Origin: an uncultured Sulfolobales archaeon
GTDB lineage: Archaea > Thermoproteota > Thermoprotei_A > Sulfolobales > NBVN01
Length of the DNA: 44,003 bases
Direction: 5' to 3'
NCBI GenBank assembly: GCA_938045815.1
Contig: CALIBI010000045.1
Coordinates: 1-44,003, forward strand
How positions within the stretch are numbered: position 1 is the first letter of the stretch; each line of letters opens with the position of its first letter. This document shows, piece after piece, positions 1-44,003 of this stretch. The notes beneath the pieces are model-generated. The model saw only the letters and a program-made list of their open reading frames with translations, searched no databases and was not told the origin of the DNA. The position numbers and the translations under genes are program-made.

Positions 1-68
1 GAAGCTCTGAAGCATTAAATAGAATAATAGAGAAGTTAACTCAAGCTACTGATACTTCTTTCTCATAG
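1..68 (+). CDS. C-terminal end of an unknown protein (partial)
   Basis: An open frame enters from the left edge in the third reading frame and stops at TAG 66-68. It encodes about 21 residues ending ATDTSFS, preceded by a helix-like stretch (LNRIIEKL). The other two forward frames hit stops within 20 bases. The gene starts outside the window and too little is visible to name a family. This could also be a chance open frame, since it is so short. Confidence 0.4.
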   Translation, partial: SSEALNRIIEKLTQATDTSFS

Positions 69-473
69 TGAGTAAGGAATCTCTTTTGTTTTCTTGATAA
101 GTGAAATAGTAAAACTTAAATCACGCGTGAAGAGTGTGGAAGCTTGTAGAAACTCTGTAGGAAAGTGATTAGTGATAAAGCACTCATCGAGAGTAAGTCC
201 ACACCCTGGCCAGAGAGTTCAAACCCACGCAGACCCCCGCGCGTGAACTACGTTCTAGCTAGGAACTAGAGTTCATTTCATTGAACTCTAGGAGTTAGCT
301 AGCAACACGAGAGTCCACGCGAGATCCCGAACAAACAACCCACAAGTTGACTTGTTGTTACGTTGGTGGACGACTTACGTTGTGTTGGGATCTACATTAA
401 CTCCGTATACTTCGAAAACTTATAAGCTTACTCAATCATAGAAGATGTGGCTTCATGATCGTGAGGGTCTCTA
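69..473. other. Structured noncoding region with nested inverted repeats; possible ncRNA or origin-like DNA
   Basis: No convincing protein frame is seen. A TATA-like AAACTTAAAT (112-121) and the perfect 10-bp palindrome TCACGCGTGA (121-130) stand at the left. Nested pairs follow: GTGTGGA 134-140 with TCCACAC 198-204, ACTCT 152-156 with AGAGT 190-194, AGTG 171-174 with CACT 181-184. A strong hairpin fills 255-302: CTAGCTA/TAGCTAG outside, CTAGAGTTCA/TGAACTCTAG inside, loop of six. Then GTCCAC 313-318 pairs with GTGGAC 366-371, and GATCCC 323-328 with GGGATC 387-392; these two cross, so they are alternatives or a pseudoknot. CGCGTGAA is repeated at 124-131 and 240-247. I did not find RNase P or SRP RNA core motifs, and base composition is less GC-rich than the tRNA here. 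The identity is open. Confidence 0.5.
417..428 (+). promoter_or_regulatory. TATA box of pth2
   Basis: AACTTATAAGCT matches the archaeal TATA element and predicts transcription start near 447. A GTGAGGG ribosome-binding stretch at 461-467 then precedes the ATG at 474. Confidence 0.5.
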
Positions 474-830
474 ATGAGTTGCTATAAGCAGGTAATACTT
501 GTTCGCACAGACATAGAGATGAGTAAGGGTAAGTTAGCTGTTCAGGTAGCACACGCCTCGGTATCCGCGCTTATGGAGGCATTAAAGCGTAAGAGAGAGT
601 GGGTTGAGGAGTGGCTTGAAAAAGGACAGAAGAAAGTAGTTCTTAAGGTAACTAGCTTGAGAGAGTTAATGAGTCTCTACGAGGAAGCTAAGAGGTTTGA
701 TCTTCCAGTATCTCTTGTAGCTGACGCAGGACTAACCGAGCTTCCTGAAGGCACGATCACTGCCGTGGGTATAGGTCCTGCTCCTGATGAGCTGATAGAT
801 AAGATAACAGGGTCTCTTAAACTGCTTTAA
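474..830 (+). CDS. pth2: Peptidyl-tRNA hydrolase 2 (Pth2)
   Basis: Hydrolyses the ester bond of peptidyl-tRNA released from stalled ribosomes, recycling tRNA in the cytoplasm. The 118 residues match the usual archaeal Pth2 length. The family signature MSKGKLAVQVAHAS lies at about residues 16-29, with the conserved Lys, Gln and His of the active-site region, and the C-terminal half has the expected VADAGLTELPEGT and AVGIGPAP segments. The ATG at 474 follows a purine-rich GTGAGGG and a TATA box at 417. Downstream genes at 883 and 1142 run in the same direction, with a gap of about 50 bp, and may be cotranscribed. Confidence 0.93.
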   Translation: MSCYKQVILVRTDIEMSKGKLAVQVAHASVSALMEALKRKREWVEEWLEKGQKKVVLKVTSLRELMSLYEEAKRFDLPVSLVADAGLTELPEGTITAVGIGPAPDELIDKITGSLKLL

Positions 831-882
831 GAGTGGTTATAGAACCTCCTTCACTAATATTAAGGATTACTCAACACTCTTA

Positions 883-1167
883 ATGGTGAGTGGTTTGGAG
901 TCGGTAGTGATTCATTACGAGAAAGACGGCTTCAAGGTTTCTTTTTATGATTCGGTAGGTAAGTTAGTTGATTCTAGAGGGTTTTTGAGAGGACGTCGAA
1001 TTACCTTAGATTTCAGTAATGTTGAAGAGGTCAGGATTACTCCCTACAGTCTTGCTGAGGGCTTGATGATAGTTCTTAAAGGTGTTAAGGAGTTTAAGGT
1101 TTTAGAGGTTGGAGGAATTGAGGAAGTTCCTGGAGTTGAGGGTGGAGAGATCGAGGAGCAGGAGTGA
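883..1167 (+). CDS. Unknown 94-residue protein with acidic tail
   Basis: I do not recognise the family. The protein alternates short hydrophobic strands with charged turns, so a small beta-rich domain is likely, and ends in a Glu-rich tail (GGEIEEQE). No cysteine cluster, signal peptide or membrane segment is seen. The ATG at 883 and the GTG immediately after it are both possible starts. Its 3' end overlaps the start of the next gene by about 26 bases, which suggests coupled translation and a shared role. The position behind pth2 hints at a translation-related role, but that is only context. Confidence 0.6.
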   Translation: MVSGLESVVIHYEKDGFKVSFYDSVGKLVDSRGFLRGRRITLDFSNVEEVRITPYSLAEGLMIVLKGVKEFKVLEVGGIEEVPGVEGGEIEEQE

Positions 1168-1540
1168 TTTACATAAGAAAACTACACTCTATGTAGTTCT
1201 TAATAAAGATTGTGAGAAAGTGAGCTACGAGGTAGTAGAAAAGATTAGTGCGACACCGACATACTCTGTTGGTTCAGCAGAGATTCACAGAGTGTTGGTC
1301 CCGGAAGACTCTCTAGTTATTCAGGCTTCCTTCACACTCAATATCAAGAAAAGAATAAGTGGCGAGATCCTAATACTCGATTCTAGCGGTAAATTGCTCT
1401 GTAGAGCCGTCTACAGGAAGCTTAAGGTTAGGGTAACTTACGGTGGTGATCCACTTACGATGAGGTTACTTAAGTGCTTATTTGACTCACTAAAACTAAT
1501 AGTTAAAAAGTATAAGGTTCTCCAGACAACTAAGACTTAA
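1142..1540 (+). CDS. Unknown protein of about 132 residues
   Basis: Not recognised. The frame is open from TTG 1109, but GTG 1142 (or TTG 1136) gives a smaller overlap with the preceding gene and a basic start (ERSRSRSDLHKK). A purine-rich GGAGTTGAGG precedes it. The middle is strand-rich (TLYVVLN, LVIQASFTLNI, GEILILDSSG) and the C-terminus is a basic helix. Two cysteines near the middle and one near the end do not form a known motif. It probably forms an operon with the 883 gene. Start choice is uncertain. Confidence 0.55.
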   Translation: MERSRSRSDLHKKTTLYVVLNKDCEKVSYEVVEKISATPTYSVGSAEIHRVLVPEDSLVIQASFTLNIKKRISGEILILDSSGKLLCRAVYRKLKVRVTYGGDPLTMRLLKCLFDSLKLIVKKYKVLQTTKT

Positions 1541-1658
1541 TGACTTCCCTGATTAATGGTTCTTGCTTGCTTATTTTGTTTCTTATTTATAAGCCTTAAC
1601 ACGTTTAGTTATATTGTGTGAATATATGTTCGTATGTTCGGGTAGGATGGTGGAATGA

Positions 1659-1946
1659 ATGACTAAATACAGGAATTATTCTGACCCATACTCAGTTAAC
1701 GTTCAACGCTTCAGCATATACTACGACAAGAACATTAAGTCTAAGATGCCTCAAATAGGTGACGAACTGGTGGTTAAGATCGTTGAAGTTGATGAGGAGG
1801 GCAGGGGTGTTGGGTACTATAACGACTTCAAAGTCGTCATATCTAGAGCTGTCTTAGGAGAGAAGGTAAGAGTAGTGGTGAAGAAGATAGAGAATAAAGT
1901 GCTTCACGCTTCAGTGATTGAGAGATTTGGTATCTCAAGGAAATAG
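1659..1946 (+). CDS. TRAM-domain RNA-binding protein
   Basis: A 95-residue protein whose C-terminal two thirds form a TRAM domain: IGDELVVKIVEVDEEGRGVGYYNDFKV and then a GEKVRVVVKKI strand, the usual pattern of this small RNA-binding OB-like fold. Stand-alone TRAM proteins in archaea bind RNA and can act as RNA chaperones at low temperature. The N-terminal 30 residues are basic and aromatic. The ATG at 1659 is the first start after an in-frame TGA. A TATA element (ATTTATAAG, about 1587) lies upstream. It appears to be a single-gene unit between pth2 and the RFC genes. Confidence 0.8.
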   Translation: MTKYRNYSDPYSVNVQRFSIYYDKNIKSKMPQIGDELVVKIVEVDEEGRGVGYYNDFKVVISRAVLGEKVRVVVKKIENKVLHASVIERFGISRK

Positions 1947-2035
1947 TATGGTTTGTGAGTGCTTCAATTGGTGCTTAAGGAGTTACTGGTGATTGAGATG
2001 TTATAAATTTTACGCGTTGTATAATTATCTATTGG

Positions 2036-3064
2036 GTGCTTGATTTGAGTGAGGAGGAAGTGAGCAGGATTCTGGCTGAGTTATTATGGACTGAGAAGTA
2101 CAGACCTAAAACACTAGATGAGGTCGTGAATCAAAAGGAGGTAGTGACCAGGTTAAAGCAATTCATTAAAGAGAGGAATACACCGCACCTACTCTTCGCA
2201 GGTCCTCCAGGCACCGGGAAGACTACGGTGGCTCACGCCTTCGCTCATGACTTATACGGGGGTGACTATAGACTCTACTTACTAGAGCTAAACGCTTCTG
2301 ACGAGAGAGGTATTGACGTTATAAGAACTAAGGTTAAGGAGTTCGCTAGGACTAAAACACCGGGTAACGTGCCCTTTAAGCTCATACTTCTTGACGAATC
2401 AGATAACATGACGGCTGACGCACAACAAGCTCTCAGAAGACTCATGGAGATGTATGTTGTTGCTACCAGATTCATCTTAGTGGCTAACTACCCTAGCAAG
2501 ATAATAGAGCCTATACAGTCTAGATGCGCGGTCTTCAGGTTCGTTCCTCTAAATAGGGAGGACGTTGTAGGCAGGCTTTCATGGATCTGCGGGAAAGAAG
2601 GTGTTAAGTGTAATCAGGACGCTCTAAACACTATATACGACTTAAGCGAGGGTGATATGAGGAAAGCTATAAACATACTTCAGACTGCTGCGGCTTTAGG
2701 AGAAGTGAGTGTGTCGAATGTTTACAAGGTTGTTGGTTTGGCTCACCCGAAGGAGATTAAAGAAATGATTAAGACAGCATTGAGTGGTGACTTCATTAAA
2801 GCTAGGAACATACTAAGGTCTCTGATGGTCACGTACGGGCTTTCAGGAATCGATATAATCAAACAGATACATAAGGAGATAACGTCGTCAGATATTGACT
2901 TGCCTGAGGAAGCTAAAGTAGAGCTTGCTGACTATGTGGGGGAGATTCAGTTCAGACTTGTTGAGGGTGCTGATGAGGAGATACAGCTTGATGCTCTCTT
3001 AGCTAGGCTGGTTGTTCTAGGGAAGAAGATAGTGGGGGTAGCTCCTAAACGTGTCGGTAAGTAA
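2036..3064 (+). CDS. rfcS: Replication factor C small subunit
   Basis: AAA+ clamp-loader subunit that, with the large subunit, opens the PCNA ring and places it on primed DNA. Visible motifs: RFC box WTEKYRPKTLDEVV (about 18-31), Walker A GPPGTGKTT (56-64), Walker B LILLDESD (116-123; many homologues have DEAD here), and the SRC motif IQSRC. Length of 342 residues fits archaeal RFC small subunits. TATAAATTT around 2001 places transcription start close to GTG 2036, so the mRNA is probably nearly leaderless; TTG 2045 is an alternative start. The 3' end overlaps rfcL by 14 bases. Confidence 0.96.
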   Translation: MLDLSEEEVSRILAELLWTEKYRPKTLDEVVNQKEVVTRLKQFIKERNTPHLLFAGPPGTGKTTVAHAFAHDLYGGDYRLYLLELNASDERGIDVIRTKVKEFARTKTPGNVPFKLILLDESDNMTADAQQALRRLMEMYVVATRFILVANYPSKIIEPIQSRCAVFRFVPLNREDVVGRLSWICGKEGVKCNQDALNTIYDLSEGDMRKAINILQTAAALGEVSVSNVYKVVGLAHPKEIKEMIKTALSGDFIKARNILRSLMVTYGLSGIDIIKQIHKEITSSDIDLPEEAKVELADYVGEIQFRLVEGADEEIQLDALLARLVVLGKKIVGVAPKRVGK

Positions 3065-4472
3065 GATTCCTTGGGTAATAAAGTATAGGCCTAGAAAGCT
3101 GAGTGAGTTCGTTAATCAAGAAGAGGCAATAGAGAAGATAAAGGACTGGATTAAGAAGTGGCTTTCAGGAAAGCCTGAGAGAAAGGCAGCACTTTTTCAC
3201 GGACCGCCAGGTTCCGGCAAGACATCAATAGTTGAGGCTCTATGTAGGGAGTATGGTTTCCAGCTAATCGAAATGAATGCTAGCGATTACAGAAGAGAGC
3301 AAGATATTGAGAGGGTAGCTAAGTTAGCTAGTGCTCAGAGAGGTCTCTTCGCTAACAGGAGAATAATACTACTAGACGAGATTGATGGCTTAGCACTTGC
3401 TGGAGGAGCTGACGCAGGAGCTATAGAAGCTATCGTGGAGCTGATCGAAACTACCAGGAATCCCGTGATCATGACAGCTAATAATCCGTGGGACCTGACT
3501 TTCAAAACACTTAGAGATCACTCAGTAATGATAGAGTTTAAGAGGCTTGATAAGCGTGACGTGCTTGAGGTTCTTCGAAGAATATGTGCGGCTGAGAAGC
3601 TCTCATGTGACGAGAAAGCACTAAGCTTCATAGCAGAGAGGTCTGAGGGTGACTTAAGATCAGCTATAAATGATTTAGAAGCTGTCGCTGAGGGGGGTGG
3701 TGAAGTCACTGAAGAAATCGCTAGGCAACTCCTCAGAGCTAGAGACAGAATCCTAGAACCTTTTGAGGTTGTCCGAAAGATTTTCTGGTCTAAGTATGTC
3801 TGGCAAGCTAAGCTCAACGCAACCCAGACAGACTTAGATCCTGATACCATGATGGAATGGATAAACGAGAACCTCCCCAGGCAGATTACAGATCCTGAAG
3901 ACTTATGGAGAGCTTACGAGGCTCTAGCGAAAGCTGATGTGTACAGGGGTCGTATAGTGAGGACTGGATCCTGGGATTTTCTAGCTTATACTATAGAGTT
4001 AATGACCGCAGGAGTTGCTTTAGCTCCTAAGAACGATCCTAAATCTAAGTTTAGGTGGGTTAAGTATCAGTTTCCGGAGAAGATAAGGTTAATGTCTCAA
4101 ACAAGAGAATATAGAGCTTTAAGAGACAGTATGGCGAGTATCATAGGTGAACGTATACACGCTTCTAAAGCTAAGGTATTGAAAGACGTGCTACCATACA
4201 TCAGGGTAATCTTCGAGAATAATGTTGAGGTAGCCGCCAAGATAGCTATCTCTCTAAACCTGACTGACCCTATGATTAAGTACCTCTCGCAGAGTAAGGG
4301 TGATGAGATAATCGCTAGAGTTAAGGAGTTGAGGAAAGCTATAAGAGCTGAAGCCAGGAAAACAGAGTCGAAAAAAGGAGAAACCCAGAAAAACACTAAA
4401 AAGAGTGAAGAAATCAAGAAGCAGCAAGTTAAGGGTGGGTTAGATTCTTTCACTAAGAAGACGAGATTCTAG
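3051..4472 (+). CDS. rfcL: Replication factor C large subunit
   Basis: Large subunit of the archaeal clamp loader. The N-terminus carries WVIKYRPRKLSEFV, Walker A HGPPGSGKTS (50-59) and Walker B IILLDEIDGL (about 104-113). A collar domain follows and the C-terminus is a long Lys/Glu-rich, probably disordered linker. The last residues, GGLDSFTKKTRF, resemble a PCNA-interacting motif as found at the end of other archaeal RFC-L proteins, though it is not a perfect QxxLxxFF. The GTG start at 3051 lies inside rfcS, giving coupled translation. The stop codon overlaps the stop of the convergent HTH gene at 4469-4472. Confidence 0.95.
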   Translation: MSVSKIPWVIKYRPRKLSEFVNQEEAIEKIKDWIKKWLSGKPERKAALFHGPPGSGKTSIVEALCREYGFQLIEMNASDYRREQDIERVAKLASAQRGLFANRRIILLDEIDGLALAGGADAGAIEAIVELIETTRNPVIMTANNPWDLTFKTLRDHSVMIEFKRLDKRDVLEVLRRICAAEKLSCDEKALSFIAERSEGDLRSAINDLEAVAEGGGEVTEEIARQLLRARDRILEPFEVVRKIFWSKYVWQAKLNATQTDLDPDTMMEWINENLPRQITDPEDLWRAYEALAKADVYRGRIVRTGSWDFLAYTIELMTAGVALAPKNDPKSKFRWVKYQFPEKIRLMSQTREYRALRDSMASIIGERIHASKAKVLKDVLPYIRVIFENNVEVAAKIAISLNLTDPMIKYLSQSKGDEIIARVKELRKAIRAEARKTESKKGETQKNTKKSEEIKKQQVKGGLDSFTKKTRF

Positions 4473-4729
4473 AAAGAACTGAGGAATTCTTCGAGTTTTC
4501 TAGTCTTTGGGTTGAGCCAGTTAGGTCTTACTAGTCTCAGCTTACCTATCCTGACTTCCTCAACAAGACCTGCGTTAATCAGGTAATCAACATGCTTACA
4601 CACGGTCTTATAATTAAGTTTAGTCTCCTTGATTATCTGGTTGATATTTACCTCACCCCTCCCTAAAATAACTCTCAACACCTTAATCCTAGCCTTACTA
4701 GAAAATACCTCCTCTAACTGGGGACTCAC
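4469..4729 (-). CDS. Winged-helix DNA-binding protein coupled to orc1
   Basis: An 86-residue protein that is almost entirely a winged helix-turn-helix of the ArsR-like type: helix KARIKVLRVIL, recognition region INQIIKETKLNYKTVCKHVDYLI, and wing LVEEVRIGKLRLVRPNW. No metal site or ligand domain is visible. Its GTG start shares the G of the orc1 TAG stop (TAGTG), so the two are translated in a coupled fashion from one message. It may regulate the orc1/rfc region or DNA replication, but that is inferred from position only. Confidence 0.8.
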   Translation of the reverse strand: MSPQLEEVFSSKARIKVLRVILGRGEVNINQIIKETKLNYKTVCKHVDYLINAGLVEEVRIGKLRLVRPNWLNPKTRKLEEFLSSF

Positions 4730-5976
4730 TACCCAACCCTCAACTGCTTTATTACTGCGTCAAGCTTCTGTAGTGCGGCTCCTAAGGGAGCTGCTCCGAA
4801 ACCTACGTAGGTGCTCCTACCTCTCCTGCCCTTCAATGAAGTCTTAGTTATTATTATTCCTCTCTGTTTTAAATCCATCACGTAGGCATAGAGCTGTGTG
4901 TGTTTTCTAGGCTCCTCACCCAATTCTTCACATACTTTATCATAAGTAGCTTCAATCGTGCTGATAGGCACGTAGTCTAGTCCTGATTCTTTCAGAGCGT
5001 GTAAGATTGCCTTAAGAACCAGTATTTCGTGGAGATTCAGGTAGTGTAGGTTATCTAGTAAATCAATTAACGCTGGATACTCTTGAGCTATGACTTGCCT
5101 TACATGATCTATTGTTACTCGAGTAGTTCTGCCCTCTGCTAAGTCTTTATCAGCTAGTTTCCCAGCAGCATGCAGTACTGCGAGAGCTTTTCTCGCGTTT
5201 CCGTCCCCGCTCGTATCGTGTCCGCTCATCTTAGATATGTAGTCTATTACTTCTTCACCTACTACTCCCTGATGAAAAGCAGCATCAACTCTGTCTTTCA
5301 GTATTGTGTAGAGCTCTGAAGCTCTGTAAGGCTCGAAAGGCACGAAGTTCTTCATTAAGTAACTTCCAGTCACGCTATCGACTCTAGACCACACACTTGC
5401 TGGTGATCCTCTAGCGATGAATATCATGTTGACTCTCTTCACATCTTCTTGTAGGACATCGTACATCCTCACTATCGCATGCCTGTCTTCAGGCGGTGCT
5501 GTACTAAGGAAATACTCAAATTCGTCTAGAGCTAGTATTAAGTAAGTGTTTTCTCTATTCAGTAACTTTAAGAAGACTGATAGTAACTCATTAGAGGAAA
5601 TCCCTCTATCAGGTATGTGCAGGCATAAAGAGTCTTTAGCTTCTCTTATAATCCCCACCAAATTTTTAGACCTAGAACAGTTCACGTGAACATACTTCAG
5701 CTTAATACCCCTACTCTCAGCAACTCTAGAAATCTCTCGTCCAAAAACTATTGAGGTAAGTGTTTTTCCAGTCCCCACAGGTCCCGCTAGCAAAACTTTA
5801 ACACTACTTGCACCTGGCTTAAGAATGACTGGCTTAAACAGCTCTACTAATTGTTTCAACTGCTTATCTCTATACCTAATCACTGGAGGTATGAATTCAG
5901 GGTACAAGACAGACTCATCAACAAATACTGAAGGCCTCCTAATCTCACTTTCGATTAACTCACGTAGTTCATTCAT
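4729..5976 (-). CDS. orc1: Orc1/Cdc6 replication initiator
   Basis: Origin-binding AAA+ initiator that also helps load the MCM helicase. Motifs in the 415 residues: Walker A AGPVGTGKTL (64-73), Walker B LILALDEFEYF (about 145-155), sensor-like MIFIARGS and the sensor 2 region GDGNARKALAVL. The C-terminal ~100 residues form the winged-helix domain (GLDYVPISTIEATYDKV, then a basic RRGRSTYVGFG wing). The N-terminal RPSVFVDESVLYPEFIPP is typical of the family. The 65-bp gap before it carries an ACTATATAAAGAT TATA element on the minus strand near 6010. No origin recognition box was seen next to the gene. Confidence 0.94.
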   Translation of the reverse strand: MNELRELIESEIRRPSVFVDESVLYPEFIPPVIRYRDKQLKQLVELFKPVILKPGASSVKVLLAGPVGTGKTLTSIVFGREISRVAESRGIKLKYVHVNCSRSKNLVGIIREAKDSLCLHIPDRGISSNELLSVFLKLLNRENTYLILALDEFEYFLSTAPPEDRHAIVRMYDVLQEDVKRVNMIFIARGSPASVWSRVDSVTGSYLMKNFVPFEPYRASELYTILKDRVDAAFHQGVVGEEVIDYISKMSGHDTSGDGNARKALAVLHAAGKLADKDLAEGRTTRVTIDHVRQVIAQEYPALIDLLDNLHYLNLHEILVLKAILHALKESGLDYVPISTIEATYDKVCEELGEEPRKHTQLYAYVMDLKQRGIIITKTSLKGRRGRSTYVGFGAAPLGAALQKLDAVIKQLRVG

Positions 5977-6041
5977 ACTTTCACTTAACCTATGAACACT
6001 ACGTTAACTCACTATATAAAGATACGTTACTAGAGTATTGG

Positions 6042-6791
6042 TTAAATCCTGGTGAGTGCCTCCAAGACTACCCTGGCTACGTCAACAACTCTACTCTTCA
6101 AATCCTCGGCGGAGGCGTGACCTAAGTCCTCAACGAGAGAATTACTTACGACTAGAACACACGCGGTCTTAACTCCACGCATTAATGAAACCGCGAATAA
6201 ACCGGCGCACTCCATCTCGACAGCTACTAAACCTCTTGAGGACCATTTCTTAGCAAACACAGGATCTTCAGCGTAAAAAGCATCACTACTGAAGATAGGT
6301 CCTAAGACGTACTCCATCCTCCTCTCCTCAGCTACTTCAGCAATCCTCCTGAGTAGCGTGAAGTCTGGAGTTGAGGGACAGCACACATCCTCACCATAGT
6401 ACTGCCTAAAAAGACCGCCAGGATAGTGTGCGGCCCCGGTAGGTATGACTACGTCACCTATCCTCAACTTATTAACTAAAGCTCCTGCAGTGCCTAACCT
6501 GATGAAGTACTTACCCCCATAAGCTATGAGCTCCTCCAGCACTATCAGAGCTGAAGGCATCCCAACACCGTGCGTAGCTATAGTTACTGGGAATTCCCTA
6601 TAATAACCCGTGTATGTGAGAAAGCCTCTACTCTCATTAACTAATTTCACGTCATCCAGCAATTCAGACAAGTACTTGACTCTAGCAGGGTCTCCAGCCA
6701 TTAAGACTCTCTCAGCTACTCCGCCTTCCCGTATCTTCATGTGTACTGGAACTATTTTTCTGTTGGGAACATCACCCAAGGCAATCACCAA
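6042..6791 (-). CDS. Nucleoside phosphorylase, MTA/purine nucleoside phosphorylase type
   Basis: Member of the hexameric PNP/UDP family, which cleaves nucleosides with phosphate in salvage. GDPARVKYLSELL, the catalytic-region ATHGVGMPSALIVLEEL, FIRLGTAGAL and VAVEMECAGLF are all present, and the order and wording closely resemble the crenarchaeal 5'-methylthioadenosine/purine nucleoside phosphorylase, so that activity is more likely than uridine phosphorylase. Exact substrate cannot be fixed by eye. Length is 249 residues. TTG 6791, or GTG two codons... one codon later, is the likely start. It is transcribed away from the divergent aldolase gene. Confidence 0.85.
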   Translation of the reverse strand: MVIALGDVPNRKIVPVHMKIREGGVAERVLMAGDPARVKYLSELLDDVKLVNESRGFLTYTGYYREFPVTIATHGVGMPSALIVLEELIAYGGKYFIRLGTAGALVNKLRIGDVVIPTGAAHYPGGLFRQYYGEDVCCPSTPDFTLLRRIAEVAEERRMEYVLGPIFSSDAFYAEDPVFAKKWSSRGLVAVEMECAGLFAVSLMRGVKTACVLVVSNSLVEDLGHASAEDLKSRVVDVARVVLEALTRI

Positions 6792-6852
6792 TTACGTATA
6801 CTAACACGTGTTTTTAACTTACGTGACAAGTGTTTACGTGGGTGATTGATGG

Positions 6853-7500
6853 TTGTATGAAGAACTAAAGAAGGAAATCGTTGATGTTCTTAAGTTTATG
6901 GAGATTAAGGGGCTAAATCACGGGAGATCCGGCAACGTTAGTGTCAGGATTAAGGGGGTTGATCACGTCTTAATAACGCCTAGCGGCTTACCGAAAGCCA
7001 GTCTATCTACGGAAGACATCGTGGTTGTTTCTATGAGTGGTGAGGTTATTGAGGGTTCTCGAAAACCTACTGTTGAGTTACCTCTTCATACAGCGATCTA
7101 CGCAAGCTATAATTACTTCAACGCAGTTATCCACGCACACCCTATATACGTCACCGCGCTAGCTATTGCTCGCGAACCCCTCCCACCAGTTATTGAGGAA
7201 GCAGTTCTCTACGTCGGGGGTGAAGTAAGGGTTGCTGAGTACGCGCCTTTTGGTAGTAGGGAGTTAGCTGAGAACGTAGTTAAGGCTCTTGAAGGCAGGT
7301 CTGCAGCCATCCTCCCTAACCACGGTGTAGTGACGTGTGGTAAGAATCTCGAGGAAGCTCTTGAAGTACTAGTTCTTGTCGAGAGATTAGCTCAATCATA
7401 TATTCTGAGTAAGATGTTAGGCAAGATCACTAAACCACCTGACGAAGTGATTAAGTACTTAAGTGAGTTGTTTAGGAGGAGGGTATTAAGTCTTGAGTGA
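6853..7500 (+). CDS. Class II aldolase/adducin family protein, fuculose-phosphate aldolase-like
   Basis: Zinc-dependent class II aldolase domain over the full 215 residues. Visible elements: NHGRSGNVSVR (22-32), ITPSGLPK (41-48), the catalytic Glu75 in VELPLHTAIY, zinc ligands His94 and His96 in VIHAHP and His157 in LPNHGVV. Family members split sugar phosphates such as fuculose-1-phosphate, while others are dehydratases of methionine salvage (MtnB). Because the neighbouring phosphorylase resembles MTA phosphorylase, an MTA or 5'-deoxynucleoside salvage role is an attractive inference. TTG 6853 is the likely start, preceded by GGTGATTGATGG. Confidence 0.82.
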   Translation: MYEELKKEIVDVLKFMEIKGLNHGRSGNVSVRIKGVDHVLITPSGLPKASLSTEDIVVVSMSGEVIEGSRKPTVELPLHTAIYASYNYFNAVIHAHPIYVTALAIAREPLPPVIEEAVLYVGGEVRVAEYAPFGSRELAENVVKALEGRSAAILPNHGVVTCGKNLEEALEVLVLVERLAQSYILSKMLGKITKPPDEVIKYLSELFRRRVLSLE

Positions 7501-7638
7501 GACTTCTATTCTCCAACAACACTTATAATCCCCTAGCAAGGGTTAGTCACTAGTGATTAAGATGCTCTCCCTCCAGAGATGCTTGGCTGTCTTAAACTCA
7601 AGTCTTGGAGAGAGCCTAGTTCTTAGGGTGAGTCTTGA

Positions 7639-8379
7639 ATGACCAGAAGAATAGGCTTCTTCTTTGACTACGACGGTGTTCTAGCACCAATCACTCCTAA
7701 CCCGAGTGGCGGGTCTCCTGATCCTGAGTTAATAAGTGTTATTAGAAGCTTGAGCTCAGAGCACGCTGTCGCTGTCGTTAGCGGGAGAGATTGCAGATAC
7801 CTGCTTGAGAGAGTGTCTGGGTTAAGCGGCTACGCTTGTGTTTACGGGCTTGAGATCGTTGCTAAAGGGTACGTAGTAGTTGATGAGGAAGCTTACTTAG
7901 GTGTGAAGCCTAGGTATATTGAGGAGCTAGCTTCAGAAATTACTGAAAAGTTTAGTAGGGGGGTAGGGATCATAGTAGGGAGGACGTTGCAGGGAATCCC
8001 TCTAGGGATGAGTATCTACTGGTTTCTCAGAAACGGAAAACCGAGGGAACTAGAACATATTGCTGAGAAAGCTCGAAGTAAAGGGCTCGTGGTTTATGAC
8101 GTAATGAGATGGGGAGACTACGCTGAGTTTATGGACATACACGTAGCTAGGAGGAGTAAAGACGAAGCAATAAGAATACTTAAGACACTACTCGATGTCA
8201 GTAAGACGATATACTTTGGAGACAGCTACAGTGATATACCTGCATTCAAAGAAGCTGACGTGAGGGTTCTTGTAAAACATAAATATAACAACGACTTAAG
8301 AATAGAAGCAGACTACACTGTAGACGTGAGTGAGTTAACTAAATGGCTAATTAATCACATAAAAACCTTAATAGTTTAA
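7639..8379 (+). CDS. HAD phosphatase, trehalose-6-phosphate phosphatase-like
   Basis: HAD-superfamily hydrolase of the OtsB/trehalose-phosphatase group, 246 residues. Motif I is FDYDGVLAPI with Asp10 and Asp12, motif II VVSGRD, and motifs III/IV KDEAIRILK and FGDSYSDIPAF. These enzymes remove phosphate from trehalose-6-phosphate or related phosphorylated osmolytes such as mannosyl-3-phosphoglycerate. No synthase gene is next to it, but a broken glycosyltransferase is convergent downstream. TATA element ACTTATAATC (about 7520) is upstream, and CTCTCC/GGAGAG arms at 7565 and 7606 could fold in the leader. Confidence 0.78.
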   Translation: MTRRIGFFFDYDGVLAPITPNPSGGSPDPELISVIRSLSSEHAVAVVSGRDCRYLLERVSGLSGYACVYGLEIVAKGYVVVDEEAYLGVKPRYIEELASEITEKFSRGVGIIVGRTLQGIPLGMSIYWFLRNGKPRELEHIAEKARSKGLVVYDVMRWGDYAEFMDIHVARRSKDEAIRILKTLLDVSKTIYFGDSYSDIPAFKEADVRVLVKHKYNNDLRIEADYTVDVSELTKWLINHIKTLIV

Positions 8380-8544
8380 CAACTTAGTTTCTACGGACTC
8401 TTAACCCTGATTTATTGCAGCCCTTTAGTGACGTTCTCCTAGCGAGCTCGCACAGTATGTTGTGGTTTATGTCTCCCCGTGCTAGTTGATGGTTCAAAAA
8501 GTGTTGAATCTAGAGTTTAGCATGCTTTAAAGCCCTAAATAATT
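8380..8544. other. Gap between convergent genes; palindrome only
   Basis: No gene is supported. GCGAGCTCGC at 8442-8451 is a perfect 10-bp palindrome. A short CCCT/AGGG pair at 8533-8550 overlaps the end of the glycosyltransferase remnant. Confidence 0.4.
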
Positions 8545-9483
8545 TCAGGGTACTTGGATTTTGTCATATATTTTTAGAATCTCTTCAACGATTTTTGCGG
8601 GTGATGATTATTAATAAGGTAAGCATACTCTGCTTCCCAGAGTTTCTCATCAGCTTTAATTACTGCTTCAGCAATCTCTTCTTCTGTTTGTAGGTCTTTA
8701 AGAGGAAATTCACGATACTCCTCATACTGCGATGATACGTAGGTTATTACAGGTCTCCCACATGCTATCCCCTCAAGCGACACTAGTCCTAGAGAACCCA
8801 GCTTGAATTGATCAATCACTACGTCTGCGTTCCAATAATACTGATTCATTACTTCATGAGAAACTTTAGGTAGTACCTGCATATTCAAGCCAAGCTTTCG
8901 TGCTAAAGCCAGGGTTTTGTTGAAGTCACGTCCATGTGATATGATATAGACATCAACGTAGTTTTTTATCAAGTTTAAAGCCTTGATAGCTATGTCAGTA
9001 CCTTTAACACTCCAGTTGGAGTCGCTCGCAATGAGAACTCTCTTCTTTTTCTCTCTCCTCATGGGTTTTGGGTAAAAAATACTTAAGTCAACAGGATTAG
9101 GAATGTATTGAGCGTCTTCTCTAAATCTCCTAGCTACCTGAAGTATGTCAGGAGTGCTTACAACCACGTAATCACGCGCCCTTAGATCTGCTTTAACAAC
9201 CCTACCCCCAAACAGGGTGATGAAGACTAGACCTTAAATCACTACCGTGCGCGTGACATACTAGCGGTTTCTCACTAAACAACCCAGCGATGAATGCGTC
9301 TTGGAGAAGGTAATGAACGTGATAAATATCACCACTGCAAGACAATATCTTTAGGGTCAGTCCTAAAGACTTCTCAAAAAGTCCTCTACCACGCTTTATA
9401 TGAACCTTAATAATAGTTCCTGGCATGTACTTAAGTAGAGTCTCGCCAACAAAAGCACAATCATTAATCGTGACAACCTTCAT
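8545..9483 (-). pseudogene. Glycosyltransferase family 1 (GT4-like), broken by two frameshifts
   Basis: Three reading frames on the minus strand together make one glycosyltransferase of roughly 310 residues. Frame 1 (9483-9202) is the N-terminal acceptor half, with YHVHYLLQDA and CHAHGSDLRSSLHHPVWG before a stop. Frame 2 begins in the same place (RVVKADLRARDYVVVSTPD) and carries the donor-binding half with IPNPVDLSIFYP, KGTDIAIKAL, GSLGLVSLEGIACGRPVI. Losing one G from the G5 run (C5 at 9205-9209 on the plus strand) would join them. Near 8620 a second shift restores the natural C-terminus SPAKIVEEILKIYDKIQVP ending at TGA 8545-8547. Whether this is decay or sequencing error cannot be told here. 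Confidence 0.8.
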
Positions 9484-9592
9484 TTAAAGACATACCCCAC
9501 TACATATGACGATTCTTGGTTTTAAACAGTGCAAAAGGCTCGCAATAGCTGCTTAATATAGATGTTATTATTTAGAGTTTAGAGGCGATAGA

Positions 9593-10957
9593 TTGGAGAA
9601 AGTTGATGTGATAGTGTATGGCAGGTATATAGCGACTTTAGATCAAGTTAATCGAGTGATCTCTAGAGGTGCTGTGGTAGTTAGGGATGGCATCATTATT
9701 GATGTGGGTGAGGAAGAGGATATACGTGGTAGGTATGAAGCGGAGGAAGTAATTGAGAGGAGAGACCACGTAGTGATTCCGGGGTTTGTTGATTGCCATA
9801 CTCACACGCAACAGTACTTACTTAGGTCCGCCATAAACGATGAAATGCTTCAACTACCTCCTGTGTGGACGAAGGTTTTAGTTCCTTTCGAGAGGATTAT
9901 GGGAGAAGATCTAGCGAGGCTGTCTAGCAGGGCTAGCATAATTAATATGCTGAAGAACGGGATCACGTATTTTGTTGAGGCTGGTGCTCCATACCCTGAG
10001 ATTTTGGCTGAGGAGGTTCTTGCTTCCGGTATTAAGGGTGTGGTTACTTACGCAACATACGATATTGCTGAAGAGAAGATTGCTGAACCTGAGGAAGTGC
10101 TTAGGAAGGTTAAGAAACTTTACAGTGAGTACGGTAGTAGCAGAGCAAACCTCCGTGTGTGGGCTAGCTTAAGGCAGGTTATGATGGTTTCTGAGGAGTT
10201 GATGGAGGGAGTAATTAAGTTTAGTAGGGAGCATGGCTTAGGACTTACTCTCCATCTTGGTGAGTATCAGGGGGAGGTGGATTACACACTCGCTAAGTAC
10301 GGCTTGAGACCTCTGGAATACTTAATCGAGCGCGGGATTAGTGAGATCAAGCCGGTCGTCATAGCTCACGGCGTCTACTTCTCACCGAGGGAGACGCGTA
10401 TGCTTAAAGAACACGGGCTCGGACTCTGTTGGTGTCCCTCAGTTGACTCATGGCTTATGGGCATACACTGGGTCGGGCTCACAGACATAGAGAATCTCAA
10501 GCTAGGGGTCGGGAGTGATGGTGGTGCTTGGGGTAGGATAGACCTACTACACGAAGCTAAGGTTGCTAAGGCCTTAAGTAGGGCAGCAAGCACCTCAATC
10601 ACTTACTACAAAGCAGGACTAGACTCAAACACCCTACTTAAGATGCTGACAGGATCTACAGGATCTTTAGTAGGTGAGAAGATCGGGAGACTTGAGAAGG
10701 GATATGCTGCAGACATGATAGTACTGAACACGAAAGATCTCCGAAACCTACCCATACACAACCCCGTAGACACAATAATAAATTACCTCGAAGGAGACGA
10801 AGTCACAGACGTAATCGTTAATGGAAAGCTAGTAGTCGAGAACGGGAAAGTCAAGACACTAAACGAAGAAAAAGTCCTGGAAGAATTACTAGATCGAGAG
10901 GAAGAAATAAAAGAAAAATTTGCAGAGCTAGCGAAACAACTCAAAACAAAACCGTAA
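9593..10957 (+). CDS. Amidohydrolase, MTA/S-adenosylhomocysteine deaminase-like
   Basis: Metal-dependent hydrolase of the AtzA/MtaD group with 454 residues. The metal site is PGFVDCHTHTQQ (His69 and His71), LHLGE, VIAHGV and the catalytic Asp in GVGSDGGAWG. The beta-sandwich ends are present: VVVRDGIIIDVGEE at the N-terminus and KGYAADMIVL with DVIVNGKLVVENG at the C-terminus. Such enzymes deaminate S-adenosylhomocysteine, methylthioadenosine or 5'-deoxyadenosine, or remove chlorine or amino groups from ring compounds. Together with the phosphorylase and aldolase to the left it could serve salvage of SAM by-products, but this is inference. Start is TTG 9593, with TTAATATAG near 9553 as TATA box. 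Confidence 0.85.
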   Translation: MEKVDVIVYGRYIATLDQVNRVISRGAVVVRDGIIIDVGEEEDIRGRYEAEEVIERRDHVVIPGFVDCHTHTQQYLLRSAINDEMLQLPPVWTKVLVPFERIMGEDLARLSSRASIINMLKNGITYFVEAGAPYPEILAEEVLASGIKGVVTYATYDIAEEKIAEPEEVLRKVKKLYSEYGSSRANLRVWASLRQVMMVSEELMEGVIKFSREHGLGLTLHLGEYQGEVDYTLAKYGLRPLEYLIERGISEIKPVVIAHGVYFSPRETRMLKEHGLGLCWCPSVDSWLMGIHWVGLTDIENLKLGVGSDGGAWGRIDLLHEAKVAKALSRAASTSITYYKAGLDSNTLLKMLTGSTGSLVGEKIGRLEKGYAADMIVLNTKDLRNLPIHNPVDTIINYLEGDEVTDVIVNGKLVVENGKVKTLNEEKVLEELLDREEEIKEKFAELAKQLKTKP

Positions 10958-11015
10958 TGAAAACACTTAAGAAAATTTGATTCGTAGAGAAGAGCGTGCT
11001 ACTTGGTAAGTAATC

Positions 11016-11297
11016 TTACCTCCCCTGAAGTGAGCGATGTTTCCTGACTAGATCCCTCATGAACTTAAGGAATTCCTGTCTTGACGGGAAGTTTATCGCA
11101 CCGGCAGGACACACAGACTCGCAGGAGCTGCAGCCAATAACGCAGTTGTAAGGGTTCTTAACTACTGGACGTCCCCCGTCAGCCTCGTAAACGCTGTTAG
11201 GGCACCAGTCAATACAGGATAAACAACCGATGCATTTCTCGTAATCTATTGTTGGATACCACGGTATCTCCTCACGCGGCACCCCAAAATAAGTCAA
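11016..11297 (-). CDS. Ferredoxin-like protein with two [4Fe-4S] sites
   Basis: A 93-residue soluble iron-sulfur protein. The first cluster motif is CIGCLSCIDWCP at about 22-33; the second, CVIGCSSCESVCP, has CX3CX2CX3C spacing, as in one cluster of several polyferredoxins. A basic helical tail of about 25 residues (FLKFMRDLVRKH) follows and may be the docking surface. It is the last gene of a minus-strand operon after the HdrA-like gene, with an 18-bp gap, so it likely carries electrons to or from that protein or the radical SAM enzyme. TTG 11297 is the probable start. Confidence 0.85.
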   Translation of the reverse strand: MTYFGVPREEIPWYPTIDYEKCIGCLSCIDWCPNSVYEADGGRPVVKNPYNCVIGCSSCESVCPAGAINFPSRQEFLKFMRDLVRKHRSLQGR

Positions 11298-11315
11298 CTC
11301 ATAATCCCCTAGGTA

Positions 11316-11711
11316 CTAGGGTTGTTCCATTATCTTACTAATCGTTTCTTCTACTTTCTTAATCGCGTCTTCAGTAGTCATATTTCTTAAATCTAGCGGA
11401 ATTAATTGCTTATCGATGTCGAGACCTTTTGACGCGAAAGATTCCTTAAACAGTTTTCTCTGTAGCCGAGGATCGCAAGCACCGATGACGTAGACCGTGT
11501 CCTTACTACCCTCCTTGAGTAGGTCGTTTAAGAAATTCTCACCATCCCAGACACATAGTTGAGGATGAACCACAACGTACTCGACATCAAGTTGTTCCCT
11601 AACAAAATTCACGAACTGCCAGACATTCAGTTTCGCAAAACCCGGGCAATCACCTCTGCATACACACAGAATAAACCTTGGTTTCTTAACCATCTCGAAC
11701 CCCCCAAACAA
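11316..11711 (-). CDS. HdrA-like cysteine-rich protein
   Basis: 131 residues (from TTG 11711; ATG 11693 is an alternative). The layout matches the N-terminal domain of heterodisulfide reductase subunit A and related proteins: CVCRGDCPGF near the start, then VVVHPQLCVWDGENF, then YVIGACDPRLQRKLF, which corresponds to the ACSP....TF segment of HdrA. There is no FAD-binding Rossmann motif, so this is a stand-alone version of the domain. Three to four cysteines could hold an iron-sulfur cluster. It lies between the HemW-like radical SAM gene (directly adjacent: TGA then TTG) and a ferredoxin gene, which suggests a small electron-transfer unit. Confidence 0.65.
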   Translation of the reverse strand: MFGGFEMVKKPRFILCVCRGDCPGFAKLNVWQFVNFVREQLDVEYVVVHPQLCVWDGENFLNDLLKEGSKDTVYVIGACDPRLQRKLFKESFASKGLDIDKQLIPLDLRNMTTEDAIKKVEETISKIMEQP

Positions 11712-12958
11712 TCACGATACATTGTAGAGCGTAGGATTAATAAGCTTTGTTAACGCGTCCTGATACTCTGAGTAATTCTTAACACTTTCCGGCTTATTCA
11801 GCGGAAACGGTAGTGATTCAACCACGGTTTTTGTTAGTTCATGTACTAGATAAATTCCTTTTTTGTGACCTCAAGACCCTTAACATGCCCAGTAATCCTT
11901 AATATCGAGAATACCGCTCTAATTTTTCTCGGTAACTTACTAATTACGTCGGGGTTCAGCCTTAACTTGTAGAGCTCGTGCGCGAAGATTCTCCAGGCTC
12001 TCGACTCCTCATCAAGTCGGGTGTGGAATGTGGGTCTCTTACTGTTGTTGATTGATCTCAACCAGAGCTCTATAGGTGGGTTAACAGTCTGGAGGTCACT
12101 AATTGTGCTGAAAGTACTGGGACCCAGGCCGAAATAATCCCTAACGAGCTCCTCCTTTGATGTATCGTATATGCGTGGACCTTTAGCGAATACCCATATG
12201 CTATCCCTACCGTATCCGTAGCTTTTTAGTGTTTCCCAACCCTCCTCAATCACGTCAAACATGAGTCTTGGACGCATCCCGGGATCCACTTTAACGCCAG
12301 GTATCACGATATAAGGGTATATCGTTACTTGGTCCGGTCCTATGCTGGCAATAGTCTCTACGTCCTTCACACATCCTTCACGGCTCTGTCTCGGTAGCCC
12401 AACCATTAAGTCAATATTGACTGATAACCCGAGTCCCCGGGCTGTTTTCACTACATTTTCAATTAGTTTCTCATTCGCGTACGCTCTCTTAACAGCCCTC
12501 AAAGCACCTGCCTGAAAAGACTCGACACCCACACTTATCTTAGATACCCCAGCCACAGCAATCTTCTCTAAGTACTTAGACGTGAACTCGAAGGGGTTGC
12601 CCTCCATCCCAACCTCACCTAATTCAACAAACTGACTTAGGTGTGATAGGAGGTTACGTAACTCTTCCGGTCTTAATAAGTTTGGAGTCCCTCCCCCTAC
12701 ATAAGTCCACACGGCTTTGCCGTTAACTCCTCTTAACTCAGCTTCTTTCTTAACCCCCTCCAAGTACTTTTCTCTAAGTCTCTCATTGAAGTAGACTTTG
12801 TAGAATGGACAGTAAAGGCAGCTCATCCTACAGAAGGGGACATAAATATAAAGTCCGAACTCCTTAGTGCTAGGATCGCGCCACTCAATTTCTCCAAATC
12901 TGAACTTTATTCTCAAGAATCTTCTCGATATCATTTGCTTAGCCATTAAGGACATCAT
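11712..12958 (-). CDS. HemW-like radical SAM protein, C-terminus frameshifted
   Basis: Radical SAM enzyme of the coproporphyrinogen oxidase-like HemN/HemW group. The SAM cluster motif is CRMSCLYC (Cys43, 47, 50) after YIYVPF; GGGTPNLL and VNIDLMVGLPRQ are typical. As read, the frame ends at 11846 after VTKKEFI. However, in another frame just beyond, VTKKGIYLVHELTKTVVESL continues for about 45 more codons to TGA 11712-11714, and looks like the normal winged-helix C-terminus. One more A in the A6 run (T6 at 11859-11864 on the plus strand) would join them. True HemN-type decarboxylation is not implied; many relatives handle haem or have other substrates. A TATA element lies near 12978. Confidence 0.8.
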
Positions 12959-13191
12959 GATTTAGTGCACCAAATACATAAAAATAGTGCAGGAGCTTCT
13001 CTCTTTACTTTCAGGGCCGAAAAAGAAGGTCATTCTAACTTACCGCCTCTAGTTCCATCGATTAAGGACCTACATGAATTTCCTGATGTTAGAATCTACT
13101 TAAGTCACGCCTAAGAACATAGTGTTCTATGATCTCATGGCTAAGTTTCAAATATATATTGAGGGATCTCGAAAATAATATTGTGGTAACT
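12959..13191. promoter_or_regulatory. Divergent promoter region
   Basis: Contains the minus-strand TATA for the radical SAM gene (ATTTTTATGTATTTGG, about 12970-12985) and the plus-strand TATA AAATATATATTG (13150-13161), which points to transcription start near 13186 and therefore to ATG 13192 for the next gene. A forward frame from GTG 12965 to TAA 13112 (49 codons) is open but not convincing as a gene. Confidence 0.5.
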
Positions 13192-13809
13192 ATGTCTTAC
13201 GTAGTAACGCAACCAAGTACTGATGTAGTTAGTGCATTCCAGAAAATGCGGAGTGGGTTGTTACTTTTCCTTATCGCGTGGATATTCTTAATGGTGCTAG
13301 GAATATGGTTTTTAGCGTTACTTTTCTCTGGTGCTTTTAGAGATTACTCTAGTGTCTTGGCAGAATTTAGTATCTGGAACGTGCTATTTATTATTGGAGC
13401 AATCATAGCGTTTATCGGTTTTTTCGCTAGGTTTATTCCTGGAGTGAGTGATTTAGCTCGTGCTAACCCGGAATTCTCAACAGCATCATTACTTATTAAG
13501 ATAGGGTATGTGGTGGGAATAATACTTGTCATAATAGGTCTAATATTAATTCCAATCATCATAGGAATATTCATACTCATAGTTGGTATTATATTCACAT
13601 ACATTGGTTATGTAGGGATGACTATTTTGTGTATTAAACTTAACAACAAATATAAGAACACGCTGTATCTAGTCGCGGGCATACTCGTCATACTCGGCAT
13701 ATTCATACTGATATTAGAGATTATTGCGTTGGCATTACTCTACGTAGCTCTAGGCGACACCATAAGAAAACTACAAACACCACCAACGCAAGAATTAATC
13801 TCAGTCTAA
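13192..13809 (+). CDS. DUF996-like membrane protein
   Basis: About 205 residues with five to six hydrophobic helices: LLLFLIAWIFLMVLGIWFLALL, a segment at VLFIIGAIIAFIGFFARF, a long very hydrophobic Ile-rich pair, GYVGMTILCI, and LVAGILVILGIFILIL. The overall plan resembles archaeal DUF996 proteins of unknown function. No catalytic motif is seen. An upstream in-frame ATG at 13129 exists, but the TATA box at 13150 lies downstream of it, so ATG 13192 is the better start. It stands alone. Confidence 0.6.
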   Translation: MSYVVTQPSTDVVSAFQKMRSGLLLFLIAWIFLMVLGIWFLALLFSGAFRDYSSVLAEFSIWNVLFIIGAIIAFIGFFARFIPGVSDLARANPEFSTASLLIKIGYVVGIILVIIGLILIPIIIGIFILIVGIIFTYIGYVGMTILCIKLNNKYKNTLYLVAGILVILGIFILILEIIALALLYVALGDTIRKLQTPPTQELISV

Positions 13810-14020
13810 ATCTAATCCCGTATTTTAAATCATAAATGAGACAATAATTAACATGAAAAATTTATTGGTTGTGGGTTTCCAACTATTTAGTAGAGCGCAT
13901 ATATAGTTTTAGTGAGGAGGTGTTTCTTCCTGATTTAACTACCATAAGATGATTGGACCTGATCCTTAAATCATGGTTATAGTAAGCTAAATTAGTTAAA
14001 ATTATGTGGATTTGGAGGTG
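13810..14020 (+). promoter_or_regulatory. AT-rich intergenic region before the Rossmann gene
   Basis: No gene is supported; ATG 13852 opens only 17 codons. GGAGGTG at 14014-14020 is a strong ribosome-binding site directly before ATG 14021 and fixes that start. TTAGTTAAAATTA near 13995 may be the TATA element. Confidence 0.4.
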
Positions 14021-14582
14021 ATGAAGGTTTAAGTACGTTGGTTTTGCGGCGCATTCAGGGAGTGTTGGTGAGGAACTAGTTTTAAGGACTTCAAGGATTG
14101 TTAGGGGTTTGCGTGACTGCTATAATGTTGAAGACTTAGTTTTTGTTGTTGGTGGTTATTGGGGTCTTATGAAGGTGATTGTTGACTTAGCTCTTGAGCT
14201 GGGTTTCAGAGTTCTCGTAATACCTCCTCTAGAGCAAGAAGATGTATTATTTCCTGAGAAAGCGATAGTAGTTAGAACAGGAACTTCCTACAGGGTTAGG
14301 TCAGTATTCTTAGTTAGGACTTCAGACGTTCTGGTAGTTCTTGGTGGAGGTGCTGGATGTATTCAAGAATTAGTTACCGCATACACTGAAGGCAAACCCT
14401 CATACGTCTTAGTAGATACTGGACTACCCACAGACATTACTGAAAAAATGCCTGAATATCTGGACTACAGGAAGCTAGCCCCCATAATGAAGTATCGCGA
14501 CGAAAACACACTACTTAGAGACTTATGCGATTACCTGAAAACAGAAACTATAAGCACTAAGCACCTAGCACGCGTAGGATAG
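14021..14582 (+). CDS. TIGR00725/LOG-like Rossmann protein, frameshifted at the N-terminus
   Basis: Nucleotide-binding-like fold related to the lysine decarboxylase-like (LOG) family. VVGGYWGLMKVIVDLALELG and VLGGGAGCIQELVTAY (the GG..G...E region) are typical. The continuous frame only has a TTG start at 14109, which would cut off the first Rossmann strand. In the same frame upstream the sequence reads KYVGFAAHSGSVGEELV, clearly part of the protein, with no start codon. GGAGGTG plus ATG 14021 stands just before but reads Met-Lys-Val-stop. One T too many in GGTTTAAG (14028-14030) explains this. Substrate is unknown for this family in archaea. Confidence 0.7.
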
Positions 14583-14832
14583 AGATACTCAAATTCAGGT
14601 GTAGGACAATATATTCGTAGAACTTCAAAAATAAATCAGGTACTTCGTCTGAGAACCTAATGTGTCTTTAAGTTCAATTCTTTCACACTTACTAAAATCT
14701 TTCTGTGCTTAACTTTTCCTTAATCAAGTCAGCCACGGCTTTAAGAGGACTTCCAGTAACGTGCTTGTGTGATTTGAGAATTGTCTGATCGAAAAATTCT
14801 TGCACGCTAAACGCAGGTTTAATTGATAGCAC
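14583..14832 (-). pseudogene. Decayed minus-strand gene of unknown family
   Basis: Three successive minus-strand frames each look coding and end where the next begins: FSVQEFFDQTILKSHKHV...ADLIKEKLSTERF, then DFSKCERIELKDTLG, then SDEVPDLFLKFYEYIVLHL. Put together they would form a protein of about 80 residues or more, without a recognisable domain. Each junction needs a one-base shift. The start could be GTG 14832, or the gene may have lost its 5' end where the ABC transporter operon begins. The 3' end may run into the end of the gene on the other strand. The call rests on amino-acid texture only. Confidence 0.4.
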
Positions 14833-14860
14833 GCAATTTAATGATGGGTGACGTGTTGAG

Positions 14861-15607
14861 TTGGATGAGCAGGCTGTCGTCGTAGAGAAGCTTGTCAAGA
14901 TTTACGGGAGGAGTTCCATAGGTGTTGATAATTTGTCTTTCACAGTGAATAGCAGGGAAATATACGCGTTGGTAGGTCCTAATGGTAGTGGTAAGACCAC
15001 TACCTTAAGAATCATATCAACTCTGCTTAAGCCTACTAGCGGTAGTGTTTATGTGTATGGTGTGAATGTTGTGAGAGAACCTCTACGTGTTAGGTCTATG
15101 ATTAATTATCTTCCTGAGGAAGCTGGTGCTTACCGCGACTTGACAGGTCTTGATTTCATGAAGTTCATGCTCTCGCTAAGGTTTAGTGGTAGGGAGTTGG
15201 ATAAGGCTGTAGAGGAGGCCGCCACAATAGCTGATCTAGGCAATTATCTAAGAAAACCTGTCAGGACCTACAGTAAGGGCATGAAACGAATACTTGCGGT
15301 CAGCACAGTCTTGGCTTCAAAACCTAAACTACTCATACTTGATGAACCGACGACAGGTCTTGACGTCGAGAGGAGCCTCTACGTGAGAGACATGATTAGG
15401 AAATACAATAACCAGTACGGAATCACGGTGCTCCTAAGTAGTCACAACATGCTGGAAGTAGAGTACTTAAGTCATAGGGTGGGGGTACTCTACAAAGGAA
15501 AACTAATAGCTGAGGGAACTCCAGAGGAGCTGAAGAAATCTGCTGGTGCCGTAAACTTGGAGGAAGTTTTCATGAAACTGAAAAAAGAGGGAGGTGTTGT
15601 TAAGTGA
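14861..15607 (+). CDS. ABC transporter ATP-binding protein (ABC-2 type)
   Basis: 248-residue ATPase subunit of a CcmA/NatA-like exporter. Walker A GPNGSGKTTT (about 38-47), signature TYSKGMKRIL, Walker B LLILDEPTTGLD and the switch histidine in LLSSHNM are all visible. It energises the membrane subunit encoded directly downstream, whose GTG start overlaps its TGA stop by four bases (GTGA). The TTG at 14861 follows GATGGGTGACG. The transported substrate cannot be deduced; drug, lipid or ion export are all known for this class. Confidence 0.9.
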   Translation: MDEQAVVVEKLVKIYGRSSIGVDNLSFTVNSREIYALVGPNGSGKTTTLRIISTLLKPTSGSVYVYGVNVVREPLRVRSMINYLPEEAGAYRDLTGLDFMKFMLSLRFSGRELDKAVEEAATIADLGNYLRKPVRTYSKGMKRILAVSTVLASKPKLLILDEPTTGLDVERSLYVRDMIRKYNNQYGITVLLSSHNMLEVEYLSHRVGVLYKGKLIAEGTPEELKKSAGAVNLEEVFMKLKKEGGVVK

Positions 15608-16872
15608 CGATCGTGCAGTTAGTTAAGAGAGAAGTTAAGGCGTTCATTAAGAATCCTGGCTTCATAATAGGACTCATACTAATGATAAGTGTTTACGGCA
15701 TATTAGGCAACATAACTGGTATGGCTGTAGAGTCAGCCACCAAGGAGTTTACTGAAGCGAATATTGGGTTGGTCCTAGAAGAAGATACTAGGCTCGTTAA
15801 GGAACTAGTTAAGCTTCTTAACACCACTACGGGCGGTAGGATCCGTGTTTACGGATCATTAGATGAGGCTATTTCAGAAGCTGAGGTTGGTGTAGTGATA
15901 CCAGCAGGCTTTACTGAGAACGCTACTTCACTCAATAAGTCAGTTGTTTTGAGGGGTGGTGTTAGAGTAACTACTTTCTCTCTGACAGGTGCTCAAGCAA
16001 GAACAAGCTTACTAGTTGTTGTCTCAAGCACTATAGAGAGGTTGTTACCCCTAGCTATAAGTGCTACCTACAACGTGAGTTTGCAGCCTCAGAAGCCTGT
16101 CCTCATGAGTAGTAATATATTATTCTATGATAAGAAGATAAGTCAAGAAGAATTTCTCTCAATTACTGCTTTCATCTCATATACCCCACTACTCGTTAGC
16201 TTGATTCTAGGCATTAACGCTACGTATGCCGCGCAATTAGTAGCTGTGGAGAAGGTAGAGAAAGCTTTTGAGATGCTGCTAGCTCAACCTATTCGCAGAA
16301 GAAATATTGTCTTAGCTAAAATATTAGGTGCTTCCATAGCTTCAATACTTTTCGGGGCAGTATATCTGATCGGCATGCTCATGTTCATTGGTGGGGGCCT
16401 CAACATCACAACTACCGTAGGTACTGAGCAGGTCTCCCCAATCACCATGATAATAGGCTTTCTGGGCCCTGAGATGTTAGGTGTGATAGTGTCGTCTCTA
16501 GTCATCGGTCTAATATTCTCGGGAGCTATCGGCGTTATAATAGGTTCTATGGTTAGTGACGAAAGGATTGCTGGTGTGCTAGTAACTCCAGTCATGTTTA
16601 TCTTCATAGGTGTAGGATTCTTAACAATGATTACAGGTCTCTCGCCAAATCCTGCGTCAGCGGTTCTAGCAGGCTTAACGATAGCTTCACTACCGTATAT
16701 ATATGCTATCTCACTATTTTCGGGGGAGACATTCCTAATAATATACTCGATAATCGTTGCTGCAGGTGTGTGTTCCCTCCTGATATACATAGCCTCAACA
16801 ATATTCAACAAAGACATAGTCGTGCTAGGGCTGAGAATCCCGTGGGGTAGGAAAGCAAGAGAAAGAATGTAA
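15604..16872 (+). CDS. ABC-2 type permease (NatB/YhaP-like)
   Basis: 422-residue membrane subunit of the exporter. One hydrophobic helix near the N-terminus (GFIIGLILMISVYGILG) is followed by a large extracytoplasmic domain of about 150 residues with several Asn-X-Ser/Thr sites, then five to six helices in the C-terminal half. A cytoplasmic loop with EKAFEMLLAQPIRRRNIVLAKILGA matches the coupling region of ABC-2 permeases. It is coupled by overlap with the ATPase gene. The last residues are basic, as expected for a cytoplasmic tail. Confidence 0.85.
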   Translation: MTIVQLVKREVKAFIKNPGFIIGLILMISVYGILGNITGMAVESATKEFTEANIGLVLEEDTRLVKELVKLLNTTTGGRIRVYGSLDEAISEAEVGVVIPAGFTENATSLNKSVVLRGGVRVTTFSLTGAQARTSLLVVVSSTIERLLPLAISATYNVSLQPQKPVLMSSNILFYDKKISQEEFLSITAFISYTPLLVSLILGINATYAAQLVAVEKVEKAFEMLLAQPIRRRNIVLAKILGASIASILFGAVYLIGMLMFIGGGLNITTTVGTEQVSPITMIIGFLGPEMLGVIVSSLVIGLIFSGAIGVIIGSMVSDERIAGVLVTPVMFIFIGVGFLTMITGLSPNPASAVLAGLTIASLPYIYAISLFSGETFLIIYSIIVAAGVCSLLIYIASTIFNKDIVVLGLRIPWGRKARERM

Positions 16873-16972
16873 CTGAAGACTAATTCATAAATCTCATTAA
16901 TGCAGTAGATGTGAGTGAGTCTTCGTATTAAGATTTATGTTTTAGTTCTAAATCTAAGAGGAGAATATTGAG

Positions 16973-18049
16973 ATGGTGTCCGGGGCTAAAGTTTCCGTTG
17001 TTGTTCCTACGTATAATGAGAGAGAAAATATTGATGAGCTATTAAGCAGGATTGATGCCTCATTAAATAATGTTGATTACGAGGTAGTTGTAGTTGATGA
17101 TAATTCTCCTGACGGAACTGCGGAGCGTGTTATAGAACTCTCAAGTAGGTATCCTGTTAGACTAGTTAGGAGGGCTGGTAAGTTCGGGCTGTCTTCAGCT
17201 ATACTGGATGGAGTTAAAGTATGTAGTGGTGACTACGTAGTAGTGATGGATGCTGATCTCCAGCATCCTCCTGAAGTGATTAAGGATCTCCTACGATATG
17301 CTGGTGGGTGCGATATAGTTGTTGCTTCTAGGTATGTTAAGGGGGGCGGCACTGCAGGATTCCCGATAATCAGGCGTGTTATTTCTTTAGGAGCTACGTA
17401 TATGGCTAGAGTCTTAATCCCTCAAGCTAGGAAGGTTAAAGATCCTCTCTCAGGTTTCTTCCTAGTTAGGAGAGAACTCATAGAGAAGACCGAGCTCGCT
17501 GTGCCAAGCGGCTACAAAACACTTCTTGAGATAATATCGCAACACAGCAACCTGAAGATATGTGAGGTACCCTACGTCTTCCAAGCAAGAGTTAGGGGTG
17601 TGTCTAAGCTAAGCAGGAAGGAAATACTCAATTACGTGAAGCAGTTACTCATGATCATGCCTGATTACTACAAATTTGCTGTGGTCGGTGCTTCCGGAGT
17701 TCTTGTTAACCTAGGTGTTCTGTGGTTTCTGAGTTACGCACTCCTAATACAGCACTTTATCTCTTCAATAATAGGGATTGAGGCATCCTTAATCAATAAC
17801 TTCATCTGGAATGATTTATGGACATTTAAGAAGAGGAGATTCGGAAAATGTTGGTTGAGACTCCTCAAATATCACGTGTCAACAGCGATAGGTACTCTAG
17901 CACAATACACTGTATCGCAGATCGCTTACTACGCTATACTTAGAGAATCAATAACTTCTCAAGCGCTAGGTATTCTGGTAGGCTTTATAGCTAACTACCT
18001 CATTAGTAAGAAGTATGTGTGGACACGACCTAAGCAGACAACACTATGA
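16973..18049 (+). CDS. Dolichol-phosphate mannosyltransferase-like GT2 with GtrA membrane domain
   Basis: The first ~230 residues are a family 2 glycosyltransferase: VVPTYNERENI (9-19), VVDDNSPDGT, the metal-binding MDADLQHPPEVI and KDPLSGFFLVRREL. The remaining ~120 form a GtrA-like domain with four membrane helices beginning at YYKFAVVGASGVLVNLG. Archaeal enzymes of this build transfer mannose (or glucose) from the nucleotide sugar to dolichyl phosphate at the membrane, providing the lipid-linked donor for protein glycosylation. Starts at ATG 16973 after a GAGGAG ribosome-binding site (16959-16964). Its 3' end overlaps the convergent Lhr gene by six bases. Confidence 0.88.
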   Translation: MVSGAKVSVVVPTYNERENIDELLSRIDASLNNVDYEVVVVDDNSPDGTAERVIELSSRYPVRLVRRAGKFGLSSAILDGVKVCSGDYVVVMDADLQHPPEVIKDLLRYAGGCDIVVASRYVKGGGTAGFPIIRRVISLGATYMARVLIPQARKVKDPLSGFFLVRRELIEKTELAVPSGYKTLLEIISQHSNLKICEVPYVFQARVRGVSKLSRKEILNYVKQLLMIMPDYYKFAVVGASGVLVNLGVLWFLSYALLIQHFISSIIGIEASLINNFIWNDLWTFKKRRFGKCWLRLLKYHVSTAIGTLAQYTVSQIAYYAILRESITSQALGILVGFIANYLISKKYVWTRPKQTTL

Positions 18050-20703
18050 TTTACTTTTGTTCTCGCTCCTCATTTTATTCAATACTTTGTCGTACAACAT
18101 ACTTAGTATTTTCCTCCTATCCTCCATCAAAACTACATCACTATAACCTTGAACAATTAAGTTGTGGCTGAAGGGACACGGCACCTCAGGAGAAGTTATG
18201 AACTCTATCGATATCTCACCAGACTCTATCTTCTTAAGAACCTCCTCAGCGTGTTGCAGATCCATAGAGTCTTCCATGACTTCCCTGTATGCCTCGACTA
18301 GCAGGGGATAGCCAGGAATCTTCTCCGAGATCTTTAACAAGGTCTCAGAGTTTATTTCTCTCCTATTAACGCTTGTCTCAACCCCTCTATAAACCTTAAG
18401 AAGAGCTAGGGATCTCTCAGCAACGTGTCTGAATTTCCTCTTGAGGATTTCGCTTCTTCTGAGAGCCTTTGTGAGAGTCTCTCTAAGCTTAACACTACTC
18501 AACATACTTACTAGCTTCTTAACTGATGAGATGTCCACGATCGTGTATTCGGGAAGCGTTAGCATGAAGCCGTTATCTGATACAGTAACCCTTACAGGAA
18601 CACCTAACTCGTTACTAAATATGTGTGCGTAAGCTCTTGACAAAACCTGGTTCACCCTCCTACCGAAGAGAAAATGAAAGATTACGTTCTGTGTGTTTTC
18701 CTCATTCCAAAGCTCTACTAAGAGCTTCTTGTTGGTTGGGACAATCCCGCAGACTTTAATCTGTTCCCACACGTACTGAGTTATGTATTTTGCTTCTCTC
18801 TCCCCTAACTGATACATAGACGATACGAGTTTAGTAGCTCTCCTCACACCATACCTAGAAATTAAGTCACTCACTAAATCTCTGAAAGCACCTACTTCTA
18901 ATGCTGAGTCGTAGGTTAGGGGGAGTGCTTCAGAGAACCATGAAGGTACTGTTGGTCTTTGCTTCTCAGCGTCTTTAACTACGACTTTAAGACCCTCGCT
19001 CCTAACGAACATGTAGGTCTTGCCTCCCAAAACGAAAACATCGCCAGGCTCAAGAAAACTAACGAATTCTTCTTCTAAGTCACCTATATACTTTCGTCCA
19101 TCAAGAAACACCCTCATCTTAGTTTCGTCAGGTATTGCTCCAGCGTTGAGGTAGTATATCATCCTGACTGATTTCTTCCTGCCGAAAACCCCTTCCTCCT
19201 CATCTAGCCATATCTTAGAGTAAACAGGCACGTCATCAGGTATATCCCCATACTTGCCTGCCAAATACTTCACCACGTTAAGGAATTCCTCGTAAGTAAG
19301 TCTAGAATAGTTGTAGGCTCTCCTAACTACTCTGTAAGCATCCTCAACACGCCACTTCCTCTCAAGAGACATACCAACAAGTGTCTGAGCCAGTATGTCT
19401 AGTGGATTCATAGGTATGTGTACGTTATCCAGTTTCCTGAGTCTAGCTAAGTGCGTGAGAACAGATATCTCGACCAGGTCATCTCTATCGACAGCTACTA
19501 AGTATCCCTTACTCACGTCACGCACGTTATGACCTGAGCGACCAACTCTCTGCAAGAGTCTCGTAACACTTTTAGGACTGCTTAACAACACTACCGCGTC
19601 AATATACCCTATATCTATCCCTAGCTCAAGTGACGTAGAACTAACAACAGCTCTTAACCTACCCTCTTTCAGCTTATTCTCTACTTCTAACCTTACGTCA
19701 CGACTTAAGGAGCTGTGGTGTGCTTCTATTTCATCTAAATCCTCAACGCTGTTCCCCGCCAGAATCTTCTTCAGCTTATGAACAACCCTCTCAGTAGAGC
19801 TTCTAGTGTTAGTGAATATCAGTGTGGTTCTGTGTGAATCAACTATTTTTCTTAATTCCTTGTATATAGATTCGTTAAGTTCCTCAGCACCAGCAGTAAC
19901 TATGTTGACTCTAGGGGTGACCACACGTAAGTCTACGGGCTTAACGAATCTTGCGTCAATCACTGCACAGTCTCTAGGGTTACCTGAGTCTTCATAACCT
20001 ACGAGAAACATAGCAACCTCTTCTAGCGGTGATATCGTGGCGCTTAAACCTATCCTCTGAATCTTCCTACCAACCAACTCCTCCAGTCTCTCTATAGTTA
20101 GAGTTAGTAGAGCTCCTCTCTTACTTGAGGCTAGTTCGTGAATCTCGTCTACGACAACCCACCTAACATTCCTTAACTTCTCTCTGAACTTCGGGGCTGT
20201 TATAGAGATAGCTAGAGATTCAGGGGTCGTTATGAGTATGTGTGGAGGCTTAACAAGCATTTTTGATTTTTCCGTAGGTGAGGTGTCACTAGTCCTAACA
20301 CCGATTCTGATCTCAGGAATGTCTAGGTTTCTCGTCTTAAGAACGTACTCACGTATCTCCAGGACAGGCTGAATTAGGTTCTTCCTCATGTCATTATTTA
20401 AAGCTCTAAGCGGTGACACATAAACCACGTACACGTAATCTCCCAACAACCCTGACTCAGCATAACCAAGTAACTCGTCTATTATGGGTAGGAATACCGC
20501 TAGCGTTTTACCTGTTCCGGTAGGAGATGATATGAGAACATTCCTACCCTCCTTTATCTTAGGTATTGCCATCAGTTGAGGAGGAGTGAATTCCTCGAAT
20601 CTGCTCTTGAACCACTCTATCACGTAGTCTTTTAAGTACTTGCTTACGTCACATTCAGCAACACACTCGCTAACTACCTCTGTCAGCTCCCTTCCCCCAA
20701 CAT
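18044..20703 (-). CDS. lhr: Lhr-type superfamily 2 helicase, N-terminus frameshifted
   Basis: Large ATP-dependent helicase for DNA repair or recombination intermediates. Motifs counted from GTG 20623: TPPQ (13-16), Walker A SSPTGTGKT (32-40), VVDEIHELASSKRGALL, GLSATISP, and motif VI RLLQRVGRSGHN; the winged-helix and Lhr-specific C-terminal regions follow (859 residues). The frame stays open and protein-like upstream (SECVAECDVSKYLKDYV) to a TAA near 20726 but contains no ATG, GTG or TTG. ATG 20703 lies one frame off, next to a G5 run (C5 at 20694-20698), and a TATA-like TTTTAAGTT sits about 26 bp before it. One more G would give a protein of about 886 residues. I take 20703 as the intended start. 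Confidence 0.85.
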
Positions 20704-20772
20704 AGTTCTTTAAACAGTCGACGTATTAACTTAAAACGTAAGAGATTTAAAGCTCTTTAAAATAACCTTAAT

Positions 20773-21351
20773 TTGAGTGTGGAGGAAGTGATTAGGTTAG
20801 TTATAGGATTAATAATAGTTTCACTTTTCTTAATTTCAGTTGTTGCTGGATTCCACGCATCACAGCAGCTAGGTCTTTTAATAAGAGAAATTCTTAGAGA
20901 GCAGTTTAGTCCTCTAACAAGCTACTTCAATACTTCAGACCCTATGTCACTTCTCTTACTAAGCTTAACTATATTCGCTAACAATATGAGGGTGGCGCTA
21001 CTAAACATAATCTTAGGTGTTTCTTTAGTAGGTCCTGCAGGAATTATGGTAGTTAATGGGTTCATAATAGGCTTGGTTCTCTCTATTCAGGAGGATATTG
21101 TTAGTGGGGTCTTAGTCATAATTCCTCACGGAATCTTAGAGATCCCAGCACTAATCTATTCTGCAGTCCTGGGAACACACCTAGGACTAACAATACTAAC
21201 GAATATACGCAGGAACCCATCAAAGATTAGGGAAGTGTTTAGGGACGTAATACGTAAGATACCGGTAATAGTCTTAATGCTTATTCTTGCGGCGCTAATA
21301 GAGGTTTTCGTTAGCTTATTAATAGTAGCCCCGCTCGTCGGAGGTTCTTGA
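20773..21351 (+). CDS. SpoIIM-like (DUF95) membrane protein
   Basis: 192-residue integral membrane protein with about five helices. The FANNMRVALLNIILG segment, the GPAGIMVVNGFIIG turn and LVIIPHGILEIPALI are characteristic of the stage II sporulation protein M family, which is common in non-sporulating archaea and of unknown function there. TTTAAAAT near 20756 is placed so that transcription begins at or next to TTG 20773, so the mRNA is probably leaderless. It is divergent from the Lhr gene. Confidence 0.85.
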   Translation: MSVEEVIRLVIGLIIVSLFLISVVAGFHASQQLGLLIREILREQFSPLTSYFNTSDPMSLLLLSLTIFANNMRVALLNIILGVSLVGPAGIMVVNGFIIGLVLSIQEDIVSGVLVIIPHGILEIPALIYSAVLGTHLGLTILTNIRRNPSKIREVFRDVIRKIPVIVLMLILAALIEVFVSLLIVAPLVGGS

Positions 21352-21360
21352 GTCTTTAGA

Positions 21361-21370
21361 ACTTATAATT
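21361..21370 (+). promoter_or_regulatory. TATA box of the C/D sRNA
   Basis: ACTTATAATT lies about 26 bp before the predicted 5' end of the sRNA near 21390. No protein gene follows on this strand before 21477, so this promoter makes sense only for the RNA. Confidence 0.55.
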
Positions 21371-21389
21371 AGTGATTCCATTAATTAAT

Positions 21390-21444
21390 CGATGATGAGA
21401 GTCATGCCCGCCGAGTAGATGAAGATCTTCGAGGGTATCTGAAT
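21390..21444 (+). ncRNA. Candidate C/D box sRNA (2'-O-methylation guide)
   Basis: Box C ATGATGA at 21392-21398, a 12-nt guide at 21399-21410, a D'-like CCGA at 21411-21414, a C'-like TAGATGA at 21416-21422, a 16-nt guide at 21423-21438, and box D CTGA at 21439-21442. Size and order are those of archaeal C/D sRNAs bound by L7Ae, Nop5 and fibrillarin. By the box D + 5 rule the D guide would direct methylation of a C in a target reading ATACCCTCGAAG, and the D' guide of a C in CGGGCATGACTC. I could not place either target in rRNA or tRNA. D' and C' are imperfect, as is common. Confidence 0.7.
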
Positions 21445-21477
21445 GCTGTACTAGAAATCAGAGCAAGTAGACCGTGC

Positions 21478-22068
21478 TCATATTCCTAAACTCTCGGCCT
21501 CTCTCTTCATGGTAGGTTTCTCCGACACTACAGCGTAGACCTTAAGATTCCTTGATTTTATGTAGTTTTCAGGTGAGTTAACGTTTAGTGTTATTACGCG
21601 GATATTCTTAGCTTCAGCTTCCTTAGCTATTCTACTCCTTAGTAGAGCCATAGGAATAATCAAGTATCTTACACCCAACTCACGGAGCTTGCTTAAATTG
21701 GGGTACGGATTAAGGACTTCAAACCCTACACCTAATCTCTCAAGCTTAACGGACTTTAAGATGCTTAAATCGCTCACAACAACCACAAACTCAACGTTAG
21801 GCAACTCTCTAGCCACTCCGTCCAGTTTCTCTAAGACCTCATGAGTCTTGACTTTAAGTACTACACTTGTTCGGGTTTTCAGTTTAGAGAGACCTGAAGC
21901 TAAGCTCGTAAATCTCTCATCAACTTCTTCAACGGGCTTGCCTAAGTAAATCCCGCTTAAGTCCTTGTGTTTCTCGATAGTTTGGAGTAAAGAGTCAACA
22001 CTACTTAAATCAAGTACGTCTAAAAGTAGGTGTGGCTCCTCACCAGTTTCTTTTTCCTCAGCCATCAC
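21478..22068 (-). CDS. GDPD-like TIM-barrel protein lacking catalytic motif
   Basis: 196 residues with repeated strand-helix units (VVLKVK, FVVVVSD, VGFEVLNP, YLIIPMALL, VITLNVNSPENYI, YAVVSEKP), resembling the second half of glycerophosphodiester phosphodiesterases, where a TVN strand and a final TDKP-like turn are diagnostic. The catalytic HRG and ELD motifs expected early in the barrel are missing, so the usual hydrolysis is doubtful. It overlaps the preceding nucleotidyltransferase gene by four bases (ATGA), so the two are coupled. An RNase P p30-like barrel was considered but fits less well. Confidence 0.4.
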   Translation of the reverse strand: MMAEEKETGEEPHLLLDVLDLSSVDSLLQTIEKHKDLSGIYLGKPVEEVDERFTSLASGLSKLKTRTSVVLKVKTHEVLEKLDGVARELPNVEFVVVVSDLSILKSVKLERLGVGFEVLNPYPNLSKLRELGVRYLIIPMALLRSRIAKEAEAKNIRVITLNVNSPENYIKSRNLKVYAVVSEKPTMKREAESLGI

Positions 22069-22778
22069 TCACCACCTTGAAACCTAAGTCTCCCAGATTT
22101 TATGTCGTTAGTTACTTCCTCAACGTCTTTCACAGTATCTATGGATCTCCAGTAATTATTCAGGAACTTAACCCCGTAGAGTTTGCCTTCCCTAGCTAGT
22201 TGAGGGAACGCTGTTTTCTCTATATCACCTACTTCAGGCAAGTATTTGAAGACCTCGCTCCTCATCACGTACACCCCAGCGTTTATTAAGTAGTCTTCTA
22301 TGCTAGGCTTCTCCACGAAACTCTCAATTCTTCCTTCCCCAGATATCCTCACTACGCCGTAAGGTGACTTAAGAGGAACTAACGCTATTGAGGCTACTGC
22401 GTTACTGCGATCTTCTAAAATCTTAGCTAGCTTACTTATAGGGATGTCTGTCACCACGTCACCGTTAAGAGCTACGAAAACATCATTGGCTAGGTAGGGT
22501 TCAGCGTTCTTTATAGCACCACCAGTACCTAGGGGTGTGTCTTCTATGACGTACGTAACGCTAACACCGAACTTCCTGCCAGAACCCAGAAACTCAATAA
22601 GTTTCTCGTACCTGTAGCCAGCTAGAACAATTACTGTGTTTATGTTGTTGGCTTTAAGCCACTTAAGCTGCCACTCAATAATAGGCTTTCCAGCTACTTC
22701 AACAAGAGACTTAGGAATCTCCTCTGTTAAGGGTCTTAACCTCTTAGCTAAGCCTCCAGCTATGATAGCGGCTTTCAC
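22065..22778 (-). CDS. Sugar-phosphate nucleotidyltransferase
   Basis: 237-residue enzyme that joins a sugar 1-phosphate to NTP to give an NDP-sugar. MKAAIIAGGLAKRLRPLTEEIPKSL is the nucleotide-binding signature of the family; LNGDVVTD carries the metal-binding Asp, and VEKP and INAGVYVM are the sugar-site segments. The short length means no hexapeptide-repeat acyltransferase domain is attached. The likely product is GDP-mannose or a similar donor, which would suit the dolichol-phosphate mannosyltransferase at 16973, but substrate is inferred. Start ATG 22778. Confidence 0.87.
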   Translation of the reverse strand: MKAAIIAGGLAKRLRPLTEEIPKSLVEVAGKPIIEWQLKWLKANNINTVIVLAGYRYEKLIEFLGSGRKFGVSVTYVIEDTPLGTGGAIKNAEPYLANDVFVALNGDVVTDIPISKLAKILEDRSNAVASIALVPLKSPYGVVRISGEGRIESFVEKPSIEDYLINAGVYVMRSEVFKYLPEVGDIEKTAFPQLAREGKLYGVKFLNNYWRSIDTVKDVEEVTNDIKSGRLRFQGGE

Positions 22779-22891
22779 GTAAGACCCCAGTAAGATATTG
22801 TCGAGGAATTAAAAATAGATAGCGTAATACGTACGAAATTACGGCTGAAAACCTCCTTACCTAGAGTAGGGAGTAGTTTTCTTCAAGAGAG

Positions 22892-23206
22892 CTACGTGTA
22901 GTAGAGTTTGCAGAAAAAGCACATTACTTCATCTACCTTAACTTCATTTCTGATTATCTTCTGCGTGTATTCTCTTATGTACGTAGCGTACACAGAATCC
23001 TCCAGAAGTTTCTTAACTAACTTCTTGTTTGATCTCCTCTCAGCTAAGTAGTTAGAGACTGCTGCCGGAGCTACGCCAAGCAACTTAGCCGCCCTATAAA
23101 CACTTAGGCTGTACTCTCTAACCATAGTTATAGCTAGAGCTGCTCTAACTGCTGGCATTAACTCCTTCGTAGCTACCTCACATCGCGGGGAACTCAAACT
23201 ACTCAC
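22892..23206 (-). CDS. HTH transcriptional regulator with CX2C tail
   Basis: 104-residue archaeal regulator. The helix-turn-helix is YSLSVYRAAKLLGVAPAAVSNYLAERRSN (about 32-60), close to the COG2522-type predicted regulators, which also begin with a CEV segment and a LMPAVRAAL helix. The tail has CFFC, so one Cys from the N-terminus plus this pair could bind metal or sense redox. A 50-residue CX3C protein is encoded 31 bp upstream in the same direction and probably shares its promoter. Confidence 0.78.
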   Translation of the reverse strand: MSSLSSPRCEVATKELMPAVRAALAITMVREYSLSVYRAAKLLGVAPAAVSNYLAERRSNKKLVKKLLEDSVYATYIREYTQKIIRNEVKVDEVMCFFCKLYYT

Positions 23207-23237
23207 TAAGTGTTGTTTATATGAACATTATTAAATA

Positions 23238-23390
23238 TTAACGGCGTGAAAGTTGTAGAATTTCCTTAACACACGACTCAACGCATTCTCTGAACTCTTC
23301 GTTAGTCCTGAAAGAGTATTCTGAGCATTTCTCTCTACAGAAACTTACTGCGTGAGTTCTTGCTCTACTATCTACGAATTCCTCACTCAT
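23238..23390 (-). CDS. 50-residue twin CX3C protein
   Basis: Small open frame from ATG 23390 to TAA 23238-23240, preceded by an AGGTG ribosome-binding site. The sequence has CREKC and CVESC separated by 13 residues, giving CX3C-X13-CX3C in two predicted helices, like the helical hairpin of small disulfide or metal-binding proteins such as the mitochondrial Tim and Cox17 families. Homology to these is not claimed; the pattern may be convergent. It lies directly before the HTH regulator gene and divergent from dnaG. It is probably a real gene because of the ribosome-binding site, the charged helix texture and the fit between the two neighbours. Confidence 0.65.
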   Translation of the reverse strand: MSEEFVDSRARTHAVSFCREKCSEYSFRTNEEFRECVESCVKEILQLSRR

Positions 23391-23438
23391 TTGATGCACC
23401 TAAACACGTTTATCGTGCTTATTATTGGTTTTAACTAG

Positions 23439-23448
23439 TTTATATTTA
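23439..23448 (+). promoter_or_regulatory. TATA box of dnaG
   Basis: TTTATATTTA is about 30 bp before GTG 23476 and lies downstream of an alternative ORF start at 23425, which it therefore rules out. Confidence 0.6.
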
Positions 23449-23475
23449 GTGACGCTTAACTCAGGTGATGCTGTA

Positions 23476-24705
23476 GTGAAGTATGTGGTTAGAGCGAGGA
23501 TAGAGGTTGCTGGTGTCGTAGAGAAGCCAGATATTATTGGTGCTATCTTTGGCCAGACAGAAGGTCTGTTTAGTCCTGAATACGACTTAAGAGAACTTCA
23601 AGATAAGGGCAGGATAGGCAGGATAACTGTTGATGTCAAGCAATCTGATAGCAAGACTATCGGGGAAATAATAATACCCTCAAACCTCGATAAAGTTGAG
23701 ACAGCTTTAATAGCGGCTCTAATAGAAACCGTTGATAGGGTTGGGCCCTACGCAACCAAGATTAAGGTAGTAGAGATAGTTGACTTGAGGCAGGAGAAGC
23801 TAAAGAAAGTGATAGAGAGAGCTAAAGAAATACTTAGAGACATAATGCAGGAGAGAACTATAGACGTTAAAGAAGTCCTAGCACAGATTAGCGAGGCTGT
23901 GAAAGTAGGTGAGATTATCGAGTACGGGCCTGAGAAACTGCCTGCGGGTCCTGAAGTAGAGACTTCAGATACCCTCATAGTTGTTGAGGGGAGAGCAGAC
24001 GTAATAAATCTTCTTAAGTACGGCTACAAGAACGTGATAGCTGTTGAGGGAGCTAAGGGCGAGATTCCGAAAACTCTCATCAACCTAGCTAACAGTAAGA
24101 AGAAAGTCATAGTGTTTGTTGACGGGGATCGTGTAGGTGCTATGATAGTCAAAAACCTAGCTAATGTGATTAGGGTGGACGCGGTAGCTAGAGCTCCTAG
24201 CGGACGCGAGGTCGAGGAACTCACGAACAAGGAAATCCAGAAAGCACTAAAGAACGCGGTTCCCTTACAAACTTTCCTGCAATCACTAGCAGCTGAAGTC
24301 ATGCCCACTAAGATAACTGCTACTGAGGCTGAAATAACTGAAGCAACAACTATTCAAGTTCCCGAGGCTGAGGCTGTCCCCAAAACTGTTGAGATCTTGG
24401 AGACTTACATGATACCTAACAAAGTTCTTGAAGCAATAAATAGCTTGAAAGGATCGCTAGAAGCTATCTTGTACGACGAGAACTGGAACGAGATAAATAG
24501 AATACCTGTGAAAGATTTAGTCGACTATATATTAACTACTGAAAAGCCCGTTTACGCGGTAATCATGGATGGCATCGCCACACCCAGACTAATTGATGCA
24601 GCAGCAGTCAAGAACGTGAAGTTCGTGCTGTGTTATAGGGTAGCTACTATAACAAAGAAGCCTGCAGACCTAATTATCTTGACTTTTGACGAGCTACTTC
24701 AGTAG
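23476..24705 (+). CDS. dnaG: Archaeal DnaG-like Toprim protein
   Basis: 409-residue archaeal DnaG homologue. Starting at GTG 23476 gives MKYVVRARIEV, the family's normal N-terminus. IIGAIFGQTEGLFS and LRELQDKGRIGRI follow. The Toprim domain is visible as LIVVEGRADVINLLKYG and VIVFVDGDRVG. The C-terminal third has no named domain. In crenarchaea DnaG has weak primase activity and also associates with the RNA exosome, so its role may be in replication, RNA turnover or both. It converges with polB, with stop codons 11 bases apart. Confidence 0.94.
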   Translation: MKYVVRARIEVAGVVEKPDIIGAIFGQTEGLFSPEYDLRELQDKGRIGRITVDVKQSDSKTIGEIIIPSNLDKVETALIAALIETVDRVGPYATKIKVVEIVDLRQEKLKKVIERAKEILRDIMQERTIDVKEVLAQISEAVKVGEIIEYGPEKLPAGPEVETSDTLIVVEGRADVINLLKYGYKNVIAVEGAKGEIPKTLINLANSKKKVIVFVDGDRVGAMIVKNLANVIRVDAVARAPSGREVEELTNKEIQKALKNAVPLQTFLQSLAAEVMPTKITATEAEITEATTIQVPEAEAVPKTVEILETYMIPNKVLEAINSLKGSLEAILYDENWNEINRIPVKDLVDYILTTEKPVYAVIMDGIATPRLIDAAAVKNVKFVLCYRVATITKKPADLIILTFDELLQ

Positions 24706-24716
24706 GGTAGGGTCTC

Positions 24717-27089
24717 TCACTTCTTGCCAAGAAAATCTGCGAGTGTTTTTCCTTTAGGAGCAGTTAGTTGTTTCTCTGTGATTCCGAAATAAGAAAGTAT
24801 CCTGAGTGCGGCAGGTATTATCTGATGAGTTACGTAGTACTCAATATCGATGTCTTGTGGTTTGGCTTCTATGTAGGGTCTCGCCCTAGAAGAAATACCG
24901 CCTGAACCCTTAACTATCACGTAACCTATCTTACTACCCACATCTACCTTAACACCTAGCTTCTCAAGTCTCTTAGCCGCAGTCACGTGTGGTGCCTCCA
25001 CCTCATACTCCTCAACCTTCTTGGTGAGAGTTTTCCATATGATTAGCTTCTCTAAACCTACCTTACCAGTTCTTAACTCTTCTATGATTCTCCTGACGTA
25101 GTTTACTGCTTCATTTACGTTCTTGGTTGTTAGCACGATCTTAGCTACTTCCTCTTGAACGTCCTTAGCTATCTCTGTCCAGTCACCCCTCACAGCTTCA
25201 AAACCCACGATATCTACTCTACCATCTTCTGTTAGTCCTACATATCTTTTCTTAGCTTCTGTGAAGAAAACCCTCTTATATATTTTGTCTACTTTAATCT
25301 CGAGACCTAACTCCTCATACACCTCGTTAATGAAGTTACTCACTAGGTCTTTTACGTAGCTAACGAATAAGGAATCAGTATCACCGTACACTACCTTCAA
25401 ACCCAGCTTCCTGGCTAAGTCGATAGCTTTAGATATTGTTTTTCTTCCTAGAGCGGTTATGCTTTCAGCACCCTCCTTAAAATACCATCTCGCCCCGACC
25501 CACCCCATGTAGCCGTAAGATGCGTTAGCGAGGATCTTGAGCGCTCTTTGCCTCTCGTCAAGAATCCTGTATTCAGGGCTTTCAGGGTCCAGTTTCTTCA
25601 TTAAGGAACGTATCTCGGCTCTTAGCTTAAGCAGTGTCGTGAGGACGTTCTTGTAGAAGCCTGGAGGCTCCTTAAGAAACTTATAGCCTAGCTCCTCAAT
25701 AAAGTAGCACATTGATTCATTACAGTCTCCCGCTACGAAGGTGTCAGGACTCACGTTATACTTAATCATTATGTTAGGATACATGGAGGTGAAGTCTAGC
25801 ACTACTATGTCTTCGTGCACACCCTTAACAGGCTCAAGCACTATAGCGCCTTTGTAGGGTTCGTAAGGTCTCTCAACTCTGTTGGGTATGAGTTCTCCGT
25901 ACTTAACTGCCTCACGCATCAAGTACCACTCGAGCCTGTACCCTACGGAAGCAGCACCAACCTGGTCTAGAGGGAGTCCCGTCAGGTTAGATAGCTGGAT
26001 CGCGAATGGCAAGAACTCTTTAGCTAACAGCAATGTCGAGACAGCATCATCTCTCGCATATTTAATCAAAATATCTCTAAGCTCTCTATTGTCCCAGTAC
26101 CTAGGTATCTCGTGCCACGGTATTAAAACTCTCTCTGACTTCTTCATTACTCCTAGATAGTCAGCGACTTCGTCAAGAGACTTTATCTTAACCTCAGGTA
26201 TTTCTTCAGCGAAGTTATATAAGTCTATGTGTAGCCTGCCAGGAACCGATATATGGCCGTAAGCAGACTGGCGGGGAATTCCTCCCTTAACTCTCCCCAC
26301 GTCAAGTTTTACCTTAAGTATCTGGGATCTCTGAAGGAGGAACTGCCAGTCAAACATGTTAGAATTATACCCTACTATGATGTCCGGGTCATACTCGTTA
26401 ACATACTTCACAAACTCCTCGATCAGTGCTGCGTCACTACCCCCATCATCTTTAGTCATTACTTTGACCTCCCCCTCACTATTAGCTACTGCTATGATTA
26501 TCACAGGGTTTTTCTCAGGCGTGAGAGCACCTAGGGGGCTATAAACCTCTATATCGAAAGCTAGGATCTTGAGTCTAGGAGGCCTAGTCTCTTCTAGTTT
26601 GTTGAGTTCCCCCCTCAACACGTAAGTATTCTCGACTCTAAAACTACCTGAAGGTGCTTCCTCGACCTCAGCTTCATACCAGCTGCATGGGGATACATCC
26701 TTATCTAGTATGTAACGCATAGAGAACCTAATATCTGCCTCAAGAAACTCTGTGATGCCATCTATCCTAGCAACCTCTTCTCTATACTCACGCACCGCTT
26801 CAGGAATCACTGTAGTTATTTTGAGTGCTTTGACCGGCTTGCCATAGTACTTTCTAGTAACCTCACTTACGTCTATTATTGGAGACTTAGATTTACTTAA
26901 CGCCTTAACTCTCCTAACAACACTCTCTACGTCAGCTCCCTCCTTCAAGAGAGCGTAAAAGTATGGTCTGAAGGAAGAGTCCCTAATAAGTACGGGCTCA
27001 GAATCCTCATTAAGACCCCAAAGCATTATTACTGGTAAGTTGTTCTCAACCTCATAACTCACGTCAATTAAGTAAAACTTGAGCTTCAT
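24717..27089 (-). CDS. polB: Family B DNA polymerase
   Basis: 790-residue replicative-type polymerase. The proofreading domain has exo I FDIEVYSPLG, exo II VGYNSNMFDWQFL and exo III YARDDAVSTLLL. The polymerase domain has motif A VLDFTSMYPNIM, motif B LANASYGYMGW and motif C VYGDTDSLFV. All catalytic Asp residues are visible, so the enzyme should be active. The length is nearer to the shorter crenarchaeal B-type enzymes (PolB3-like) than to Sulfolobus PolB1, but I cannot settle the subtype. ATG 27089 is the start. No intein is present. Confidence 0.96.
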   Translation of the reverse strand: MKLKFYLIDVSYEVENNLPVIMLWGLNEDSEPVLIRDSSFRPYFYALLKEGADVESVVRRVKALSKSKSPIIDVSEVTRKYYGKPVKALKITTVIPEAVREYREEVARIDGITEFLEADIRFSMRYILDKDVSPCSWYEAEVEEAPSGSFRVENTYVLRGELNKLEETRPPRLKILAFDIEVYSPLGALTPEKNPVIIIAVANSEGEVKVMTKDDGGSDAALIEEFVKYVNEYDPDIIVGYNSNMFDWQFLLQRSQILKVKLDVGRVKGGIPRQSAYGHISVPGRLHIDLYNFAEEIPEVKIKSLDEVADYLGVMKKSERVLIPWHEIPRYWDNRELRDILIKYARDDAVSTLLLAKEFLPFAIQLSNLTGLPLDQVGAASVGYRLEWYLMREAVKYGELIPNRVERPYEPYKGAIVLEPVKGVHEDIVVLDFTSMYPNIMIKYNVSPDTFVAGDCNESMCYFIEELGYKFLKEPPGFYKNVLTTLLKLRAEIRSLMKKLDPESPEYRILDERQRALKILANASYGYMGWVGARWYFKEGAESITALGRKTISKAIDLARKLGLKVVYGDTDSLFVSYVKDLVSNFINEVYEELGLEIKVDKIYKRVFFTEAKKRYVGLTEDGRVDIVGFEAVRGDWTEIAKDVQEEVAKIVLTTKNVNEAVNYVRRIIEELRTGKVGLEKLIIWKTLTKKVEEYEVEAPHVTAAKRLEKLGVKVDVGSKIGYVIVKGSGGISSRARPYIEAKPQDIDIEYYVTHQIIPAALRILSYFGITEKQLTAPKGKTLADFLGKK

Positions 27090-27230
27090 ACTTACTCCGT
27101 AATTTTAAGTGCTTAAGAAGGTATTAATTTAAACGAATATTCTCACCCGTGAATCAAACTAAAACGTTTTAAGGTTTTCCTGAGCTGGAGAACTTAAACA
27201 AGGTTTTACTCAGAAGTTAATGGAGGTCTC

Positions 27231-27621
27231 GTGAGTGATTCAAGGGTTTGAGGGTATTTGCTTCTGAGCGGCCTGAAAATCAGTTCTTTAATCCAGCTTT
27301 TGAGGAGATTCTCTATCTCAAATCTAGGCAACCAACACTTCGTTTTGGCGTAATGATAAAGTAGTGGTTATAGGGGTCTCAACCCCTCCACCCGAAATTA
27401 ACGTTCTAGAAGCTAGAGATCTTGGTATCGAGTTGGTGAGGGGATTTACCGGCGGCGCTATATACCGAGACTTAGGCAATATAAATTACGTATTGACTCT
27501 ACCGGGCTACAACCTTAGTATTGAGGAATCTTTCAGTGTTGTTGGTTTAGCTGTTGTTGAGACTTTAGGTAGCATAGGAATCACTAATATGGAGGTCTTG
27601 ACTAAAGTCCTGCAACATTAA
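27231..27621 (+). pseudogene. Decayed lipoate-protein ligase A N-terminal domain
   Basis: Two frames form the start of a lipoate ligase: RVFASERPENQFFNPAFEEI...QPTLRF, then in the next frame FWRNDKVVVIGVSTPPPEIN with VRGFTGGAIYRDLGNINY. The change of frame lies at T4 27343-27346; one more T would join them. The family motif RR.TGGGAVYHD is degraded (RG instead of RR, one Gly missing, His replaced by Arg). The frame stops at 27619, roughly half way through the usual domain. GGAGGT (27222-27227) precedes GTG 27231, which itself reaches TTG 27248 only through another one-base shift. Loss of function is therefore likely. Confidence 0.7.
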
Positions 27622-28977
27622 TCACAAACTCTTCACATACTTCGTAACTTCCTCAGCGATTTTTTCCGATTTCATGTATACTGCATCCATGTTTAGGTAC
27701 TCCCAAGCACCAAACCTCCCATTTACGAAGATCCCTAGCTTTCTTAGCTCATCACTTATTTTCTTAGTTATTTCGGATCTATTTTTGTCGTATATTATGT
27801 ACGCGTCACTCCAACGCCACACTTTACTAACCTCGAGTTCAGGGTTCTTTACTAAATCTATCTCTAGTATGTCTTCGTAGGATTTCCTGATTAGTTGGTC
27901 TTCAGGAGTTGACTTCAACTCATCCTCGTTTTTGAAGGAAATCTCAGCTATTATGGAGGCTTTCCCTGCCGGCGCGTTATTTCTTGAGAAATTGCTCAGT
28001 ATTGCTACCCTATGAGGTAGGTATTTCTTGTCTGGCAGGTATACCCAGTGGTAAGGTTTTACATCGCCTTTGATTCCCAACCCTACGACAGCTATAGGAA
28101 CCGATTTGAGCTCTTCGAGCTCCTTACTTAACCCTCCTAGAACATCTTTGAAGATTTCGCGTGATCTTTTTAGTGGCGCTGTGTATACCACGGAAACACA
28201 CTCGAAGCAGAAGTCTCTAGTATCTACCAGCAGTCTATTCTTGCTTAAGAAGCTGATTCTCTTTACTTCCTGGTTAGTGAATATCTCAACTCTCTTACTA
28301 CTCAGTACTTCGTTGAGTAGTCCCTGAATGAGTGCTTCTATACCTCCTGATGAGGGGTAGTAGAAGTTAAGCTGGTGTGTGTAGCCCTCCACACTGATCC
28401 CTACAGCACTCATTATTATTTCCTTGATTGGTGGTGTGGGTACTCTACCCTCAACCCACTCAAGAGTTATCTCGCTTAAGTTTGTTTTCCATATCTTCTC
28501 GTTGTAGGGTATCAAGTATTTATTAGCTATTCCCTCACCAAACACGTAGGGTAACCACTCAAGAAAGTTTCTAGGTTCTCTTAATTCATTCTTAAGTCTT
28601 CTAATATATGCTTCTACGGCCCCCCAGACACATTCGAATCTTTCTTCCGGTGGTAAGTCGTGTAAGCCGTTCTCGAAAGGGTACTTAACGTATGTCCCCT
28701 TATAGTAGACCTTGGTATTCCTGTAATGCTTCACATAATTGCCTTTAAGAAAGGCAAGCATCTCGTTTAGTTTGTCGGGGTGCTTGCTAAACATTATGTG
28801 TGAGCCACCGATATCAAATAAATAATTACCTACCATCTCGCTCTTGAGAAGCCCACCAACCCTATCAGTGGACTCCAGCACTGTTATTCTTAGATTCTTC
28901 TCTCTTCTTAGCAGATGGTATGTAGTAGATAGACCTGCTAGCCCTCCACCAATAATACATACTCTCTCGTTACTCAA
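27622..28977 (-). CDS. FAD-dependent amine oxidase/UDP-galactopyranose mutase-like flavoprotein
   Basis: 451-residue flavoprotein. The N-terminal dinucleotide motif is CIIGGGLAGLSTTYHLL, followed by VLESTDRVGGLLKSE and the GGSHIM segment seen in protoporphyrinogen oxidase and UDP-galactopyranose mutase relatives. WLPYVFGEGIANKYLIPYNEKIW resembles archaeal and bacterial proteins that act on nucleotide sugars or carotenoid-like substrates. Substrate is not decidable by eye. The start overlaps the end of the PPC/DUF296 gene by four bases (ATGA), so the two are coupled. The C-terminal RFGAWEYLNMDAVYMK segment matches mutase-like proteins. Confidence 0.75.
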   Translation of the reverse strand: MSNERVCIIGGGLAGLSTTYHLLRREKNLRITVLESTDRVGGLLKSEMVGNYLFDIGGSHIMFSKHPDKLNEMLAFLKGNYVKHYRNTKVYYKGTYVKYPFENGLHDLPPEERFECVWGAVEAYIRRLKNELREPRNFLEWLPYVFGEGIANKYLIPYNEKIWKTNLSEITLEWVEGRVPTPPIKEIIMSAVGISVEGYTHQLNFYYPSSGGIEALIQGLLNEVLSSKRVEIFTNQEVKRISFLSKNRLLVDTRDFCFECVSVVYTAPLKRSREIFKDVLGGLSKELEELKSVPIAVVGLGIKGDVKPYHWVYLPDKKYLPHRVAILSNFSRNNAPAGKASIIAEISFKNEDELKSTPEDQLIRKSYEDILEIDLVKNPELEVSKVWRWSDAYIIYDKNRSEITKKISDELRKLGIFVNGRFGAWEYLNMDAVYMKSEKIAEEVTKYVKSL

Positions 28978-29372
28978 CCTACGTCCCTATGCCTAAATAC
29001 TTTCCTAAGTTCCTCACCAACTTCTACAAATAATACCTCCATGAGTGGTCTCACAAAACCCCTGATTAGGTGTCCTCCCCTAACGCCTAAGTTTCTATGA
29101 CTCAACGTGACATGGATGTGTGAGAAGACCGTGCCATCACTCCTTAGTAAGTAGTTACCTATTAGCGAGACTACTTCAATTATTTCTTCCTCGCTCGAAT
29201 CTATAAATTCCGTTACATACGTCGACGTTACCGGATTGAAGTAACCTATCTCGGCTTTCTTGAAGCCGCCAATACCTATCATGAAGCCACCCTTAAGTCC
29301 TTCATTAAGCACAATCTTTTCTATGGTGTCGGGCAGTATAGAGTTCTCATCTAGCTTAACAACCTTAATCAA
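28974..29372 (-). CDS. PPC/DUF296 domain protein
   Basis: 132 residues forming a single PPC (DUF296) domain. GGFMIGIGGFKKAEIGYF and the metal-site-like FSHIHVTLSHRNLGVRGGHLIRG are the recognisable parts; the His-rich middle and GGHL are the family's conserved features. Bacterial and archaeal members form trimers and have no proven biochemical role; plant members carry AT-hooks, which are absent here. It is cotranscribed with the flavoprotein. Start could be TTG 29372 or the ATT/GTT-led codons just after it; TTAATAG near 29405 is not a clear TATA for this strand. Confidence 0.8.
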   Translation of the reverse strand: MIKVVKLDENSILPDTIEKIVLNEGLKGGFMIGIGGFKKAEIGYFNPVTSTYVTEFIDSSEEEIIEVVSLIGNYLLRSDGTVFSHIHVTLSHRNLGVRGGHLIRGFVRPLMEVLFVEVGEELRKVFRHRDVG

Positions 29373-29444
29373 TTACTCCACCTACTTATGTGTGTGAGTT
29401 AAGTTTTAATAGTTTGTTCTCGGATATTGTAGTCGGTGTACTTG

Positions 29445-30260
29445 ATGAGCAAGGTTTTCTTAACTGGTGTAAGTCCCTTAAATATAGCGTTACCTGCTGG
29501 AATACCTTATGGATCGCTAACCTTACTCTTAGGTCCTGGAGGTGTTGGTAAGTCTGTAATGCTTGCTAACCTCTCATGGGACTTCTTGAAAGACTCTAGG
29601 AACGCGGTGGTTCACGTGACTTTCGATGATTCTCCTGATGCTCTGCTTGCTCTCTATGCTTACTTCGGGTGGGATATTAGTAGGTATGTTGCTGAGGGTA
29701 GATTCAAGATAGTGGATTGTTTCAGCTTCAGGTTAGGGCCCTTCAAGAAGTCTGTTAGCGGGGTTGTTAGAGAATTAGAGGTTAGAGATCTTAGTTCTCT
29801 TGTGTACGCTGTGAGTGATGCTTCAAGTCCTACAAGAGGCTCCACGATGGTCTTAATAGACTCACTCAACGAACTAATTCTGAAGTTTGAGGTTTCTCAG
29901 TTCCTAGACTTTATAAAGAGTCTTAGAGCGGTTGTAAGTAAGGGTTTAGGAAACATAGTTATAGCAACGATACACACAACTACAGAGACTTTCCAGGAGG
30001 TAGTTAATTATCTAGAATACCTAGTTGATGGGGTGATCGAGACCAGGTTTAACCCCTCATTCCTAGAGTACGGAATACCGCTCAAAGAACTCCTAGTCAG
30101 GAAGATGAGGGGCGTGCCAACAAATCCTGTATGGATACCTTACGTAATAAGTAATGACGGGATAGCAGCAGTAGACCCTCAAAAACTAGCTATGGTGCTC
30201 CAAGAAAAAATCAGAGAAGCAGAAAAACTCAAGAAGCTACTCTCAGGTAGTGAGGATTGA
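29445..30260 (+). CDS. KaiC-like RecA-family ATPase
   Basis: About 271 residues with one RecA-type ATPase domain. Walker A is LLGPGGVGKSVML; the Walker B strand is TMVLIDSLNELI, and HVTFDDSPDALL resembles the catalytic Glu region of KaiC/GvpD-like proteins. Single-domain archaeal KaiC homologues are usually signalling or regulatory ATPases and are not clock proteins. The frame is open from GTG 29436, but ATG 29445 fits better with TTTTAATAG at about 29405. It overlaps the next gene (ferredoxin) by four bases (TTGA). Confidence 0.8.
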   Translation: MSKVFLTGVSPLNIALPAGIPYGSLTLLLGPGGVGKSVMLANLSWDFLKDSRNAVVHVTFDDSPDALLALYAYFGWDISRYVAEGRFKIVDCFSFRLGPFKKSVSGVVRELEVRDLSSLVYAVSDASSPTRGSTMVLIDSLNELILKFEVSQFLDFIKSLRAVVSKGLGNIVIATIHTTTETFQEVVNYLEYLVDGVIETRFNPSFLEYGIPLKELLVRKMRGVPTNPVWIPYVISNDGIAAVDPQKLAMVLQEKIREAEKLKKLLSGSED

Positions 30261-30484
30261 GAATAGCAATAATAATAGAACCAACGTGCAACCTATGTGG
30301 AGAATGCGTGAGCTACTGCCCAACAAGAGTATACAAAATAGAAGAAAACAAACTCACATACAACTCGGAAAAATGCATATATTGCAGAGCGTGTGAACCA
30401 CTATGCCCACAGAAAGCAATAAAAATCAAAGTAGAACACAACACGCTAAAACACAAGCAAATAACGACCACAAAATACTTTTAA
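30257..30484 (+). CDS. 2[4Fe-4S] ferredoxin
   Basis: 75-residue bacterial-type ferredoxin. CNLCGECVSYCP and CIYCRACEPLCP provide eight cysteines for two [4Fe-4S] clusters. The C-terminus is a basic extension with a His/Lys-rich end. It is coupled by a four-base overlap to the KaiC-like ATPase gene, an odd partner, so it may act as a redox input to that protein or simply share the transcript. Codon use in the last third is A-rich. TTG 30257 is the start. Confidence 0.85.
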   Translation: MRIAIIIEPTCNLCGECVSYCPTRVYKIEENKLTYNSEKCIYCRACEPLCPQKAIKIKVEHNTLKHKQITTTKYF

Positions 30485-30509
30485 CCCTCGAATAAAAAGA
30501 AATAATAGA

Positions 30510-30594
30510 GCCGGGGTCGCCTAGCCTGGTAGGGCGCCGGCCTGCTAAGCCGGTGGGGGATAACCCCGCGCGGGTTCAAATCCCGCCCCCGGCG
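30510..30594 (+). tRNA. tRNA-Ser(GCT)
   Basis: Acceptor GCCGGGG (30510-30516) pairs with CCCCGGC (30587-30593), discriminator G 30594. The anticodon stem CCGGC/GCCGG encloses loop CTGCTAA with anticodon GCT (30544-30546), reading AGC/AGU serine codons. The long variable arm GGGG-ATAA-CCCC marks a type II tRNA, as expected for serine. The T stem GCGGG/CCCGC (30570-30586) carries the TTCAAAT loop. No intron; CCA is not encoded. A TATA-like ACTTTTAAC near 30476 lies inside the end of the ferredoxin gene. Confidence 0.95.
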
Positions 30595-31082
30595 TCTCTC
30601 ATCTCTTATTAGCGTATTTTACTCTTGTAGTCGGGGATTTATCTTGACTGATATTTCTATGGGAGATTTATTGAGTGTGTTTGTACTCGGTAGTGAACGA
30701 AATCACCTAATTCGTTATTATAATAGTATCTTCAATTCTCATACCTTGCTTGAGTGTTTTAGGTTGCCTGCTTCCTTACTTGTTAGGTTTAAGACTAGCA
30801 ACACCTCGGCTAAGGTCTTCAACATTTCCGGTTTGTCGATCTTGTAGGGCTCCGCGATAACTAGAATATGTTTAATTACTGTTGCAGCTAATCGAAAACT
30901 TAAAGTCCTTAAGGGGGGAGCAGTCAAGACTGCTTCAAATATTCTTCCTAGCATCTTATCTATCTATCATGTTGCGTTTTTGTTCTACATACTTAACAAG
31001 GTGTGTTCAAATACGCGTTATCAGACTTTAAATTAGTTTGAATGGTGGCAGAATCTTTTTAACTTTTACTAAAAAATATTAG
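30595..31082. other. Gene-poor stretch between tRNA-Ser and the KOR operon
   Basis: The plus strand has no convincing gene. On the minus strand a 71-codon frame is listed separately. In another minus frame, just after its stop, a short MRIEDTIII segment (about 30712-30744) resembles the end of M24 peptidases, but it is too short to call. TTTTTAACTTTTAC near 31050-31065 is probably the TATA element of the KOR operon. Confidence 0.4.
30739..30954 (-). CDS. Possible small protein, unknown
   Basis: A 71-residue frame from ATG 30954 with two Leu/Ile-rich helices (LSFRLAATVIKHILVIAEPY and MLKTLAEVLLVLNLTSKE). No known motif and no clear ribosome-binding site; no good TATA box at the right distance. 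An in-frame TAG just upstream means the start cannot be earlier. The texture looks more protein-like than the opposite strand. It could also be a remnant of a longer gene. Confidence 0.35.
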   Translation of the reverse strand: MLGRIFEAVLTAPPLRTLSFRLAATVIKHILVIAEPYKIDKPEMLKTLAEVLLVLNLTSKEAGNLKHSSKV

Positions 31083-31358
31083 ATGGTGATAGAATTACCT
31101 GCACATGTATTGACTGACACGAGATTAGTGAGTGCTTCTAGCACACGGTTTCGCGTTAACATAATAACGAGTAGGTGTAAGGAGTGTGGTATATGTATCG
31201 GTATCTGCCCTACTAAAGTCTTGGTGAAAGGCAGTAAACATAATGAGTACGGCTTCAGATACCCTACCCCAGCAAATATTGAGAAATGTATTGGTTGTAA
31301 GCTTTGTGAGTATAATTGCCCCGAGTTCGCTATATTTGTGGAGGTTCTTGGAAAATGA
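31083..31358 (+). CDS. korD: 2-oxoacid:ferredoxin oxidoreductase, delta (ferredoxin) subunit
   Basis: 91-residue subunit with two [4Fe-4S] motifs, CKECGICIGICP and CIGCKLCEYNCP, which pass electrons from the catalytic thiamine centre to ferredoxin. It is the first of four genes in a tight operon (delta, alpha, beta, gamma). Its TGA overlaps the alpha ATG (ATGA). The N-terminal 30 residues are a non-cluster extension. TATA-like sequence about 25 bp upstream suggests a short leader. Subunit order and wording resemble 2-oxoglutarate oxidoreductases, but the exact oxoacid is not proven. Confidence 0.87.
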   Translation: MVIELPAHVLTDTRLVSASSTRFRVNIITSRCKECGICIGICPTKVLVKGSKHNEYGFRYPTPANIEKCIGCKLCEYNCPEFAIFVEVLGK

Positions 31359-32479
31359 TGAAGTCTTTTATTTCCGGCAATATAGCTATAGCTGAAGGCG
31401 CCATAACTGCTGGGATGAGGTTTTATGCTGGGTATCCTATAACACCTGCTTCCGAGATTATGGAGTATCTAGCTGAGAAATTGCCTAGAATCGGAGGAAT
31501 AACTATGCAGTTTGAGGACGAGATTGCGTCAATAAATGCCGTGATAGGCGCTTCGTGGGCTGGGGTTAAGTCAATGACAGCTACTTCAGGCCCCGGATTA
31601 TCACTCATGCTTGAAGCTCTAGGACTCGCCGTAATAACGGAGACTCCGGCAGTCATAGTAGATGTGATGAGAGCGGGACCGTCTACAGGAGTTCCTACTA
31701 AGACTTCCCAAAGCGATGTTATGCAGGTGAGGCACGGTACTCACGGAGATTACGTAATTCCGGTCTTCGCGCCCTGGTCTGCGCAGGAAGCTTACGACCT
31801 AACTATAAAAGCATTTAATGTAGCTGAGTCTCTAAGAACCCCAGTAATACTGTTATCAGATGCTGTGATCGCACACTTATGGGAATCCGTGCTTATCGCA
31901 GATCCTGGTGAGGTAGAGATAGTCAGCAGGAGGAAGCCAAGTGTTCCACCAGACGCGTATTTGCCATACAAGCCAGATGATGATTTAGTACCTCCTATGG
32001 CAACCTTCGGTGAGGGCTATAGCGTGTTAGTTGAGTCATTAATACATGATGAGAGAGGTTTTTACAAGCAAGATAAAGCAACTTATCGTAGTCTAGTCAG
32101 CAGGATCATCAATAAAGTTTTGAGCAAGATTGACTCGATATTTGAGGTAGAAACGTACTATAGTGATGACTACAGATACTTACTAGTCTCATTCGGTTCT
32201 ACAGCTAGGTCAGCTCTAGCGGCTGTTAGGATTCTTAGAAAATCAGGTATTAAGGCTGGTTTGCTTAGACTCAAGACTTTATGGCCTCTTAAGCACGAAA
32301 TTCTTAAGAAGTACTGTGAAGAAGCTGAGAAAGTGTTTGTTGTGGAAAATAATGCTGGTAAGATACTCTACGATATCGAGAGAGTGACTGAAGGTGACAA
32401 AGTCGTTCCTCTACCACTATTAGATTTAGAAATACCTGAACCAAAAGATATTGTGGATGGTGTTAGGAAGTGGTTGTGA
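31355..32479 (+). CDS. korA: 2-oxoacid:ferredoxin oxidoreductase, alpha subunit
   Basis: 374-residue alpha subunit, probably 2-oxoglutarate specific. GNIAIAEGAITAGMRFYAGYPITPASEIMEYL is the expected N-terminus, where YPITP is the substrate-binding signature; FEDEIASINAVIGASWAG and TATSGPG follow. The C-terminal transketolase-like domain contains LVSFGSTARSAL and VFVVENNAG. An upstream TTG frame reaches 31316, but ATG 31355 overlaps the delta stop and is the natural start. The stop overlaps the beta ATG (TGATG). Confidence 0.9.
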   Translation: MMKSFISGNIAIAEGAITAGMRFYAGYPITPASEIMEYLAEKLPRIGGITMQFEDEIASINAVIGASWAGVKSMTATSGPGLSLMLEALGLAVITETPAVIVDVMRAGPSTGVPTKTSQSDVMQVRHGTHGDYVIPVFAPWSAQEAYDLTIKAFNVAESLRTPVILLSDAVIAHLWESVLIADPGEVEIVSRRKPSVPPDAYLPYKPDDDLVPPMATFGEGYSVLVESLIHDERGFYKQDKATYRSLVSRIINKVLSKIDSIFEVETYYSDDYRYLLVSFGSTARSALAAVRILRKSGIKAGLLRLKTLWPLKHEILKKYCEEAEKVFVVENNAGKILYDIERVTEGDKVVPLPLLDLEIPEPKDIVDGVRKWL

Positions 32480-33306
32480 TGCCTTCAGGGAACTCTCACC
32501 CACTGGACCAGTATCTAAGGACTGCTCGATTACCACACATATGGTGTCCTGGATGCGGTATTGGTATAGCTTTAGGAGGCGTGATAAGAGCAATAGATAA
32601 GAGGATTAAAGAAGGTGTCCTTAAGAAAGAAAATGTAGTCTTTGTCACGGGCATCGGCTGCTCTGCCAGAACCTCCTTCTACGTTAATTTTGACGCCGCA
32701 CACACTCTACACGGGAGAGCTATAGCTTTCGCTACGGGTGCTAAGCTAGCTAAGCCCGAGCTGGAAGTAATAGTTATTGGTGGTGATGGAGATATAGCTG
32801 GTATAGGCGGTAATCACTTACTTCACGCTGCTAAGAGGAATATGGACTTGATAGTTTTGATGATAACTAACTTTGTCTACGCGATGACGGGAGGGCAGGT
32901 AGCTCCTACAACACCGCTCGGGCTATATACTACTACGACGCCTCACGGGAATCCTGAACCACCTCTGAACGTAGTTAAAGTAGTTTCTTCCCTCAACGCT
33001 AACTACGTAGCTAGGGCTTCAGTTACGCACCCCCTGCTCGTGGAGCAATACATGTATAAAGCTCTAGGCATGAGAGGCTTCAGGTTTATAGAAATACTTT
33101 CAACATGTCCTGAAGTATTCGGCAGACACATAGGTGTAAGAGATCCTCTTACCCTATATAACTCTCTAAGAAGTAAGGTTATTATTAAGCAATCACCCAG
33201 TATTGATGAGTCAGATCTTGATTGGGAGAAGGGCTTAGTTATAGGTGAATATTTAATTCGTGATAATCCAAGTTTCTTAGATAGAATTAAGGGGGGATCT
33301 AAATGA
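32479..33306 (+). CDS. korB: 2-oxoacid:ferredoxin oxidoreductase, beta subunit
   Basis: Thiamine diphosphate-binding subunit of about 275 residues. HIWCPGCGIGIALGG with its CPGC pair, GIGCSARTSFY, HTLHGRAIAFATGAKLA and the TPP/magnesium motif IGGDGDIAGIGGNH are all typical. NFVYAMTGGQVAPTTP is the conserved segment near the cofactor. ATG 32479 is preferred to the GTG at 32470 because it overlaps the alpha stop. The stop shares bases with the gamma ATG. Confidence 0.92.
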   Translation: MPSGNSHPLDQYLRTARLPHIWCPGCGIGIALGGVIRAIDKRIKEGVLKKENVVFVTGIGCSARTSFYVNFDAAHTLHGRAIAFATGAKLAKPELEVIVIGGDGDIAGIGGNHLLHAAKRNMDLIVLMITNFVYAMTGGQVAPTTPLGLYTTTTPHGNPEPPLNVVKVVSSLNANYVARASVTHPLLVEQYMYKALGMRGFRFIEILSTCPEVFGRHIGVRDPLTLYNSLRSKVIIKQSPSIDESDLDWEKGLVIGEYLIRDNPSFLDRIKGGSK

Positions 33307-33836
33307 AGGTAGAGATACTCATTATTGGGAGAGGAGGCCAGGGAATCCTGCTATTAGGTCGTGTGATAGGAGTTGCAGCATCTAAGCATGCTGGCCTCTA
33401 CGTCACTAGTGTTGAGGCGTACGCTTCCGAGACTAGGGGAGGAGAATCACGCGTAGATCTAATAATATCTGATAACCCTGAAGAAATAGATTACGTCAGA
33501 GTATTAAGTGCTGATATAGCACTCTTCATGTACCCCTACAACCTAATAAAGTATTCAGAAATCTTGAAAAAAGACGCGTACGTATTCATTAACTCTACGT
33601 TTGGGGAGGAACACCCTTACAGAACCCAAAAAGTTTTCTTGAAACCATATAGTGAGATAGCTGAGAAAAACTTAGGGAGTTCTAGGGTAGCTAATATGGT
33701 TGCTTTAGGTCATTTAATAGCGAAGACAGGAATACAGGAGATTGAGCATATAGAGAAAGCAATAAGAGAAATAATTTCTGAGAACCTACATGAAATAAAC
33801 ATCAAAGCTTTGAAAACAGGTCTAGCTCTCGATTAG
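33303..33836 (+). CDS. korG: 2-oxoacid:ferredoxin oxidoreductase, gamma subunit
   Basis: 177-residue gamma subunit. IIGRGGQGILLLGRVIGVAA is the diagnostic N-terminal motif, and TSVEAYASETRGGESRVDLIIS follows. It completes the four-subunit enzyme, which converts an oxoacid plus CoA to acyl-CoA with ferredoxin as electron acceptor, or runs in reverse for CO2 fixation. The ATGA overlap with the beta gene shows coupled translation. The end of the operon is followed by an AT-rich gap of about 100 bp. Confidence 0.9.
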   Translation: MKVEILIIGRGGQGILLLGRVIGVAASKHAGLYVTSVEAYASETRGGESRVDLIISDNPEEIDYVRVLSADIALFMYPYNLIKYSEILKKDAYVFINSTFGEEHPYRTQKVFLKPYSEIAEKNLGSSRVANMVALGHLIAKTGIQEIEHIEKAIREIISENLHEINIKALKTGLALD

Positions 33837-33941
33837 ATTTTCGATAATAGCTAGGAGATCTCTCATAAAAATATATTATGTAATGAACTTATTTACTCGC
33901 TAAATCAATATACTAATTGTAGACTGAGGACTGATAGCGAG

Positions 33942-34202
33942 GTGATCGCAGTGACGCTGAGCAGTACTGACGGAGCGAGATGCCCTGCTTGCGGCAAGCC
34001 TGTGACTTACTACGGGGAGGTTGAGTTGAGTAATGGGTATAAGGTGGCTAGGTACGTCATTAAGTGTAGGGCTTGTGGATATAGAGAAGTACTACAAGAA
34101 GTCATGCTTAAAAAGAAGGAGGACGGAATTGCTGTTGAGGTAGTTAAGTCAATTAGACCTAAAGAAAACAGAAATTCTCTCAAGCACGCGAGAAGGGCTT
34201 GA
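33942..34202 (+). CDS. Small zinc-ribbon protein
   Basis: 86 residues with CPACGK and CRACGY knuckles about 30 residues apart, enclosing a short beta segment; this is a classic zinc ribbon. The C-terminus is basic (KSIRPKENRNSLKHARRA), suggesting nucleic acid contact. GTG 33942 is possible, but GTG 33951 or a nearby codon would give a shorter tail before the ribbon. It is a single gene between two oppositely oriented groups. The precise role is unknown; relatives include transcription and ribosome-associated proteins. Confidence 0.65.
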   Translation: MIAVTLSSTDGARCPACGKPVTYYGEVELSNGYKVARYVIKCRACGYREVLQEVMLKKKEDGIAVEVVKSIRPKENRNSLKHARRA

Positions 34203-34273
34203 GAATAAAATTGGAATAATTTTTACAGCTATACTCAATACCTAACTAGCACGAGTTTTCTTGTAAGCTCTGT

Positions 34274-34606
34274 TTACACTGAAGTCACTAAAGCAACTCT
34301 TATCTCACTGCCTTCAGGTATTATCAGGAGCATCCCGTTATTAAAACTTACATTAATTTCCTCAATTCTTTGAGAACTGATGTAATCAAGCAGATTCCTA
34401 GCGAGAACACTCATTATGAGTGATATCTTAGCTACTACTTCGGGATCAGTTACTTTCGTGGGAGCGTTAACTATCACATCAGCTATACGACCTCTGCTAT
34501 CTACTTTCAATACTAAACCAAACCTATCAGTAATTTCCTCAGAAGTTTCTCTTTCTTCACGTATAACCTCACTAATTTCATTCTCGCTTGACACACTATA
34601 TGTCAA
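34274..34606 (-). CDS. Conserved-looking 110-residue protein, unknown
   Basis: Not firmly recognised. The order of strands and helices (DRFGLVLKVDSRGRIADVIV, then KISLIMSVLARNLLDYI, then INVSFNNGMLLIIPEGSEI) recalls Roadblock/LC7 domains, in which a long helix sits between beta strands and a final hydrophobic GMLLI strand. Such small proteins regulate GTPases in archaea. The N-terminal 25 residues are charged and Glu-rich. A TATA element (ACTTTATAAGG, about 34640) lies on the minus strand. The start is TTG 34606. Confidence 0.55.
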   Translation of the reverse strand: MTYSVSSENEISEVIREERETSEEITDRFGLVLKVDSRGRIADVIVNAPTKVTDPEVVAKISLIMSVLARNLLDYISSQRIEEINVSFNNGMLLIIPEGSEIRVALVTSV

Positions 34607-34779
34607 GTAACTCCCTAAAAATGTCTATATTTCACGTTTACTTTATAAGGAGTCAGCCTTTTTACAGGACCCTGCTTTCACGTTGTTTCATTAGTTTGTT
34701 TCGGTTTTCCATATTGTCGTGGTCATATTACTTTAGGTTTCACGACCACCTAGCAAAGAGGAGGAGCTTAAAAGATGTG

Positions 34780-35676
34780 TTAATCTCCTAAAGTGATTAC
34801 TTCTTTAAGTATTTTCTTAAAACTCATCGGGGGTGATGTAGGTCTTTGAAACTCTATAATTACGTGCTTGACTTCTGGCAGCCCCTCTCTGATTCTCTCA
34901 CTTAACTCTTTCCTTATGGTATCTATTTCCTCTACACTAGTAGTTTCCGGCACCTCGATTTGCAGGACAATAAGATACTCGTCAGGTCCTATAAACAAAG
35001 ACTTCACATCATTAACGTCGATTACTCTAGGGTCTGATAAGACGATCTTAACCGCCCTACCAACCACGTTTTTGGGTGCTGACTTACCTACTAAAACCTC
35101 AAAATATCTGTAGCTGAGAAGAGCGGAAGATGCGAGTAAAATAGCCGAGACTATTAGAGCTCCTATCCCGTCAATCCAGGGACTGTTAGTAACCAACGAT
35201 ATAAGAGCTGCGAACTCGCCTACGGCATCAGAGAGGTTCTCGACTAGCGTGCCCCTAGACGCAGGGTCCCTTGGCATCTTTCTAAACTCTATTAAACTCC
35301 AAGAAAGTACCGCTAAATCTAGCATTAACGCGGTCGTAAGCGACGCTACAGAGAGCGTGGAGGAAGAGACGTCATTCATGAAGATAAGTTGCTGGATTCC
35401 TGAGATAGACGTTATAGCGAATAGAAACCCTCCCAGAATAGCTGACGCTATTAAACCGAAAACATATATAGCTCTACCGAAACCGAAAGGATACCTCACG
35501 GAAGGACTTCTCTTACTTATAGAGAGACCAAAAACTAAGAGTCCCGAACCTATAGTATCGCCTAGGGAATGAAGAAACTCAGCGTTAACAGCTACTGAAG
35601 TAGCATTGAGTACGCTAGTCAATTTCAGCATAAGTGACACTAAGTTAAGAGTGAAAGAAGCGTGAACCGCTCTCAT
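34780..35676 (-). CDS. Cation diffusion facilitator (CDF) transporter
   Basis: 298-residue metal efflux protein with six predicted helices and a C-terminal ferredoxin-like cytoplasmic domain (about 205-285). The helix II metal motif is HSLGD (His36, Asp40), close to HxxxD; the matching helix V site reads NLSDAVGE, in which the usual first ligand is Asn. This suggests altered metal preference, as in the SLC30A9-like CDF branch, where helix V often has unusual residues. YPFGFGRAIYVFGLIAS is the conserved loop and helix III. Likely substrates are Zn, Fe, Co or Mn. Confidence 0.85.
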   Translation of the reverse strand: MRAVHASFTLNLVSLMLKLTSVLNATSVAVNAEFLHSLGDTIGSGLLVFGLSISKRSPSVRYPFGFGRAIYVFGLIASAILGGFLFAITSISGIQQLIFMNDVSSSTLSVASLTTALMLDLAVLSWSLIEFRKMPRDPASRGTLVENLSDAVGEFAALISLVTNSPWIDGIGALIVSAILLASSALLSYRYFEVLVGKSAPKNVVGRAVKIVLSDPRVIDVNDVKSLFIGPDEYLIVLQIEVPETTSVEEIDTIRKELSERIREGLPEVKHVIIEFQRPTSPPMSFKKILKEVITLGD

Positions 35677-35744
35677 AAACCCAAACCTCTATCCCCTAGA
35701 CGCAATCTCAGCACCAACAAACATGCTCACGACTAATATTAAGC

Positions 35745-36908
35745 TCACTCTAGATACCATAAATCCTCAACAGGACCCTCAAAACCATAATCTCTAGCTA
35801 TCTCAAAAGCTTTCCTGAGTTCCTCCGTACTAACACGTCTTCTTATCTCGCTCCACTTATCAGGCTGCCTAACAACTAGGTATTCAGGCCTGTATTGATC
35901 CATTATATTAGTTAACGCTCTCCTGGTGTTTTCTGAAATCCACTTAAGCACGTTTCTAGTGCAGCATTCCACGTGATTAGGGAGTACTAAGTGTCTTATT
36001 ATGACGTCACCTGAGTCGTGAGCTATTCTTATATTCCTAGACGCTACCTCAAAGTAATTCTTTACTACAGAGTATTTAAGAGCGCATGCATTGTTGCCGT
36101 ATTTAAGGTCCGGCAACCATATATCTATTACATCTCTCACTAACTCCATAGCCTCACTACTCAAGTACATGTTACTGTTCCATAATTGCGGGGTCTTTAT
36201 ATCTAAATACTTGAGTGATTTCAGTATGACCGGTATGTTTGGGGTTGGGTCTCCGCCCACGTGGTTTATGTTTATGGCTCCGTTTAACGCAAGCCATTTC
36301 TGAATATCTGCTAATTCCTCAGAGGTCTTCTCCTCTGAGGGTAATCCTTCCCGCTGACTTATACTCCAGTTCTGGCAGTACACACACCTGAAGTTACAAC
36401 CTACATAGAATATAGTACCTGAAGGAACTAAGGGAGCTTCCTCACCCATATGATGAAAGAACGTATCAACATATGCGTTAAGTCCATGAACTCTACAGTA
36501 CCCCATCCTGCCCTCACTCCTTAAAGCACCACACCTCCACTCACAAAGCCTGCAGGGGCTTGCTAGTCTATCAGCTAGCTCTATCTTCAAATCTAGGAAT
36601 GTAGGTGTTTCAATCACTTTATTCTTCAAGTGTTTCCAAGGATCTTTAGATTCCCTAATCTCGCTCCATAACTCGTTAAAAGCTTTCTGCAACCTCGTAT
36701 GTTCCTTTAGTAATTCCTCAGTGCTTATCACGGTTAACTCATTTTTCTTGAGATCTATCGTTAAGTTCTTAACTATAAGGTATTTTGGGGGCATCACCCC
36801 CCTCATCACGGAGTAATACCATGAAAGTCTCTCTCTAACCTTATCGTTTTTCCAAACCCTCAATGAGTCAGGTCTTACAAACTCGATGTATCTCAAATAC
36901 TCCCTCAT
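35745..36908 (-). CDS. PflA-like radical SAM protein (COG1313-type)
   Basis: 387-residue radical SAM enzyme. VGCNFRCVYCQNWSISQ, near residue 170, carries the CX3CX2C cluster motif in the form typical of pyruvate-formate-lyase-activating-enzyme-like proteins. An additional cysteine region upstream, CRLCEWRCGALRSEGRMGYC, probably binds a second iron-sulfur cluster. NHVGGDPTPNIP is the SAM-binding GG segment. These archaeal proteins probably make a glycyl radical or a peptide or cofactor modification; the target is unknown. A TATA element, AAAATATATTT, lies near 36922 on the minus strand. Confidence 0.83.
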   Translation of the reverse strand: MREYLRYIEFVRPDSLRVWKNDKVRERLSWYYSVMRGVMPPKYLIVKNLTIDLKKNELTVISTEELLKEHTRLQKAFNELWSEIRESKDPWKHLKNKVIETPTFLDLKIELADRLASPCRLCEWRCGALRSEGRMGYCRVHGLNAYVDTFFHHMGEEAPLVPSGTIFYVGCNFRCVYCQNWSISQREGLPSEEKTSEELADIQKWLALNGAININHVGGDPTPNIPVILKSLKYLDIKTPQLWNSNMYLSSEAMELVRDVIDIWLPDLKYGNNACALKYSVVKNYFEVASRNIRIAHDSGDVIIRHLVLPNHVECCTRNVLKWISENTRRALTNIMDQYRPEYLVVRQPDKWSEIRRRVSTEELRKAFEIARDYGFEGPVEDLWYLE

Positions 36909-37005
36909 ACATTACTCAAACAAATATATTTTTCAAGTCTTATAAGAATCGAGACTATTGTGTTAGTCTCAACTCGCAAGTAGGAAACTGATTTAGATAG
37001 CTAGA

Positions 37006-37836
37006 TTACTTCTGAGTAAGGTCTTTAAACGAATAGAAAGGTCCGTTTACTAAAATTCTCTTGTGTTTGGTTTTTTCATAAAGCTTTATCACTTTCTCTA
37101 CGGACTCCATAGGAATTCCAGAGATTTTCGGTATTTCGTGTGGTTTACGTCCCTCATCAAACAATCTGTAAAGAATCTCATCTATCTCATCGTAAGTTAA
37201 GCCTAGTTCCCCCTCGGCCGTGTGACCAGGCCATAAATCAGGTGATGGTGGTCTGGAAACTACTTCAGTAGGTAGGTTGAGGTATTTAGCAAATTCCCTT
37301 ACTTGAGTCTTATATAGCCCTATTATAGGGTGTAGGTCACCAGCCCCATCACCCCACTTAGTAAAGAAACCTATCAAGAGTTCTGAACGATCACTAGTAC
37401 CAACCACTAACATATTTTCTTTATTAGCTATGGCGTAAAGTATGGTCATTCTACTCCTAGCTTTTATGTTGCCTCTAACTAGTTTGTTGGAAGACGCGTA
37501 ACTCATGCCTAAAGATTTAAGGAAGGCGCTAACTACATTAGTTATGTTTATGATTTCTAGTTCTAGTCCTAAGTTATTAGCTACTTTATTAGCTATTAGA
37601 GTTGAGACAGGGTTGCTCTCTATCTCTGGCATATGAATAGTCTTAACTGATGAGGTCCCTAGAGCCTTGACGGATAAAGCAGCACATACTGAAGAGTCTC
37701 CTCCCCCAGAAAGACCTATCACAACGCCTGAAGCACCTGCTTCCCTAACAACAACCCTAATGAAATTCGTTATGATGTTTTCAGCTCTTTGGAAGTCTAC
37801 GCTCAGATGTGGAGGTAACACTGACTCACACCACAA
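37006..37836 (-). CDS. nadE: NAD+ synthetase, ammonia-dependent
   Basis: 276-residue enzyme for the last step of NAD synthesis: nicotinate adenine dinucleotide plus ATP and ammonia to NAD+. The N-type ATP pyrophosphatase P-loop is GVVIGLSGGGDSSVCAAL. VVGTSDRSELLIGFFTKWGDGAGDLHPI contains the conserved substrate segment, and RPPSPDLWPG follows. No glutaminase domain is present, so the nitrogen source should be ammonia. TTG 37836 sits about 25 bp after a TTTTAATTTT TATA on the minus strand, supporting a near-leaderless start. Confidence 0.92.
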   Translation of the reverse strand: MWCESVLPPHLSVDFQRAENIITNFIRVVVREAGASGVVIGLSGGGDSSVCAALSVKALGTSSVKTIHMPEIESNPVSTLIANKVANNLGLELEIINITNVVSAFLKSLGMSYASSNKLVRGNIKARSRMTILYAIANKENMLVVGTSDRSELLIGFFTKWGDGAGDLHPIIGLYKTQVREFAKYLNLPTEVVSRPPSPDLWPGHTAEGELGLTYDEIDEILYRLFDEGRKPHEIPKISGIPMESVEKVIKLYEKTKHKRILVNGPFYSFKDLTQK

Positions 37837-38306
37837 ATAAGAAATAACGTAGAAAATTAAAAGACAGGAAATTACTAGTTAGGTACTCAACTCTTTAAGC
37901 TGTTTCGTTAGTCTCCTCACGATTTCTTTAATCTATTAAGGATACCTTACCTAGATCATTAACCTTGTTTCTCTCCTGAATACTTGGTACATGACAGCAT
38001 ACATAGAACTATTCAAGATACTAAAACAATCGACATAAAGAGATATGGAACCAAACCCACATCTGATTTAACATAGCTGGCTTGTCTTCTATGAATAAAC
38101 CGTCATCGAACACAACGTAATACTTAAATTATTCAAAAATTCTAAATATCTGTCTCAACAATTTCTAACAAATCTTACAAAAACGCAATACTAGTTTTTG
38201 GATTTCCTATAATGTTAATAAAAATGTGAAATATAATAATATAATTCTATAATTTTTTATGCATTGAAAGATATATATTGTTTTGCCGTGTCCTTACTAT
38301 TATAGG
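37837..38306. other. AT-rich intergenic region before the symporter
   Basis: Contains the nadE promoter on the left, a decayed minus-strand frame (37879-38127, listed separately) and a very AT-rich stretch (38128-38270). GATATATATT at 38270-38279 is the clear TATA of the symporter, about 30 bp before GTG 38307. Confidence 0.5.
37879..38127 (-). pseudogene. Remnant of an unknown gene with several frame changes
   Basis: On the minus strand four protein-like pieces follow one another in different frames: FKYYVVFDDGLFIEDKPAML, then SLYVDCFSILNSSMYAVMY, then KVNDLGKVSLID, and IKEIVRRLTKQLKELST before TAA 37879-37881. They would add up to about 85-90 residues. I recognise no family. The repeated one-base shifts suggest a decayed gene. 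It could in part be chance, given the AT-rich surroundings. Confidence 0.4.
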
Positions 38307-39867
38307 GTGAAACACAACGTCTTATACACATGAAAGAGAAGCATGGGCAACTAAGTTGGGTTTAATATTATCAATGGCTGGCAACGCTATCGGGTTAGGG
38401 AATTTCTGGAGATTCCCGAGAGTGTTAGCGGCTAACGGCGGCGGTGCTTTCATGATACCTTACTTCATAGCCTTACTTCTTCTCGGCATCCCGTTAATGT
38501 GGGTTGAATGGGCTACTGGGAGATATGGTGGGAAATACGGGCATGGTACGTTGGGACCAATGTTCTACGTTATGGCAAGAGAGAGAATTAAGCCCAGGGG
38601 AGCTCTTATATTCGCTGTGATAGGGGGTATGTTAGCATTCGCTGTCACTACGCTTCTTAACTCATACTACATACACGTCATAGGGTGGACAGCAGCATAC
38701 AGCATCTACAGCGCCACCGGAGCTTACTACGGTGTTAACACTGCGGTCTTCTTCGAAAGTCACATTAGCAACGTTCAAATGGTCTTAGCCACCTGGCTCA
38801 TACCAATGATACTCCTCTTCATAGCAGCATATAGAGGGATAGCCAAGGGTATTGAAGCATTCAACAAAGTAATGATGCCTATTCTGTATATCTTTGCTGT
38901 TGTCCTTGCTATTAGGTCTGTGACCATAGGTAGTCCTGTGAGACCTGACTGGAGCTCTTTCGCAGGCTTAAACTACATTTGGAAACCTAACTTCGAAGTA
39001 CTATTTGAGAATTTCTGGGTTATTTCTCTAGCAGCAGCCGGCCAGATATTCTTTACCCTGAGCCTTGGAATGGGCATAATTCAGAACTACGCCTCATACG
39101 TAAAGAAGGGAGACGATATCGCACTGTCTGCCCTCACGACAGCCTCGCTTAACGAGTTTGCGGAAGTAATTCTTGGTGGAAGCATCGCTATTCCCATAGC
39201 ATACGCGTACCTAGGTCCCGAAGTAGTCAAAAGCGGGAGTCTAGCTCTTGCTTTTATGGCCTTGCCTAACGTGTTCACTTCAATAGGTGAGGCAGGGAGA
39301 CTCTTCGGAACGATGTGGTTCCTATTATTGTTCTTCGCTGGATGGACGTCAGCCATCGCGATGTATAACTATTTGGTAGCGCTTTTGGAGGAGGATTTAA
39401 GAATTAAGAGGAAAGTCGGTGCGGTGATAGTCTTTATCATTTACTTCCTCCTAGGCCTTCCTGTTGCTCTGGATAGCACCCTGATTTATTTCGGTGAACT
39501 AGACAACTGGGTTGGCTCCTACCTACTAGTACTCCTAGGATTGTTTGACGTGATAGTTGCTGTTTGGCTGTTCAAGCCTGAAAAACTGTGGAAGGAATTA
39601 CATGATGGAGCGCTGATCAGAGTGCCATCGTTCTTCAAGTACGTTTTAATGTTCCTAGCGCCCCTCTACATAACGATATTGTTGGTCGGGACAACAATAG
39701 ACTACTACAGAACGGGTGTGTTCGCTAAGACCGACCCATTGATTGTGGGAGCCAGAATAGCTATCATTGCAGCCTTGATACTAGGAGCTTTGGAAGCCTA
39801 CATCGCGATAAAGAGAAAGTACAGCGAGGAGTTAGCCAAGAATGAGGTTTTAGTGAGAATAGACTAG
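38307..39867 (+). CDS. Sodium:neurotransmitter symporter family transporter, frameshifted at the N-terminus
   Basis: Na+-coupled amino acid (or related) importer of the LeuT fold. GLILSMAGNAIGLGNFWRFPRVLAANGGG is the unwound helix 1 region that binds sodium and substrate; MIPYFIALLLLGIPLMWVEWATGRYGG follows. Twelve helices are likely in about 520 residues. The continuous frame lacks a start before TTG 38356, although it reads THEREAWATK upstream, the gate segment found in LeuT-type proteins. GTG 38307, about 26 bp after the TATA, is one frame off; one T too many in GTCTTATAC (38319-38324) would explain it. A 33-residue partner gene follows. Confidence 0.85.
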
Positions 39868-39877
39868 AGGTGGTATC

Positions 39878-39979
39878 ATGGATCCTGATGCACTCGTATT
39901 TCTACTGGGTTCATGGCTATTCATTATAGCTTTAGCGGGGTACTGTTTATCTAAGCTACTAAGTAGAAGAAAGAAATAA
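39878..39979 (+). CDS. 33-residue membrane peptide, putative symporter small subunit
   Basis: ATG 39878 follows an AGGTGG ribosome-binding site by four bases and begins 11 bp after the symporter stop. The peptide is MDPDALVFLLGSW... with a single membrane helix (about residues 6-27) and a basic end SRRKK, so the C-terminus should lie inside. Bacterial symporters of this family (MetP, methionine/alanine importers) are followed by a similar short single-helix subunit, MetS. By analogy this may be the archaeal counterpart; sequence similarity is too short to prove it. Confidence 0.6.
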   Translation: MDPDALVFLLGSWLFIIALAGYCLSKLLSRRKK

Positions 39980-39986
39980 TTTTTTA
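39980..39986 (+). terminator. T-rich transcription terminator candidate
   Basis: TTTTTTA directly after the stop of the 33-residue gene; archaeal termination commonly uses such T-runs without a hairpin. Confidence 0.35.
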
Positions 39987-40020
39987 TGTTCTATTTCAAC
40001 ACTATATCCTGGAGTTACGC

Positions 40021-40725
40021 ATGAAGTCTGAACCCGTTTTACGTGATGTGCTCGCAAGCCTTGAAAAGCTTAGTATGAACGAGAAAGTAAGGCATCTAGG
40101 ATTAGATAAAGCTTTTGATGAGGCTCGTAAAGCACTTGAATACTCGATCCAAAACATGCTTCGGGACAATCTTGATTACGCGAAGAGTCTGCACAGTAAG
40201 AGTCTGGAATTAATTCGTAAAGTAGAGTCTACTAGTCAAGGACCTATTCACAAGGAAGTTATTGAGGAATTAAAACTATTCCTTAAGTATTGTAGAATGA
40301 GTGTATATGAGTTCACGGACAAGATAAGAGAGGTTCGCCGAGCTTACCGGGCTTACCTGTGGGGCATGATCATATTCCTAATTTTAGGAGGGACTTATAG
40401 GATGGAGTTTGCTATCTCAGCCATAGTTCTAGTATTCCCGATAATCCTGGCAATGGGCGGCCTCCGAAGAAGAAGTTCGATGGGACTAATGCTTGCTTAT
40501 GCTACGATACCTCTCCCTCTCGTGATTTTTGTAATGATATTAAGCTATGCTGCATACGCTATAACAGATCCCGAGGAAGTTAGTTCCATAGCTTCAGCAT
40601 ACGGGGTTTCACTGGAGACAGCATTCGCTCTCATAGTCCTGGTAACGATTGGAAGTGCTGCAGGATTAGGTCTACTCCTTTACGCGCTTAAGAAGCTAGT
40701 AGACCACAGATACGCGTTCTTCTGA
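40021..40725 (+). CDS. Membrane protein with N-terminal helical domain, unknown
   Basis: 234 residues. The first ~110 are charged and helical with possible coiled-coil segments (EARKALEYSIQNMLRDNL, LYAKSLHSKSLELIRK-like), and are probably cytoplasmic. Then four hydrophobic segments follow: YLWGMIIFLILGG, AISAIVLVFPIILAMGG, LMLAYATIPLPLVIFVMIL and AFALIVLVTIGSAAGLGLLL. The end is basic. No family was recognised. ATG 40021 is 41 bp after the symporter partner gene; it could belong to the same unit or be independent. Confidence 0.6.
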   Translation: MKSEPVLRDVLASLEKLSMNEKVRHLGLDKAFDEARKALEYSIQNMLRDNLDYAKSLHSKSLELIRKVESTSQGPIHKEVIEELKLFLKYCRMSVYEFTDKIREVRRAYRAYLWGMIIFLILGGTYRMEFAISAIVLVFPIILAMGGLRRRSSMGLMLAYATIPLPLVIFVMILSYAAYAITDPEEVSSIASAYGVSLETAFALIVLVTIGSAAGLGLLLYALKKLVDHRYAFF

Positions 40726-40823
40726 AATATTTTATGGTTAAGAAGCCCTGAAAACACACTTAAGCTATTCCTGGTTTGCTAAACAATTAAACCCCTCTTA
40801 ACGAGATGCTTATGGGTGTTTAG

Positions 40824-41831
40824 TTGAGGAGAGTGGTAGCTTCCGCACCAGGAAAAGTCACACTCTTTGGTGAGCATGCTGTTGTTTACGGGTATCCAGC
40901 CATAGTAGCTTCTATAGATAAGCGTATCTACGTTAATGCTGAGTTACGTGAAGACGAAAAGATTAGGATAAACGCTCAAGATTTAAGGACTTCAGGTGTA
41001 ATAGTATCTATAAGTAACGGCGAGATACAGATAACGACTGATTACGGGAGAACTCTCTCAGCTATAGGTTACCTAAATAAAGCAATTGAGTTAACTTCCG
41101 AGTACTTAGGTGTTAGGAAAGGGGTAAGCTTAGAGGTAAGGTCCGAGATGCCTGTGGGTGCAGGTCTAGGAACCTCAGCCGCAGTATCAGTAGCTACGAT
41201 AGCTGCCTACAGTGCTTGCTTAGGTTATGAGTTAAGTAAAGACGAGATAGCGAGGCTTGGGTGGGAAGTCGAGAAAAGCGTGCAGGGTATTGCGTCACCC
41301 ATGGACACCTCGATAGCTACTTTTGGAGGGGTTCTCAAGATATGGTTTGAGGGAAACACAATATATAGGGTCCCGTTGCACGTAGGTAGTGAGTTACCTC
41401 TAGTAGTGTCCTATGTCGAGAGAGAAAAAAGCACTAGAGATATGGTTATGTGGGTAAAGAGTTTAAGAGATAAGCATCCTGAACTAGTTAACGGCATACT
41501 AGAACACATAGGTAGAACAACACTAGAAGCTGAGAAAGCGCTGGTTGGGGGTGACCTGCGAGAAATAGGTGTCTTAATGAACATAAATCACGGCCTCTTA
41601 GAAGCTTTAGGAGTCTCCTCAAGAAGACTTAATGAAGTAGTGCATACTGCTAGAATGGCTGGTGCTCTAGGGTCTAAGTTAACAGGTGGTGGTGGGGGAG
41701 GAGCTTCTATAGCTTTAACACTACCAGATAACATAGACATACTAACCAACGTATTAAAGCTAGTCACCCCGCACGTCTTTAGAACCAACATTCAGTATGA
41801 GGGAGTTAGAGTAAACCATCTCAGCGACTAG
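40824..41831 (+). CDS. mvk: Mevalonate kinase
   Basis: GHMP kinase that phosphorylates mevalonate, needed for the isoprenoid lipids of archaeal membranes. APGKVTLFGEHAVVYGYPAI is the N-terminal motif 1 of mevalonate kinases. SEMPVGAGLGTSAAVSVATI is the ATP-binding motif 2, SPMDTSIATFGG holds the catalytic Asp region and GSKLTGGGGGGASIAL is motif 3. 335 residues fits the archaeal enzyme. TTG 40824 is the start. No other pathway gene is in the window. The gene stands alone between the membrane protein and the dehydrogenase. Confidence 0.94.
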   Translation: MRRVVASAPGKVTLFGEHAVVYGYPAIVASIDKRIYVNAELREDEKIRINAQDLRTSGVIVSISNGEIQITTDYGRTLSAIGYLNKAIELTSEYLGVRKGVSLEVRSEMPVGAGLGTSAAVSVATIAAYSACLGYELSKDEIARLGWEVEKSVQGIASPMDTSIATFGGVLKIWFEGNTIYRVPLHVGSELPLVVSYVEREKSTRDMVMWVKSLRDKHPELVNGILEHIGRTTLEAEKALVGGDLREIGVLMNINHGLLEALGVSSRRLNEVVHTARMAGALGSKLTGGGGGGASIALTLPDNIDILTNVLKLVTPHVFRTNIQYEGVRVNHLSD

Positions 41832-41880
41832 ATTATTCAAGAACGCTATCACTAGGTTTTCTTTCTAATTACAGACATAC

Positions 41881-41914
41881 TTAGCTAAGAATCCTTATAA
41901 TATCGTTTAGCTAA
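41881..41914 (+). promoter_or_regulatory. Promoter of the dehydrogenase with two TTAGCTAA palindromes
   Basis: TTAGCTAA, itself a perfect 8-bp palindrome, occurs at 41881-41888 and 41907-41914. Their centres are 26 bp apart and they frame the TATA box CTTATAATAT (41894-41903), which predicts transcription start about 10 bp upstream of ATG 41934. This looks like a pair of operator half-sites for a dimeric regulator. The regulator is unknown. Confidence 0.5.
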
Positions 41915-41933
41915 TTAGTGTGGGTTAATTAAA

Positions 41934-43328
41934 ATGAGATATGATGTTGTTATTCTTGGTGGTGGTCCGGCAGGATATGTTGCTGCGGTAACAGCTCTCC
42001 AGGAAGGACTTAAAGTAGCTCTGGTTGAGAGAAAATATTTAGGTGGTGAATGCAGTAACTGGGGCTGCATACCTTCTAAAGCCCTAATTGAGTTAGGGAA
42101 TGCTGTAGGACTCGCTAAGTCTCTGAACAAGTACGGCGTGTCGCTAAGTATAGGCGGTGTTGACAGGAGTAAAGTGTTGAAGCACGTTTCTAGAGCAGTA
42201 ATCAAGGCTAGAGAAGGAGTAAAGTATCTTCTTAGTGATGCTGAAATCATTCAAGGGTACGGCAAAATTAAGGATCCGCATAAGGTCAAGATAGAAGGCG
42301 AGATAAGTAGAGAATTAGAAGCTACTAACATAATAGTCGCTACCGGGACAGAACCCAGGAGTGTTCCTACCTTCAGTTTTGACGGGGAAAGAATCATTCA
42401 TAATAGGCATTTCTTCGAGCTGGATTCACTACCTAACACCATATTAATAGTGGGTGCTGGCGCTATAGGGTGCGAGATTTCTGAGGCGCTAGCTCAGTTA
42501 GGTATAGAAGTACACCTAGTAGAGATAATGGATAAGATCTTGCCTGAGGTGGATCGAGACTTGAGTGACTTGATTCATAAGTATCTGTTGAGATCAGGTG
42601 TCAAGATATACACGTCTTCTCAAGCACAGTTCGGGGGTTACGTAAACAACGAGGTGCTGGTTAGGATTGTGAGTAAGGGAGGAACTACGGAGGTTAAGGT
42701 CGAGAAAGTTCTTATTGCTGCTGGAAGAAGCTACAATACCTCAAACATAGGCTTGGAGGGGGTTGGCGTGGAGTTAGATAATAAAGGTGCAGTGATAGTT
42801 AATGACTTCATGAGGACCACCGTCCCCAACATATACGCGGCAGGAGACGTGACAGGACCTCCTCTCCTAGCACATAAGGCGTTCAGAGAGGGTGTAATTG
42901 CAGCGGAATCTATCACGGGAGTGAAGGAACCTCTTCCGAGAGGTCCTGTACCTATGGTTATATACACACACCCAGAGATAGGGTTTGTTGGTCTGAATGA
43001 AGCGCAAGCTTTTAGGGCCGGCGTAGACTATAAAGTCCTTAAATTCCCATACGTGGCTTTAGGTAGGGACTCAACTTCCGTCAGACCCACACCAGAAGGT
43101 TTTGCTAAACTGATCATAGAGAAAAACACAAGCAAGATTTTAGGTGCTGCTGTAATAGGTAATGGTGCTGCTGACTTAATACATTTATTCACGGTAGCGA
43201 TTAGCCACCGCCTAAGCATTGATGAGTTAAGAAAAACTATAATCTCACACCCGACCTACTCAGAAGTCTTTAGTGAGATAATATCGGAGGCTTCAGGAAA
43301 ACCCTTACACGCGCCTAAACATGTATGA
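41934..43328 (+). CDS. lpdA: Dihydrolipoamide dehydrogenase-type flavoprotein disulfide reductase
   Basis: 464-residue pyridine nucleotide-disulfide oxidoreductase. FAD site VVILGGGPAGYVAAV, redox-active pair GGECSNWGCIPSKAL (CX4C), NAD(P) site LIVGAGAIGCEISEAL, second FAD site NIYAAGDVTGPPLLA, and C-terminal SHPTYSEVF with the catalytic His. It would oxidise dihydrolipoamide or a related dithiol such as CoA disulfide or trypanothione-like partners. No oxoacid dehydrogenase E1/E2 genes lie nearby, and the lipoate ligase in this window is decayed, so a genuine lipoamide role is uncertain. The 3' end overlaps the convergent peptidase gene by 14 bases. Confidence 0.88.
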   Translation: MRYDVVILGGGPAGYVAAVTALQEGLKVALVERKYLGGECSNWGCIPSKALIELGNAVGLAKSLNKYGVSLSIGGVDRSKVLKHVSRAVIKAREGVKYLLSDAEIIQGYGKIKDPHKVKIEGEISRELEATNIIVATGTEPRSVPTFSFDGERIIHNRHFFELDSLPNTILIVGAGAIGCEISEALAQLGIEVHLVEIMDKILPEVDRDLSDLIHKYLLRSGVKIYTSSQAQFGGYVNNEVLVRIVSKGGTTEVKVEKVLIAAGRSYNTSNIGLEGVGVELDNKGAVIVNDFMRTTVPNIYAAGDVTGPPLLAHKAFREGVIAAESITGVKEPLPRGPVPMVIYTHPEIGFVGLNEAQAFRAGVDYKVLKFPYVALGRDSTSVRPTPEGFAKLIIEKNTSKILGAAVIGNGAADLIHLFTVAISHRLSIDELRKTIISHPTYSEVFSEIISEASGKPLHAPKHV

Positions 43329-44003
43329 TGAGAGGCAACTTATTCAGAATCTCGGCTTTATTCTTTCTCACGACAACAAGGTTCTCTAACCTAATACCGA
43401 ATTTGTTATGTATGTAGATTCCCGGCTCAATAGTTACTACCATACCCTCAATTAAGGTATCCTCTATCCCTTGGGCTAGTCTGGGTCTCTCATGCACTTC
43501 AAGCCCGACCCCGTGACCTAGTGAGTGAATGAAGTAGTTTTCTAGTCCGTGCTTTCTGAGAACATTTCTCGCAACAGAATCTGGCTCGCTTGACTTAATA
43601 CCTTCTCTAATCACGTCGATAGCTGTGTTCAGTGCCTCACTGACTGCTTCTAAAGCCTTCTTAGCTTCCTCATTAGTCACTGGAACCAGAGTCCTGGTAG
43701 TGTCTGAGCAGTAGCTCATGAACCTAGCGCCGAAATCAAGAACAACAACATCCTCACCTACTTTCTTGTTGGTTGGGTAAGCGTGAGGGTATGCTGAGTT
43801 AGGTCCTGAAGCAACTATAGTTTCGAAAGCTACCCCGTCAGCGCCACTCAGCCTCATGTAGCTGTCTAGTCTGGCAGCGATTTCCTTCTCACTTAATTCT
43901 CTCACTCCTTCATTAAGTAATTTTATGAAGCTATTTTCAGATATCTTTAAGGCCTGCATAATCAACTCTATCTCTTCAGGTTCTTTGATAGATCTTTGCG
44001 TAG
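43315..44003 (-). CDS. M24 metallopeptidase, Xaa-Pro dipeptidase-like (5' end outside window)
   Basis: C-terminal catalytic (pita-bread) domain of a prolidase or Xaa-Pro aminopeptidase, cleaving peptides with proline in second position. Metal ligands are visible: VVLDFGARFMSYCSDTTRT (two Asp), SLGHGVGLEVHE (His), VTIEPGIY (Glu) and the last Glu in IRLENLVVV. The frame is open to the right edge (RSIKEPEEIELIMQALKI), so the gene continues outside the window and codons at 43965 or 43959 are not the true start. An N-terminal creatinase-like domain is expected beyond. Confidence 0.87.
   Translation of the reverse strand, partial: TQRSIKEPEEIELIMQALKISENSFIKLLNEGVRELSEKEIAARLDSYMRLSGADGVAFETIVASGPNSAYPHAYPTNKKVGEDVVVLDFGARFMSYCSDTTRTLVPVTNEEAKKALEAVSEALNTAIDVIREGIKSSEPDSVARNVLRKHGLENYFIHSLGHGVGLEVHERPRLAQGIEDTLIEGMVVTIEPGIYIHNKFGIRLENLVVVRKNKAEILNKLPLIIHV

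Follow-up and report, generated by a model that had tools for sequence, protein, structure and literature searches.

A 50-codon gene in a 44,003-nucleotide stretch of DNA from an uncultured Sulfolobales archaeon (hereafter the window) encodes a member of a real, conserved and uncharacterised protein family with a twin CX3C motif. Our reading of this mini-protein as a whole, to which we attach roughly even confidence, is that of a cytosolic helical hairpin stapled by disulfides and tied, in the clade of the window, to a thiol-type HTH regulator.

The mini-protein gene and its conservation

The original prediction placed an overlooked 50-residue protein at the correct coordinates but left its strand unstated. 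The frame is read from the minus strand, where its product is MSEEFVDSRARTHAVSFCREKCSEYSFRTNEEFRECVESCVKEILQLSRR followed by a stop, with the motif CREKC-X13-CVESC, or CX3C-X13-CX3C (Table 1). A plus-strand reading of the same interval was rejected, plus frame 1 being interrupted by stops. The Shine-Dalgarno-like sequence ahead of the start fits the proposal that the gene has its own ribosome-binding site, and GGTG likewise precedes the start of the gene in two congeners.

Table 1 Features of the window, and the related six-cysteine gene elsewhere in the same genome
Feature	Coordinates	Strand	Remarks
Twin-CX3C mini-protein gene	23238..23390	(-)	50 codons and stop; Cys18, Cys22, Cys36, Cys40; His13 and Arg19 invariant
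HTH regulator gene	22892..23206	(-)	31 nt downstream of the mini-protein gene, same strand; N-terminal Cys, C-terminal CX2C
Shine-Dalgarno-like AGGTG	23397..23401	(-)	Followed after 6 nt by the ATG (23390); read from the sequence
Intergenic stretch between the divergent mini-protein gene and dnaG	23391..23475	.	Relatives with the same divergent layout
dnaG (archaeal DnaG)	23476..24705	(+)	NF003108 match; divergent neighbour
Twin-CX3CX3C family, copy of the window genome	G000:C59:10333-10452 (L161)		Family loci L157-L176

That the overlooked frame is a real gene follows from purifying selection, from orthologues in congeners and from strong matches in 55 genomes. The orthologues of two congeners are 86% and 80% identical to the window protein. 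Comparison with the orthologue of the congener G002 gave a dN of 0.08 and a dS of 1.22, and comparison with a second congener (G004) gave a dN of 0.20 with dS near saturation; the gene is under strong purifying selection. In whole-genome searches covering 214 genomes of the order, strong matches (E about 1e-15 or better) came from 55, namely 29 of the 31 genomes of the window's own family (f1), 16 genomes of f2, 4 of f3, 2 of f4 and 4 of f5. When 398 genomes were drawn from the phylum, those outside the order yielded only matches taken as noise (E 0.002-0.01), and a tblastn search of viral contigs found zero relatives. Among named genomes, a narrow alignment scan detected relatives under the labels Sulfolobales, Desulfurococcales, Pyrodictiaceae and Thermoprotei or Thermoproteota archaeon, while a scan with the single protein detected zero. 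Searches of Pfam, NCBIfam and PHROGs gave nothing over cut-off and nothing convincing, a Nucleolin_bd match (E 0.061) being taken as chance, and a sequence search of solved structures gave nothing significant. Literature on "twin CX3C" and archaea, in the portions available, concerns mitochondria or plants.

All four cysteines, His13 and Arg19 (H-x4-C-R) are invariant in the 54 aligned rows of the family, position 20 is always Asp or Glu, and an acidic residue accounts for 98% by weight at position 24. Because the rows had been cut to an H-x4-C-x3-C pattern and the searches give weight to cysteine, cysteine loss may be under-counted and homologues that had lost cysteine may be missed. Synteny serves as an independent check: 14 of 14 loci whose open reading frame is flanked by dnaG and an intact HTH gene have the four cysteines. 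Lack of conservation of these residues in related genomes had been set beforehand as grounds for refuting the prediction; since every member found keeps all four, that refutation fails.

Predicted fold and likeness to known hairpins

Structure prediction, proposed at the outset as a check for a helical hairpin, returned one. The AlphaFold2 model, built from the window protein and 13 relatives, has predicted helices at residues 3-23 and 30-49, with a mean pLDDT of 80.6, block means of 85-94 over residues 11 to 40 and a pTM of only 0.59.

The likeness to the twin-CX3C hairpins of mitochondria held as a pattern and fell short of family membership. In common with the small Tims, the mini-protein family has a twin CX3C motif with four conserved cysteines, a predicted helix-loop-helix, small size and a profile likeness that goes beyond cysteine spacing. 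The Pfam model matched by most members was zf-Tim10_DDP (PF02953), with 8 of 41 members matching (best E 0.0091) against 0 of 41 shuffles in which the cysteines were fixed (one shuffle for each member). A Foldseek search of the PDB gave 27 weak matches with Tim9 and Tim10 chains among them (TMq 0.61-0.73, E 4-8; none significant). The profile matches and the Tim chains speak for a true homologue of the mitochondrial small Tim proteins, which we nevertheless consider extremely improbable. Members do not reach the PF02953 gathering threshold of 22.3 bits, a search of six host genomes with the Tim10 model at E<=10 found nothing, the fold matches are non-significant, the searches recovered the family from one archaeal order alone, and a pin of two helices and four cysteines is easily reached by convergence. 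Small Tims have two intramolecular disulfides and form a hexameric chaperone; the mini-protein, known here from sequence and a model, differs in being archaeal, presumably cytosolic and marked by the invariant H-x4-C-R. As the likeness is sub-threshold, membership of the small Tims is not claimed, and we take the resemblance as a shared hairpin character, possibly convergent.

Plant alpha-hairpinins also bear four cysteines on a helix-loop-helix (PMC11591084). These are secreted plant defence peptides, whereas the mini-protein was found in one archaeal order only and shows no evident signal peptide by eye.

Disulfides versus metal

The register of the predicted hairpin (22+36 = 18+40 = 58) suits nested rungs of cysteines. 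An additional pair at -7/+8 in f4, counted from the first and fourth cysteines, fits this register too (11+48 = 59). Third pairs of this kind occur in four lineages and at three spacings, near the open end of the hairpin: -12/+8 in f5 and part of f2, -7/+8 in f4, and -15/+7 in one genus of f2. Extra cysteines flank the motif on both sides in 13 rows and on a single side in 6, and the other 35 rows have none (Fisher p about 1e-7, uncorrected for shared ancestry); in part of the one-sided cases the residue perhaps precedes the true start. These genomes also encode a second small family, with a twin CX3CX3C pattern, and all six cysteines are present in 19 of 19 extracted sequences, the filter having required two CX3C and one of the 20 loci having yielded no sequence. 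This second family occurs in most f1 genomes, with strong matches in three f10 genomes and weaker ones in f7.

Small Tims bind zinc when reduced and contain two disulfides when oxidised (PMC3759932), and both chemical states are therefore possible for a twin-CX3C motif. The mini-protein might accordingly be a metal-binding hairpin, serving as a sensor or carrier, in which the four cysteines, possibly together with the invariant histidine, hold Zn(II), Cu(I) or an Fe-S cluster. The binding of zinc by reduced Tim9 and Tim10 through the same twin CX3C, the invariance of His13 and the near invariance of two acidic positions are in keeping with such a site, and the six-cysteine family could likewise hold a cluster. 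We regard this alternative as unlikely. If helix 1 is given ideal angles, His13 falls with Glu20 and Glu24 on a face roughly opposite that of Cys18 and Cys22 and so points away from these cysteines, and the extra cysteine pairs, about two or more turns off, are too far for one site. Genes for metal transport or cluster assembly were not recognised among the mini-protein neighbours that were read, the annotation of these being unsystematic. Because the extra cysteines come as spaced pairs, disulfides are more likely than a metal site; the third pairs and the twin-CX3CX3C family speak for nested disulfide staples rather than for one site that binds metal.

Cytosolic disulfides are unusual in most organisms. 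Their presence in thermophilic archaea has been described (PMC3177088). The gene for protein disulfide oxidoreductase (PDO), the disulfide enzyme of the cytosol, was present in 12 of 12 hosts examined, and among 118 good-quality genomes of the order 117 have it.

Genomic neighbours and the link to PDO

The predicted spacing of 31 bp to the HTH gene is exact (positions 23207-23237, ending at the GTG start of the HTH gene), and this regulator does carry the CX2C tail ascribed to it, its C-terminus being MCFFCKLYYT. Aligned rows of the HTH family share the N-terminal cysteine and the C-terminal CX2C wherever they are intact (row L078 is truncated). The window HTH protein has weak Cro/HTH_3-like Pfam matches; its family was guessed to be COG2522, and a literature search under that name found nothing. 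Elsewhere in the window, positions 20773-21351 matched the stage II sporulation protein M model (TIGR02831) below threshold, scoring 26.7 bits where the cut-off is 100.2.

Of the 214 genomes of the order, 154 contain HTH relatives. A scripted comparison of coordinates placed 56 HTH genes within 2 kb of a PDO gene, 52 of them divergent from it, and the divergent cases come from 52 genomes of six other families (f3, f5, f6, f7, f8 and f10). In the tree, the window HTH falls inside a 24-row set with PDO-linked regulators and apart from other paralogues, with modest support (81/80). The PDO genes of G000, G001, G002, G005 and G018 had no HTH gene within roughly 2 kb on either side. These comparisons suggest that the window HTH is a regulator plausibly sensing thiols and that its relatives appear to govern PDO.

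A comparable arrangement has been described in Thermococcales, where surR and pdo are neighbouring divergent genes, SurR contains a CxxC redox switch and the SurR regulon includes pdo (PMC12162507). The HTH relatives of six families, but not the window itself, share with this system a CxxC regulator gene divergent from a PDO gene. The site itself differs in position, lying in the N-terminal winged helix of SurR (PMC12162507) and at the C-terminus of the window HTH. Six archaeal families thus show a tie between this thiol-type regulator family and the PDO gene, which offers a testable parallel to SurR-Pdo. We know of no counterpart of the mini-protein in the SurR-Pdo system.

Adjacency of the mini-protein and HTH genes is confined to six genera of f1, and thus to part of one family; there the HTH gene follows directly downstream, and the gap is 31-64 nt in 13 of the 14 intact pairs and 127 nt in the other. 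Families f2, f3 and f5, like genus g8, have the mini-protein gene away from HTH and among other neighbours, and these differing neighbours mean that no partner is fixed across the mini-protein family. In f5 (L120-L124) and in one f1 genus, g4 (L103), the mini-protein gene stands near a gene judged by its sequence to be aldehyde ferredoxin oxidoreductase-like. Co-occurrence with the HTH gene, proposed as a check, therefore holds as adjacency in six f1 genera, while the HTH family extends far more widely and the mini-protein occurs elsewhere in unrelated contexts.

Such pairs bear on a direct two-protein redox switch, in which the mini-protein would bind the HTH protein and relay its thiol state to the CX2C tail. 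The same-strand pairing at short gaps, the conserved cysteines of both proteins and the PDO link of the HTH relatives all agree with this model. We hold it to be quite unlikely, given the wide occurrence of the HTH family in the absence of the mini-protein and the position of the mini-protein away from HTH in g8, f2, f3 and f5. The proposal of a redox or metal switch formed by the two proteins is thus retained as a link to a plausible thiol regulator, the redox element being partly supported because the window HTH groups with regulators divergent from PDO; it is not retained as a general statement of a joint switch, and of its two chemistries metal is the less likely.

The divergent neighbour on the other side raises a role in replication, with the mini-protein as a small partner of DnaG or of a B-family polymerase. 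One or both of dnaG and polB adjoin the gene in much of f1 and in one f4 genome, and small polymerase subunits are described in Sulfolobus (PMC5418573). Against this, the mini-protein gene is divergent from dnaG, and the stretches fetched from g8, f2, f3 and f5 lack dnaG and polB. We rejected this role, which we rate as very improbable, because the context of the mini-protein gene changes between lineages; dnaG is not thought to be part of the mini-protein system.

Proposed role and significance

In the explanation that we favour, the mini-protein would be a cytosolic pin of two helices stapled by nested disulfides, an inner staple joining Cys22 to Cys36 and an outer one joining Cys18 to Cys40, with a third rung near the open end in some lineages. 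The staples would be made by the PDO system of the cell and would hold up helix 1, whose opposite face, with His13, Asp/Glu20 and Asp/Glu24 and with Arg19 beside them, is the likely partner-binding surface. In part of f1 the gene probably shares a transcript with that of a thiol-type HTH regulator, the relatives of which seem to control PDO, and for this reason the mini-protein is most likely a component of a disulfide or thiol response rather than of DNA replication.

A more speculative extension, which we consider improbable, is an archaeal cytosolic disulfide-hairpin system in which PDO would oxidise, the cysteine-bearing HTH regulator would adjust, and the two stapled families, twin-CX3C and twin-CX3CX3C, would act as binding modules resembling the small Tims. 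If true, such a system would be a non-mitochondrial analogue of the oxidation-dependent hairpin chaperones. The mini-proteins themselves constitute a family of unannotated and very small archaeal proteins, presumably cytosolic, with the signature of a disulfide ladder. The window protein comes from a hot-spring archaeon, and its minimal size opens its redox state, metal content and partner to direct tests by standard biochemistry.
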